Positions 1 to 64,000 of a stretch of DNA of 64,000 bases are shown here, in pieces (positions within the stretch are counted from its first letter, which is position 1; each line of letters opens with the position of its first letter). The DNA lies in the NCBI GenBank assembly GCA_035235625.1, contig CP141142.1:11624995-11688994 (forward strand). The letters run 5' to 3'. Origin of the DNA: Saururus chinensis. Its lineage: Eukaryota; Streptophyta; Magnoliopsida; Piperales; Saururaceae. A program made the translations under genes and the position numbers. The notes under the pieces are model-generated. The model was not told the DNA's origin. It searched no databases and saw nothing but the letters and a program-made list of their open reading frames with translations.

Positions 1-270
1 TCTAAGGTTGATAATGGAGCTGTCCTAAATCAAGAGGGCTGCCTAATTGTTTACTTCAATAAAAAAACTATCAGTAGCACAAAGCAAATACAATGCTTAT
101 GATGTTGAGTTCTATGTAGTTGTTCAAGCACTTAGGCATTGGAGACATTATTTAATTTATGATGAGTATTTATTCTGAACATTTTGCTCTCAAACATATC
201 AATAGCCAAGATACATTATCTGCTAGACATGTTGTGAGTTCAATATCCATCGGGAAGAATGTAGCAGATC
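1..270 (+). pseudogene. Ty3/gypsy RNase H fragment
   Basis: Frame-shifted pieces read like the RNase H domain of a gypsy polyprotein: GAVLNQEGCLIVYF, then VEFYVVVQALRHWRHYLIYD, then a piece matching the usual FALKHINSQDTLSARH block. The order is that of plant chromoviruses. There are several stops and frameshifts, and nothing upstream is visible because the window begins here, so this is the tail of a dead element. The family call is recognition by eye; the exact lineage is not determinable. Confidence 0.6.
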
Positions 271-319
271 ACTAGAATTGCCCCTAGTCTGATTATCTAT
301 GAAAGATAAAGACTACGAG

Positions 320-1545
320 TTGTAGCCTCTATGCAAGATTTTTTCTATAGCAAAATCAAGTAAATATTCTCTCAAAAACTCACTCACAATAAATAAATTA
401 ATTAAACTATAAGCATTCAATCCACACTTGAAACACGAAACAATTTTAACGTGGAAAACCGAAACTCTGGTAAAAACTATGGCAGTTCTAAAATTGGAAC
501 AAATCAATGCACTACTAGCAAGTAAGACATTATATCTACACAAGCAAACCACCAAGCTTTGGTTCGACTGTAACACAAACTCCTTCTATTTAGATCTCCT
601 CAAATCTTTATAGTTGCTAGAGTTCAAGTCTTCTCTTTCAAATACATGAAACTTCTTTTCCTCCTTGCTTTGTCTTTGTCTTCTTTTAGCCTTCAATAAA
701 CTCCTCTTATTTTATTGACATTGGACTCCTTTGGAATCTTCAATCTCCCATCGCAGATATGCTATAACTTCTCTTTGAAATCTCTATGTGAAATCTCTTC
801 TTAGTTGCAGAATAGCTTTATGAATTTACCATTAATCTTCAGCTCAAAGCTTTATGTGAATTCTCATTTGGAATATATTATGCAAAGGTATAAAGCCTTC
901 TTCTATAATCTCTTTAGGGTTTTTCTCTCTCAAAATTTGTGATTTTTTATCCCTTATATAGCTCTCTATGTTGGTTTAGGTCTTTGACTTTAGTAAGGAA
1001 AAAAATAGAATTTGGAATGACTTAATTAGGGTAACTAGTCATTGAAGCGATCGATGTTCTAAACAATGATTGTTTGTTCACTGTTTGTTTTATGTAGGAT
1101 ACTCCAACCAATCGATTGATTAATCAAAGTGATCAATCAATAACTCTCGGCTTCATTTTACACAAGACAAAATCAGGTGTTGATTGATCATTCCAATCAA
1201 CTTTATGTTAATGATGGATCGTTCTGTCTATATTTTTACCATTTTGCCCTTTTTATCCTAAAACCTCCAAAATCTTTGAAATCACTTTTGAAACTTCTTT
1301 AAGTGATTTTTATATGTGAATATGATTTTAATAATCTTAAAAAACATTCAACAATATTCAGTCTTTTATCTAGAGCCAAAAGAACACGTTTGTTCATATT
1401 TTTCAAGTCTTTCAATTGTAAATCTAATTCGACCATAACAACCTCTCATCAGATTTTAAGACTCAGTATATACTAAAGGTTTCTACACATAATTTTGACA
1501 AAAAAATTAATAAATAAATTTGACATATGACTGATGTGCTTACAA
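320..1545 (-). repeat. Probable 3' LTR of a Ty1/copia element
   Basis: On the minus strand a purine tract (AAAGGGGGAAAT, 1546-1557) is followed directly by TGTAAGCAC, the usual polypurine-tract/LTR junction of copia elements, so the LTR's first base is at 1545. Its interior shares the phrase CTCGGCTTCATTTTACAC and repeated CGATTGATT-type motifs with a fragment near 36.8 kb, and a related phrase occurs in inverse orientation in the LTRs at 60.3 and 63.3 kb. The left end (about 320) is a guess from where the gypsy scrap stops. No target duplication was found. Confidence 0.5.
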
Positions 1546-4160
1546 TTTCCCCCTTTGGCTATTTTTTGTCAAAACACTACATATATAAAACTCAAAATAA
1601 AATTACAACTCTTAACATAGTGCTTTGACTTTTAAATTGTACAAAATAACATGATACTCAAAGACTTAACATAGACTCATATAAACTTATTTAAAATTGA
1701 GCTTGGAAAGCCTTGTATAACCCTACACACTTACAATCAAATAATTTGCACAGTCCTTTTTAATCAAGTAAAGATAAGCACTTTGATTTTTAATAATTAC
1801 TTCTCCTCGGTTTTGACATAAATAAACAAAAACTTGATGGCTAACAAGTAATGAAAATGTCAATTAAGCATATTAGTCAAGTACACAATCATCAAGACAT
1901 AAAACAAAAATAATCATAATATATCACGTGTCCATCACTTTGACATTGATACTTCTCATTAATTTATGACACTTATATCTAATGAGGTGTGATATACACA
2001 AGTAAGAACATACATGTATAATACTATTTCAAGAAACAAGTAAGCACAAATTTTAAATGTTCAACAATTCAAGCAACCACATCAAAATTTCATATTAAGA
2101 AGAATTATATTAATTTGACTTTTAGACAAAAAAGATATAAGCAATCAATACTATGTTTAAAAAATTAGTTAATTATTACTTAATTTTGAAATGCTTCTAT
2201 TCACAAATGGTCTTGAAAAAACCTTTGAGCAATCAAAATTTTTGTTTTCAAAACATTAAAAAAACAAACGATGATAAATTCTAATACTAAAAAACATTGA
2301 ATTCTATGGAAAGTGCTTCAATTTGAGATAAAAAACTCAACATAAAAATCAAACAATGAAAATAAGCATAGTTGAGCTCCTTTTGACGATTTTTGATCAA
2401 TTTTCCTCTAATCTAAGTGCATCTACATATTATGTTTATTAATACCTTGCCTTAGATTAGTCAACTTCATTAGTATGCGATTGTTAATTTTATTCTATTC
2501 TTTTTGACACATTAATCCTGTTTTATTAAATTTTGAAGAAAATAACCAATGTAGTAAACTCTTGTCTCTTTTAATCTTGAATCTCACAAGATCACTGTTA
2601 ACCAAACTGAGACGAATTTGTTCAGTCTAGGGCTAGGAAAATCTAACCCGATCCGTTTACCTAACCTGAACCCGCCCGCCCAACCCTGCACGTGACCCAA
2701 CTCGAATACAGTTAGGGTCAAGGTTCGGGTTTGAAAATTTTATCCATTTTAAAAGTAGGGTTGGGTAGGGCTTTACCCGCATAACCCAACCTTGAGCCCA
2801 TTATTTAATAATATAATGATGTAAAATGGAGAAATTATAAAAAAAATTCTTGTAATTCTATTTTCTTTTATATTTTTATTTTATTTAATAGTTAATAGTA
2901 ATTTTCTATGGGATTTTTATAGTTTTAGAAGTGTATCTAATAATGTTGCAATACTCTCTCTCCAACTCTTACTTTTTCAAATATCATAGAAAATGATTGA
3001 CATTTATTTATAATGTTTCAATGTATCTAAAAATTCTTTATATTTGGCCCATGCAAAGTTAATGTATAAACTATTAAGATAAAATAAATTTGAACATACC
3101 CAACCCGACCAAAGTAGGGTTAGGGTTTGGGTTTTTAACTGGATTAACAAATAGGGCCAGGTCTTGACTTGACTTGATTTGACCCAACCCGACCCAATTC
3201 CCAGTCCTAATTCAAACACTAGAAAGGCAAAATTTACATTTTTAACTCTCTTTAGCGAGAATCTATGTACTTAATTTTTCTAAAAAGATAAAATAATCAA
3301 TAACCCATAATCCACATGCCCATTCTTTTTTAGTTATGATATTTTTCCTCAAATCATTTTTTTAAGGCTGACTTTTTTTTTAAATCCTCTCTACTTGCAT
3401 TGTTAATTTTTTTCTTTCATTTTTCTTGATATGAAGAGGATAGGAGCTTAACACTAGCTCAGGCCGACCTAATTAAGTAGCCCTTTGCCACCATATTTAC
3501 GAGGACAATTCCATTAGCTAAAGAGATATTAAAGTACATAAAATTCATGAAGATTGAAGTACATTACATGAAATTTTCTTTTCTTTTTGAATTTTAAATA
3601 GAAATCTAGCCAAAGATCTTCTAATTTAATAACATAAACTCTACTAAAATCCAAATGCCTAAGTCAACTCATGTTTAAGAATTCTCTCTTGATGTTCATA
3701 CATAAAAGTGACTTAAGTCTCAACATGATGTGTATAAGTTTTTAAAATCAAAGAATTGCAACATTAAGAAAAAAAATTAAATTGATCATCACTCTCTTAT
3801 GTGTATCCTTCTATTCGTTAAGGTATATTTGACTGTTAATCATATTGCTTTTTAACTTAAAAAGAAAATTAATCTTGGAATATCTCAAGTGCTAAACTTA
3901 TCAAAAACCAAAACAAAGCCAATTACAAAACCAAGCAAAATCTACACTTATTTTTTGTGCTTTTGATTATATTCCATTTTTTATGTTTTATTTTTCAATT
4001 CAAAACCAATGGCATAAAAATATGTGAAAAAAAGTAAAATTCAAGAAAAATAAAAAACATGAATGTCCCAACAATAGAAAGAATTAAACCACAAACACAA
4101 ATCAAAAGCTCTTACTTAAAGATTTAGGACTCCTTAGCCTTGCTAGCTATCTAATGTTAA
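1546..4160. other. Noncoding AT-rich interior of copia remnant
   Basis: This stretch lies between the LTR and the gag remnant of the same minus-strand copia copy. No pol domain (protease, integrase, RT) could be recognised, so pol is deleted or unreadable. Apart from the nested hAT-like element at 2628-3209 it is AT-rich sequence with no coding signal. Confidence 0.4.
2628..3209. mobile_element. Non-autonomous hAT-like element
   Basis: The ends are inverted: TAGGGCTAGGAAAATC on the left against TAGGACTGGGAATTGGG from the right end. Both ends carry several short ACCCGACCC / GGGTTGGGT repeats in subterminal positions, while the middle is AT-rich and codes for nothing. The flanking 8-mers (GTTCAGTC and ATTCAAAC) match at 5 of 8 positions, compatible with a decayed 8-bp hAT target duplication. 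Classification rests on these ends only. Confidence 0.5.
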
Positions 4161-6080
4161 GACAACCTAAGATTGACTTTCTTGCTCTTCATAATTGATC
4201 ATTTGATGCTTGAATATCAACCTTCTTCATCCACTCTTCATCTTTTTTTTTATTCACTTGGTGAGGCAACTTAGTGGTAGAAGGGGTAGTGTGCTTCTTC
4301 TCATTCTTCTCTGACCTAAGTTTGAAAGGGTAATTCTTGGGTCATTCTCCTCTAGTATGGATCTCACTATGGCAAATGTCACACACCCACAATACTAGAA
4401 CCTATTCTTCCTCTTTTGACTCTTGACTTAGGTGGGTTGGGTACTATCTTAGGGTTTTTATTAGTCTCTTTGCCTTCACAAAGATTGTAGGTTTTGCTAA
4501 GGGGGTAGACAGGTAATTCCTAAAACCTAAGCCCATTTTGTTGGTTTGACTTATGCTAAGCATAATTTCCTATTTCTTTTCTTGACTCTTGAATCCATAT
4601 AATTTCTATTTAGAGGACATGAATTCTCTCTTGGGAGTACTAAACTTCTCTTCCTTACTCCCTCTTAGTCTTTCTTAAGGTCATGCACCTCTTTTTCAAG
4701 TTTGTTATTCAACTTCAGTCTCCACTAATCTGTTTGCCTCTTGAGAAGACAAAACTAGTTTATACTCTTTCCATTTCAACTCTCTCTCAAGGCTTTTGTT
4801 TTTCTTGGTCAACACTAAGAATTATTAGAGGAATCCCTTAAACTCATAGAATCAACCTCACACTCAGAGTTTCTCTTCAAGAGAAGTGGAGTCATGAAAA
4901 TCTTCTTCAAAACTATCATCTTTCACACTTATATGGAAGGTTACATAGTTGCACGATTCTTCTTTTTTAGAAGAGCTCTCATCAAATTGAGTTGCTTAAA
5001 ACACCTTTACCCTTTTCTTATACTCAAACACTTTTGATTTCTTAGGTATATCATCATAAGAATTGTTAGAATTACTGTTAGGACAATTAGTAGCAAAGTA
5101 ACCTACCTTACTACATTCAAAGCATTTCAAATTCTTCTTGTCTTATTTAGTTTGCCTCTCATCTCTTTTCTCTATTTATTTCTTCCTAAATTTTTTTCCC
5201 TTATTCTCAAATCTATAGTTCAGAGTTTTCTTGAATTTTTTGAAGTTACTAGCTAATACAAACATTAGTTCTTCATCACCTTTAGACTCTTCATATTCTT
5301 TTAAGGTGTTTAACACTTTAATTTTCTTGAAAGTTCTTTTATATGCTTTTAAGTCATTCTATTTTCCCTTGGACTTTTCAAACAACTCCTTTTTGTTCTA
5401 GGACTCTTCTTGCATCTCAAAAGTTCTAAGGTAACCTACCAACTCTTCAATGTCTAAAGTATCAATCTTTTTATATTCATCATTGACAGCTTACCTTAAT
5501 TTTAAATTTAGAGGATAAGGACCTTAACATATTTCTCATAACAAGATAATCAGGTATAGGCTTTCCTAATTGATCACATGTGTTTACTTTTCCTGGGATT
5601 TTATCATAGTATTGAAAAATTGTCTCTTCTTCACTCATTATCATGTTCTTAAACTCTAGGGTGAACATCTGTAGCCTAAACACATTCATAACCTTAGTTC
5701 TTTTATTATATTTTACCAATTTTTCTCATGCAACCTTGACAGATATACAATTAGCGATCAACTTGTGTCGTGATTTTCCTATGGCATTGATTAATGCACT
5801 AAAGGCTTTACTGTTTTGATTTATAAGCTTAGTCTCATTCTCATTCTATTCAGTTTCATCTTTTAGAATTGAATTATCTTCCATGCCTTTGGTCATCATA
5901 GGAGTCCATCCTTTAACAACCACTTTCCAAGCATTCTCATCAAGCACTTATATAAATACTCTCATCATATTTTTTTAATATGAGAAATTCTGGCTATCAA
6001 ACAAGGGAAGTTTATTAATTGGATTTCCTAAGTCCCCACGTTCATTCATTGAGTTATTCAAATTTTAATCCAACAAAAAC
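4160..6080 (-). pseudogene. Ty1/copia gag remnant
   Basis: Read on the minus strand from about 6.08 kb, this is a degraded copia gag. The UBN2-type core is at 5480-5719, with blocks MSEEETIFQYYDKIPGKV and MLRSLSSKFKIKV. A zinc knuckle follows near 5.1 kb (KCFECSKVGYFATNCPN; CX2CX4-type, with Phe in place of the usual His). A long charged region runs to about 4.2 kb, ending in a second CX2C-like piece (CDICHSEIHTRGE). Many in-frame stops and frameshifts are present. The same gag architecture recurs on the plus strand at 58.1-60.0 kb. Confidence 0.65.
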
Positions 6081-7235
6081 AACCCAAGCACCACAATTTA
6101 AGCACTTAAATCAAGAAAAATTATATGAGAAACAACTAGCAATCTAGGGCACACAAATAAGCAAGTTCAATCAAATATTTCTAAGAGCAAAACAAGTAAA
6201 CATAACATCCCCACGTTCAAAGGATTAGATCTAAACACAAGCAAAAAAATCAATACACCATTCAAGAACAAGTCTGTAGAAAGTCATCTTGTCTATGAAA
6301 CCGAGGCCTGTTTTGGACTCCTCAAACCTCTAATTGACTTCAGAACAAGTCTATAGAAATTACCAATCCCACTAAGACATGCATGCCATAAGTGCCATGA
6401 ATATAGATGCAACAAAAGAGAATAAAAGTTTTTAAAGTAATCCAAATTTGTGCAAAATGATCTTTAATTTGTACCTGCCTCAATCATTGTTTAGTATCAT
6501 TAATATTATCGGAGTATGAAGAAAGGGAATATCCAATAGAAGAGTTCAATATAAGCTTTAGATTGGCTAGCACCCCACTTTTATTTGGACTACTACAAAG
6601 GGTGGTCATGGTGGTTGAATCTCCAACTCCTTACTATTGGTGCTCCCCAAAGACCCTACAAGTTGCAGATCCTCAGATTAAATGCTAGGAGATCAAACTT
6701 CAGAAAGCTACAAACTGCTAGATCTGTGCAATTCCCAACAGTGCATATGTGTTGCAATCTCCAAAAATCATATCATATACATAGTAAGGAACAAAATTTC
6801 GTAGTTCAGATTTCAGAATTGAGTACAAGACAAAATTTACCCTCTTTTTAGGTGACCAACACAAAATTTACCTGCATTTCCACTGAAAGCCTACATGTTA
6901 CACATATCATAAACCATTTATATCAAACTCTAGATGCACTCGTGCTGGGCTCACTAATAGTACTTAAAAAGAGTATCATAAGCGTACTTTCCCCTTCTCC
7001 TAGATGCAGAATTTACTATTTAATAAAAACTACTATGGAGGGAGCATTAGAGATGACTGTCCTTGCAGTAGTTATTGATGGGTGGTTACTCCAACATAAT
7101 ATGTTAAGATATGTTTACTGTGAACCTAGTCATGTACAATGGAACATTAGCTGGGAAGATGAAAAGACACAAGAACTTTGCAGAGAAAGCATTCTCATAG
7201 ATAAACATTCTTTCAAAATGAGTAAGCATAATAGA
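6081..7235. other. No recognisable gene
   Basis: Two adjacent plus-strand open frames (6585-6851 and 6852-7238) have no recognisable motif, and the second overlaps the antisense of an RBR-like exon. I see no LTR end, PBS or inverted repeat. This may be the remains of the 5' part of the copia copy to its left plus the edge of the RBR fragment to its right. Confidence 0.3.
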
Positions 7236-7239
7236 TAAA

Positions 7240-7354
7240 CATTCATTTATATCACCTTTGCTAGAGAAAGCATCATTGTAATTCTCTTCCAAAATGAGTA
7301 AGCTCGAAGAAATCGATTCATTGTTCATTAAATCCTCAAAATGGAACAAACCCT
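7240..7354 (-). pseudogene. RBR: Retinoblastoma-related (RBR) internal exon fragment B
   Basis: The minus-strand frame reads EGLFHFEDLMNNESISSS and then LILEENYNDAFSSKGDINE. This matches the plant RBR N-terminal-domain block EGL-x-YFEDLME...LEK-x-Y-x-x-AI-x-x-KGELDER. RBR is the nuclear E2F corepressor that controls the G1/S transition. The upstream exon (7448-7529) ends in phase G|AG, so the two join in frame. Just downstream, a segment of roughly 77 bp is tandemly duplicated (CAAAATGAGTAAGC occurs near 7215 and 7290), which shifts the KGELDERMF region. No later RBR exon (A/B pocket, C-terminus) is in the window, so this is a fragment. Confidence 0.75.
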
Positions 7355-7447
7355 CTTCAATTGCACAATAATAATAATAATCAAGATCCTATCTTAGAAT
7401 GTGAAGAATGATCCAATATTAGAATGGAAAAGTAAACGTTAGACTAC

Positions 7448-7529
7448 CTGTAGTGATGTCATCCAGAATCTCAGCCTTATGTTGTGAAGCTAAACAAGGC
7501 ATTTTCTTAGAAATATCCATGATCAATCA
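7448..7529 (-). pseudogene. RBR: Retinoblastoma-related (RBR) internal exon fragment A
   Basis: Minus-strand frame LIMDISKKMPCLAS...AEILDD matches the RBR stretch TLI-x-DILKKKP-x-LASECK...ENL. The donor is clean (CTACAG|GTAGTC) and its phase fits the next exon. The acceptor is less good: the best AG leaves a TGA as the first codon, so the exon is damaged or the true boundary differs. The adjoining upstream exon at 7633-7737 is not RBR, which argues against an intact RBR locus here. Confidence 0.7.
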
Positions 7530-7632
7530 CTTTGCTTAAGGAAAACAAAATAAGGGAAAAGCCTCAATTATTACAGTAAAATGTGATCAGAGATAGAGGT
7601 AAAAATTAAGTTGCAAAGCCTCTCAGAAACAC

Positions 7633-7737
7633 CTCTTTCATTATTTTTTGACAGGCTGTTTTTTGTGTATCATCTCTACAACTAGCCAATGCCCTTTCCA
7701 CATGAGCACAAAGTGAGGCAGGAAACATTCCTGGCTG
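7633..7737 (-). pseudogene. Exon resembling SAC3A/THP3 (LENG8-like) protein
   Basis: A 105-bp, 35-codon open exon with a good acceptor (TTAGTTGCAG|CAG) and donor (AAAGAG|GTGTTT), phase 0 on both sides. It encodes QPGMFPASLCAHVERALASC and RDDTQKTACQKIMKE. The pattern P-x-SL-x-x-YV-x-RA-x-x-x-C...MKE-x-I is what I recall from the region just before the SAC3/GANP domain of plant SAC3A-like mRNA-export or processing proteins. That identity is from memory. It is clearly not RBR sequence although it sits directly upstream of RBR exons. Confidence 0.5.
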
Positions 7738-7914
7738 CTGCAACTAAGGGTTGAGTGAGAGAGTAAGTTGAGTGAATAGCATGTATTCTAATAAGATTAC
7801 ATGCATTAGATTATATTCCTAAACGACTCTAGTTCATTTTTGTATGCTCCACTGTTTTATTGTTTAATCTAAAATGATGTTGAGCCAAGAGCCATATATG
7901 CATCAAACCAAAAT

Positions 7915-10900
7915 TGTAATAACCTAGATTTTTTTGTGGTTCTTTATTTGCTTCTTGGGGATTTGACTATTTGTTTAATCTTCTGTATTACGTTTCTCGA
8001 TAATTATGTGTTAGTGTTGTACGTAACCTCGGTCATGGGCGGAAAAGGTTTGTATGTTTTTAAGAGTTTAAATGCGTAAGTTAAGATTCGGAGTTTAAAT
8101 AAAAAACTCGGTCCTTAAGACAGGGCTCTCGGATAAAAAATAAAGTTATTTTGGTCACGGTGGGGTCTTGTGGGGGAATTCACCATGCATCGGGAGTTCT
8201 CATGCGGGTAAAAGAAGTGAGGCGTTCGAGGTAGAGGTGCACGTGTGAAAAAAAAGGAGAGAGAGAGAAAAGATCAAAACAAAACACAGAACACGAAAAG
8301 CATTCTGCATAGTAATTTCTGCCGGTAGACAGGAGAGACACTCTACCCCTTTTTTACTGTGAACACCACGGCCGCTCCTCGCCTTCACTAGAGTCTGACC
8401 ATCCAATCATCGTGAGACGGGCCACGCCACCTTCGGCCACCGTTGTGCCTCCTCCCCTGTAAATCGTGCGCCGTCCAGATTGTGGATGAAATGTGCAGTT
8501 TGAGCCAAATCGCTGCTGGAGCTGTCGAAAGCCGTCGGAATTTGCCAGAGCAGTCGCCTGGCCACCATGAACCAGGAGGTGCACCCTCTTCCCCAATTTT
8601 AATCCGGTCGGCCCTTTCTCCAAAAATTTTATTCGTGGACTGTTTTGGGAATTTTTTTGTTCTGGGCCAAACCACCGCTGTAGCCGATGGGGTTTGCCAC
8701 CGTGAGCTACTTCCGGCTGGCGACTACTCTGCCGACCCTTTGGGCTATTGTCGAGTCGCTATGCACGCGGAGTTTTCACTCCGATCAACCACTTCTCACG
8801 GCCCTGCCTTGTTTTTGGGCCAAACCGCTCCTGGGACCAGAGAAAGTCGCCATCTTGATCCATTTTCTGTTGGTCCCGATGCCGTCTCTCCCACCTCAGG
8901 TCTTGACTTATCTCCTCACATACCCTTTTCCTCTTCTCCAATTTTATCCCGCTCTTCCATTAAAAAATTTGCAGGGAGAATTGCCCAGTGACTAATTCAC
9001 GTTGCCGGCAGCCGGGACCACCACTACATTTCTTTTCCCCCTCCTACTATGCGCCTAAACCCTACCCATGTTGTTGGGCTCATATCAACTCTTCTTTGGG
9101 CATGCAGGCATTTGAATCACCGGTGTGGGTACTGCAAGAGACGTTCATAACTGCAAGCATTAATTGGAGATCTCCGTTGCAGTTTCTACCCCAGATATGT
9201 CTCTCATAGTGTAAGGGTGCATGGGCTGCTGAGTATGCACCAACACAGCCTTTGTGGTATGCCCTGACATCAATTTTGGCCGGGATGATGAGGTAGGAGA
9301 CATTGAACCTTAGAAATTCACTCTAGCGTGCTTTTCTAATAGAATGCATGCTAGGACTAAGGTGTTTAATTGCATGATGTTTAGATGTATATTAATGTGG
9401 AGGATGTCAAGTGTAGAGGTTAATTATAGTGGCCATATGCGTATATTTTAAAATTATCTGTGTGTTGGTTAGTTGATTAGTCAGACATTTACATTATGAT
9501 TCATTCTTGTTTTAGATAGATGGACGAGCAGAAGACCCATGTAATTAATTATATTTCTTGCTAAATGCATGAGTGGTTATTATGCTTACGTAAAGAATTA
9601 TGTTTGCATGCTCTAAAGGCTGTAAAGTATGTTGTAAGGTGTATGGTTCAGAACTATGAGCATTTATACATGTGATGACGATATGCATATGTTTGATAAG
9701 TGACGATCATGTTCGGCTCATTCGAATTTCATAGAAGTGAGGCAGAGACTTCAAGGTTTAGTAAATCGGCAGATTAGGGTTTGGGGCTTAGATATGTTAC
9801 TGGTAAAAGTGCAAACTATAATGGTACTTGCATAAGGTATAAACTATAAACTTCAACATAATTAAATTATGTAGATTCATAATATGAGTGAATCCTTAGC
9901 TAGTTTGATGGATTGAATTCCGTATCGATTGACGACTGACTGATGGTCAGTTGTTCACTTGTAAGGTCAACATGGTTCATACCCTTGTGGTGATGTATTC
10001 AAAATGTGTAACTTCATATTTTTGATGCTTTGTTGAGAGCACAGTAAGCTTTCTACCCTAGAGTGGCATTGTAAATTTTTCCGCCCAAGAGTGGCACTGT
10101 ATGTTTTTCGCCCAAGAGAGGCACTGTAAGTTTTCTTGCCTTAATTGGCACTTTTAGGCCTTTGTTGGCCCTGTATGGCCCCAGAGAGTGGCCATTTGCG
10201 CGCTCAGGTAAGTAGTATCATGGATCTGCTCTTACCTGTTTGATCCTGTGCCCTATGAGCACCAATGTACTTTGCCTTCGGAATCTTTTTAGCGCATAGG
10301 TTTCTTCCCGAAGGTCAAGGTGTTGCCCTAGTGACATTCTTTCCTTTCGACATTAGAGCTAACTGAGGTTTAATTAGTTCTATTTATCGCGTGTAAGTGT
10401 AAGATAATAAGCGTAAGACTGTAAGTGTAAGTAGTACATATGTGAGAATAAGAGTTTGATAGGATGTGATTTGTTATAAGTAAGGTGGAAAGAAAATTTG
10501 TAAGTCTAGGAAGCTCAGAGGAATTGTAGTACTCTGGTTGAGATTATTTATTTTCTCCTAGTTAATGGTATGCTACTGTCTTGTAGAGCAGCTGTGGTGT
10601 GAACTTTTAAGGATCACTGATTTTGATTCTCCTACTGGGTATGAAAATACTCATATTCTTTCTCTAATCCACAGACACTCTAGGGACTTCCATGGGGCCT
10701 AGTTCGAGAGCTGCTTAGCATTTGAGGATACACTTTTTGGACTGGAGATCGATTTTTGATTCTATTGCTCATTGATTAATTTATGCCACGATCTTTTGTA
10801 AATAAATTTTGAAGTATATGTATTAAGTGAGGTGAGTGCTCTTACATGTATTATTTTGGACTTGTACATGGACTGTCTTATTACTTTGGACTATTATGGA

Positions 10901-11206
10901 ACTTGTACCCAGCTACACTTGGGAAAAATATATTGAAAACCCATGGCCATGGCAAATGTGTCTTTTGTTCGTTATTCACGCTGGGGATGAATGAACTATG
11001 GGATTTGAATGATTTATCGTTGTTATATCTTTGTTTTGAGTTGAAAAGAAAGTATTGAGATGGATTTGATACAAATGAATGAAAATTATAAAAATGTTTT
11101 TCACAGGTTTCGTATTTTCATCAATTTTCACAAATTCACAACCATTATATTGCAAAATTTTTATTTAAATTTTATGAAAAATATTTCAAAAACCCCGGGT
11201 GTGACA
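7915..11206 (+). repeat. Solo LTR, 3.3 kb, Del/Tekay-like gypsy
   Basis: The sequence begins TGTAATAACC and ends CCCCGGGTGTGACA, with a perfect 5-bp flanking duplication AAAAT (7910-7914 and 11207-11211). No PBS, PPT or coding domain lies inside or next to it, so it is a solo LTR left by recombination between two LTRs. The length and terminal sequences fit the long LTRs of Del/Tekay chromoviruses; that assignment is inference. A GC-rich block (about 8160-9230) produces chance open frames on both strands, none with recognisable domains. It separates the RBR/SAC3A-like exons from the MULE. Confidence 0.85.
10056..10138. repeat. Short tandem repeat inside the solo LTR
   Basis: Three imperfect copies of a 26-28-bp unit (consensus CCCAAGAGTGGCACTGTA then a T-rich spacer) begin at 10056, 10084 and 10110. 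A weaker GGCAC half-unit follows. Short tandem arrays of this kind are common within long gypsy LTRs. Confidence 0.7.
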
Positions 11207-11326
11207 AAAATAATTAGCCATATGTGGATTAAATGTTTAGATATAATGCAACATTTCTAACACTAGTATTTTGTTTCCTGATAACACTGATGCAGTGTTT
11301 GCAGTGAAGTTCCCATAAAAACTAAT

Positions 11327-11455
11327 ACTCCCTTTGTTTAATATTAATAGCAACATTTTAGGTCATTTTTAAAAGAGTTTTTTCCATATTGCCTGGCCAA
11401 AGAACGAAAAATTACATATTCCCTGGAATTTAAATGGAAATCCCATAAAACCTAG
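11327..11455 (+). repeat. Left terminal inverted repeat of MULE
   Basis: Pairs with 20790-20921 in inverse orientation. Identity is high in blocks (ATTAATAGC, TTTTTAAAAGAG, CCATATT, CCTGGC, TTTAAATGGAAAT) with small indels. Long TIRs of this size fit MULEs better than Tc1/mariner elements, although the outermost CTCCCT resembles mariner-type ends. Confidence 0.8.
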
Positions 11456-11959
11456 CATAACACGATATAAGGTAAATTTTGGACTAAAATACGCCTGACC
11501 GGAGATAGGGTTTTATATTGTGTAAAACCCTCACTAAGTTGCATTCATTGGCATATGACTACAAACGCCAATGATTCCTCCGATTTAAAAGGCCTTTCCG
11601 ATTGAAAACTCCATTCCGATTGAAGAGTCCTCTAATTGAGTAGCGTGCATGCAGCATGAGAGAAGATTTTTCGACATATACGACTAGACATTGAAGATTA
11701 GGGTTTTTTGTTTGTTTTGGAACTATTGTGCCAAGAACACTCCGGCATTAGTTCTGGAATGAGTTTTTTTCACAAGTTGAGTTTGAAACAGTACGCCCCA
11801 AAGCATGTTCTTCTTTGTATCTAGGTTCCATTTGTGGCAATCCCGGTAATGGAATAAACTTTTTTGGCCGAACGAGTGATTAATCTAGCTTGGAGAACAT
11901 CAGTGGTGGTTTCGTGGTGAGGTCTCTTGGATATTTGTATGCACAATTTTTGATTTGGC

Positions 11960-12721
11960 GTGTATGGGAGCACACGACATAGGCAGTAGAAGCAGGCTGG
12001 GATAGTGGACAACCAAGTCTACCTGGGTGATGGACAGCCTAGGCCGCCCCTTGGGCGCGGATGGATGTTGGGAGTAGCATTGGAGAGGTTCCGGATGGAT
12101 ACTCGCCTTGCGGAGAAGGCCGAGGAGGAGTCCCTGCGTGGGTAGGACTATAGGTGGCAAGCTGGGCACCACAACCCCTTAGGGATGGACTCCTAAGGTG
12201 GCTAGGACTCATGTTTGCAAAGCAGCCCCACTCCTAGCTCGAGTAGGAGTGAAGGCAGCAGGACGCTGGACTCCTAGTCGAAGACAGACTCCTTTGGTTT
12301 CCTGATTTGGACTAAGGCGGCTGGCTAAGGTGGAGAGAGCTGTTCAGGGTGAGACTCCTTGTATGGGTGGGTTTGTATGTTCTACTAGCATAAGGACCGG
12401 CCAAGGCTGAGTCTATATAAGGGATAGTGCAGGGCAGCCATGGCTGATAGACACATTGTGATTGCAAACCAGAGTGCTCTCAAAGAGAGAGTGCTGCGGC
12501 CTGGTTGATCAGCCCTTGCTCTCTCCGTGGCATCGTATTCTGATGGATAGTGATACATAGCACTGGGCAGAGTTCCTTTGCACCAGAGAAGGATTTGTTG
12601 GCTGATTGCTTGTTCCCTTGTGTATATGAGTGGGAAGGTCGCGAGACATTGGCTGCTGGCTGCACGGTGTAGTTAGACCATCACGAGTGCTGACGCTAGG
12701 CAAAGCTTCGTTCCTGTGACA
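11960..12721 (+). repeat. LTR fragment nested in MULE
   Basis: From the CAGTAG near 11982 to TCCTGTGACA at 12721 this tracks the solo LTR at 35226-36090 closely (shared GGATGGATGTTGGGAG, ACTCGCCTTGCGGA, TATATAAGG, CTGCACGGTGTAGT versus CTGCGCGGTGTAGT). The 3' end is intact (CTGTGACA). The 5' end is degraded or missing and no target duplication could be paired, so it is a truncated or rearranged solo LTR. It sits just upstream of the DUF1985 segment and probably broke that gene's first exon. Confidence 0.7.
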
Positions 12722-12741
12722 GCGAGTCCATCATCATCTCC

Positions 12742-13270
12742 ATGCCATTGTTGGATGTTCTCATTGGTGAGTGTTGGGATGAATCACAGGAGGTCTTCAA
12801 CATAAGGGGCAAAAGACTACCCCTTAATGTGGATGAAGTGACTATGATCACGGGTTTGAGGGGAAAAGGGAACCCGTGTAAACTGGAAAGTAGTGAGGGG
12901 GAGGCTGCCCAAGGCAAGGGGCAATTCTATAAGAAGTTATTCCAAGGGAAGTTGCTGGAGAAGATAGGAATTGAAGAAATGTTGAAAGAAGTGCCTGCCG
13001 AAACACAGATTGTTTCAGATCAAGACTTAGCACAGTTGGCTATCGTGCACATGGGTGTCCTCGTGTTATTTACACAGAGCAACAGAGCTGTATCCCCAGC
13101 TCTGTGTGATTACATAGATGACCTATCGGTCGTGGGGAGCTACAATTGGGCTGGCTCCGTACATGATATGCTGATGAGAGGCATATCAACAGCCCACCAG
13201 AACATCATGAACAAATAGGATGAGCATTCTGCCACGGCCAGAATTCTCGTTGGGGCTTCATTAGTGCTCC
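12742..13270 (+). pseudogene. DUF1985-type domain of MULE-encoded protein
   Basis: The open frame starts MPLLDVLIGECWDESQEVFN and continues with PLNVDEVTMITGLRGKGNPC and MLMRGISTAHQNIMNK. A short further segment (GASLVLQ) ends at a GT donor at 13271. An acceptor at 13610 (TTTGCCAG) opens VWFYEHTSIW, the typical next block of this family. The pattern of F-x-I-x-GKRLPL...EV-x-x-ITGL is that of DUF1985, found in plant Ulp1-like MULE proteins and in VANC anti-silencing factors. A stop precedes the splice region and the LTR insertion upstream removed the start, so this copy is disrupted. Confidence 0.75.
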
Positions 13271-13599
13271 AGGTAATGCTCGTATGTTATATATCATGCT
13301 AACGACCATTAGCATCTCTCTAATAACACGACATGTTTACACACACATGTATATTGTGGTATCGCTCACACGATACGGAGTTGATCATGTTATCAGACAT
13401 ACGCCATATAACATACACGTAGACCTATCATGATCTCTGTAACATGTCTAAGTGTAATATCGTGGATCGGTCATTACACAATGCGTAAGTATCATGTCAT
13501 AGGAATCATGATGTGGATCCAAGCATATTATCAGTAACACGACTAAGTTGTCTTGCTTAGGATACTGACCATTTACACTACTGACCATTATCTTTTGTA

Positions 13600-15200
13600 T
13601 TGTTTGCCAGGTATGGTTTTATGAGCATACCTCCATATGGGCTCCCAGTGGTTCTCCATGCAGCCCGAGGTGCAAGAGGTGGCCCGGATTTACCCAACTT
13701 TTGAGCGACGTGGAGAAGGCCAATAAACTTGACCTAGCTGACGAAAAGTGGATGAAGAAGATTCCTATCACCGGATGATGAAGTGGTGCAAGGAGGTCTT
13801 CATGCGGCCGAAGCCAGATTCACAAATTATAATGCGAATCACACCAATTGCCGAAGAGGCGCACTTGATGGATGGACGATGGGCTACCCCAAAGGCTAAG
13901 TAGTTGGGTACGCAACATTTCCGGCCAATGAGATCCACCCACGCCCTCCACGGTGAGACGTCGGGGCATGTACATTCTGGCCAGGATGTCATTGGATCAT
14001 TCGTAATGCAAGTTGATGTCATGATGGGAATTTGTAATGTTATTTTGGAGAAGGTTGTTCTCTATGGTGAGAGGGGATGGAACACGGAGCGAGTTGAGGC
14101 TGCACTCCAGCGTGTTAAGAACGATCTTGAGGTGGCAACTAGCCTCATAGAATAGATGCAGCCCCCCAAAGAACCGGAGATAGAACAGCCGCATGAACCC
14201 CTTCAACCGGAGGTCGCCCAAGCATCAACCCATCCTCTAAGAACCAGAGGATCACCGTCGGTTCGTTTAAAAGCAAGAACTACAAAATCTAGAGAAGCTC
14301 GCCAACCATCAGCTCCTATCCCTCAACCGGTGGACGAGGGATTCATTTTGAGTAAGTAGGACATTTTAATGTGTAGTGTTTCGTCAGGGGATATTCGTGT
14401 AATCGAGTACATGATAGACTAAACAATCGAGTATTAAAAAAGATGGTTCCATTATAATCGTGTCATCGATCACACAATCATTGAAACAATCGTTACTTTT
14501 GAAAACAATCTGGTTGTGGTCGTGTGATTGTTAGCATGATTAGTGCTCTTTTTGTTTTTTCATCAATACGATATGCAGTTTCATCATGTTTTGTAAAAGA
14601 CGATTGGCGTGCATAGCATTTGTTTACTAACATGATTGCTTACTTCTTAATATAGAGAAACGACAACCGCAAGCTGCCACCAAACCCAAGAAGAAGACTG
14701 GTCTAAAGTTGCAAAGGACCATAATAACTAGATTTTTAACAAAGCTAAATGCAAAATTCTTGGAACAACCATGGGAGGTGGTGGAACCACCCCGGGAGGT
14801 TGAAGAACAACCTTGGGATGTTGAAGAAGAACCCCGGGAAGTCATGTAATCGGACCTTCCCCGGGAGGCCGTGGAACCAAACTTTCCCCTGGAGGTCGTG
14901 GTGGGAAGTTAGCCAAGTTTGGACACATTGCCCAGTCTGCAATGCCTGTTGACGAAGTTCCTCTGGCATTGGTACCTGGCCCATGCAATATCCATCCAGC
15001 GCATCCAAAGTCTCCCACCCCGGAACTAGCTGTTTCAAATGTTGGCTCTAGTGGTAGCACTTTACCAGATACTCCTTTAGTAGATGTGGAAATAATGGAG
15101 AGTATCCGCAATGTGTTAGAGGTCGAAGATGATACTGCGAATAAGACGAATAAGGAGGGTACCATAATAAGGAGGAGCTCAGTATGCGGCTGAAGGACTA
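13600..15200 (+). pseudogene. Middle exons of the DUF1985/Ulp1 gene (degraded)
   Basis: After VWFYEHTSIW the plus-strand frame continues for about 60 codons and then breaks. Proline- and charge-rich pieces follow: 13904-14155, 14156-14359 (many P and Q) and 14749-15193 (VPLALVPGPCNIHPAHPKSP). Ulp1-type MULE proteins have a low-complexity linker between DUF1985 and the protease domain, which fits. Introns between these pieces carry the palindromic motif described separately. Exact exon boundaries could not be fixed. Confidence 0.45.
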
Positions 15201-15213
15201 TCTTGATACATAG

Positions 15214-16215
15214 TTGGTGTTCCACATGGAGCTTCAGAAGGAGGTAGATAAGGACATTATCACGGAATTTCTGTCGAACCCATACAAGTTGTGGCCCATT
15301 GAAACACTCATCTACACCGACTATCTATCTTTGTTAAAGCAGGAGTGCATAACGAATGAGGTAATCTTGTTTCATTGCTCATATGTTTTAACCTTTATCG
15401 TGTTATCAATCAAATGATTGAATAACTGACAAAGATTTACAATTAATTATCGTTTCCCTAATTCGCTAAGTTTTGACTTTAATGGCTGAAGTATAACTAG
15501 CGTTATAATTAATACATGACTTGTAAATGCGTCATGTTATCATGCATACGATATAATAACTTATCGTGTAAAAGATTTCATGATCTGTCGACTATCGTGT
15601 CATTACTAACACGTTTGGTTTTGTGTAGGTCATATACGTCTTCTTCCAACTTCTTAATGAATGAAATTTGAGAAATCTAGGCAGGTACCCCAACTATTTT
15701 TTTGGTAAGTTCGCCATTCAACACTATTTTAACAGCACGGCCGAAGGGCCGGCGTAGAAAGAGGGCATACTCGTTGGCATAATGTTGAGAGGCCTGAATG
15801 TTAACATGGAGAGCGGTTTCATTCCTATCTACGTCACGGGCCACTTTCTCTTGCTTATTGTCCACTATAGGGAGAAGTGATTTAGATGGTACAATCCCCT
15901 AAAGGGTGACCACAGTCACCACTTTGCAGTGGCAGACAGTGTTAGAAAACATGTTGCCAATGGAATGAAGAAGGCTTTTAAGATAAAGGGTGCTCGACAG
16001 TGGCCAATGACTAAGATCAACAAATACCCGTACCTGGAAATAAATGAAGATTGTGGTTTGTACCTCATGTACTACGTAGCGAAGCAAGAAGGGGATGTCC
16101 ATCTACCTGATTTTAGACAACTCGAGATAGCTGGCTTGGTCAGGCTGCAGATCTGTGCTGCTATTCTTCGGGCCAGAATCGACGAGGAATTCGATCTAGA
16201 TAATAATGAATTGTA
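15214..16215 (+). pseudogene. Ulp1/SENP-like C48 cysteine protease domain
   Basis: Segments in order: TEFLSNPYKLWPIETLIYTD, an intron (donor after 15360, acceptor TTGTGTAG at 15630), then TGHFLLLIVHYREK carrying the probable catalytic His, then NPLKGDHSHHFAVADSVRKH, and EINEDCGLYLMYYVAKQEGD with the catalytic Cys in the DCG signature. The frame ends at 16215. C48 proteases cleave SUMO-type conjugates in eukaryotic cells; the role in transposons is unknown. At least one in-frame stop (after HYREK) and a degraded stretch around 15660-15760 show the copy is inactive. Confidence 0.75.
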
Positions 16216-16219
16216 ATTA

Positions 16220-17440
16220 GACAATAGACTTTTTTCACTCTTCTATTAACTGACAAATTTCTTATTTTTTGACCCCTTATTTTATAACTATCCACTGGAA
16301 TAGAAATACATGTTGTTATCATGTTTGTATTTACACGGGGTCGCTTTCAGCCAAATGACATTGGAATTACACCACTCACTGAACACGTTCCAGTTATAAG
16401 CAGCCTCCATAGGTCAAGGACAATCGCGTATAACGGGTTACATGATTGGACAATGGTGATATAGCTATGTCATGGAGGTTCCGTTGAGGTGCAGACGATC
16501 CTCCTCTCTTTCGGGTCCTCCCCTTGAATTCGGTATGCCCATGGGTCACCATTATATTTATAGGTAGGGTGGGATTGTTCTGAAGTGTCGGCTTATGGAA
16601 GTTATTGAAACCCCGAAACTTGTGCTAATTGTTCGGAATTACCGCACGAGCATTTAAGGGAATCACAAAAAATTATGGCGACTCTTCGGGAATAGATTAC
16701 TTAGATGAACGATGGTCTCTTAGGTCATGTTATCATGCAAACTGCGTCATCCTCTGATATCATGTTATACATGATTGCGCTGCCAGTCATGTGTTCTAAT
16801 TTACAATCCATTCGATTATGTGTTAGTAAGCAAATGATTGTTTCGTAAATACTTGGGGACACCTAGTCGGTGGTGTTGTCATGTATTTGATAAAACAATG
16901 TGTACCAAAGTCGGGTTCCAGAACATGCGATAATTGTTACTTATATTTAGATATTCATAACCTTAGTTCATGCTACCAAAAATAATATTATTCACAGAAT
17001 GGATCATTGAGGATGTTGATGACAGATAGGGTGTGAATGCGATGGATCATTGGAGACATTGATATATCGTCGTCTAGTAAATTGTGCCCACCATCGGATA
17101 TAGGTGAGGACCGTATCCGATGGAGGGCCGATTCACTAGCCACCGCTATAGCAATATCCCGTATGATTTGTCTCTGCGAAGAACATCACTATGATAGCAA
17201 TCTCCCTGCAAACTCCTTAGATATACTGCAATACAACGGAATCTTACTGTGTTTTAGCCAGATGCAATGGCACGAACCATTTGAGACATTGCAATAATGC
17301 CTAGTCGCGTTCTTCCCCCCCAAATCCAGGTGAGTACCATATCTGACGGGGGGAAGATACACCATTAGGCACAAAAGCAATCTACGGAATAATCTGTCTT
17401 GGTGCCGACGTTTAGTGGGTGAGCGTTCTGCAAAACCTAA
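16220..17440. other. MULE intergenic region, no gene recognised
   Basis: This lies between the Ulp1 gene end and the TA repeat. An open frame at 17037-17297 has no recognisable motif. A few weak copies of the palindrome half-site occur (TCATGTTATCATGC near 16726). Confidence 0.4.
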
Positions 17441-17442
17441 CC

Positions 17443-17445
<3 letters not shown>

Positions 17446-17536
<91 letters not shown>
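17446..17536. repeat. (TA)n microsatellite
   Basis: About 91 bp of uninterrupted TA dinucleotides inside the MULE, between its two convergent genes. It is likely to be length-polymorphic. Confidence 0.97.
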
Positions 17537-17538
<2 letters not shown>

Positions 17539-17949
17539 TAGGGTGAGAGGGTTACGAACGATCAGGTTATGGAAGGTATTGATGCAGCGAACATTGCGGT
17601 GCTGCTTCAGGAATGATGCCTCGAGAATTGGGTTGTTATTATAATGAAATTGTCATGTGTTCGAACACACGATATGACCAATATCGTGTAAGCAATGGAC
17701 ACTCTTTGACAACTTGATTTTATCGTGTAATTAGTAACATGTAACCCCTTTTGGTCGTGTTGTTGATTACACGATACAAATATACAGTATACCCTATGTA
17801 CAACAATTCATGTTTTAGGAACACATTAATTATATATTACGTGTTGTTGATAACACGATACATATACAAAAATTTCAGCTGAAGAACAGGGGTGGAAAAG
17901 GTAAGCCTGATCGATGTTCCCTTCCTTACGGTATTTGCATACTCTATTA

Positions 17950-20589
17950 TTTGACCTCCTTCGTCTTGTCGTTGGGACATCTGCCACATTGGGAGGCCCC
18001 CCATGTGTGTTGGTACATTATTTGCGGTTGTGACCCAACTGACCGCATGCTCCACATTTTCGTGGGGCATTATGAGGCGGTTGTGACTCTATCCGATTTT
18101 TTCATGGACACCCCTACTGCTTTTGAGGGATAGGTAGGCTGAATGTAGGCATAACTCCAGCTGGTGCCCACTAGTGCCTATCCTTCGTTAGGTGTAAGGG
18201 CTCTTGATAGGTTAGTTTATATATTTCAGTAGAGTACCATCTTTCATAGTACTCAAACACATATAAGTGTCTATTATCGATTGCTGCAATTGCATGCTTG
18301 CATGGTAGACCCAGATGTTGAAACTTTCCACATATGTAGGTATGATCAACCAATTTTACCACATCTTGTGAAGAAAATATCACGAGTATGGGTGCATGAT
18401 AAGCGACTCTATCGTGTTCTTGATTACACAATGTATCATACAATCATGACGGATACATGATAAATGAAAATAACGTGTTTAAACTAACATGATATGAAGC
18501 CTCACGCATAAATGAACACACGCTATGTACATCATCGTATGAATGCAATGTACCTGGTGATATAGTGAGTTAACTGGAATTCATACATTGACACAGGCAA
18601 TACAATCACATTCCTTGCTTCTTCTCGCCTATTTTCAATGTGTTTTTGGGCAAATGGAGTTAACTCTTCCATCATATCCGTCCGTCCGACGTTTTCAAAT
18701 AATGCCATCGTGTGCTCCCTCGTGTGCTCAATTAAACGAGTTATAGGCATCAATTTGGCTTTTTTTAACATTACATTTGTACTTTTAGACTTATTTGAGC
18801 TGAGGGTCCCATATCTTTTCCCTATAAATGATACATTGGCCTAGTGCTCTGAACCTATCATATTTAGCCAGGCATATGCTTCCGGATTATGTTCTTTAAT
18901 GCTGTTCATTGTTTCATCGTACACATTCTTTCTGAACGTTTCGGCTGCAATGTGGAGCTGAATCTTTAGGTAGTTGTCCTTGAATCTGTTTAGCATATTT
19001 GTTGCCATGTGACAGATGCAATATTTGTGGTGTGTAGATGGGAAAAATTTCTTCACAACATTTTCCAATCCCTTATGTCTATCAGAAATGATTGTATCCA
19101 ACTCGGTTGGAGGATAAGAGAATAGATAATTTCTAAGCAACTCAAGAAACCAGCACCAAGTTTTCTCGCATTCATTCTCAACCATTGCAAATGTAACACA
19201 CAACATATTATTGTTCCCATCCAGTGCAGTTGCTATCAATAGCTATCTAGGTTACTTTCCTTTCAAGAAAGTTGCATCAATTGTTAGCAACAACCTCAGT
19301 GTTGTTATGAAAGCTCTCACAACGGGGCTAAGCATCTAGAATACTCTTTTAAAATTGTACCCACCCATTGGTCTGGGAATATCACATGATCTCACTGGCA
19401 CAACTACACTTCTCGAATTTATATATTCTATCTGCCTACCATAAACAGGAAGTAAGCGGTAGGATTCGTCTGGGTCCTTGTCTATTAAATCAGTCAGAGT
19501 TTTACCTGCACAACCGAATACAATTTAGTAAAGGTTATATGACAATGGCTTACATCGTGTTCCCGATTGCACGGCATTTTATGTTTTTGTGTGATCGGAA
19601 TCCATACACGGTGACTGGTCCTGTTTATGGTAACACAATATTGATGTATGTTGTGTGAGTGCAAATTCTGACTATAGTTTAAGCATGTAAACAATAACAC
19701 TCTAGGCTAACATATCGTGACACTAAATCAACACTTCAATTATTCTCATGCATTACCTACGCGCTAACATTTCTTGTAGTTCGCAGTTATGCCCTAGTGC
19801 ATCGAAATATAACTTGCTATGCTCTTAGGTGTAATGTCCACCGAGTTTTTAAACAGTCCATAACATTTTCTCACAATCCAAAGGTGCAATGCTAGGTGAT
19901 GGTTAGTTGACTTCCTTTGGGTTCCACATGAATGAGTCAGCACTATCGTGATAGTCACATGATCTCCTATATTTGAAGCCCTTATGTACCAGTTGCAAGA
20001 ATCATTGGAGTACTTTGCGGCATACATATTCCAGTTTTCATCCACAACATGATATGTGAAATTCGCCTTTAGTACATGAGTGGAAGTTGACAATTTCAAA
20101 GGTGAACTGAGTTTCATTGAATCCGGTATAAAATCCGACATTAGAGCTGGGATGAGCCATTACGACTAGTGATTTAGCTCTATTGACTGTTTGGTTCCTT
20201 TCTATGGAGGGCGATGATGATTTATCACCGTTGTCAGACTCTTTTATCTCGGCATACAATGATAACACCTCCTTATTTGCCTTCTTATGAATGGAGAGCA
20301 TTGATTGGAGGTCCTCATTGTCTTGTAATTCATATATCATGGATAATTGGGAGGATGAAATTAAATACTTCAAACTAATATTACCATTGATGGAAAGTTG
20401 TGCTTTGACTTGCCCCAACAGCTCGCCGAAGCTCCTCGATGGATGAATGTTCATCAATTGTGTCATTCGACTAATATACATGCCATCATTGCCTACCTTT
20501 CTGTTATAATGGATGCAAATACCGATCCTATCTATGATTGGTGTAAAAGAAGGATCGTTTCTATGAAATGCAGCCTTTGGAGCACTCAC
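17950..20589 (-). pseudogene. mudrA: mudrA-type MULE transposase
   Basis: Read on the minus strand. An N-terminal PB1-like domain lies at 20142-20589 (start MSAPKAAFHRNDPSF). The plant MuDR zinc-ribbon/DNA-binding region is at 19794-20141 (blocks LKANFTYHVVDENWNMYAAK, CNWYIRAS). The MULE catalytic core is at 18841-19500, with TIDATFLKGK (first Asp), ISDRHKGLENVV (second Asp) and CICHMATNM. A SWIM zinc finger is at 18171-18400 (ICGKFQHLGLPCKHA). A final zinc knuckle KCGACGQLGHNRK is near 18040. The SWIM finger has lost its first Cys (Tyr instead), and stops interrupt the core (after KRVF) and the knuckle. The transposase would bind the TIRs and move the element; this copy cannot. Confidence 0.85.
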
Positions 20590-20789
20590 ATAGCGTTTGC
20601 GGTGTCAAAAAATACTTTTTTCTTGTTCATCGACGCTCGCCGGTGAGTCACCGCTGGTCAGCTCCTGCCGGCGAGTTCCATTCGTCACCGATGATTCCTA
20701 GCACACTGGAATGGCACAACACTATTTCGGTGTTCATTTATTACTCTCTACTTTAAAACATGATATAGTAGAAACCTAAGGGTAATTTG

Positions 20790-20921
20790 GTCCATAAATA
20801 GGTAATATGACATTTCCATTTAAAATCCATGGAATATGAAATTTTTCATTCTTCGCCAGGGAATATGGGAAAAGCTCTTTTTAAAAACCAAATGTAGCTA
20901 TTAATTTAGTATAGAGGGAGT
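20790..20921 (-). repeat. Right terminal inverted repeat of MULE
   Basis: Inverse match to 11327-11455, ending AGGGAGT at 20921. An unrelated host-like exon begins only 45 bp beyond it, so the element inserted into what was an intron next to a splice donor. Confidence 0.8.
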
Positions 20922-20966
20922 AACAACATAGACACGATGTGGATATAGGAAAGAGATGGTCATTAC

Positions 20967-21153
20967 CTTCATCCCTCCAATTGCAGAGCCAATCGGTACC
21001 CCACATTTTACCTTGTCCAAACTCTTGCTGAACCTCTTTTGTCATTCCCCCATCTGCCAATGCTTTCTTACCAGCCGTCAGTAGATAACGCTTAGAAAGT
21101 TTTGGCGCAACCCATCCCTCTGAGGAGAAAGATTTAATTTCTCCTGCAATCCT
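20967..21153 (-). pseudogene. Unidentified host-like exon (187 bp)
   Basis: Open for 62 codons between a strong acceptor (pyrimidine-rich, TTGTTCAG|AGG) and a donor (GATGAAG|GTAATG). It encodes blocks RIAGEIKSFSSEGWVAPKLS and DGGMTKEVQQEFGQGKMWG. The composition (balanced, many Lys/Gly/Trp, no low complexity) and the clean splice sites indicate a real exon. I do not recognise the family. It is not part of RBR, of mudrA or of either flanking retroelement. A second possible exon lies 90 bp upstream (about 21237-21300, AGRTVNVAVEPTKEIK), preceded by TTATTACAG, but it has no clear donor. Confidence 0.55.
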
Positions 21154-21159
21154 CTGAAC

Positions 21160-21776
21160 AAACAGAAGGCTAAAATAAGAGAACTAGGCCATGAAAATAT
21201 GTTTCAACCCAACTAGATGGAGAAAAATAATTTAGTATATGTTTTTAATTTCTTTTGTTGGTTCCACAGCGACATTCACAGTTCTTCCTGCAACTGTAAT
21301 AAACAATTCATATATCAAACAAAACACACAGTTCTTAAGTAGACAAGTCACTTGCAAGTGTACCCATTCAATAAAAAAAGATGAAAGAGGCTTTACATTA
21401 AAAAAAAGCTGCAATGTTCTATAAGTCAACAACATGCAAAGTTCGCAGTGTAACATGTAAAATACTTCAAAAATAAGAATGCCAATATTCTATCACGAAA
21501 ACACTGTTGTCAGCTATTTCAAATATTACACCAGATTAATAGAACGAAGTGGCGTCATGAATATATGATTATGCAATCCTCAAAATGTAAACCAGAGTAG
21601 TGTAACCGCAAGGAGGTATTGCGTGCAGTGTTACTCATAAAATTATTACAGTCATAAAAGCAAAATGAGTTTGATCGTTTGAGTGATGACTGGTCATTGA
21701 AAGAAAGAACACAAATTACTATAAGTTAAACAAAAGGTTAGCCAATGCCAATTTGAACTGCAAATTAGAGCACAAC
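21160..21776. other. Short intronic/noncoding spacer
   Basis: Between the unidentified exon and the gypsy element. Apart from the possible exon at about 21237-21300, nothing is recognised. The last five bases (ACAAC, 21772-21776) are the gypsy target duplication. Confidence 0.4.
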
Positions 21777-22317
21777 TGATGCAGTAGAATCACAGAAAGC
21801 AACAAGAACAGGAGTAAAGCTTGAATGGAAGAAGAACGGGAATGATTATGCAATCCAAACTGAGCACACAAATCCAAACAGGAAAACTCAGGAGAATGAA
21901 AGAAGAACAGGAGTCTTTCTATTCAGATTTTTGGAATTACAGTAATAAAACTTGAATCCACAAGCCGATGGTTACAAATTGGAAAGAAAAAAAAATAATT
22001 ACAGATTGAATCCACAACCTTTGCTCAAATCCATGAGCATTACAGAGATAGGAAAAATTTCTGAAACATCTTTCTTTTGCCAAATTCCAATCCTTCAGCC
22101 TGTCTTCTATTTTTCTTCTTATTCCCTCTTCCTCTCCCAAAGGATTCCTTACAAACTGTGAGTTAAGACCAGATTGCCCCTCCCATTTCCCTTTGCCTAG
22201 AGACAGCTTCCAGAAGCTGGATAGATTTGCCCCTATTAGCCTTTAGACAGGTTGGCACACATGTGGCAAGGGTAGCACTATCCTAAGCATGAGAAAAATG
22301 AGAGACTCTCTACAACA
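21777..22317 (-). repeat. 3' LTR of gypsy element
   Basis: Starts TGATGCAGTAGAATCACA and ends GACTCTCTACAACA on the plus strand (541 bp). It matches 27176-27684 over its length with indels of about 30 bp in total, so the insertion is not recent. Confidence 0.9.
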
Positions 22318-22357
22318 GTCCCTCCCTCCCAAAGTAGTCGCCCTTGAGCAAGAGAGG

Positions 22358-23538
22358 TTATGTACAAGCAGTTACCAGTGGAATTGGACCATAATAAGTT
22401 GACAAATCTAAAACATTGAAGGTTTTAGAGATGTTTAAGTGAGCAGGGAGGTCGACCATATATGCATTGTCATTAATGCATTGTAAAATTTGATATGGGC
22501 CTATCTTCTGAGGGGTGAGCTTGTTGTGGCGGCCAACTGGGAGCATTTCCTTCCGTAGGAAGACTATAACATAATCCCCCACTTGAAACCTCTTGGGCCT
22601 CCTTTTGTTATTGGCTGTGGCCTTGTATTGGGCTGTGACATCCATCATGTGCTGCCAGACTGTTTGGTGGACTGAAATGATGTCTTGGACAGCTTTGAAG
22701 ACATTGCTTGACTCCCCCACTTGTCTAGGCAGCTGGATCAAATCCAAAGTATGGTGAGGAAAGAAGCCATATAGGATCTTAAATGGTGTTTTGCTAGCGG
22801 ATTTGTTTGGGATAGAGTTATAGGCAAACTCAGTTTGTGCAAGAACCAAATCCCATTGTTTAGAAGCAGCCCCCATGAGACTTCTCAGCAAATTTCTTAA
22901 GGTACGATTGACCACTTTGATTTGGCCATCACTTTGGGGGTGGCAAGTGTTGTTGAATTGAAGAGAAGTACCCAATCATTTCTAAATAAACCTCCAAAAA
23001 TGACTTAGACACTTCCTATCCCTATCCGATGTAATTGTCTCTGGTAACCCATGAACTCTAACTATTTCTTTAAAGAATAGGGAAGCCACATATGAAGCAT
23101 TGGATGCCTTCTTACAAGGCACAAAGTGAGCCATCTTGGAGAATCTACCCACCACTACAAAGATTGAATCCACCCTCTTTTGAGTTCTAGGCAATCTTAG
23201 GACAAAATCCATAAAGATATCATCCTAAGGCCTATAGGGAATTGGTAGAGGAGTGTAGGGGGTTAGGAGGTTCCTTTGGCTTGTTGACAAGTATAACATT
23301 ACTGAATAAACTATTGGACATCCTTTGAAAGAGTGGGCCAATGATACTTTTCTTTGAGAAGAGTCATAGTCTTGTACTTGCCAAAGTGTCCCTCTAGTCC
23401 TCCGCTATGCAACTCCTTAATAAGTTGTTGATGGATGGAAGAGGAGGGGATACATAGATGATTACCTTTGTAGAAATAATGTTCCTCAAGGTGGTACTCT
23501 TGAATCGGGTGTTTACTTTGAGAGTACAACTCCCACAT
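22358..23538 (-). pseudogene. Gypsy integrase
   Basis: The zinc-binding HHCC region is at 23311-23538 (LHSGGLEGHFGKYKTM) and continues to CYTCQQAKG after a stop. The catalytic core is at 22982-23212 ([11 protein letters not shown] with the first Asp, [13 protein letters not shown] with the second). The C-terminal part is at 22358-22975, where the usual DGQTEVVNR reads DGQIKVVNR, so the catalytic Glu is replaced by Lys. Stops separate the three blocks. The C-terminus (LTPQKIGPYQILQCINDNAY) is GPY-like. No clear chromodomain is seen before the stop. Confidence 0.85.
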
Positions 23539-23606
23539 AGCCCTCAGCTCCTTTACACAATCAAATCACAAATGTTCAATTCTCAAAGTGGAAAGAAGGG
23601 CGCTCT

Positions 23607-25271
23607 TCAACTCAAGGCATCAGCCACATTGTTTAATGCACCAGATTTATGCTTGATAATAAAAGAGTAGTCTTGCAATTCACAAATCCATCTTGCAAAC
23701 AATCTGTCCACTTTTGTTGGGTTTTGTAAACACCTCAAGGAGTCATGGTCCGTGTCCAATACAAACTCATTAAATACAAGATAGTGCCTCCAATGCTTCA
23801 AATCTTTGATCAATGCAAACAATTCCAACTTGTATGCAAACCATTTCCTTCTTGCTTCATTCAGCTTTGCACTAAAGTAGGAGATGGATCTACCCTTTTG
23901 AGTCAAAACCGCCCCTATTCCCACTTCGGAAGCATCATATTCAACTTCAAATGTCTTGTCAAAATCAGGGAGGGCAAGTACCGGAGCTTGAGTGATCTTT
24001 TCCTTCAGCTGATCAAAGTTTTCTTGGGCTGCTTGAGACCACACAAAGTGGTCCTTTTTCATGTACTAAGTTAAGGGACATTCTATAGTGATGAAATTCT
24101 TGATAAATTGGCGGTAAAAGGTAGCTAAACCATGAAAACTATGCACCTCACTTGCTAATTTTGGTGTAGGCCAGCTTTGAATGGCTCCTATCTTGCTTTG
24201 ATCCACTTAAATGCCCTTGGAATTGACCACATAACCCAAGAATACCATCTGGTTGGTAAAGAAAGAACACTTTTTCATATTTATATACAAGGAGTGATGT
24301 TGGAGAACCTCAAAAACTTTTCCCAGCTCTTGTACATGTTGTTCTTCTCCTTTACTATAGACCAAAATGCCATCAAAGTATACCACAACTGATTTGCCCA
24401 AAAATAGCTTCAAGACTTGAGTCATGAGTCTCATGAAGGTACTTGGAATAATAGACAACCCAAAGGGCATTACTAACCATTTATAAAGACCTTCTCTTGT
24501 CTTGAAGACTGTTTTCCACTCATCTCCGGATCTCAACTTGATTTGATGGTAGCTGGTTCTAAGATCAATTTTGGAGAAGATGGTGGCACCGGTCAACATG
24601 TCATCAAGTCTAGGTATTGGAAACCTATACTTGATGGTAATCTTGTTAATAGTTTTATTATCCACACACATCCTCCAACTTCCATCTTTCTTGGGTACTA
24701 ACAAAGTGGGAACTGCGTATGGACTAAGGCTCTCTTTAATCAGCCCCCTTGCCAAGAGATCTTCTTCTTGTCTTCGCAACTCCACATGCTCAGCTAAGCT
24801 CATGTGGTAGTGTGGAAAGTACGAGAGACTAGAACCCAGTATAAAGTCAATATGATGCTGAATTTCCCTCATAGGAGGCAGCTCCAAAGGAAGCTCTTCG
24901 GTGACTGCCTGCTTGTATTTCTCTAAGAGGTGTTGAACTTGTTTTGGGTGGCTTTGAACCTCGGATTTCAACTCCTTCTCTTTAGCCTTGTTGACCAAAA
25001 GATACACAACCTCAGTGGTAATTAGGTCTTTGCAGTTTTTAGTCACCAATAGAGTAGTTTTGGGCAAACTCTTGCTGGTTGGTGGTATTTCTTTGGAAGA
25101 ATCATCTAGCTGGGACTTCTCTTTATGCCTCTTAACAAGGGTTGGCTTGCTAGGCTTAAGTCTAACCTTGACCCCTTGCTGCTTGAAGGCATATGTGTTT
25201 TCCCTCCCATCATGGGTGCTTTGGACATCAAATTGCCAAGGCCTTCCCAAAAGAATATTGCATCCATCCAT
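23607..25271 (-). pseudogene. Gypsy reverse transcriptase and RNase H
   Basis: RT occupies 24207-25271: [20 protein letters not shown], then [15 protein letters not shown]. The active site reads YFDGILVYS where YFDDILVYS is expected, so the second catalytic Asp is lost. RNase H follows after a stop (23607-24062): FDKTFEVEYDASEVGIGAVL, then YKLELFALIKDLKHWRHYL and HKSGALNNVADALS. The two blocks are separated by a damaged stretch at about 24063-24206. Confidence 0.9.
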
Positions 25272-25334
25272 ATTTATAACATCACAAACAATGTTAGTGG
25301 AATAATGTTTACCAATAGAGAAGGGAACCTTACA

Positions 25335-25800
25335 TTACTCTTCCACCTTGACTCCTCCAATCACCATGACCCACCCTAGAGAATATGGCTTAGGATGTCT
25401 CTCAGTAGGGAGATTGAGCCGCTGAATGATTGATTTGGAGATGAAGTTCTCTGTGCTACCCCCATCAATAATCACCTTACACCTCTTGCCTTGAATGGAC
25501 CTAGTAGTGGTGAACAACTTGTGCCTTTGTGTGTCCTCTACTTGCTAAGCGGAAATCATAATTCTCCTTAGCACTAATAACTCCACTTGCTCTTCCATTT
25601 GATCATCTTCATCCCTCTATACTCTTTTTACAATTTCCTCCTCAGCTACCCCTTCAATTTCAGCTTCCATGACCTCTTGATTAATGATCATAGCAGTGGT
25701 AGAGCCAAATTTTCTAAGTGGGCAGCCACTTGAGGGGTGTTTGGATTAGAGCTTGAGGCTTGGGTTGGACTTGATTTTGAAGTCAGGGTAGCAACTTTGT
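25335..25800 (-). pseudogene. Gypsy aspartic protease region
   Basis: Minus-strand frame GKRCKVIIDGGSTENFISK has the retroviral-type protease signature (Asp with GGST), followed by IIQRLNLPTERHPKPYSLGW, typical of chromovirus protease. The region upstream to about 25800 is degraded gag-protease linker. Confidence 0.75.
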
Positions 25801-26099
25801 AGGGGCTACAAGCTGCTACAACTTTGCCAATTTTCTAAGAGGGGTCTTCAATTGCGACTTGCTTTTGCTTGTAGTTTGACCCTCCTTCATGGTTGCTTCT
25901 TGAGATGAACCCCACTTTTCCCACACTTCTCTCAGCAAGACTCTCATGCCTAAGGGCAATTTGAGTTGCCTCCGAAAGTGAGTTAAGGGAGTGGCTAAGC
26001 AACTTTTTCTATAAAGGAAACTTTAACCCACTTGTGAAGCGGATAATCCTTTGGGCTTCTGACTCAATGATGTTGTTCTGCGCCGATACCCTTTGGAAG

Positions 26100-27010
26100 T
26101 TCTCCAAATACACCGAAATAGTCCCATTTCCTTGTCGACAGTCTTTATATTTTTTGTTCATAGTTGACCAGAAGGAATTAGTTCCTCAAGAGTTGCTTCA
26201 TGAAAGGCCATGAACGAAGGGGGTGCTTTCCAAGTTGCAACCAGTTTGTTTGCAGCTGACTCCACCATGCAGCAACCCCTTTCTTTAGTTGGCACGAAAA
26301 TAACTTCACCTTCATTTTATCAGGCACCTCCATGACCTCAAAATAATTTTCAACCTCAAACATCAGGTCCAAGAAATCCTCCACACTCATATGTCCATTG
26401 ATAAGGGGAGTTCAAGCTTTGGTTTGAACTGATAAGGGAGTCACTTGAGACCTCTGTAAGGTGCCGCTGGTTCATCTTCTTCACTTGAATCTTCATGATG
26501 AAATAGAGGCGAAGCCACAGGGCATTGAGGGTTTAGGTGAGAGCTGGCTGCGACTGGAGAGTAGAAAGGAGTAGGCCGGCCCCCTTGGTGGTTTCATCCT
26601 GGCTGGCGAAAATCAACATGGGTTACCCACCAGGAAAAAGGTAGTTGTCCCTACCACTGTTCATTTCCAGTTGTCCAGGAAACCCATCCTGTCTGCCATT
26701 CTGCTCTGGTTGACCTGGGAACCCTTGGACCTGCAGTTCTAGAGGTCGTGCATCGAGAAACATGAGCTCCATTTTTTCGTTGTTCTGCTCTAGTCGTCCT
26801 GGAAATCTAGGGGCCGATTGTCCAATGTTCGCTGGAGGTTGTTGCCGGTGGTAGACTAGCACAGGCGACCCTAGAGGTGGGCCATCCACTCGCACCAGCA
26901 ATAACTCCCATTCGTCGAGCGGCCAGGGCTCCAGCTTGGTAGAATTCACTTGTCACCCACAATAGGTTGCATGCTCTCACGACTAGTGGTGGAGGTGGAA
27001 TGAGCAACAT
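26100..27010 (-). pseudogene. Gypsy gag remnant
   Basis: The core at 26178-26390 reads FLDLMFEVENYFEVMEVPDK and KKGVAAWWSQLQTNW, the usual retrotransposon gag block. The N-terminal part at 26623-26949 is proline/glycine/glutamine rich (repeated FPGQPEQN-like units). Stops lie between the two. Confidence 0.75.
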
Positions 27011-27175
27011 TAGATGCTACATATATTGGAGAAGTTGTTGTAGTTGAACTTGGATTATTTGCTGCATTTGATTCTGCTACTAAAGGAGTTCCATGATGGA
27101 TTGCATTGAAGAGGAATCAATGGGAGGAAGAGCAGCCATGGAATACTCTCTATGATTCCCAATGTCGATGCCAAA

Positions 27176-27684
27176 TGATGCAGTAGAATCACAAAAGGCA
27201 ATAGAAACACAACGGTCCAAACAACACACACAAATCCAAATAGGAAAACTCAGCATAATGGAAGAAGAACATGAGTCTTTCTATTCAAATTTCTAGAATT
27301 ACAGCAGTAAAGCTTGAATCCACAAGCCGATGGTTACAAATGGGAAAGAAAAGAAAATTACAGGTTGAATCCATAACCTCTACTCAAATCCATGAGCATC
27401 CCAAAGAAAGGAAATTTTTTGGAACATCTTTCTTTAGCCAAATTCCAATCTTTCAGCCTACCTTCTCTTTTCCTTCTTATTCCCTCTTCCTCTCCCAACA
27501 AATTTTTGATAGTTTTTAGAAGCTATGAGTTAAGACCATATTGCCCCTCCCATTTCCCTTTTCCTAGAGACAACATCAAGAAGCTGGACAGATTTACCCC
27601 TGTTAGCCTTTAGACAGGTTGGCAGACAGGTGGCAAGGGTAGCACTACCCTAAGCATGAGAAAAATGGAAGACTCTCTACATCA
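27176..27684 (-). repeat. 5' LTR of gypsy element
   Basis: 509 bp, TGATGCAG...CTCTACATCA on the plus strand, and the partner of 21777-22317. Just inside it on the minus strand the sequence TTTGGCATCGACATTGGG sits where a primer-binding site is expected, but it does not match the usual initiator-Met site. Confidence 0.9.
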
Positions 27685-27949
27685 ACAACAAACGTGGATT
27701 TTAAAGTCAGGATATCATCAGGTAAAATTCATCAATTTCTAAAGTGTATCTGCGAACCTATGAAATACATCTTAAGAAAATCAAATAAATTATAATTCCT
27801 CCTTTAATTAATCGTCTAGATTAATATCACTGATGAAATATCAAATCAATCCCATTAGCCAGCTCCATATAAAGATTCATTTAAACATAGAAAAGAAGTT
27901 GCACATACGAGTGAGTAACAAAGAAAATGTAGACTAGCAACTTGTGGAT

Positions 27950-28045
27950 GTGGCGGCACCATTCACTTGGTGGTGTTGCTGAGTGGTAGACCCCATCTTC
28001 GACTTGAACAGTGAAGAAAATACTTACTTGCCGAACAAGGAAGAG
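27950..28045 (-). other. Coding-like scrap with donor site
   Basis: The minus strand shows an excellent donor consensus (GGCAA|GTAAGT near 28034) after a short open piece, followed by an open frame VEDGVYHSATPPSEWCRHIH. A second frame (MGSTTQQHHQVNGAATSTSC then stop) overlaps it. I cannot decide which, if either, is a real exon. Composition differs from the AT-rich surroundings. Confidence 0.3.
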
Positions 28046-28218
28046 GAGCTACAACAAGTGTAAGCATTTAATTTTTGTGAATGAATCATATCATACAAAT
28101 TCATTTCTCTATCTACTATTTTTCAAAGTAAATGGGGTACTTGGTTCCATTTCAAGTTGATAAATCTTCATAGGATAGGTTTCTCTCCCTTGCCCTTCCC
28201 TTCTGACAGTTTTCCTTA

Positions 28219-28296
28219 GGATGGATCTGTCACTTTCGGGTTTTCTATGTTGGGTGGAGAGAGGAACATCTCCTCTAATTTGTCCTCACGTAACCG
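28219..28296 (-). pseudogene. Unidentified exon-like fragment
   Basis: A 26-codon open piece, RLREDKLEEMFLSPPNIENP and KVTDPS, reads as ordinary globular or linker protein and is preceded by a possible acceptor (GGAAG|CGG). It ends in TAA directly, without a clear donor. It adjoins the decayed left end of the copia element. The source gene is not recognised. Confidence 0.4.
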
Positions 28297-28779
28297 CTTC
28301 CATCAAGCTGTTACAATGTTCTAATTGAGAACCAATAAGAAATAAGATAATTAATCTTGTTATTATCTAGTAATCATGATAGTATAACAAAACAACATAA
28401 GGTGTACACAATTATCTATTCACATTAGTTACATAATAATATTATTATACAAATCAATAATACGAGTCATGTCAGTTCTATGTCTTTAAACAACATGGGC
28501 CCTTCCATGTACCACAATATTAAAAATATGCTCAATATAGTGTTCAAAAGAGGAAATCATAAGAGTCCACATATTGTCTCTACAAATTAAACTAATCTTG
28601 TCATAAATATATTTTCTTTCACATCGATGCATGTAATAACTAAGACAGGAGAATCAAAAACACTTAATTGATATCAAAATGTAATAGAGCATCATCATCA
28701 TCATAAATAAAGCATAATCCATCACACTGGTTAATGTTTACAATCATGGATTATTTTCAAGACTCATTCTATTGGCACG

Positions 28780-30250
28780 TTAAATAAAGGCCTTTGGAGG
28801 TAATCCTTTTGTTAATGGATCTGCAATCATAAGATTAGTACTAATTTGCTCTATAAACACTCTTTGTTTTTACATTTCTTCTTTAACAACAAGAAACTTT
28901 AATTCCATGTGCTTTGCTCCTTTAGGGTACTTGTCATTCTCTGAGAAGATAACTGCTACGGAGCTATCACAATAAAGTTTCAGCAGTTTATGAATGGTGT
29001 TAACAATTCCAAGCCCTGAAATAAAATTTCACAACTATAAAGCATGAAGTGTGGCTTCATAGAATGCCACAAATTCAGCCTCCATAATGGATGAAGCTAT
29101 GATAGATTGATTCCTTTCCACTTTTCCATGATATGGTTCCTCCAGCAAAGCATAAATAAGTAGCCAAATGTAGACTTTTAATCATAAACACATCCAGCAA
29201 AATAAAAAATCTGAGTAGCTAACGACCTTGACCTTCTATATATGAGCATATGATCTTTTGTTCATTGCAAGTATCTCATGACTTTCTTTGTAGCTTTTCA
29301 ATGATCAAATCCTAGATCCTTTTGATATCTTCCTAGCATACCAATTTTATTTGACCTTGTACAGGCTTGTGCATACATTAAACTTCCAACTGCAGACAAA
29401 TAAGGAAGTCCCTCCATCCTTTTCCGTTCCTTTCATTCTTTGGACATTGCATAAGGTTTAGTTTATCCCTTTCTGAATTGGAACTTGGCTTGATGAGCAC
29501 TTATCCATTTCAAATCTCTTTAAAATCTTTTATATATAGGCTTTTTGGGACAAACCCAACAATCTACATGAACGATCCCGAAATATTTCTATTCTAATCA
29601 CGTATTTTGCTTCACCCATATCTTTCATTTCAAAATTTTGAGAGAGAAAATCCTTAGTTTTATGCAATAATCTAAGGTCATTGCTTGTAATTAATATATT
29701 ATCAACATACAAAATTAAAAATATGAACTTAATCTCACTGACCTTTAGATAAATACACCAATCAATGATGTTTTCTTTATATCCAAAGGAAGTATTGGTA
29801 TCATTGAACTTAAGGTACTACTGTCGGGAAGCTTGCTTATTAAGTTCATAAATTGATTTATTAAGCTTGCAAGCTAAATTCTCTTTGCCTTCAATGGAGA
29901 ATCCATCAGGTTGTTCTATATAGACTTCTTCATCTAAACTTCCATTTAAGAAAGTTGTTTTCACATCCATTTAATTAAGCTCTAAATCATAATGAGCAAC
30001 CAATGCAAACATAATTCTGAGTGAGTCCTTTTCGGATATTGGAGAAAATGTCTCTTTATAATCAAAACCTTCTTTCTAAGTAAATCCTTTGGCCACAAGT
30101 CTAGCTTTATATTGTTCTATATTACCCTTTGAGTCACATTTTGTCTTAAAGCTCAATTTGCAACCCACTTTCTTGTATCCTTTGGGCAATTCAACAAGTT
30201 CCCAAACTTCATTTTGGGCCATTGACTTTAACTCATCATTGATGACTTCA
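28780..30250 (-). pseudogene. Copia reverse transcriptase and RNase H
   Basis: RT pieces include FLSQNFEMKDMGEAKYVIRI at 29530-29712, with the active-site block YVDNILI (the second Asp of YVDD replaced by Asn). Downstream RNase H traces end in IADPLTKGLPPKAFI near 28.8 kb. The frame is broken repeatedly. Confidence 0.75.
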
Positions 30251-30252
30251 AT

Positions 30253-31223
30253 CTATTTTTTAAAATCAATACTTTCTATGGCTTGTGAAAATAAAACCGG
30301 ATCTTTAGATGTCCCAATATTATAAGCAGATTCTTGTAGATAAACCATATAGTCATTAGAAATAGCTAGTCTTCTGATCCTTTCAGATCTTCTTAAGGCT
30401 ATTTGTGGTTTTTCTACTACTTGCTCATTGATAATAATCTCATTATGAAGTGATGGAATATTATCTTGTCTTCCCATTTCATCATGTTGTCAGCTATTGA
30501 AGGACCAACAAGTTGTGGTTCAATAGTTTGTTGTTCTTGATTGATAGGACATACATCAATCATAAGAACAACAATTTGTTTAAAAGTTATAGGTAATGGG
30601 ACATGCATCCTAACTTCTTTAATTACCACATTTTGTGTTGTAGCACTCCCACTGATTTCACCATTTTCCGAAAATCTTGCATTACTAGTCTTAAAAATTT
30701 TTGTACTATGGTTATTACAGTAAAACCTATACCCTTTGGATTTTTTAGGGTAACCAATAAAGTAACCACTGATTGTCCTTGAATCTAATTTTTGTTTATG
30801 TGGATTATAAATTCTGACTTCCATTGGACTACCCCAAACATGTAGGTGTCTTGAATTGGGTTTCCTTCCAGTCCACAACTCAAAAGGAGTTTTTGGAACT
30901 ACCTTACTAGGAACCCTGTTTAACAAATAAACAACAGTCTTAAGTATATGAATCCACATAGATGAGGGTAAAGTAGAGTTACTTATCATACTTCTAACCA
31001 TATCCATAAGAGTACGATTCTGCTTTTCAGCTATACCATTTTGCTGAGGCATTCCAAGAAGATTAGCACATGGGTCGGGGTGTTGCCTTGATTCATCATA
31101 TTTTCTAAAGTACTCACCACCTCTATCAGACCTTATGATTTTCACCTTTTTGTCTAATTGTCGTTCAACCTCAGTAATGTACACCTCAACAACATTTACT
31201 GTTTGAGATTTATTATTTAACAA
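30253..31223 (-). pseudogene. Copia integrase
   Basis: Core [19 protein letters not shown] carries a catalytic Asp; [20 protein letters not shown] carries the catalytic Glu. Then [20 protein letters not shown] and [20 protein letters not shown], the standard copia GKGY-side blocks, followed by an ISGYFIGY segment. The piece at 30253-30477 (RRSERIRRLAISNDYMVYL) is the usual linker to RT. Confidence 0.85.
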
Positions 31224-31489
31224 ATAGACATAACCATAATGTGAAAAATCATCTATAAATGTGATGAAATACTTTCCTCTACCAAAAGATGGAACATCAA
31301 AAGGCCCACAAATATATGTATGGACTATCTCAAGAGGTTCCTTACTCCTTGTGGCACCCTTCTTTGTGTGTTTGGTTTATTTTTTTTTAAAACAATACAC
31401 ACACACCAAGATCAGTAAAATCAAGATGATAAAGAATCTCATCTTTTACTAATCTTTCTATTCTTTCTTGGGAAATGTGTCATAATCTT

Positions 31490-32065
31490 CTATGCCACAA
31501 GTTTTGAGGAAGTTTCATTAATAAAGCTACAGTTAGCACCAACATAAGTATGCAGGGAAAATAGTGAAGCAAAAAAATAATCATCAAGATTAAATTTATA
31601 TAAGCCATCACATAAAATACCAGAACCAATACATGAAGCATTCTTAAATAGGCTAAAATACTTATTCCCAAACTTAAAGGTGTATCTATCAACATCAAGT
31701 CTCGATAAAGAAACTAGATTTCTAGAAACTAAAGGAACATAAAGAGTTTCAAATAAATCTAAGTGATGCCCACTATCTAGGAATAGCTGATAAGTCCCAA
31801 TGGCTTCAATGAGAACTTTGTCCCGATTTCCCATGAACAGAAAGTTCTCCTTTAGGTTTGTGGTTTGGATAATAAGGAATCCCTGCAAAGTGTTGAAAAC
31901 ATGAGTAGTACCTCCTGAATCCACCCACCAAGTATTAGAAGGAACTTCAGTAAGGTTAGATTCAAAAACATAAATTATATCAATACCTTTCTTTTGAAAC
32001 CATTCCTTTCTTTTTTGGCAATCTTTATGAAGGTAACCAAATTTTCTATAAAAGTAGCACTTCAA
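31490..32065 (-). pseudogene. Copia gag zinc knuckle, protease and pre-integrase
   Basis: CYFYRKFGYLHKDC corresponds to the CCHC knuckle, with Tyr replacing the second Cys and the His. Protease follows: TWWVDSGGTTHV with the DSG active site. Then comes the usual GNRDKVLIEAIGTYQL block and the pre-integrase stretch TLYVPLVSRNLVSLSRLDVD. Confidence 0.8.
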
Positions 32066-32179
32066 GCCCCTTTCCTTCTGATGATTGTCTTTATGGGTAG
32101 CATCATTTTTTTTAGGAGCCTTTCCTCTAAAGCTTTTGAATTTCCTTTACTTACCTTTAACCTCTTGAGAAACCATGTG

Positions 32180-32788
32180 AATTGAGTTTTGTTCTAGTAC
32201 CTTGAGCCTTGACTCCTCTTGACAAGCATATTGGCCAATTCATGTACATTCCATTTATCTTTCATGGTATTGTAGTGAATTTGAAATGGCCCATACTGAG
32301 GTGGCAAGGAATTTAAAACAAACTGGACAAGAAAGAACTCATCCACTGACATTCCCAATGACTTAAGTTGTACTACTAAATTTGTCATCTATGCTCATGC
32401 ATACCACGAGAACCGTCATACTTCATCGTGGTTAGCTAGCCATAAGAGTCCATGAAAGGGACTTATCTATAGACTTAAAACATTCTTCAACCTTTCTGAG
32501 AAATTCTTTAGTATTATCAGTTTGAGGCAATGTAGTCCTAATGTTATTTGTAATTGTCATTCGCATAAACATAATACTTAACCTGTTGGACCTTTCCCAT
32601 GCATTAAATAATGCCTTATCTTTAGTGCTATTGGTTGCAGTAAGTGCAACAGGTTTTTCAATTCTAAGAGCTACATCAAGGTCTAAAATATCAAGGTTGA
32701 ATTGGACTTGCTCTTTCCAATCTGAAAAATTAAGGCCACGAAGCATAGGAATGGAGGAAGCATGTGAATGCAAATAAATAGGAATCAA
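32180..32788 (-). pseudogene. Copia gag (UBN2 type)
   Basis: Minus-strand pieces MLRGLNFSDWKEQVQFNLDI (N-terminal gag motif) at 32432-32788 and VQFVLNSLPPQYGPFQIHYN at 32194-32388. The two are offset by a frameshift near 32.4 kb. Confidence 0.8.
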
Positions 32789-32789
32789 T

Positions 32790-33766
32790 GTTGCAATTAA
32801 ATAACAATGTTCAATACATTAGTGTTATGAATATGACATAATTAAAAATATGAAAAATACATACACAATGAACACCATAACTTTGATCTACCTTTGGGAA
32901 TAATCTAATGTTATGTTATTCAACTATTATGTTGTTCCCTATTAGCTTGTAAGAATAATTAGCAAAGTGCACACATTAAGTCAGTTTGCTACCTTTGGGT
33001 TGGCGTTCCAACCTAATGAAGAGCACTTTCAAATTATTCTTTCACAATTCAATGATTAATAGAAAAGTGGTGCACCTTTGGGTCAACTATAATATCTTAG
33101 TAATCAAAGAATTAAAATTTGCTAAATTATTCTATCACTAACATAAGGAAAATTATGCTAGGATATCATAATATGCTTATTTTCTAAATACATTCCAGTT
33201 GGGCCACTTTGGTGACTATCCAACTATATCTTAATATATAAAATTAAGTCATTAGAATAATTTTGCATAACATCATAAGCAAACATTTGCATGTGCATAA
33301 ATAAACATTCAGAACATAAATTCATATATAATCATTTCATAATGCGTAAATGGAAGCAAAACAAACAATAATAATACATAAATCAAACATATAAAATAAC
33401 CCCTTTATTTATTCATTTATATAGATAGACATGAGTGCGTAGAACCATTAGTCACACATAATTGAACCAAACATATGGGCATGTGTGTCAAAATTTATTT
33501 CAGTGACATGTCTTTGAGATATTGCACATTAATTCTATAATGTGGGTCTTGTTAATATAACCCATAAAACTATATAATGCAGGGACATTAGTCCAAATAT
33601 ACCTTGAATAAACATTAAGGTCAAAATTTATAATAATAAAATAATTACACAAATAGATGGGGTCATTTTACATGTATATGAGGCTGATAAAAAAAATAGC
33701 ACAATGACCCATTTCAATGGGTACAATCACCCATTTCACATCAATTCATTGTAAAATTCCTCATGT
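32790..33766. other. Copia 5' untranslated region and LTR
   Basis: AT-rich sequence between gag and the conserved right terminus, with no coding signal. CCTTTGGG-type phrases recur (GATCTACCTTTGGG, GCTACCTTTGGG, GCACCTTTGGG), suggesting weak internal repeats. The LTR/UTR boundary is not determinable, because the left LTR is truncated and cannot be aligned. Confidence 0.4.
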
Positions 33767-33904
33767 AACCAATAAGAAACAAGATAATTAATCTTCTTAT
33801 TATCTATTAATTATCATGTTGGACCACATAAGTGACCAATAAAATTGTTTACAACAAGTTCTTAATTTACAGTAAATCATAAAGGCATGCAAGGAAGAAC
33901 TCAC

Positions 33905-34144
33905 ATATCCACCACCTCCAATAGAGGATATACGTGAAAAGAATAGATTTTTCAATTGTTGTATCAACTGCAAGGCTTGTTTAGAAGTCTCTTCATCGAG
34001 TGATATGTGAGGGAAAATAAAAGAAAGATAGATGCCTAAGTAAAACAAAATTCAAACCTTCCAGAGATCTTCATATAGAGCTTCCAATCCTCCATCACCA
34101 GAATGTGAACTACCATGACAAGATGAATCCTTGCCATCCTCCAT
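33905..34144 (-). pseudogene. RBR: RBR N-terminus (two 5' segments)
   Basis: Start ATG at 34142-34144. The first segment is 29 codons (34058-34144): MEDGKDSSCHGSSHSGDGGL then EALYEDLWK, ending at AAG|GTTTGA. The second (33905-34035) reads SLDEETSKQALQLIQQLKNL then FFSRISSIGGGG, ending at GGATAT|GTGAGT. This matches the RBR N-terminus (E-x-RF-x-D-x-CK...LDE-x-T...QAM-LFKE-x-K-LL...SSIG). The best acceptor for the second segment (TTTACTTAG) leaves the frame off by one, and the next RBR block (PEE-ERFW...) is absent, so this is a fragment and not a working gene. Confidence 0.7.
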
Positions 34145-34149
34145 AATTG

Positions 34150-34423
34150 CCAAACCAACAGGGATTGGGGCACACTCGGCAGAGGTAGAGAATCAGAGAT
34201 CGGGATTTAGGAGGGAAGAAGAGAAAGAAAAAGGAGGCTAAGGGTCGAATCATTGAGAAAGAGGGGATCAAAACGGGGGAGGGAAGTTGGGGCAGGGAAG
34301 AGGAGAGTGAAATGGGTGGGGAAAGGAAATTGGGGCAGTGGAGGGAAATTGAGGCGGAGGAGGGAAATTGGAGCGGGGAAGAAGAGAGGGGGAGGGAAAT
34401 ACGCGAGCTGGAGGGAAATCTTT
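34150..34423 (-). promoter_or_regulatory. Pyrimidine-rich leader upstream of RBR start
   Basis: On the minus strand this is a C/T-rich tract typical of plant 5' leaders. It contains about four imperfect copies of a G-rich unit on the plus strand (GGAGGGAAATTGGGGC-like, 34313-34420). It probably represents the captured 5' untranslated region of the RBR gene. No convincing TATA box was placed. Confidence 0.35.
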
Positions 34424-34766
34424 AGCGATGGCCAAAATAGCCATCACGAGTGTTGATTATTTGCGATGGTTTAAGCCATCACAAATAACTTAATGCTTAC
34501 TGTGATGGTCATCAGCCATCACTATTGGTATTGAACCATTCGCGTAGTTTCTATTGGTTCTAGACCATCAGTGACGGTCTTATGTAGCCGTCACATATGT
34601 ACAAAATTTTCCACCAACGAATATACTAAAATCATCAACGATGGTTGCTTGTAGCAATCACAAATAATGAGTAATAGCAACGACTAAATATTTTATCTGT
34701 CACGGATACTAAGTAATAGCGACGGCTCAACTAGTCGTCGCTATTGACCAATTTTTTTTTGTAGTG
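34424..34766 (-). mobile_element. Right terminus of a CACTA transposon
   Basis: The end reads CACTACAAAAAAAAATTGG on the minus strand from 34766. Inward from it are many short subterminal repeats in both directions: AGCGACGGC, TAGTCGTCGC, GCGATGG, GCCATCAC, GTGACGG. This is the structure of a CACTA subterminal region where the TNPA-like protein binds. No matching left end was found in the window, and no transposase was seen, so the element is truncated, non-autonomous, or extends through the scrambled region to the left. Confidence 0.75.
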
Positions 34767-34769
34767 GTG

Positions 34770-36480
34770 TAACAATTGATAGAATTCTTTTGTATAATCA
34801 TCCACCAATTTTGACCCTTACCATAGGTCTTGCAATCACTAATACATCAGTCAAGTAAAGTTGTAAGGTAGAAAGTCTTGCCTCATGTGCTTATTTAACT
34901 TCTCCCATGCATTTAACTATCTTTGGCTTACCTTGGCCCGCACGAGTAGATTTGATTTGGTGCAACCATGCAGCTATTTCATCTCAAAAGCAAGTTACCA
35001 CCATGAGAACATGCTTATCCTTTGGAATTTCCTTGAAGTCAAGGATGTCTTTTACATTGGTAACCCAATATAATAACTCTTCAAGCTGCATTCCCCCATA
35101 AAATTTAGGGATGTCAATCTTCAAACCATCTTCCCAGTTCCAATTTGCCATATCATCTTGTCTCGAGGTCATGTAAACCTCTAGACTCCTTGGCGCTTGT
35201 AGCGGGAGTCACCCATGTTGTCTGGTGTTAGCCCCTCCACTTTTTGCTTAGACAAGGGGGCGGCTACCCCCTATACATGGCAGTAGACAGCCAAGTAAGC
35301 TTGGGCGACGGACAGCCTGAGCAGCCCCTTGGGCACGGATGGATGTTGGGAGCAGCGTTGGAGCGGTTCCGGACGAGCACTCGCCTTGCGGAGCAGGCTG
35401 AGGTAGAGTCCCTGCGCGGGCAGGACTCCTAGTGGTGTGCTGGGCTCCACAACACCCTAGGGACGGACTCCTAGGAGCGCTAGGACACAAAGAGGCAGCA
35501 CAGCCCGACTCCTAGTACGGGTAGGAGATGATACACAGGTTTCCTTGAATGACACAACTCTAGAAGCTGATGGACGCTGGACTCCTAGTCGAAGTCGGAC
35601 TCCTTCACAGGTTTCCTTATATGGTTTGGGGCGACCCTCACAGGTTTCCTAGGCTGGCTAGGACAACCATAGGCTGGGAAGAGTTGGGACAGGGAGAGAC
35701 ACTGTATTTGCTTGGGCTGGGACTGTATTCCTAGTAGGACTCGGACTCGTATGATGAGTCTATATAAGGGAGAAGGCTGGGGGCGACCTGGGCATGTACA
35801 GAAACCAGAAAACCAGAGAGAAAGAGAGAGGACGAACCAGAGAGAAGGTGCTCCCTCTCTGCCTGCATTTTGGCTGGTCAGCCCTGCCTTTCTCCCTGCC
35901 ATTGTAACCGACGGACTGTGTTTACAAGCATTGGGCGGAGCCCCTTTGCACCAGAGAAGGCTGAGTAGGCTGTGTACTTGTTTTCCCCTGCGCATACGGG
36001 AGGGAAGGACGGAGAGTTGGCTGCTGGCTGCGCGGTGTAGTCAGGCCATCACAGGCTGAGGACGCTAGAGAAAGCTCCACCCCTGTGACATCTGGCATCA
36101 TGGTGAGGTAATTGATCTACCTCCTCATCACCATGTAAGGCAATGTTGGAAAAAAGATTCTCGTCGGGGCCATCAACCTCTGACTCATCATCTTCAACTT
36201 GATCATTAGACTAAGTCAAGTTGGGATTTTGACAAGCAACTATCAAATCAACCATATGAAGAGTGAGCTGCTCAACCTGTCACGACAACCTTGCTACATC
36301 CCAATCATTGATCTCATCAATTCCTGCAACACATCTTCCACGAAGTTAGGGCGGCATGTTGGACATGTGTAGGGCCACTAACTGGTACAGGGCTGAATTG
36401 ATGGTAGGAATGTCATTTGATATATCCGGTCATAGGGGCTCACAACTTTCCTCTCACGAATTTCAATGGCCAAGTCACAG
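34770..36480 (-). pseudogene. Ty3/gypsy gag remnant split by a solo LTR
   Basis: Minus-strand gag pieces lie on both sides of the insertion. Right side (36096-36480): QVEQLTLHMVDLIVACQNPN and acidic ESEVDGPDENLFSNIAL. Left side (34984-35172): GLKIDIPKFYGGMQLEELLY and WVTNVKDILDFKEIPKDKHV, the standard gag core, running into degraded sequence to about 34.78 kb. The protein resembles the gag of Tat/Athila or Tekay-type plants elements with the IDIPEFHG signature. No pol is present. Confidence 0.75.
35226..36090 (+). repeat. 865-bp solo LTR
   Basis: Begins TGTTAGCCCCTCCACTTT and ends CACCCCTGTGACA, with a perfect 5-bp target duplication TCTGG (35221-35225, 36091-36095). It contains TATATAAGGGAG at about 35761, a plausible LTR promoter. 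The same family occurs as a truncated copy inside the MULE at about 11960-12721. The GC-rich sequence yields chance open frames only. Confidence 0.9.
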
Positions 36481-36489
36481 AAAATATTA

Positions 36490-37736
36490 AAAGGAAAACA
36501 AAGGAGAAAGAATTAATCAATTTTTCTTCTTTTTTAAAATATTAGGAAAAATACAAAACTATGACCTTCATGAAAGAACTAAGCTTTTATACAACTCCTA
36601 ATATCATAATTATAAATAAAAGAATCCAATCTCTAACTACTATATAAGTAACTAATCAAAATTAAGGAAAAATAATGAGAAAATCCCTAAATAATCAAGT
36701 TATACGAAATAAGACTCTTAGGAAAGTAAAAGACTTAAAAGAAATAAATTTTAGAATCAAATCCTTATACAACTATAAACTTGGAACTGCATTATTGTAA
36801 AAGCGATCAATTGCTAACCCTCGGCTTCATTTTACACTATGCTGTTTCAAGTGTTGATCGATTGCTAGTCCAATTAATCACCGAAAAGAAAACTCTGATT
36901 TTTCTTTGTGATCCCAATGCTTTGTATACTTCAATGCCAACTGACTTGCATCATATGGTAGTCAAACCCCTTGTGCACTATCATTTAATACTATCATGTA
37001 TTTTTGTCTTAAAAATGTTGTACTTATTCATAGTATGAGTCTTCTACATAATTAAGAGTTTGCATATACAAGGAGAGTAAATAACTTTTAGTTTACTAGA
37101 CATGTACTTTGTAGTGCTTCTACTGTGTGTGTAACAAATTCTAAGCACCATAGGAAGGACAAAGATACCTCTTAAGAATGTAGTGTTAAACTTTATCACA
37201 TCATGAGTTTTCGTTGATTATTTTTTCTTCTTCTTTTCAAATGTTTCCTGGAATTGATTGATATTGGCAGGCCCTTAGTTTATGATTCTATCCTTTTTCA
37301 TTTTGTATTTGTTGTTGGAAAAATTGTTACAATCGACAGCCTCATTCATATTCTATAGAAGAAATAGAAATTCTGCTCTTGGTTGTACACTGAATTGTTC
37401 AAATGTTTATAATCTGAAATGCCAAACAACTTAAAAACACTATCTGTGCACTTATTTATACATAATTTTACATCGGTGATTTGTTCAAACCTACTGGTTT
37501 TGCCGTGCATGTCCATCTTCTTTTAGAGTATTCCAGCATACTGTAAGCGACCCATCCCTGAAATCATAGTTTTAACCTTTTGCCATAGACGTTAACAAAT
37601 CTTATCGTTTATAGCTTCGATATCTTCAATTCAACTGAAGTCTTCTGCAACTTTCATGACAACAACAGAGTTAATGTTAATTTCCATGCTAACTTCTAAA
37701 AACTTTTTATGAGGTGCATCTAAGTCAAAGAGAACA
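36490..37736. other. 3' flank of MADS gene, with copia LTR scrap
   Basis: AT-rich sequence without a gene. Around 36790-36900 a short piece (CCTCGGCTTCATTTTACAC, then GTGTTGATCGATTGCTAG) matches the copia LTR at the left end of the window, so it is an LTR fragment. The remainder would hold the 3' untranslated region of the minus-strand MADS gene. Confidence 0.4.
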
Positions 37737-40700
37737 TTACCCTAGTTTCATAGCTCTTGTTGGTGTTTCACAATTTTGCTGCTGTGGTTGACATAGCTGG
37801 AGATGAACAGGTGTGTTCTCTGTGTTGAGGAAATCATTTGGTAGTAGTAGGTTTCTATTGATTCCACTTGACTCTCTTGTTCCATATACCTGGAATTGAA
37901 TAATGTTTGCATGCTTATGGATGTCATAGTTGTCATTTCTTTGCATAGTACGTACTAAAGCATTTCAATAGGTGAAGCCTTTTAAAAGATACCTTCGTAT
38001 AGAGTTCCATGTTCTCCTGTCGAGTGAGGTTTAACTCCTTGTTCAATTCCATACTTTCAAGGTGAAAGAGATTCCCCTGCAACAAAAGATGAAAATTATG
38101 TTCAAAATATTCATCACAAATAAGCTAGATGCTTACGGATAACAATATGTTAAATTAGTAATAAAGCCAGGTATGCTATATGTGTCATTTGAAGTTGAAA
38201 ACATGGACGTAATAGACATTGGTATTTAGAAGACCTTTCTATTCAGTTCTTGGATTTCATCAATGAACAGCTGGTCCTGCAAATATGAAGTGATACTTAG
38301 TGGTTATACCATCGTTTCAGCAGTTAAAACAAAAAAGTGAGTATACAACATCATGAAGGCTGTTTGCTGACCTTCTTCATTCGTATGACTCGCACACTCG
38401 TTTCCAGCTGGTTCTCTAGATTTTGCAGATCCTTGACGCTCAGACCCGAGAGCTCCTCTCCCATTAATTGCCTGTGTTAATTAGAACTTATGTTTCATCA
38501 TCTATGCCGAGTGGATAGTCATAATTGTCATTGCAGATTAACTTGAATTAGTGGCTTGCCATCATTGTAGTCTCTACATCTATTACATTTCATCAGATGT
38601 TCAGGTATTTTATTGTTTTAACAGAATTCAAGAGGTCATGGATGATGCTTACAAAGGAAAAATTAAGTCTTTTCTTGAATTTTGAAGGCAACAAAGAAAT
38701 ATATACAATGGTTCTATCTTTCCGGAAGATTCAAATTTTTTTTATCAGTAATAAAAAATAGTATTAACTCCAAAAAATTCATATCAGATAATACACAGCC
38801 TCCCACAAACCCCGAGCTAGACCCTGAAAGCAAGAACAAAGACCCCCTTCACCCCCTACTATATTAAAGAGATAGAAACCCAAAGGGGTGGAATGTGGAA
38901 TACATTAGAACTTGTTCCATCAGCGATTATCCTTTTTATTTCTTTTTTTTTCAGGTCTTATTCGAAAGCTTATCAATGAAATTGCTAAGAGTGACATTAA
39001 AATCTTCCTCAAGATTTGTATCTTATTCATCCCATGAGTAATTGACTTATGTACATATGACAACAAACTAAATGAATAGTTGAGTGCTTTGTGTTAGCTT
39101 TGAATAAATTCTCCACCAAATTAAAATAATTGTTCCTCGGAGAGAAGCATGGTGATCTCCCTGGTTCTGGCTGTAATAAGTTTCTCCCCACCTTGAGGAG
39201 GACAAGGCCATGTTTGGTTCACTTATAGAGTAGAAGGTTGGCCCAGATCCTGATATTTTTGTACATTTGAAAGTATTATGATGAGAAATCTTACTAGATT
39301 GATTATGATCGAATCAAGCAAATTGCTATGTCCTTAAAATAGGATTCGCCCTAGTTAACGGTGCTTAGGATACTCTATGATGTCTGCCTTCCAGGACAAG
39401 ACGATCAACTACGTATTGTAGAAGCACTTTCAACACAAAACATGCAACGAACCATGGTATGGAATGCTCTCATAGAAAGTATGAAAACGGAAATCCAGAA
39501 ATAGATTTTTGCAAAAATCGTGCGTCCATCCGTTAACATTCTTTAGTAAAATCAAATTGGACCTGTTTTGGTTAATAAAAACCAAACCAAATAAAGTTGG
39601 GTTAAGAGAAAACTAAATAAATAAATTTATCAAAAAAATAATTATATTGTCGACCCAACCTGGCCCGGCTGACCGCGCGTGTGAATTGAGCCGGTCGGAC
39701 GGCAGGCGCATGTAGGTTAGCCCACCTAGGTGCATGAGTTCAACATATCACTCCTCCACAAAAGTGGGTTGGCCCAGGGGTCTAACTTAAAAGGTCAAAA
39801 CTTGTGCCTTATATACCAATACAATCACTTTCTTCTAGGCGATGTGAGACTATTTACTTTTTTAACTAATTCACATGTGTGATTCTTTTTCAATACAAAG
39901 TGGGCTTGGGCTCTTTATCATATGTGCTTGACCCACATTAACAATATGGACTTGACTCACATAAATATTATAGACTTAAACCCATATAAATATTATACCC
40001 ACCTTAATGATATAGGCTTAACCCATTAAATATAATGCTCACTTCTAACATGTCCTTGACACCTTTTTACTCTTGGGTTGGGGAACTTGGTCTCGGATCT
40101 CCTCTCTGTGCACTCCCACCACATGCGCATTTTTCCCGTGTGGTTGGTATTGATTGGGCACTCCCACCACAATGTGTGGGAGTGCGTAAAATATCTCTCA
40201 TTGGCGGTGGCTGGGATAACAACCCAAAAAGGATGGTTTTGATTGACGTTGGGGATGTATGTTTGTGTGAAGAGGTTTATCTATAACGTGACAGTAATTA
40301 AGGCATACATAGTAAGAACTTTTGCCTCAACACATTTTTGAAGCAAGGACTTTTTCTTGCTCTGATACAGTTAACGTTTTTCTCCCAAAAAAAATCAAAC
40401 TATTTTGGGAAGCAGGACTACTTATATTAATATAGTTTGCTTGGTTTATCTTTTTGTATCCACCATGCAAGTATATGTCAATTGTCCACTACTTGCATAT
40501 GTGTCTGCTCCATTTGTTGCATAATCATCTAAGCGCATATTTGGCAAGCTATTTGAAAAGAAAATAAATTTTTTTCATAATTGTAAAATTTCACATCATA
40601 GAGAAATTTTCTTTCTACTCTAACCCTATTCATGAGGAGGGTTGGAAACGATAGTTGTTCATTCTTTCTTTTTTAAATGGCTTGCCAAACGTATCCTAAG

Positions 40701-43700
40701 TAAAAATAAAATTTTCTTTTGGAAATCTCCCTCCTTCTAAATTTAGTTCATATTTGCTTCCTAATCCAGACAAGTATCACAGAGGGAGTATTTATTTTTG
40801 GCTAGTCCATTATTCACTTAGTAGAGTAAAGAAGATATTATTTATTTTTTTAAACAAAAATATATGTTTCTTCAAGTACTGATTAGTGCCTGTACCGATG
40901 AGTTTCTTGTAGCTGTTGCAATTGTTGGCTCAGCCTTTCTGTTTCCCTTTGCCAAAACTGAGAAAAGATAGTCCAAGGTCATGCCTGGCATAATATAAAG
41001 CTTAACTTTACATGATCAGCATGGTGTAACAATGTAGATCAGTTGAAAGTTATTCAAGGATAAGAACTACTTTGCTTCAAACACATATATCACGATAAAG
41101 AAGCTTTATTTGTTTCATTTTGGGTCTTTTCATGGGCTTTTTCATAAGCCATTCTGGTCTCTTTGATGCTCTGACTCATGCAAGTAGAATGTGTCGAAAA
41201 AATGTGAGAAGTTGTAGTCTAGCAATTTGAGTCAAGATGTCCATATAAATTACATTCATCAATGTAAGCTGATGGATGTTAGGCATGTAAAAACTGTGCT
41301 GGTTTTTTTTTTAATGCAAAAGAATTTTTTTAAGAGCTAGAAAACGAAGTTAAACTTGAAAAGAGGCAGGATGCAGCTTTAAACTTGTCAAAGTGGCCGG
41401 ATGTTTGCACATTCACAGGGAGGAAATCGAGAAATTGACATGCAAAATCCACAAAATTCAATAAAAAAGAATTAAGATGTTAAAATGAAGATAAAAGAAT
41501 TGAAATTCACAATCTAATGGAGCAGACTAATTTAGGGAGAGGTGCATCTAATTATTACTCTTTAGATATATGGAGTTTACTTGTCCAAAATTAGCAAAAT
41601 TTAATCAAAGAGCTCTACAATATTTATTTTTGCTTGTTTGATTTTTAATTTAAGTTCTATAGAACAGAATGAGATGCAACAAATTATGAATATTTTTTAG
41701 CATTAAAATTTATGTTTTTTTTTGGATTTTTTAAAAATTGCTCAAAAGCAATTGATTGCCCGCAAAACAGTTCATGCCCAAACGCTTGTTTTAAAAATGA
41801 TCAAAACCTCATTCCACCGTTCGTTTTCAAACTCACTGATAGGCAAGGGTGGTGTAGAAGAAGAAGATTTTGCTTGACTTGGAGGGATTTCTCATGGATT
41901 TTGCATATCAATTTCTCAATTTCCTCAGGTGACTGACCTAGCTTTATAGTTTCAACATAATTAAGCTTGTGAATCATTGATAGAATGAATGATATCTGGC
42001 ACCGAGTCGACCCACTTCTTAAGTGACATGTACCACATAGTTAAAGATTGACTTCTGAAAAAAAGTTGCAGCATTTTGCTAAGATGAAAGGGTTTGTCAC
42101 TTACCCTGTAGTTACTTTTCAGGGATTGACATGGTGCCCAAAAAATCAGTCATAAAATGGTTATTTCAGAGAGACTGGTTTTTTGTATGTAGCTTGGAGA
42201 AGAATATTGATAACGATTGCATATACTCGACAAGAGATGAAGGTGAGATTTATCTATGGAGAGTAATAAAGAGAATGAATCAATGGGATTGGGAACAATT
42301 GTTGGTTCACCTTGTCTCCCAATACAGATAAATTACCAGATGTAGTTTTATAAACTATGAGAACACCAACAATGGGTGCATCATATAACCATATATCGTG
42401 AAGCTCATTCTATTTCAAGATATGGTATGGACCATTCTTCTTAATAGGAATTGTGACATGTTTATTACTTATTGTCTTTTTGAAGGAGCTGGTGTTAGTT
42501 GGAATGATGAAGCTAGCTGAGAACTTTCAGATATCATCCATGATTTGCCTCTGTGTTTTGTGGATAGGATTCAAATAGACCGAGGATGATTAGTTAATAA
42601 AGATGGGAAAGAAGCATCTTCACGAACTAAAAAATAAATCAATAAAGCGAGCATTGAGAGCTTCATAAAGGACTGAAGAGTGCAAATGCACACTCATCTA
42701 TTCTTCATTAACGCTTTGTCTGGGTACACGCGATCTTGGGTATTTTATAGAAACATTTGTTTGTTTGTTTAAATAGGAACTATCTGATGAGCTGATAATT
42801 ATGACTTTTTTTTGTTTGATTACTGTATAGTTGTCCAGGTGCTTATGACCTGACTAGAAGGGGTAGGGGAGGTACCGAGAAATTATTGGGTGCCCCATAG
42901 ACGTGATGCAAAACACTGATCACTAGAGATCTATGTTAAAAATGTCGATGATGTTTATTGTGCATGCATTGAATGGTGTTATGTACCACCTATTCATACC
43001 CTCATGGACACATAATAATTTCCTGTAGGTACCAGCCTCTTTGAGCAATGCATTGATTGGTGTTATGTACCACCTATTCATATCCTCATGGACACATAAT
43101 TTCTTGTAGGTACTGATGCAGCGTATCAGATGAAACTAAAATTTGTAGAACTTTTTTGGATTTCACTATTCAAACAAAATACAACAGTGAACAGAGAATT
43201 CAACCTCCCTTCAAATTCAGAGTTCTAGCTCAAAACAGAGCTCAGGGTTTTACCCAAATTGAACAACAAGTTCGAAATTACAACAATGAACTAACTTGTA
43301 ATTACATCCCAAAGTTCTATTTATACTAATAGACAAGCTTCGTGTTATTTTCATGATGGAAATTGGATTTAAAAATAACTTTATTTACTAGTTCCATTCA
43401 CTATGCAAGGATTCGGATGAGGAAGATGATTAACGACTTTAACGGTAAGGTTAATTAACCCGTAAAGTCAGTTTTGCCCATTTTTGTACTTCAGATTTAC
43501 ATGATCCACCAACATACAGACGTTCAGCCCATTAGTGAATACCGACATTACCCTTGCGTATATTAAGTCTGATGAACATGTTTGATCAAATGTCTGAACC
43601 AACACTAAACTCAAATCATCGCCGGACTATAATCTCCTACATCATACTCTCCTTCCCATCAAAAGCTCGACCTCAAGCTAGAAATCAAGAGTCGAAATTC

Positions 43701-46700
43701 AACACATCATTTGCATGATCAATCACCTCGTTGGTGGAGGTTCTTCAAACCACAGGAAAATGGATAAAAGTATTATCAGCTGCTGCTCATTGTAGACCAA
43801 ATCCAAATCCTTCAAACAGAACCCAAAGAGTTATTCGATTGATAAAGCAGGAATGCAATAGTTTCCATTATGTAATCTGGCATAAAAAATAGTCATGTAG
43901 GCAGCTTCAAACAAAACCCAGTAATGTCTAAAAGAACTTCACATATTATCCAAAAGGAAAGTAATAATGTGAACTGTGATGAAAGAAAGTTCTGTGACAG
44001 CTCTTTTTATCCAATGATCTTCTGAATGAATTTCCAGGATATGCAGAGTTGTAATATATTGAAATCTCATTTCTACTTGTATAAGGACTACAACAATTTC
44101 AGTTTGCAGAAGAACATATTTATTAATCCAAGTCTTCAAACCTGTCTATATCAATGTAATTTGATACCCTTTACAAATCACCATAAAAATGTTACTGTTA
44201 TGTATTAAAATATGAGGATTCCACTTAAATTTCTGGATTTCCAATTTCTTCACAGAAATTATAATGACTACAAATATCAAATTTCCAAATTGATACAGCC
44301 ACTCAAAGTGGAAATAAATTTTCAGAGTAGGCACAGTTCTAATATTATGTAATGTCTGAAAAGAAGAATTCTGGATCCACCAATTCATGAGCATGAATCC
44401 TGACATGTTCTGTCTTTTTATAATCACTAAAACACAACATAATTGGAGCTTCACTATTTCTGTTTGCATAAAGATTGTAGCAGATTCAATTTGCATAAAG
44501 GTGCAATTATGAAACCGAATATTGAGATTTAACTGTACCAACGTTAATTGTTGTCATTTACAAATCTTATCAAACAATTTATTGTCTGGAAGTAACACTT
44601 GAAGTGTCTACTTGCTCATTTGTATTTTTAACTCCTTCAAATAAATTGAATTAGCTGTCTTCGATCCTAAATTCTACCCAAAGATTTTCAAAATAACTTT
44701 CATACTTCTCTCGGCCAATTTGGAATTTGTTAGCATATATTGAACTAAACAGCTACTAGAGTTAATCCTGGTTTTAGCTAAATGCATCTCTGGCCCAACT
44801 GATGAAGATATAATATTTTTCACAAGCACTATGCATTTCTTCTGTCCTTTCAAAACTTTCACATCTACCATTCCAAGTTTACTTTGTAAGGCAGAGAGTT
44901 CCTGTGCAAACTGGATTTCCTTCAACTCAGTTGCCTCCATAGTATTAATTACCATATGTTCTCTTAGAGAATTTGATGGAAAATACTCAATGAGCATGCT
45001 TTTATCTTCATACTCCACAAATTTTGAAACCAAATTAACTGCTACATGTTTCTTTATCTTCCAATGTTCAAATGTCAACTCAACTTGCACATCCAACTCA
45101 AGAACTATGTTACTGTCAAAAACTAAACAACATGCCTTTAACTTTGAAATAGTAACATATATTCCATCAACAATTCGAGATATCAAATATATTTCTATCT
45201 CTTTCACTCCCTAATGAATTAACAAATTTTGAATCTCTTTGGCATATTGTCTAACACCTTGAATGCATTGGTTGCAATTCAGAATTGACTATATTAAAGA
45301 ATTTGATGAGACATGTTTTCCATGTAGTAAAACTTGCATGATGTACCAAATGGAATTAAACTTCTTACTGTCATTCATTTGATTGACTTGATTATAATCA
45401 CACCAAGCTACAAATATTTCATTCCTCCAACAAACATCTAAATTTTCTTGCCTATTTTCTTCAAACAAATGGTAGTTACAATTCATTTCTTTGAACACTT
45501 CCATCCAGGGTGGTTTTGGTGATATGTATAACATAACTTTCCAAGGCATAATCCAAGGCTCATCAAATTTAAAATTGAGATGTAACTACTTTGTGGAAAC
45601 ATAGGCATAACAGGATATCATTTCTTTTGATAATCATTATAATCATAATAGAACAATGAATCAAAATTTTCTACTTCATTTCTTATAGTTTTGTTAATGG
45701 CAATACTGATAGCAAATGACAGATTTTCTTCTTTCGAATTTTCTTGTTTGAATGACAATTAAATAGCAACTTCACTCTTATCTCAAAACAAGTGTCAGTT
45801 GGGGAATATTCATTTGTTTTATCTTCAATTTTCTGTTGTGTCACTTCTTCCTCAATTTCTCTTTCTAAATTTGAATCCGTAAGATGTAAAGAAATTCGTA
45901 AACCTTCTATTTCTAACACAGCTTCTAAATTATTGAACTTTAATGAAGAATTCAATGTCTCAACTTGGACAGACCTGTAACTCTCTATTTTTTTATAGTT
46001 TCAGTCTCTTGCAGTACATCCTGAGTAGTTAATCTATGAAACTCTTCCTCATACTCAGAAACAGTATTAAAATTTTGTTGACAACTTTGATAATGTTTAG
46101 AAATTGACTGTTCATAATCAACAAGCAGAAATTTACTTTTCAGTAGTTTCTTCATACGTGACCAAGACTGAATTGGATGCTTACCATTGCTAATTCTACC
46201 TTGCTGAATTCGAGTCCACCATTTTGATGCCCTTCCTTTCAATTTACAAGCCACGATCTTACATTTCATATCATCCAAAACCTCCATATAGTAGAAATAA
46301 TGTTCTACTTCATCTAACCAGTCTAGGAATTGTTCAGCAAGCATTTGTCCATTAAACACTACTATTTCAACCTTAAATTTGAATCAAGGTAAGAAATTAG
46401 TCGCACCTTGATGCATAATTGGATTTGAGTTTCAAGTTCATTCTCATCATTGGAATATAGATCATATCCTTGCTGCAGTTTTGAAGCTCTTTGAAATTGA
46501 AATTGAGGTTGTTCCGCAATTCTCGAGTTGGATCTACTCAATCTCCATTCAATCGACGTAGGCTTGCAGAGATTTTCTACATCTAGATCTGCATCTACTG
46601 CTGAAACTGCGTTTGCATCTGCATCATCTGCTGAATCAAGGTAGTTTGATCCATACCCTCTTTAGCTCGATCATGGTTAGACATCGAAGACTAACCTCAA

Positions 46701-49700
46701 GCTTTGATACCAATTTGATGCAGCATATCAAATGAAACTAAAATTTGTAGAACTTTTTTGGATTCCACTATTCAAACAAAATACAACAACGAACAGAGAA
46801 TTCAACCTCCCGTCAAATTCAAAGTTCCAGCTCAAAACAGAGCTCAGGGTTGTACCCAAATTGAACAAGTTCGAAATTACAACAATGAACGAACTTGTAA
46901 TTACATCCCAAAGTTCTATTTATACTAATAGACAAGCTTCATGTTATTTTCATGATGGAAATTGGATTTGAAAATAACGTCGTTTACTGGTTCCATTCAA
47001 TGTGCGAGGATTCAAATGAGGAAGACGATTAACGACTTTAACGGTAAGGTTAATTAACCCGTAAAGTCAGTTTTGCCCTTTTATATACTTCAGATTTACC
47101 TTGATCCACCAACATATAGACGTTCAGCCCATTAGTGAATACCAACATTACCCTTGTGTATATTAAGTCTGATGAACATGTTTGATCAAATGTCTGAACC
47201 AACACTAAACTCAAATCATCGCCTGACTATATAATCTCCTGCATCAGGTACCAGCCTCTTTGAGCACCTCATCTGGTAGAGTAATGCAATGATATTGTGA
47301 CTTGAAATTTCACACGTCAAAACTCTACTTTATCACTTTTATACTATTGTGAGTGAGGTCACTTTTATGAGCCCTACTAATCAATGGTGCAAAAATAATG
47401 AAGTAGAGTTTTGACATGAAAACTTCACATTACTCAAGCATTTGTATCTTGTACCGCCTAGCTCCCACACAACACAAAGGGTAAGTTGGGACATAATTTT
47501 TGGTATTTGGGGATGTTTTGAATTTTTTAGAAATATAACATTGGAACATTTTAATAGGCTCACCAAAAATTGGTTTGGTAACCAAATTCTGCATAAATAT
47601 AAACTTATGCTAGAATAAGAATTTGCCAAAATTTTGGAAAAATTTTAAAAGCTTCCTCTTTGATTAATTTAGGGTCTAAACCTATTTTTATGAAGGAATT
47701 TGCCAAAAATAAAATTTATAAAAAATCTTTACTAAACGAAATTGATTTTTGAATATTTAAGAAGACTTAATTTTGCTAGAATTTATATTCTAGCCAAATA
47801 AAATTTTCTATCCAAACATCCCTTAAGGGTTGAGAGAGACAAGAGAGATGTGACAATACTGAAACTAGGCAAGGGATGGGAGGGGAGGGAAGGGGAGGGG
47901 AGGGGTGGGGGAACTCATTCAGATTCGACCTACTCTTTGTCCTCACCCACTTCTATCCATTATTGTTTGGATTATTTGTTCCTCGTCTTTTGGTTATTTA
48001 TAGGAAAAACAATTAATGAAAAATAGCAATAAATAAGTCTCCAATGCAGAAAAAAATGTCATCACTAAATACAACCCAGGAAATAAAGAGACTTCAGGTC
48101 AATCTCATAGTGCAACTAAATTAATTTTAATGTTTCAAAGATGCTGCTCAAACTCTATAATTGATAACACAAAACATGTCCTTACTTATTGTGGAATAAA
48201 TTCATGTTGGCAGAATCCACCACTTCACATTCTAAAATCAAAACTGTTTTTTTTCTTTTTACTTTATTTTTGGGAAATATTTTATATTTTTAGTTAAATA
48301 TCTCACAAATGGCTAGTTTTTTTAGATTGATTAGGTTTATCTTGAACTATGATTTCTTTTAATCTTGACAAAGGATAGTCGTTTGTTATATAGAAGTTAA
48401 TTTTGCTTGGAACTGAGTCGACTAATGAGTTTCTACTATGATGTTTCTATAAGCAGTTGACTGAAGGCTAGCTAACAGAGATCAAACTATATTCTCCTTT
48501 ACTATTTAAAAAAAACTATATTTTCCCTCCATTATATAAAAAACTATATTCTCCGTCTAATGACAATTTCTTATGGTATTGTAATTATAGATAAATTCTT
48601 TTGTCTAGTTCTTAGCACTTCCACGAACATTAACAAGGTTTTGGGATATGAATAAGCTGAGGCAAGACATTTTTGGACCTTTCAAAACATAAAATAACTG
48701 ATAATATATTGTTCTTTTCTTTGTAATGGATCTTAGATTCTTTGGGAACTCCAATTGGATCTGCATCAGACATTTCAGCAGGCAATACCATATAGGTGGT
48801 GATTGTGAAACAAATCTTTTATAAATAAAAAAATAGTTTAGGTTAGGACTCGCATTGCATATGCAAATGCAGGGTGTGGAGGATGCAATTAGATACAATT
48901 CCCTCCATCCCACATTGATAGCTCCATTATTTTTTAAAATGAACTAAAATGTTTAGTTTAAAAAATTAAATAGTGCTATTAATATGGGTTGGAAGGAGCA
49001 CTAATTTTTCTAGGGATAATTCTTGCTAAGACCTTGCGGTCATTCATATTTACCAATAGGTCCATAGAAAAAATAGATCATACACAATAATATAATTTTA
49101 CTATTGTCCATTTGCGATAATAGTAAAATGTGGATAATCAATAGGTCTTAGCGAGAGAAATTGAGTTGTATAGCTTCTCATCTATTATAGCTTAAGCCTT
49201 TTATGGTAGATATTGGTGCACAAACTCATTTTTCTATATTTTTAGAAAACATAAATTACTTTATGATCAGTCTAGGGGTTCTAGGAGGTCATTGGGCTGA
49301 CTTATTGATAACGATTGGCTTCACATGGGAATTCATCGCAAGCAGATAATAGTAAAATTATACTGTTGTGCACAGTATAATTTTACTATGGACCTATTGG
49401 TAAATTCATTGGGTTGTTTTTCCTTATTGGGAAGAACTATTTTTTCTATCATTAAATACCTCATATATTTTGTTTTGATGTTTTAAAAAACAATAAATAT
49501 ATCTCTAAGTTTCTAAGGGTTGTAATTTTTCGTCCTTTATTTGTGTTGTATTTGGGTTGCAACCTTTGGAAATGGTTGCTTCTTTTGATGTAAACTAGCA
49601 CTTGAAGAAGCATATCTTGTCACCCATAGGTTTCTATAAATAGAGGCCCATCTTACACTTCAGTATGTTGTTTTGATGAGTTCTTTTCATTTCAAAAAGA

Positions 49701-50908
49701 AATAAAGTCTTTTCTATTGTGTTTTCAAACTTAAGGATTAATCAAAATCTTTATAGAGTTTCAAGGAGAATTAAGAGGGGATTCTTCAAGTTTGTTATTG
49801 GATGATTTTTTAAGTGTAGCCCATCAACAACTTGAGTAGAAGAGGTGACAAAAAATTAAAGATAGATTACTTCACACCTCATAGTCTTCAACAATTCATT
49901 ACTTTGATTTATTTGTCTTAAATTAAGTGCAAATTCCAGTTTGTCAGAAGTGAAGATTGATTTCTGATTCCTACCTCTCTACACCAACTTTTTAAAATAC
50001 CTAATGGTATGCATTTTATGCCCAAACTAGAACCCTGATAGTTCGGATTAATTTTCCATGGTAAAGAGATCTATATAGTGTTACATCCAATATTAAAGGT
50101 GCTGCTATGGTAAATGCATTTCCAAATAGTCCTATATTGTCAATAATCATTTTATGTTGAATGGTGACACTTAGTTGTTCAGAGAGGATACTTCACAAGT
50201 CATTATTATAACTAACAACAACAACCACAATTTTATGAAGAACAATAGTGCGTATAGCTAAAAATGGAAATAAAATTACTTACAATGATGATAAATGAAT
50301 CTTTTCTTGCCCTCAAACTTGGACACAAAAATAATAATGCAAGAAGGCCGGCTAATCACATGCAATGGACATTCAGATTTTACAGAAAATATCTATTGTA
50401 TATCCAATTAACTTAATGTTCAAACATTCTTTGAAGTGGATATCTATGTTCTATGTGATACTTTTTATGACCTTCTTGATTTAGTCATTAATATTTGTAG
50501 GACAACCTTCTATAATGTAGCTAATGAACGTAATGACTAACCTTTGTCTTGTTTCAATATCGAACCACTTTACCCATCCAGTTTGGATGAGAGGAACGAT
50601 TACATAAAGAAATATAGAAGACAAGAGCCAGAGAACAATTTTCTAGTTTTAAACATAATAAGCACCCATTAAATATAAATTCAAACAAGACTATAGCTTT
50701 GGAGCATGTGTTACATTGGAAATCTCATTGGTTGCACCATAAAAAAATGAAATAGTTGACAGAAATTATATGTAGATTGGATGCACAACATTTTTGCATA
50801 TTGGACTACTAATTTGATAAGAAAAGTACCTTAAGTTCTGAATTAGAGTTCCTCATTTGGTGATGATCCTCCTTCTCTTTGTTGTATCGGTCTATTGTTG
50901 AATTCATG
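37737..50908 (-). CDS. MADS-box (MIKC, AGL17/ANR1 clade) gene, exons 2-7
   Basis: A type II MADS-box transcription factor, expected to bind CArG boxes as a dimer in the nucleus; AGL17-clade members act in roots (nitrate response) and flowering or tillering. Exons on the minus strand, all GT-AG: exon 2 50830-50908 (79 bp, [20 protein letters not shown]), exon 3 40896-40957 (62 bp, [20 protein letters not shown]), exon 4 38372-38471 (100 bp, K-box core, [20 protein letters not shown]), exon 5 38235-38276 (42 bp), exon 6 37993-38076 (84 bp), exon 7 37737-37889 ([18 protein letters not shown]). Lengths and phases are those of MIKC genes, and every junction joins in frame. The end reads MKLG then stop, where relatives continue LGLQLH. 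Exon 1 (MADS domain) is not in 50909-64000, so it lies beyond the window or is lost. Confidence 0.9.
38480..39330. other. Intron 3 of MADS gene, nothing recognised
   Basis: Part of the 2.4-kb intron between exons 4 and 3. A plus-strand open frame at 38682-38867 has no recognisable motif. No element ends were identified before the candidate solo LTR. Confidence 0.4.
39334..40050 (-). repeat. Candidate solo LTR in MADS intron 3
   Basis: The minus strand starts TGTTAGAAGTGAGC at 40050, a common plant LTR start, and contains GTATATAAGGCAC (about 39810) as a promoter-like TATA. The 5-mer TGTCC flanks it at 40051-40055 and 39329-39333. The far end reads ...TTTTAA instead of a canonical CA, so the left boundary is uncertain and the 5-mer match could be chance. 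Confidence 0.45.
40727..40790. repeat. Small MITE remnant (mariner/Stowaway-like ends)
   Basis: CTCCCTCCTTCTAAATTTAG at one side and CAGAGGGAG followed by TA at the other, with about 40 bp between. The ends resemble the CTCCCTCCG-type termini of plant Tc1/mariner MITEs. It lies about 105 bp from exon 3 of the MADS gene. Confidence 0.4.
40960..42960. other. Intron 2 of MADS gene (proximal part)
   Basis: Noncoding AT-rich sequence. Open frames at 41712-41936 and 42131-42331 show no motifs. No repeats other than homopolymers were recognised. Confidence 0.45.
42966..43113. repeat. 84-bp tandem duplication, second copy split by retroelement
   Basis: The unit beginning GCATTGAATGGTGTTATGTA at 42966 repeats at 43050 with few changes (GTACCACCTATTCAT, CTCATGGACACATAAT, GTAGGTACCAGCCTCTTTGAGCA). 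The second copy is cut after GGTAC by the element at 43114-47246 and resumes at 47247 (GGTACCAGCCTCTTTGAGCA). The duplication is therefore older than the insertion. Confidence 0.85.
43114..43644 (-). repeat. 3' LTR of TR-GAG element
   Basis: TGATGCAGCGTATCAG...TCTCCTACATCA on the plus strand. It has the same length as its partner at 46716-47246 and differs by scattered substitutions and a few small indels that cancel out, suggesting a fairly recent insertion. Confidence 0.9.
44146..44541 (-). CDS. Unrecognised ORF in TR-GAG element (131 aa)
   Basis: Open frame on the same strand as gag. It is hydrophobic and aromatic rich with many Ile/Phe, and no motif is recognised. It could be chance in AT-rich sequence. 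It follows the 177-aa frame in the position where pol would be in an autonomous element. Confidence 0.25.
   Translation of the reverse strand: MVQLNLNIRFHNCTFMQIESATIFMQTEIVKLQLCCVLVIIKRQNMSGFMLMNWWIQNSSFQTLHNIRTVPTLKIYFHFEWLYQFGNLIFVVIIISVKKLEIQKFKWNPHILIHNSNIFMVICKGYQITLI
44674..45207 (-). CDS. Unrecognised 177-aa ORF replacing pol
   Basis: The longest frame in the element after the LTRs: starts [20 protein letters not shown], includes [20 protein letters not shown], then a Glu/Leu/Lys-rich part ([20 protein letters not shown]) that may form a coiled coil, and ends KVILKIFG. Composition is protein-like (alternating charged and aliphatic residues) for AT-rich DNA. I recognise no retroviral domain. 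It lies downstream of gag in the same orientation. Confidence 0.4.
   Translation of the reverse strand: MKEIEIYLISRIVDGIYVTISKLKACCLVFDSNIVLELDVQVELTFEHWKIKKHVAVNLVSKFVEYEDKSMLIEYFPSNSLREHMVINTMEATELKEIQFAQELSALQSKLGMVDVKVLKGQKKCIVLVKNIISSSVGPEMHLAKTRINSSSCLVQYMLTNSKLAERSMKVILKIFG
45289..45549 (-). CDS. Small unrecognised ORF in TR-GAG element
   Basis: 86 codons, [20 protein letters not shown] then [20 protein letters not shown], rich in Trp, Cys and acidic residues. It lies between gag and the 177-aa frame. A neighbouring frame (45683-45955) contains an acidic stretch [20 protein letters not shown]. Either could be part of one longer decayed protein following gag. Confidence 0.3.
   Translation of the reverse strand: MPWKVMLYISPKPPWMEVFKEMNCNYHLFEENRQENLDVCWRNEIFVAWCDYNQVNQMNDSKKFNSIWYIMQVLLHGKHVSSNSLI
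45985..46359 (-). CDS. gag domain of TR-GAG element
   Basis: Starts [20 protein letters not shown] and continues [40 protein letters not shown], and [11 protein letters not shown], the standard retrotransposon gag core (WL-x-x-VE...K-x-x-x-x-A-x-x-LKG-A-x-WW). It ends in a TAG/TAA-rich stretch before any zinc knuckle, so the nucleocapsid part is missing or shifted. Gag would form the virus-like particle in the cytoplasm. Confidence 0.85.
   Translation of the reverse strand: MFNGQMLAEQFLDWLDEVEHYFYYMEVLDDMKCKIVACKLKGRASKWWTRIQQGRISNGKHPIQSWSRMKKLLKSKFLLVDYEQSISKHYQSCQQNFNTVSEYEEEFHRLTTQDVLQETETIKK
46716..47246 (-). repeat. 5' LTR of TR-GAG element
   Basis: TGATGCAGCATATCAA...TCTCCTGCATCA on the plus strand; partner of 43114-43644. 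The primer-binding site abuts its left edge (46703-46715). Confidence 0.9.
47279..47435. repeat. MITE-like inverted repeat
   Basis: The arms pair: AGAGTAATG...GTCAAAACTCTACTTTATCA on the left and GAAGTAGAGTTTTGACATG...CATTACTC on the right, about 55-60 bp each with a short loop. There is no coding content. The superfamily is undetermined and no clear target duplication was seen. Confidence 0.65.
47440..48900. other. Intron 2 sequence, G-rich tract near 47.88 kb
   Basis: Noncoding AT-rich sequence. At 47877-47911 a run of G blocks (GGGAGGGGAGGGAAGGGGAG) could form a G-quadruplex on the plus strand, the non-template-like strand relative to the minus-strand MADS gene's coding strand complement. 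Nothing else was recognised. Confidence 0.4.
48903..48998. repeat. Stowaway/mariner-like MITE
   Basis: About 96 bp with inverted ends: CTCCATCCCACATTGATAGC against CTCCTTCCAACCCATATTAA from the right. The A/T-rich centre is itself palindromic (TAGTTCATTTTA...TAAACTA type). The expected TA duplication is not evident. Confidence 0.6.
49005..49440. repeat. MITE-like element with long imperfect TIRs
   Basis: The left part has ATTTACCAATAGGTCCATAG and ATAATTTTACTATTG. The right part has the inverse (CAGTATAATTTTACTATGGA, CCTATTGGTAAATTCA). A central copy of the ATAATAGTAAAAT phrase occurs in both directions. No coding capacity. It looks like a foldback-type MITE in MADS intron 2. Confidence 0.6.
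49480..49990 (+). repeat. Possible LTR remnant with TATA box
   Basis: Contains TTTCTATAAATAGAGGCCCA at 49631-49650 and an AATAAAG signal about 60 bp downstream, the usual promoter/polyadenylation spacing in plant LTRs. The ends could not be defined and no second copy was seen in the window. Confidence 0.35.
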
Positions 50909-51540
50909 CTGTTATTTTGAAAAGAAACATCATTTAGATAAATTCAAGGTTAATGCTCAGGTCGAACATACAAAACTTCAATCTAGTACATCTATTGTCA
51001 GTTTTTACTTAATTTTATAGTGAGCCACCTCACGGATGACATAGAAGAGTAGCGAAACTTATGTAACCGAATTGGATCCAGGCTCGCCACTTCGGTTGAC
51101 AAACACTAATGTATTGACAAAGTGAAATGACTATAATGGAAGTTAGCACATGTATCACCTTGGACCCACATGCAACATCTATGTCACGTGTCTATTTGGC
51201 CCACATGCAACGTCATTGTAAATGGAAAGTAGTCAGAAGAAGACAACTATCAAGTATCAATTTAATGCTAGCTTTATTGGACAATATTCAAAGAATCCAC
51301 TATAACATGGAAGATATTCCAAGCTCTCATCCACACATTTGAAGTTATAGACAAACCTCTACAATTACTCAGTATGCGTATCATAATTTAGGAATTTTTA
51401 TTTTTATTTCCATGTTTTTCTTAGCACTTCATTTCATTGATGTTCAATTACTTATATGGATGTCATAGACATCTTTTATCTATATTCAATTGAGATAGCA
51501 TCATCTTCTTAGTATATGGAGAGTCAGAGCGCCATAGAAT
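50000..51540. other. Intron sequence around MADS exon 2
   Basis: Noncoding apart from exon 2 (50830-50908). An open frame at 51127-51342 has no motif. The exon 1/intron 1 boundary is not present to its right. Confidence 0.45.
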
Positions 51541-51599
51541 TCATGCAATCTTGGACTCCAAACTCTATCTTGGTAAATGCCCGTATTACTAAGGTTTGA

Positions 51600-52610
51600 A
51601 ATCTGATGTTGCAAGGATGCGGAAAGCACTTCGGCCCATCGAAATTATTTCTTTATCTGGGAGGGGTTTTCCTGTTCAAATATACTATGAAGATGATTGC
51701 TTGAAGGTCTTAGGTTCCATATAGTTCGTTGGGGGCATACCATTGATTTTGAAAAGTTGGAGTATTGACATTCAGCCACTTCGTGGAAAGTTCATCCATT
51801 CCAATTTGGATCATGCTTCCAAACATAACTCTACAATATTGGAACAAAGATATTAGGACAAATTACAAGTTCAATTGGAATACTCTATATGGTCAGGTGA
51901 CACAGCAACGCAAACGTCTTGCTTTCACCAGATTATGTGTTGAAATTGCCAGACTGTACATTGTGTGATAAGATATTTGTTCGCCGTCGATATGGTATGG
52001 TTTCTTGCATGATGTGCTGTATGAATGGAAGCAACAAGTATGTACTAGATGACACTGCTTCGATCATGAAGCTACTCTATGACAAGAGTGGCTTGATAGG
52101 GAAAGCCCGAATTCAGTATCAAGACCTTCAACACCTCCAACTCAACCGGTCTAGATCCCTCTAATATTGGTAAAAGCCATTTCTGGTCCTTCAAGACATG
52201 CACCTTCTCCAAAAAGGCAACTACACAATTCAGCCAATGCTAGAGTCTAAGCATATTCGAAAGAAGTCTGGGGGAAACATGACATTAGTTCAACTCCAAT
52301 TCAACATGCTTCTCCTCTAGTTACACATGCTCTCAACTAAATCAATTTGGTGGTTGATGTGACTAATCCTATCGGCCAGGATGATAGTCCTTCGGGTGTT
52401 TAGAGATGAAGAATCTTTCTCAAATAAATTGGCAATTGTTCTTGCAGATGAAACTAAAAAGATGGCCCATTGTTGAAGATTCACATAATTTTACCAGCTC
52501 AATGAATTATACCCAAGCATCCTCTCAATCACAAACTTTAGATGGTTTCAACCCAGCCAGTAACAATAGCTCTCATCGGGCAGCCAAAAGGGCACAAATA
52601 TAAGTTATAC
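51600..52610 (+). pseudogene. LINE ORF1 (DUF4283-like)
   Basis: Pieces IPIWIMLPNITLQYWNKDI and RKRLAFTRLCVEIARLYIV match the IP-W-x-x-LP-x-LP-x-x-YW...R-x-SFARVCVEID pattern of plant L1 ORF1 proteins. The tail (to 52603) is Ser/Asn-rich: NYTQASSQSQTLDGFNPASN. Several frameshifts. Confidence 0.7.
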
Positions 52611-53057
52611 ACTTAGACCGTAGTTTAAAATCTTGCCTCGGTTGAGGCTCTTCTAATATGAATTAATGGTATTTATTTCTTAGAAGACTCTTGGACTCAA
52701 TCATGACAACAAAATTGTCTCTGTTTTTTCTTTGCCTATCGTTGTAGTTTAAATGAAACTAAACTTCATAGCATTCATGCTTTTTCGTTGCAGTAAGCTG
52801 CTATTCATGGAAATTGGAATTTTCTAGAAAAATTTGCTTCTCATCATTTGGGTTAGATTTGGGTGGGGTGGAACCACAATTTTTATTTTATTAATAAATT
52901 GTCATAAGGAGATCAATATATTCATTGCAACATCATCAAAATTCAAGACATTTTCAGTTTTTATTGTTATTTTATATATGCTGGTAATCTTCTATGTGAG
53001 TGTCGGATTCTCTGGGACTAGATTATTTCTACAACACTTTCTATTTATGAGTCATAG

Positions 53058-53860
53058 TCATTGACTAGGAATTTAAATTCCATTTTGGGTCATGCTGAAA
53101 AAGTTGGAGGGGTTCCTATGCAGTCATCTTATATTATAGAGGTTAATAGCTACATGTATATATATAGAGAAGGCTTATAGAAATTAATCTGATTCGAGCT
53201 TCACCTAGCACACTAAGAGTACATGGCTGATGGCTCAACGCTGGATCTGGATTTTTGTAATATTGTCAGGCTAAAGAAGTTTTCTTCTAAAGAATTTAAA
53301 TGACTTCTTCCGGATATTTCTTATCATTGCCCTCTCGTGATTGACGTTAGACTATCTACTATCTATGACAACAAACTGTTTAGCTATTTTAATTGTTGGG
53401 CCGAAGCAGACTAATTTCCTGTTCTTATTGAGGCTATTGTTGGCTCACCCGTATTTATCATATCTTATAAGCTTAAGTTCATTAAAGAAGCTATCAAGGA
53501 ATGAAATCATAAAAACTTTGGCAATATCACCAATTGGGTTCAAGAGGCTCGAGAAATCATAAAAAAAACCCCAAATCCTCTTGCAAAATGATGCAATGAA
53601 AGATTACCTAGTTATGGAGGAGTCTAGGGCTAGCTATTGCTCTTTACAATAAAGAACTGGTGAATAAAGAATATTTTACAGGCAAAAATTTAGAGTCAAG
53701 TGCGGGATGAAGGGGACTGTTGCACCAAGTTTTTACACTAGGACTTCTAGGAATTGTGCTTATGAAGGAAGCAATCTCAACCAATCTAAAGGTATTGACA
53801 AGGAGGCATCATCGTATTATTATTACATTTTTTCTCTCGAAGAAAATCAGTTCATCAAAA
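53058..53860 (+). pseudogene. LINE endonuclease region
   Basis: Pieces NSILGHAEKVGGVPM (from the GDFNSIL-x-x-x-EK-x-GG motif), SYHCPLVIDV (SDHCPI motif), EAIKEXNHKNFGNITNWVQE, and EGDCCTKFLH (EGDRCTKFFH motif) occur in the right order in shifting frames. This is the apurinic-endonuclease-like domain and its linker to RT. Confidence 0.75.
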
Positions 53861-54035
53861 CTCTTTACTTGCTTAGTGTAAGATAATTAAGTTTCCCAAA
53901 AGCTCAAACATTTAGGAAGAGAAAATATTTTATATTAATTTTATATTCTAATACTTAGATAATAGGTAATGAATTTTAACAAGAGGTATTTTCTTCCCTT
54001 TTTCATAAGGCTCCAAGCTCATACACTTTCCTTAA

Positions 54036-54919
54036 GGGTTTATTTAGATTGGTAGAAATTAAGAGAAAGGAAATGAATTTTCTTTAAACTCCCATAATTT
54101 CTACTCTTTGGTGCAATATAAAAAGAGAAACTAAAGTAAAAATTAGGAGAAAAATGGTGAAAAATTGACCCAAAAAATTTTCACCCTTCAACCCAAACTT
54201 ATGCCTTTAATATTCATAGTGAACCTTGTCACTGTCATTGCCACAACCATTGCCACCAAATCTCTGCTACTACCACTATTGTCATCACCGCTACTACTAC
54301 CACCACCGCCTCTATGCCGCAACTCCACCACTACCATAACTACTGCCACCACCACTATCACCAATGCCACCTCTACCACAACTACTGTAATCATAATTAC
54401 CACTGACACTACTACTGCTTCCACCACTACCACGACCATCGCCACTGCTACCACTACTGCTACCTCCACCGTCACCATTACTGTCACCATTATCACCATC
54501 ACCACTGCTACCACCACTTCCACTACTACCTCTACCACCACCTCCACTGTTACCTCCACCACCACTACCATTGTTGCTACTATAGCCACCATCACAACTA
54601 CCGTTATTGCTACAAGCACTACTGCCACTACCGCCATCGCCACCACTGACACCCTTACAACTACCACCACCGCCCCTAACACTACCGCTGCCATCACCGC
54701 TTCTGCTGCCATGGCTGCCGCCCTCTACTGCTATTATCACCATGGCTAACTCCACCACCACTACTAACATTGGTAGACTGAAGCTTCAATTTTTTATAGC
54801 AACATTGGTGTAACCAAATAGTAAATTTTTCTTAGGAATCTCCTAGTTTCTCTTTCACCCATATTCACTTTCTCTTTCCCTTTCACTTTCTCCCGCTTTT
54901 CACCAATCCAGACATACCC
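54036..54919. mobile_element. Non-autonomous TIR element nested in LINE
   Basis: The left end GGGTTTATTTAGATTGGTAG pairs with GGGTATGTCTGGATTGGTGA read inward from the right end. Both are followed by A/G-rich sequence with GAGAAAG. This GGGTATGTTTGGATTGG-type terminus is common in plant non-autonomous hAT/MULE-like elements. The target duplication is not clear. Its interior is mainly the trinucleotide tract listed separately. Confidence 0.6.
54200..54745. repeat. Trinucleotide-rich tract (ACC/ACT/GCC)
   Basis: About 545 bp of degenerate triplet repeats (CCA/ACT/ACC/GCC/ATC). It keeps frames open on both strands: Thr/Ile/Ala-rich on plus; Val/Gly/Ser-rich on minus. These frames are products of the repeat and not evidence of a protein. 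Confidence 0.9.
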
Positions 54920-55019
54920 AATAGAATTCTTTACTCAATTTTGGGATATCATTACTTCCCCATTTCTTCAACAATCCGAAAGTATTAAAAGCTTCAAATT
55001 GCACCTTTTTAATTCTAAT

Positions 55020-56150
55020 ACCAAATTTGAAACAAGCTACTAGTTTTGATAAGGTTCGGTCTGTAATTTCTTATATGGAGTGCTTACTAAAATCTGTAAT
55101 TTCTTATATGGAGTGCTTACTAAAATCATGGCCAGCAGATTTTCTATGGTGATGCCTTCCATGGTTGACACAACTAGGTTGCCTTTCTCAAGGGAGAAGA
55201 CATTTCATAACATATTTTTCTTGGGCATGAGATGTTTCACAACTACCCTAGAAAATCTTGTATTATAGAATTCTTCAGTGACAAAGACCAATGGGATCTC
55301 ATCACTCAAGCTCTATAGGACATTGGTTGCCCACCTTTACAGATTTCTTGGGTGTCATATGCTTATCTACAACTTCTTTTAGTGGCAACAAGTAGGCTTT
55401 TTATTAATAAAATGTGGCATTGAACAAAGATGCCCCTTATCTCCCATTCTTTTTGTTCTAGCCATACAAGGTCTATCAGATATTCTTGATGATTTTAGAT
55501 GTTAGAACCATATTCTTGCTCCAGTTAGATCTGGTCCTATTCCTGTCTCAAGTTTATTATTTGCGGATGATATTTTCATTTTCTCCTAGGAAAATATTGA
55601 TTCAGCTAAAGGCATCGAAGATGCTTTATAGATATTCCCTAATAGTTGGCGGCTGATTGCAAACAATCAGAAAAGTCAAATCTTTTTCTATAAACATTTA
55701 GTCACAGAGGAAATTGTGATTGTTTTCGTATTCATAAAAGGTGAGCTGCTTGTTAGATATCTAGGTCTTCCCTTCTTTTCAGTAATCTAAAAGCATCTAT
55801 GTGCTGATCATTGGTTAATAAGATTTGAAACACATTGGATGGTTGGAAGCAAACCTCCTTTCCCATGTTGGTCATCTTTAGCTCATTAACTCTGTTCTGT
55901 CAAGCATGCATATTACTTGGGTGATGCACTTCCTTCTCCCTTCATCTATCATTACCCAGATTAACTCTCTGTTAGCCAACTTTCTATGGGGAATAAAGGA
56001 TTCCCAGAATTATAGAGCTTGTCCACTAAAATGGGAAACAATTTATTTGCCTAAGCAAGCTGGCGGGTTGGGTATTAGATCTATAAACATTGGTGCCAGG
56101 TGGGATTGTGCAAGCTCCTTTGGCGCATATTAACTGATAAAGCCTCTTCA
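55020..56150 (+). pseudogene. LINE reverse transcriptase
   Basis: KIMASRFSMVMPSMVDTTRL matches the ILAN-RL-x-x-x-LP-x-LI-x-x-x-Q block. PLSPILFVLAIQGL-type (QGCPLSPILF) and LLFADDIFIFS (YADD-type active site reading FADD) follow near 55.43 and 55.56 kb. Then WVMHFLLPSSIITQINSLLA and GGLGIRSINIG, the usual post-RT blocks. Stops at several points. Confidence 0.8.
55060..55125 (+). repeat. 33-bp tandem duplication in LINE RT
   Basis: TCTGTAATTTCTTATATGGA and the following GTGCTTACTAAAA occur twice in direct succession (starts 55060 and 55093). The unit is 33 bp, so it adds 11 residues in frame at the RPISLCN...ILAN-x-L-type block of RT. Confidence 0.9.
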
Positions 56151-56169
56151 TAAGTAAGATGGATTCATT

Positions 56170-57000
56170 CATGCTACATTAACTCCAACATCCACTTATT
56201 CATTTGCCTAGAACTAAATTCTTTCAATCAGAGAGACTGCTTACAAACATATTGAGTATTTGATTGGAGATGGCGGATATACTTTTTTCTAGTTGGATCC
56301 ATGGGCATCATCATCCACTCTCCTCAAACTCTTTGGGAACAAATTCCTTTTTCAAGTAGGTAATAATATTTGTACTAAAGTTGGCAAATGCTTTCAAGAT
56401 GGCTGTTGGAATCTCCAATTCCATAATCTTATCATAGGTAATGAATTGCTAAATCTCATTCAACCCCTTGCTGCAAATTTGAAGCATATAGATGACAATA
56501 TTCTATGGAAATCTACCCCATTCGGTGGATTCTCTACTAAACCTGCTTATCGAGTAGTCATAATCATTCAACCTCTTAGCCATGCTTAAACAGCACATTC
56601 CTAGACACTCATTTATATATTGGTTAATGCTCTATGGTAGGTTGCTTAAAATTGATATGTTACAAAAGAAAGTCTTACCTACTGTCAACAAATGCAATCC
56701 TTGTAAATGCCAAATATAAAATGCTACCCATCTCTTCTTCATGTGTTTGTACTCTAAATAATCCCATCTGCATTTTTTAAACTTCTTCATGTTGATCTCC
56801 CTTGTCTACGGTCTGGGCAATTTTTGGATGAGATTATTTTTCTCTCCAAAAGATACCATGCCTTGAGCACTATCCTTAGAATCTTCATTAATGCTATTGC
56901 CCATCATATTCGAGAGAAAGGGACTCCCTAGAATCCCTATGATTTTTTTCGTTAGCAAGGGGTGTCTGAGTCCTTATCCCTCTGCCAATCCCCTTGAGTA
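56170..57000 (+). pseudogene. LINE C-terminal (zf-RVT) region
   Basis: GGYTFF-x-LDPWASSSTLLK and KCFQDGCWNLQFHNLIIGNE, then FGGFSTKPAYRV, are typical downstream blocks. A zinc-finger-like KCNPCKCQ...THLFFMC lies near 56.69-56.75 kb. Confidence 0.7.
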
Positions 57001-57159
57001 CGTACATGGTCAACCCATCATAAGTACTAGGTAAGTCAAGGTAATCCTAGGATATATTAGTAGAAGGCTGTTGGGACTTGGAACAGGAAACTTTAATTAG
57101 AACAGTTCAGAATTTTAGACTATTAGGATTTAGTCTTTTATTTTCTTTCATTCTAGTTT

Positions 57160-57740
57160 TTTTATCATTAAATGGGGGACATGGCCCCTTCTATTAACCA
57201 CGAGGAGAGATTAAAAAATGAAAGAGAAACTTACAAAAGAGATGAGAAAATAAATCGGATTACAAGCACCATGTATCTTTCGGAAATAAAGAGAAACTCG
57301 TCTAACACTCCTTTTGGGTGAGGATTGGCACAAGCCGTGAAATGCTTAGATCAGACTTCCGTTTTACACGCCTTGGAAAGCTTAGATTTGTCATGGACTC
57401 ATTCTGGAAGATTTGGCTGTTCCGCTCATGCCAAATGAAGTAGACAGAACAATTAAGAAAGAGCTTGAGCATAATGCCCATCTTATTGTGCCTTTTTTGA
57501 CAAGTAAAAGATGAAATAAAGAAATTGATTTTCCTAAGATATTAGGGAGATCTAGTATAGGTAACATGATCAACATGTAATAGTTGTGTATGAAAAGATG
57601 GTGATAACTTTCCAAATCCGACTTACAAAGTACACACCCAATAACAATTAGGGTTAGAAGTCTCTTATGCATCATGAGCCTGGAGATAAAAGAATGATAT
57701 AGGGATATTATGTTTCAACCACAAAAGATCTGTCTAATCG
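57160..57740 (-). pseudogene. Second LINE fragment (zf-RVT tail)
   Basis: Minus-strand frame GCVLCKSDLESYHHLFIHNY then LIVLSTSFGMSGTAKSSRMS matches the C-x-x-C...E-x-x-HHLF-x-H...WAL-x-x-x-WVIW-x-ERN block at the end of plant LINE ORF2. It is in opposite orientation to the LINE on its left and thus a separate insertion. Confidence 0.7.
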
Positions 57741-57779
57741 AGTTTGATAGGAAGATCATGGAAACATAATAGAACACTT

Positions 57780-58160
57780 CTATTCAGACTCCAGTTTTTT
57801 CCGCCGTCCCCCCGTGAAGGTGATATACTGACCCTTTTTCTTTTTACGTCATTCCCCCATGCTTCCCCATCACTTTGCTCATACTTACTCCAATATATAA
57901 ACCTCACCCCCTTCTCCAGTGATGGCTCTAGCAGTGGTTCCGGCCACAGCTCTGGCGATGTCGACTTCTTCTCCGCTGAAGGTGAGCTAGCCCCTCTCAT
58001 AGGCCCTCCGCGGCCAGATCCGGCTGCAGAGGTGAGCTGGCCGCGTGCACGGGCCCGCCATGGCTAAATCCAGCTGCGGTGGCGTGCTGGCTATGCGCAC
58101 AAGCCAACTATGGCCAGATCTAGCTACGGCAGCGTGCTCACTATGTGCACAAAGTTTCCA
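57780..58160 (+). other. GC-rich block with TATA box and 50-bp tandem repeats
   Basis: A GC-rich island in AT-rich surroundings. It has a CT-rich stretch, CAATATATAA at 57891-57900, an ATG at 57922 opening 20 codons (MALAVVPATALAMSTSSPLK) to a donor-like AAG|GTGAGC, then three copies of a 50-bp unit (from about 58012, 58062 and 58112; core GGCCAGATCCGGCTGC-like, ending GCGCACAAGCC-like). The TATA lies only about 25 bp from that ATG, too close for a normal leader, so a first exon is doubtful. It may be an LTR or promoter scrap. Confidence 0.35.
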
Positions 58161-60060
58161 ATTTCTCATCACAAAGTTTGAAATCATCACAATGAAAGGA
58201 AGTAAAACATTTTCAGAATTTTTTGCTAAAGACAGTGAATTATTTTTATACTGTAGGTGAAAGTATTGCAGTGTTAAGGGTAGTGATGAAGATTATGAGG
58301 TCTTTGCATCAAAAGTTTATGCCAAAAGTGACTGCTATTAAAGAATAAAAAAGTATGATAGAATTGCAACTAACTGAATTAGTTGGGTCTCTACAAACAT
58401 TTGAATTAAATTTGAACCATTGGACAAATAATGAATCCAAAGAATATCGGTCCAAATGAAAATGGATGGCCTTGAGATCCTTCACTACTAAAGAATCTAA
58501 CTCAGAAAATGAAAAGGAATTTACAATGTTAGCAAAACAATTTAAAAATTTTCATAAAAATAAGAATGGAGAAAATAGGAACAAGAAGGAAATTTTCTCA
58601 AATAGAGCAAAGCCTCATGAAAGGCAAAACAAGTCTCTAGAGATATAGAGTGAAGATCCTTCTGCTATTCAATGCTTCGAAGTGTAAAGGCTATAGTCAC
58701 AAAACCATTGAATGCCCTAACAAGGAAAGAGTCGAGCCTAAACCTAGGCAGGTTTTGCAGGTTAGCTAGGTTGATAATGATAGTGAAGATAGGTTTGAGA
58801 AGTCTCAAGATGACACCTATAACTATATTGCCTTTTGTGCCTCTCTTTGATGAAAATGTTGCTAATAATGATAGTCAAATTGATAATCATGTTGATAGTG
58901 TTACCTCTGAGACTGGATCACACACTATTGCATCGGTTGGGATGTCTCCTTCTACTAACATAGTGCTATGCTTTCTCCCTTAAGTAAAACAAAGTGTTGA
59001 AAAAACAATACTTGAGTAAATAATTAACGCTTCATATAATTTTTCAGAGAAAAACAAACTTCTATTGAGTGGGAATCAAGGGATAAGAGTAAAAATGCAA
59101 AAAATTGAAACCCTGTAAAAAATAATAAAGCCTTGATATATTCTAAAGACATGTTAAGGATATAATATGAGACTCTTGTAACTAGGATTGACAAGTAGAT
59201 GAGACAAGTATCATCTCTTGAATTGGAAGTTCTTGCTTTGCAAAAATCTTTTAATTTTAGAGTGTTGAAGCTGACAAACTCTTAGACCAAAGATTAAAAT
59301 GATATGGAAGAATATGAAAGGGAGTTGGAAACACTGAGAGAATACAAGATGGTTGTTGGAAAGCTTGAACAAGATAATCAGTAGTTGAGATAAATTATTT
59401 AAATAAAGGCTTGAACAAGATAATCAGTAGTCGAGATAAATTATTTAAATAAAGGCTTGAACAAGATAATCAATAGTTGAGATAAACTATTAAATAAAGA
59501 GAAACAAGGGAGTAAAATAATTAAAATTGAGATCTTGAATGCTAGGATCAAATCTTCTGAGAACATTTGGGCTAGTTTGGAACTAGAAAATTGGACTGGA
59601 TACAAAAAATGATTTGCCTTGACAGTGAGCTTCTGTCTTCAAGCCAAAAAGTCAACCTTACTTTGAAAGGATTTAGTTCCTTAAAAAGAATTGGATTCCA
59701 AGACATTGATCTTCTCAAACTTCAATAAAGGGAAAGAAAAACTAAGTGAAATACTGTCAATAGGAAAAATACCTTTGGATAAAATTGGTCATGGATATGA
59801 AGGCAGTTCTTCTTGCTGTGGTACCAAGTTTGTATAGGCTTTTTTGCAAACTTTAGTTAGAAATTCTTTAAATTCATATTTTTTGCATAGCTTGAGTGTA
59901 ACTGAAACTTCTAAACAGTGTAAGACTGCCATAGCCATGAGAGAGAGTACCTCTAAAGGATCTATGTTTGTTCCTAGTAGAAAATTCAAAACTCACTCAC
60001 TCACTCTTTAAACCATTTTCTATACCAATTTTACCTCACATGCTCTATTCACAAAATATA
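58160..60060 (+). pseudogene. Ty1/copia gag remnant (plus strand)
   Basis: Gag pieces: KTFSEFFAKDSELF and MALRSFTTKESNSENEKEFT, then a zinc knuckle (CFE-CKGYSHKTIEC, split by a one-base shift near 58683), DENVANNDSQIDNHVDSV acidic part, a coiled-coil-like stretch 59.2-59.7 kb, and IGHGYEGSSSCCGTKFV near 59.78 kb, characteristic of the long gag of some plant copia lineages. It has the same architecture as the minus-strand remnant at 4.2-6.1 kb. No LTRs were found. It ends about 260 bp before the next copia LTR. Confidence 0.7.
59363..59500 (+). repeat. 46-bp tandem repeat, three copies
   Basis: Unit beginning GCTTGAACAAGATAATCAGT, starting at 59363, 59409 and 59455, nearly identical. 46 is not a multiple of three, so the expansion breaks the coiled-coil frame of the copia gag in which it sits. 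Confidence 0.95.
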
Positions 60061-60319
60061 TAAAAAAGGTTTAGATAAAAAGATTGAATTTGAAAAACAA
60101 GAAAAGTAATTTGGAAAAGTCTTTTAAAAACCTCTAAGATGACATGCTATAGCTATCCATCCTTCCCTAGTCGACCATTGACAACACTCCCAATCCCCCT
60201 CAGTGTGCAAATTCAATCCAAATCTAGAAATGATGGAATGAGCCTACAAAAAGACTTTATTGGAACATATACCCATGTTTTTAACTCAACCCATACTTTA
60301 AGAATGGGCTAAATGGTTG

Positions 60320-60851
60320 TGTGAGTTATGGAAGCTTAAATCAGACTGGGCAATTGATTGATGCGCCAAAGCGATTGATCAGCCCCTATTTAGGGAAGCA
60401 CGATTGCTAGAACAATCTATCACAGTCTAGAGAAATCGATCAGTGCTTGATTTCATTATACTGTAAATGAAGACATGAGTTAGTAATTGATCGGCATTCA
60501 GAAGAAATCAATCACTCACCGGACCAAAAGTGACTGATGTGAGGAACGATTGACCACTGGTAACAAAGGATTGATCGATTGACATGCAAGATTCCAGAAT
60601 GCCCCGATGTGGACTCTTCTGATTGGCTAGTTGAAGATTTTCATTTCCTAAATAGATAGATACGAACTTGTACGTCCCTATGGGGTATAGAAGACTCTTC
60701 TTCTTCCTTGGGACTAAGGTGGTGGCCATTGAAGAGGCTTGAGATGCGTGTAAGCATCTTGTAACTATTCTATATGCAAGTAGTGGAAATTGTGTGACCA
60801 TTGTGTAGGCTATAATTTACTTAATTCTAGCGGGCATATAGTTTTACAACA
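60320..60851 (+). repeat. 5' LTR of copia element
   Basis: TGTGAGTTATGGAAGCTTAA...GTTTTACAACA. It contains repeated GATCGATTG-type phrases and matches 63347 onward (TATGGAAGCTTA, GGACTCTTC, ACGAACTTGTAC, GGGGTATA, AGACTCTTCTTC, CTTGGGACTAAGGTG). The two LTRs diverge in their last 100 bases. Confidence 0.85.
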
Positions 60852-60852
60852 A

Positions 60853-61420
60853 TTGGTATCAAAGCTTCAGGAGGTTCAAGTGAACAAAATGATGGTGGAA
60901 GACGAGAAGTTCATAGACAAGAACTATGGGTTTTGGTACATGCAGATTGAGGATTATTTTTACCCAAAAGAGTTGCATCTTCCAATATATGGCGAACAAT
61001 CAAATGATATGGAGGATGCCGCTTGGGGTTGCTTGACCGGAAGGCCTTGGGAGCGGTTTGATTGTCTATTTTTTCATTTGTTGCTTCGAATATCTTGGAG
61101 GCAAAGACCACGAATGAATATTTCAATCTTCTTGCATCGATATATGTGAACCCCTCTTCGATAAACAAGGTATATCTAGTAACTTACTTCTTTGATTTGA
61201 AGATGACTAATGATGATGATGTTTTCACACATTTGAACTCCTTCTATGACTTGCTAAATCAATTAGAGACTATTAAAGTTAAATTTGATGAGGATATTCA
61301 GTTAGTTTCTTTGTTAAAATCTCTACTCACTGATTGGGAGCCCTTTAAAGTGATTGTGCATAGTTCTCATTCTATTGGTAACTTTAAATTGAATAATATT
61401 TGTGATTTTTTATAGGTTGA
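60853..61420 (+). pseudogene. Copia gag (UBN2 type)
   Basis: Frame pieces DKNYGFWYMQIEDYFYPKEL (the N-terminal F-x-x-W-x-x-x-x-E motif), then LEAKTTNEYFNLLASIYVNP, FDLKMTNDDDVFTHLNSFYD and VSLLKSLLTDWEPFKVIVHS. These are the expected gag blocks across two overlapping frames. Confidence 0.8.
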
Positions 61421-61499
61421 GGAAACATAGCACAAAGGCATCAATCCCTCATCAGGGTTGGCTTTGACCTTTGATTCTAGAGGTCAACAAGGACAAAAA

Positions 61500-62760
61500 T
61501 AATTTGGATGTAAAGGAAAGTCTTGTCGAGGATGTTCCAAGTCTAAGGGGGCCAAACATGTTATAAACATGATTGCAAGAATGCATCACAAGATGGAGGT
61601 AATAACAATAATAGGAATGCTAATGTTGTTAATGTTGTTCATGGTGATGAATGCATGATATTGTCTTGTGAAAGTAAATGTGAATCATGGATAATTGATA
61701 GTGGTGCACCTTTTCATGCTACAAGTTAAAGTGATTTGTTTGATAATTATGTGTTTGGTAATTTGGAAAAGTTTACTTAGACAATGACTTGGCTTGTAAA
61801 ATTATTGGTAAGGATGATATTAGCTTAAAACAGGAGAATGGTAGAATGTTCTTATTGAAGGATATTATCTCTGTTAGCCAATTGGCTATATGTGGCCTCA
61901 CTACTCAGCTTTTGGATAACTGTTAGAAAATAGCTAGGGGCGCCATGGTGATTGTAAGGGAAAGAAATTAGTACTCTTTACATGCTTGCTACTTATGTTA
62001 GGATTTCTATCACAGTTGCATCAGGACATGTTGATGCACAAGTGTGGCATAGACACCTTATACATGTTGAAAAAAGGGTTAGAGGTACTACATAGTAAAG
62101 GGAAGTTACTAGGTTTGAAGAGTGCTGATCTAAGTTTTTGTGAGGACTGTGTCATAGGAAAAGAAAAAAAGGTTACTTTCTCGAAATCAACCCTAGATAG
62201 GAAGACTGACTTCTTGATCTTGTTTACACTGATATATTGGGGCCAGCCTAGGTTCCCTCCCTTAGAGGTGTATTGTATTTTGTCACTTATTGATGATGCT
62301 TCTTGAAAGTTGTGGGTTTATTTCTATAGACATAAATCTGATGTATTTTTTGTATTTGTAAAATAGAAATTACGTGTTGAGAATGTGACAAGATTAAAGC
62401 TAAAATGCCATAAATTAGACAATGGTGGCAAGTATTGTGGAAGATAATTTCAGTCATTTTGTGACAAACATGGAATTCTTAGGTTGCTAACCACACTTAG
62501 GCAGCTCAAAAAAATGGTGTTGCAGAAATGATATATGAATCAGACTCTTCTAGAGAGGATGTACAACATGAGACTCCATTGTGGCCTGCCGCCTATGTTT
62601 TGGACTTATGCTATTAATGTTGTTGCATATATGCTCAATAGACCCCCATTCTATGCCTTAGATGGAGGGCTTCTTGAGGAAGCGTGGACAAAGGAGGTTT
62701 CCATTGACCACTTACGGGTGTTTGGTTGAGCATGTTACGTTCATATTTGGGTAGAGCATA
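61500..62760 (+). pseudogene. Copia protease and integrase
   Basis: The zinc-knuckle region is degraded (CKGKSCRGCSKSKG near 61.52 kb). Protease block WIIDSGAPFHAT near 61.69 kb carries the DSG. Pre-integrase: DMLMHKCGIDTLYMLKKGLE and FCEDCVIGKEKKVTFSKS. The integrase core, with LDNGGKYCG and TLLERMYNMRLHCGLPPMFW then YAINVVAYMLNRPPF, ends at 62.73 kb. Catalytic-side residues cannot all be confirmed because of stops. Confidence 0.8.
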
Positions 62761-63109
62761 GAGGCAAGTTGGATTCGAATTCTAACAAGTGGTATTTTCT
62801 TGACTATGGTGGCGATAGCTTTGGGTATAGGCTATGAGATATATTCCAAAAGAAGGTAGTTAGAAGTATTGATGTGGTGTTCCATGAGACTGAGTTCTAC
62901 AAGCACTGTCTAGTTCAATAAAAGGAGAAGGAAATTAACAAAGAATTTGTTGAACTTGATGTTGACTACACACTGAGCACCCCCCATCTAGATGCTAAGG
63001 GCACCGATGTTCAGGGGCCTAGCACACTAGAAAGCTAGGAGGACCAAAACTGAGTCTGCATGCCCCAACTGCCCTACTACAGACGCCGTTAGGGTGAACA
63101 TCTACTAGA

Positions 63110-63240
63110 CAGAGAAGGCATAAGTTGACTCTTGAGAAACTTATATAAAAAACAACCTGGCAGATATGTTTACTAAGGGGGTAAGAGTCAAGAAGTTGAG
63201 CCTTTACTCAACCTCCATTGGTCTTCTATACTAAAGGATC
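63110..63240 (+). pseudogene. Residual RNase H C-terminus of copia pol
   Basis: Frame pieces NLADMFTKGVRVKKLSLYS match the NLADI-x-TK end of copia RNase H. Directly upstream is integrase-linker sequence (HLDAKGTDVQGPSTLES), so RT is absent between the two. Confidence 0.6.
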
Positions 63241-63346
63241 AATAATGATCACATAATTGCATTATTTTACATGAAAAAACTATTCACTTCAAATGGGAGA
63301 TTATTTGGAGGAAGGTGAAGTCCGATCAGTCTTCCAAGTGGGAGAT

Positions 63347-64000
63347 TGTAAATTATGGAAGCTTAGATTAGACTGAGCAATCGATCGATGCACCAGAGTC
63401 AATGATTGGCCCCTCTTTACGAAGCACAATCGTTGGAATGATGGATCACATCCATAGCGATAGATTGGCATTTGACTTCGTTATACGCTAAACGAAGCCA
63501 AGAGATAGTTTTCAATTGGCATTTAGAAGTGATCGATCGCTCCCAGGACCGGAAGCTGCCAATGCAAAGAGAGAATGATCGATTGCTAGTACCAAATGAT
63601 TGATCAATTGACATGTAGTATTACAGAATGCTTCAATTTGGACTCTTCCTAATTTGCTATTTGGAGATTTTATTCCCTAAATAGATATATATACGAACTT
63701 GTACATCCCTACGGGGTATAAAGGACTCTTCTTCCTTGGGACTAAGGTGTTGGCCATTGAAGAGGCATGATATGCTTGTAAGCATCTTATAACTATTCTG
63801 TCTGTAAGTAGTGCAACCATTAAGATCCCATAGACATAGGTACCATTGTCAAACCACGTAAACCCTAGTGTACTCTTTCTCCATTGTCTTTCTTGCTTGT
63901 TTCTTTTCCTCATAAGGATTTAGTGGGACTATGTGAAATAAAATTGAAGCATAGAGATTTTGATTGACTTCGTTATCGGTTGTCTAAAGGTTTGTGTTGC
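63347..64000 (+). repeat. 3' LTR of copia element (cut by window end)
   Basis: Starts TGTAAATTATGGAAGCTTAG right after a polypurine tract. It aligns with the 5' LTR to about 63810 and then differs. The right end is outside the window or unrecognised. Confidence 0.75.

Follow-up and report, generated by a model that had tools for sequence, protein, structure and literature searches.

A Mutator-like element of Saururus chinensis carries, mainly in its noncoding DNA, an array of long palindromes that we read, with moderate confidence, as the target of a DUF1985/Ulp1-like protein encoded by the element itself, an anti-silencing factor of the VANC/KIU type. The array is regularly spaced and, in the loci sampled, tied to one DUF1985/MULE lineage. 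Throughout, the window is the whole stretch of 64,000 nucleotides that was analysed, and a site is a match to ATCGTGT-N8-ACACGAT with up to three mismatches, i.e. at least 11/14 core matches; sites are named by their first position.

Results

The element and its genes

The features of the element are as follows (strand given where one applies):

11366-11374: left target-site duplication, TTTTTAAAA
11375-20877: Mutator-like element, 9,503 bp, delimited by a 9-bp target-site duplication (TSD) and inverted ends
11375-11454, plus: left degenerate terminal inverted repeat (TIR), about 80 bp, by local alignment to the right end
11957-11978: weak site (11/14) in the 5' terminal noncoding region
12700-13272, plus: exon remnant with the DUF1985 domain (12793-13179); PF09331, E=4.5e-9
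13273-13610, plus: intron 1, sites 13353 and 13491, weaker ones (10/14) at 13311, 13384 and 13522; splice positions aligned in other copies
14352-14655, plus: intron 2, sites 14394, 14457, 14519 and 14583, weaker ones (10/14) at 14426, 14551 and 14615; splice positions aligned in other copies
14763-14839, plus: 21-nt (7-aa) tandem repeat in exon 3 of the DUF1985 gene, by Tandem Repeats Finder and translation
15361-15628, plus: intron 3, sites 15397, 15531, 15563 and 15594; splice positions aligned in other copies
15881-16213, plus: segment with homology (tblastn, 72% over 111 aa) to the Ulp1/C48-like ORF in sister copy L024
16318-17859: sites 16318, 17652, 17722, 17754 and 17838, between two convergent genes
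18171-18443, minus: SWIM zinc-finger segment of the transposase; PF04434, E=6.9e-6
18411-18493: sites 18411 and 18472, transposase gene region
18719-18740: weak site (11/14) in an open frame of the transposase gene
18841-19242, minus: MULE transposase catalytic segment; PF10551, E=2.3e-15, and PF00872, E=1.9e-11
19554-19639: sites 19554 and 19618 (11/14 each), transposase gene region
19794-20604, minus: N-terminal transposase segments; DBD_Tnp_Mut, E=0.011, and PB1-like, E=0.016, both below cut-offs
20800-20877, minus: right degenerate terminal inverted repeat, by local alignment to the left end
20878-20886: right target-site duplication, TTTTTAAAA

The sequence-only reading had called the element a MULE, which the PF10551 and PF04434 matches and the 9-bp duplication bear out. 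Its inverted ends are GAGTTTTTTCCATATT / GAGCTTTTCCCATATT; many alignments with other copies break off at about 11375 and 20877, and ends resembling its TIRs are also present at other loci. PMC6446971 gives the VANDAL group a 9 bp TSD and a TIR of 46-174 bp, and the window copy, with its 9-bp TSD and about 80-bp imperfect inverted repeats, matches such VANDAL-type ends. A 9-bp duplication was also sought around copies L006, L008 and L009, and none was found. An Rfam scan of the window at gathering scores gave no match. The window copy looks inactive, and an insert at 12004-12721 breaks the 5' side of the DUF1985 exon remnant.

The DUF1985 gene that had been assigned to the element is likewise supported, PF09331 scoring 36.8 bits over 12700-13215 of the window against a cut-off of 35.1; the DUF1985 match of L012 (8e-6) falls below the curated cut-off. 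Variable peptide repeats and Ulp1-like coding are in line with the DUF1985 exon. The repeats have 7-aa units in the window and L017 and 16-aa units in L016 and L024 (two in L012), with copy numbers that differ. For the Ulp1-like part, L024 matches PF02902 at 7947-8531 (E=4.2e-8), and its C48 piece gives weak SENP matches among solved structures (best 3.3e-4); a Pfam search of three C48-homologous pieces found no family for two, those of the window and L022. In L033, DUF1985 homology lies upstream of Ulp1/C48-like coding on the same strand, and we infer that the two parts belong to one gene. Neither the DUF1985 piece nor the C48 piece found a homologue in protein searches, and the AlphaFold2 model of DUF1985 was unusable (mean pLDDT 36.7).

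Site counts

The window contains 21 sites versus 1.36 expected (mean of 100 dinucleotide shuffles, largest 5). All 21 lie inside the element, 12 of them with at most two mismatches, and control DNA totalling 104,479 bp contains none. The whole genome holds 801 exact copies of the palindrome, versus 6 of the reversed pattern. These counts agree with the earlier statements that there are at least eleven good copies and none outside the element, and place the density far above that of shuffles and flanks; the interval first proposed, 13353-19575, was too narrow, given that site starts run from 11957 to 19618. Among open-licence papers, queried without the motif letters, none on the motif was found.

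Related copies and other DUF1985 loci

Other copies were sampled as 20 regions of 10 kb around exact matches on one contig (motif loci), in which presence of the motif is by construction. Every one bears several sites, and 15 of the 20 contain transposase or DUF1985/Ulp1-like coding; MULE, DUF1985 or Ulp1-like homology was found in none of eight control loci and in neither window flank. Read by eye, three stretches of chromosome arm gave one ORF resembling a pyruvate kinase and one resembling a RING-finger protein, in keeping with a plant genome. DUF1985 homology is present in eight motif loci; four loci were extended, three of which thereby gained it. Coding-free loci bearing palindrome arrays also exist. 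Hence the motif does recur in sister copies, and its arrays are tied to DUF1985/MULE elements, as opposed to forming an unrelated tandem array.

At the other DUF1985 loci sampled the motif is absent: five of five (1.7 kb each) have no site, versus 5-10 sites in all eight motif-lineage spans, and on the listed part of C1 each of the eight DUF1985 matches listed is more than 10 kb away from any exact motif. Nor do these other lineages show, in their 1.7 kb, an evident repeated noncoding motif of their own. The link between DUF1985 and the motif is strengthened by this absence at 5/5 loci, and also by the Ulp1-like coding and variable peptide repeats beside the DUF1985 exon.

Conservation of sites between copies is modest. 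With one alignment per locus, copy-to-copy difference at A/T positions is 0.175 in the motif versus 0.213 in the flanks, and at non-CpG C/G positions 0.323 versus 0.338. A sharp conservation footprint of ~26 bp, considered as proof of selection, was discarded, since it shrank to this modest level once each other locus contributed one alignment.

Placement of the sites

Ten window sites lie within the three introns of the DUF1985 gene and none in its exons as drawn (in L017 the aligned acceptor of intron 1 is GG). Over 12 loci, protein-homologous sequence (18,763 of 77,945 bp) holds 10 of 233 sites, a density of 0.53 per kb in coding versus 3.77 per kb elsewhere, and 3 of the 47 sites with at least 13/14 matches. 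The dispersal through introns and intergenic DNA described in the sequence-only reading therefore stands; its further statement that coding segments have no copies is nearly right, except that weak site 18719 lies in a frame of the transposase region and site 18411 overlaps the open frame bearing the SWIM motif.

This placement bears on a rival reading, in which the palindromes serve not anti-silencing but the pairing of ends or self-regulation, and are bound by the transposase or by an accessory protein of transposition. An example is TnpA of Spm, which works on the element that encodes it and has subterminal sites. A transposase is encoded in the same element here, and L006, L008, L013, L014 and L020 have transposase pieces with no DUF1985/Ulp1-like piece within the 10 kb sampled. 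Moreover, PMC10398659 links Spm TnpA and MuDR MURA to methylation loss as well, each being an element-encoded protein that acts on its own family, similar to what is proposed here. Transposase sites would, however, be expected at the ends, and the window sites occupy the introns and the element's central part, the first 1.3 kb having a single weak site and the last 1.2 kb having none; MURA, by comparison, acts on TIRs (PMC10398659). We thus regard a role in transposition as unlikely.

Form, symmetry and spacing of the motif

The eight-base spacer is strongly preferred. At 11/14 or better, the window gives 21 sites for N8, one each for N7 and N9, and 9, 10, 11 and 10 for N0, N5, N10 and N20. 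In 21 element loci, sites clear of N8 sites number 26 for N7, 37 for N9, 12 for N0, 12 for N5, 13 for N10 and 6 for N20, versus 370 for N8. N0, N5, N10 and N20 were rejected as spacers in their own right: they mostly touch N8 sites, whose inner bases resemble an additional half-site, and are ascribed to the inner symmetry of the motif. N9 may be a minor real variant, none of its 37 sites touching an N8 site.

A symmetric base preference is found in the spacer and just outside the core, at positions that were not used in site picking. The spacer itself is symmetric (TATYRATA), and the palindrome extends over at least 22 bp. This argues against the palindromes acting as RNA or cruciform structures, such as small-RNA precursors for silencing; inverted symmetry alone would permit a hairpin with an 8-nt loop, but a symmetric spacer and phasing at about 10.5 bp, a trait of duplex DNA, make such a role most improbable.

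Neighbouring sites are frequently 31-32 bp apart, and the remaining spacings also prefer multiples of about 10.5 bp. The phasing persists after exclusion of gaps close to a multiple of 31.5 bp (76 gaps; mean cosine 0.302; null mean -0.041, sd 0.084, p=5e-5). Along successive palindromes the half-sites alternate in orientation at intervals of 15 and about 16.5 bp, i.e. ~1.5 helical turns. Window spacings were obtained by consensus scan; Tandem Repeats Finder detected no motif array in the window because divergence among the units is too great. Neither the regular spacing nor the symmetric preference at spacer and edges had been noted in the sequence-only reading.

Two further explanations have to be weighed against these data. 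A neutral tandem repeat, spread within one element family and read by no protein, would account for stretches of L018 and L015 that are plain 31-32 bp arrays, for sites shared by related copies, and for their modest conservation. Nevertheless, bases between sites share almost no information (about 0.06 bit), unlike the symmetric positions, coding sequence is avoided, N8 is strongly preferred, and the helical phase holds at gaps other than 31.5-bp multiples, so that we consider a neutral origin very unlikely. Alternatively, a host protein, either a transcription factor or a chromatin component, could bind the sites as enhancers or insulators driving element expression. Such a palindrome would suit any DNA-binding protein that acts as a dimer, and helical phasing suits cooperative factors; yet there are no sites in the 104,479 bp of control DNA or at the five other DUF1985 loci, and in the element they occur throughout introns and between 3' ends, not at promoters. 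A host factor is accordingly quite unlikely.

Discussion

The anti-silencing reading is favoured by the site excess, N8 preference, coding avoidance, helical phasing and symmetric spacer and edge preference, and by the MULE, DUF1985 and Ulp1-like homology of the motif loci, the variable peptide repeats, the C48 match of L024 and the lack of sites at the five other DUF1985 loci. Counted against it are the selection of motif loci by exact match on one contig, the shortness of the VANC21 and VANC6 motifs and the single orientation of the VANC21 arrays, the modest conservation between copies, the L012 match below cut-off, the inactive look of the window copy, the two of three C48-homologous pieces without a Pfam match, and the lack of a TSD at L006, L008 and L009. 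In the proposed mechanism, each palindrome, about 24-26 bp long, would be occupied by one symmetric protein unit, which is probably dimeric. Since spacings follow the helical repeat, units on adjacent sites would share one DNA face, so that cooperative binding would be possible. Bound arrays in introns and between genes would then counter DNA methylation across the element, and the putative protection would extend to sister copies and coding-free relatives. Binding, dimerisation, cooperativity and demethylation are thus all attributed to the DUF1985/Ulp1-like protein by inference.

More tentatively, and with considerable doubt, the array might guide the assembly of dimeric DUF1985/Ulp1-like protein into a continuous, screw-symmetric coat, which would open silenced chromatin by cooperative coating and not as separate monomers, on a target unlike the Arabidopsis ones compared here. 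At such a putative coat, the Ulp1-like part could remove SUMO from silencing factors.

Sasaki et al. 2022, on VANC evolution in eudicots, reportedly gives motif sequence, density and helical periodicity. Anti-silencing by VANC proteins has been worked out in Arabidopsis (PMC5735166, the source for all VANC21 and VANC6 comparisons here). VANC21/VANDAL21 (Hiun) and the present system have in common a DUF1985 protein, tandem motif arrays, and a short motif dense in introns and in intergenic and terminal noncoding DNA; variable tandem peptide repeats, a VANC trait, are present here too. VANC6/VANDAL6 and relatives likewise have their own family-specific motif. The differences lie in DUF287, reported for VANC21/VANDAL21, where a Ulp1-like segment is found here, and in the motif itself: YAGTATTAY, 9 nt, non-palindromic and arrayed in one orientation, for VANC21, and AGTTGTCC / AGTTGTAC, 8 nt, for VANC6, versus a palindrome of at least 22 bp. 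The 8-9 nt non-palindromic form of these two published motifs, absent here, is not known to be required.

KIU-type VANCs also have Ulp1-like coding in the VANC-type gene of a MULE; a review (PMC13317346) describes VANDALs that carry KIU as recognising specific noncoding motifs, reports strong conservation in eudicots and also lists rice Ulp1-carrying MULEs. The sequence-only reading was right that the motif is unlike the Arabidopsis ones compared here; its suggestion of a parallel, undescribed system holds for the distinct motif, the candidate system as a whole being a version of the VANC type already described and not wholly parallel. An unrelated element, AT9TSD1, also bears the VANC6 motif (PMC5735166), and the coding-free arrays may parallel it.

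The candidate system has a target much larger and more informative than those of VANC21 and VANC6, with 801 exact sites, and the same genome contains both arrays at coding-free loci and other DUF1985 loci without the motif. It allows tests of which protein part recognises DNA, of whether phasing reflects cooperative binding, and of how protein and target change jointly. Finally, CpG change is transition-rich, in keeping with past methylation.

Distribution and form of the palindrome

The sequence-only reading had described a palindrome, ATCGTGT-N8-ACACGAT, dispersed through a Mutator-like element (MULE) that carries a DUF1985 gene, and the counts bear this out: the 64-kb window holds 21 sites at up to three mismatches, versus 1.36 expected, and all 21 lie inside the element at 11375-20877. 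One is located in the 5′ end, ten in three introns, five between the genes and five in the transposase gene region, while the four exon stretches of the DUF1985 gene as drawn contain none. Genome-wide, there are 801 copies of the exact palindrome versus 6 of the reversed pattern.

Across 369 sites from 21 element loci (the window and 20 loci fetched from the same genome), the preference continues symmetrically past the selection letters, as TATCGTGT-TATYRATA-ACACGATA. Positions at least three bases outside the palindrome carry 0.06-0.14 bit; thus, the palindrome is common to the sites, and their surroundings hardly are. The N8 spacer dominates, with 370 sites matching at least 11 of the 14 core letters, compared with 26 for N7 and 37 for N9. 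N0 and N10 give 123 each, of which only 12 and 13, respectively, are free of contact with N8 sites. None of the 37 N9 sites touches an N8 site and one is exact (position 4088 of L011, a fetched locus); N9 is perhaps a tolerated spacer variant.

Structure and genes of the window element

The features of the element, with related stretches of the window, are as follows.

11375-20877: Mutator-like element, 9,503 bp, with the 9-bp duplication TTTTTAAAA on both sides
11326-11374 and 20878-20922: halves of a MITE with CTCCCT ends, flanking the MULE on the left and right
13273-13610, 14352-14655 and 15361-15628, + strand: predicted introns 1, 2 and 3 of the DUF1985 gene, at positions that align in other copies
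12004-12721 and 35282-36090: two copies of a repeat of ~0.7-0.8 kb, 67% alike

Given that MITE halves flank the element, the MITE was apparently the insertion site of the MULE, and its halves persist on either side; we take the split MITE to be Stowaway-like. End alignment shows imperfect inverted ends of ~80 bp. The procedure used for the window copy found no 9-bp duplication around copies L006, L008 and L009.

The two genes are convergent: the + strand carries the DUF1985 gene (PF09331, 4.5e-9 in Pfam) and the - strand the transposase (PF10551, 2.3e-15; SWIM, 6.9e-6). The + strand gene probably continues downstream into a segment whose homologue in L024 is an ORF with a match to the Ulp1/C48 peptidase family; the Ulp1-like pieces of the window itself and of L022 matched no Pfam family. 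At the aligned intron borders GT and AG are mostly retained, the first acceptor of L017 being GG. The DUF1985 gene also encodes tandem peptide repeats (7 aa in the window and L017, 16 aa in L016 and L024), whose copy number varies between copies. Judged from its sequence, the window copy looks inactive, since the repeat at 12004-12721 breaks up the 5′ side of the DUF1985 gene and stops are present in the frames.

Sister copies and controls

Twenty loci of 10 kb, all on contig C1, were fetched around exact matches from 50 listed sites. Every locus contains several sites (range 3-36), and coding homology to the window element is present in 15 of the 20; none was detected in L007, L009, L011, L018 and L021. 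Blast matches to the window end sequences occur in L007, L009, L018 and L021, those of L021 being to the outer MITE part only. Pieces of the DUF1985 or Ulp1 genes are present in 10/20 loci at 10 kb each, and DUF1985 homology in 8/20 once four loci were lengthened. Controls totalling 104,479 bp, comprising the window flanks and eight loci (three near contig ends, five at round coordinates), had no site matching at least 11/14 and no homology to the element's coding sequence.

Twelve loci, each with 600 bp or more of protein homology, were counted (excluding the window, L006, L007, L008, L009, L011, L018, L020 and L021); in these, coding sequence occupies 18,763 of 77,945 bp and holds 10 of 233 sites, or 3 of 47 strong ones. 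Three dense arrays stand without detected coding sequence.

L018:4027-5308: dense array
L011:3858-5392: dense array
L009:4970-5764: dense array, in a locus with element-like ends ~2.0 kb apart

It is possible that these are nonautonomous elements using the same factor in trans.

Helical phase of the sites

Among the 370 sites, 98 of the adjacent spacings are 31 or 32 bp. For 117 gaps of 34-130 bp, with pairs of alike intervening sequence removed, phase concentration is 0.41 at 10.5 bp and 0.43 at the best period, 10.8; 2000 random sets, each allowed its own best period between 8 and 14 bp, reached at most 0.318. When gaps close to multiples of 31.5 are dropped, the remaining 76 still favour multiples of 10.5 bp (p=5e-5). 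As the copies are related, the gaps in both sets are not fully independent. Half-site direction alternates at 15 and ~16.5 bp, each arithmetically near 1.5 turns. A VANC target (VANC being the DUF1985 anti-silencing proteins of Arabidopsis VANDAL MULEs) reportedly depends on helical periodicity, according to a 2022 study.

Other DUF1985 lineages

Of 957 candidates in the search for the DUF1985 family, 150 were scored, and the window's own copy is absent among the matches listed. Eight listed matches lie in the C1 stretch with listed exact sites; counting exact sites only, all eight lie further than 10 kb from the closest site, the shortest distance being 13.5 kb. Five listed loci on contigs C2, C3, C8 and C9 were taken as 1.7-kb stretches beginning near the domain end; they contain no site matching at least 11/14 and one 10/14 site that looks like chance, and show no similarity at the protein level to the pieces from the window. 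In eight motif-lineage copies, the 1.7-kb stretch that follows the domain holds 5-10 sites. As these eight are the window or were found via the motif, the comparison points to lineage restriction in the loci sampled but not to full co-variation. In other DUF1985 loci (L037:1140-1633, L040:882-1126), the introns are short and without this motif, and coding-like repeats occur that are long and rich in purines, the largest unit being 81 nt.

Comparison with known systems

Hosaka et al. (PMC5735166) report that VANC proteins contain tandem peptide motifs that vary, that VANC21 binds motif-dense noncoding DNA, and that VANC21 and VANC6 have different motifs. KIU is given as the Ulp1-carrying VANC type in a 2026 review (PMC13317346). 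We infer, with somewhat better than even confidence, that the array belongs to an anti-silencing system of the VANC/KIU type with a new, long palindromic target in another plant. That confidence is lowered slightly by the missing C48 matches (window, L022) and target-site duplications (L006, L008, L009).

Substitutions within the sites

Half-sites depart from the consensus most often by G4>A (141), A1>G (121), C3>T (109) and G6>A (100); of these four changes, two are CpG transitions and one does not involve a cytosine. CpG transitions are frequent in motif and flanks alike (0.31 and 0.28), and transversions at CpG positions are fewer in the motif (0.069 vs 0.113 in flanks). This pattern would fit elements whose cytosines were methylated over a long period. 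A separate cause is required for A1>G, perhaps tolerance of the putative binder.

Elsewhere in the window, Gypsy-type and Copia-type retroelement-like reading frames were seen by eye at 22358-25334 and 30417-32146, and a long low-complexity stretch at 54147-54785 has open frames on both strands.
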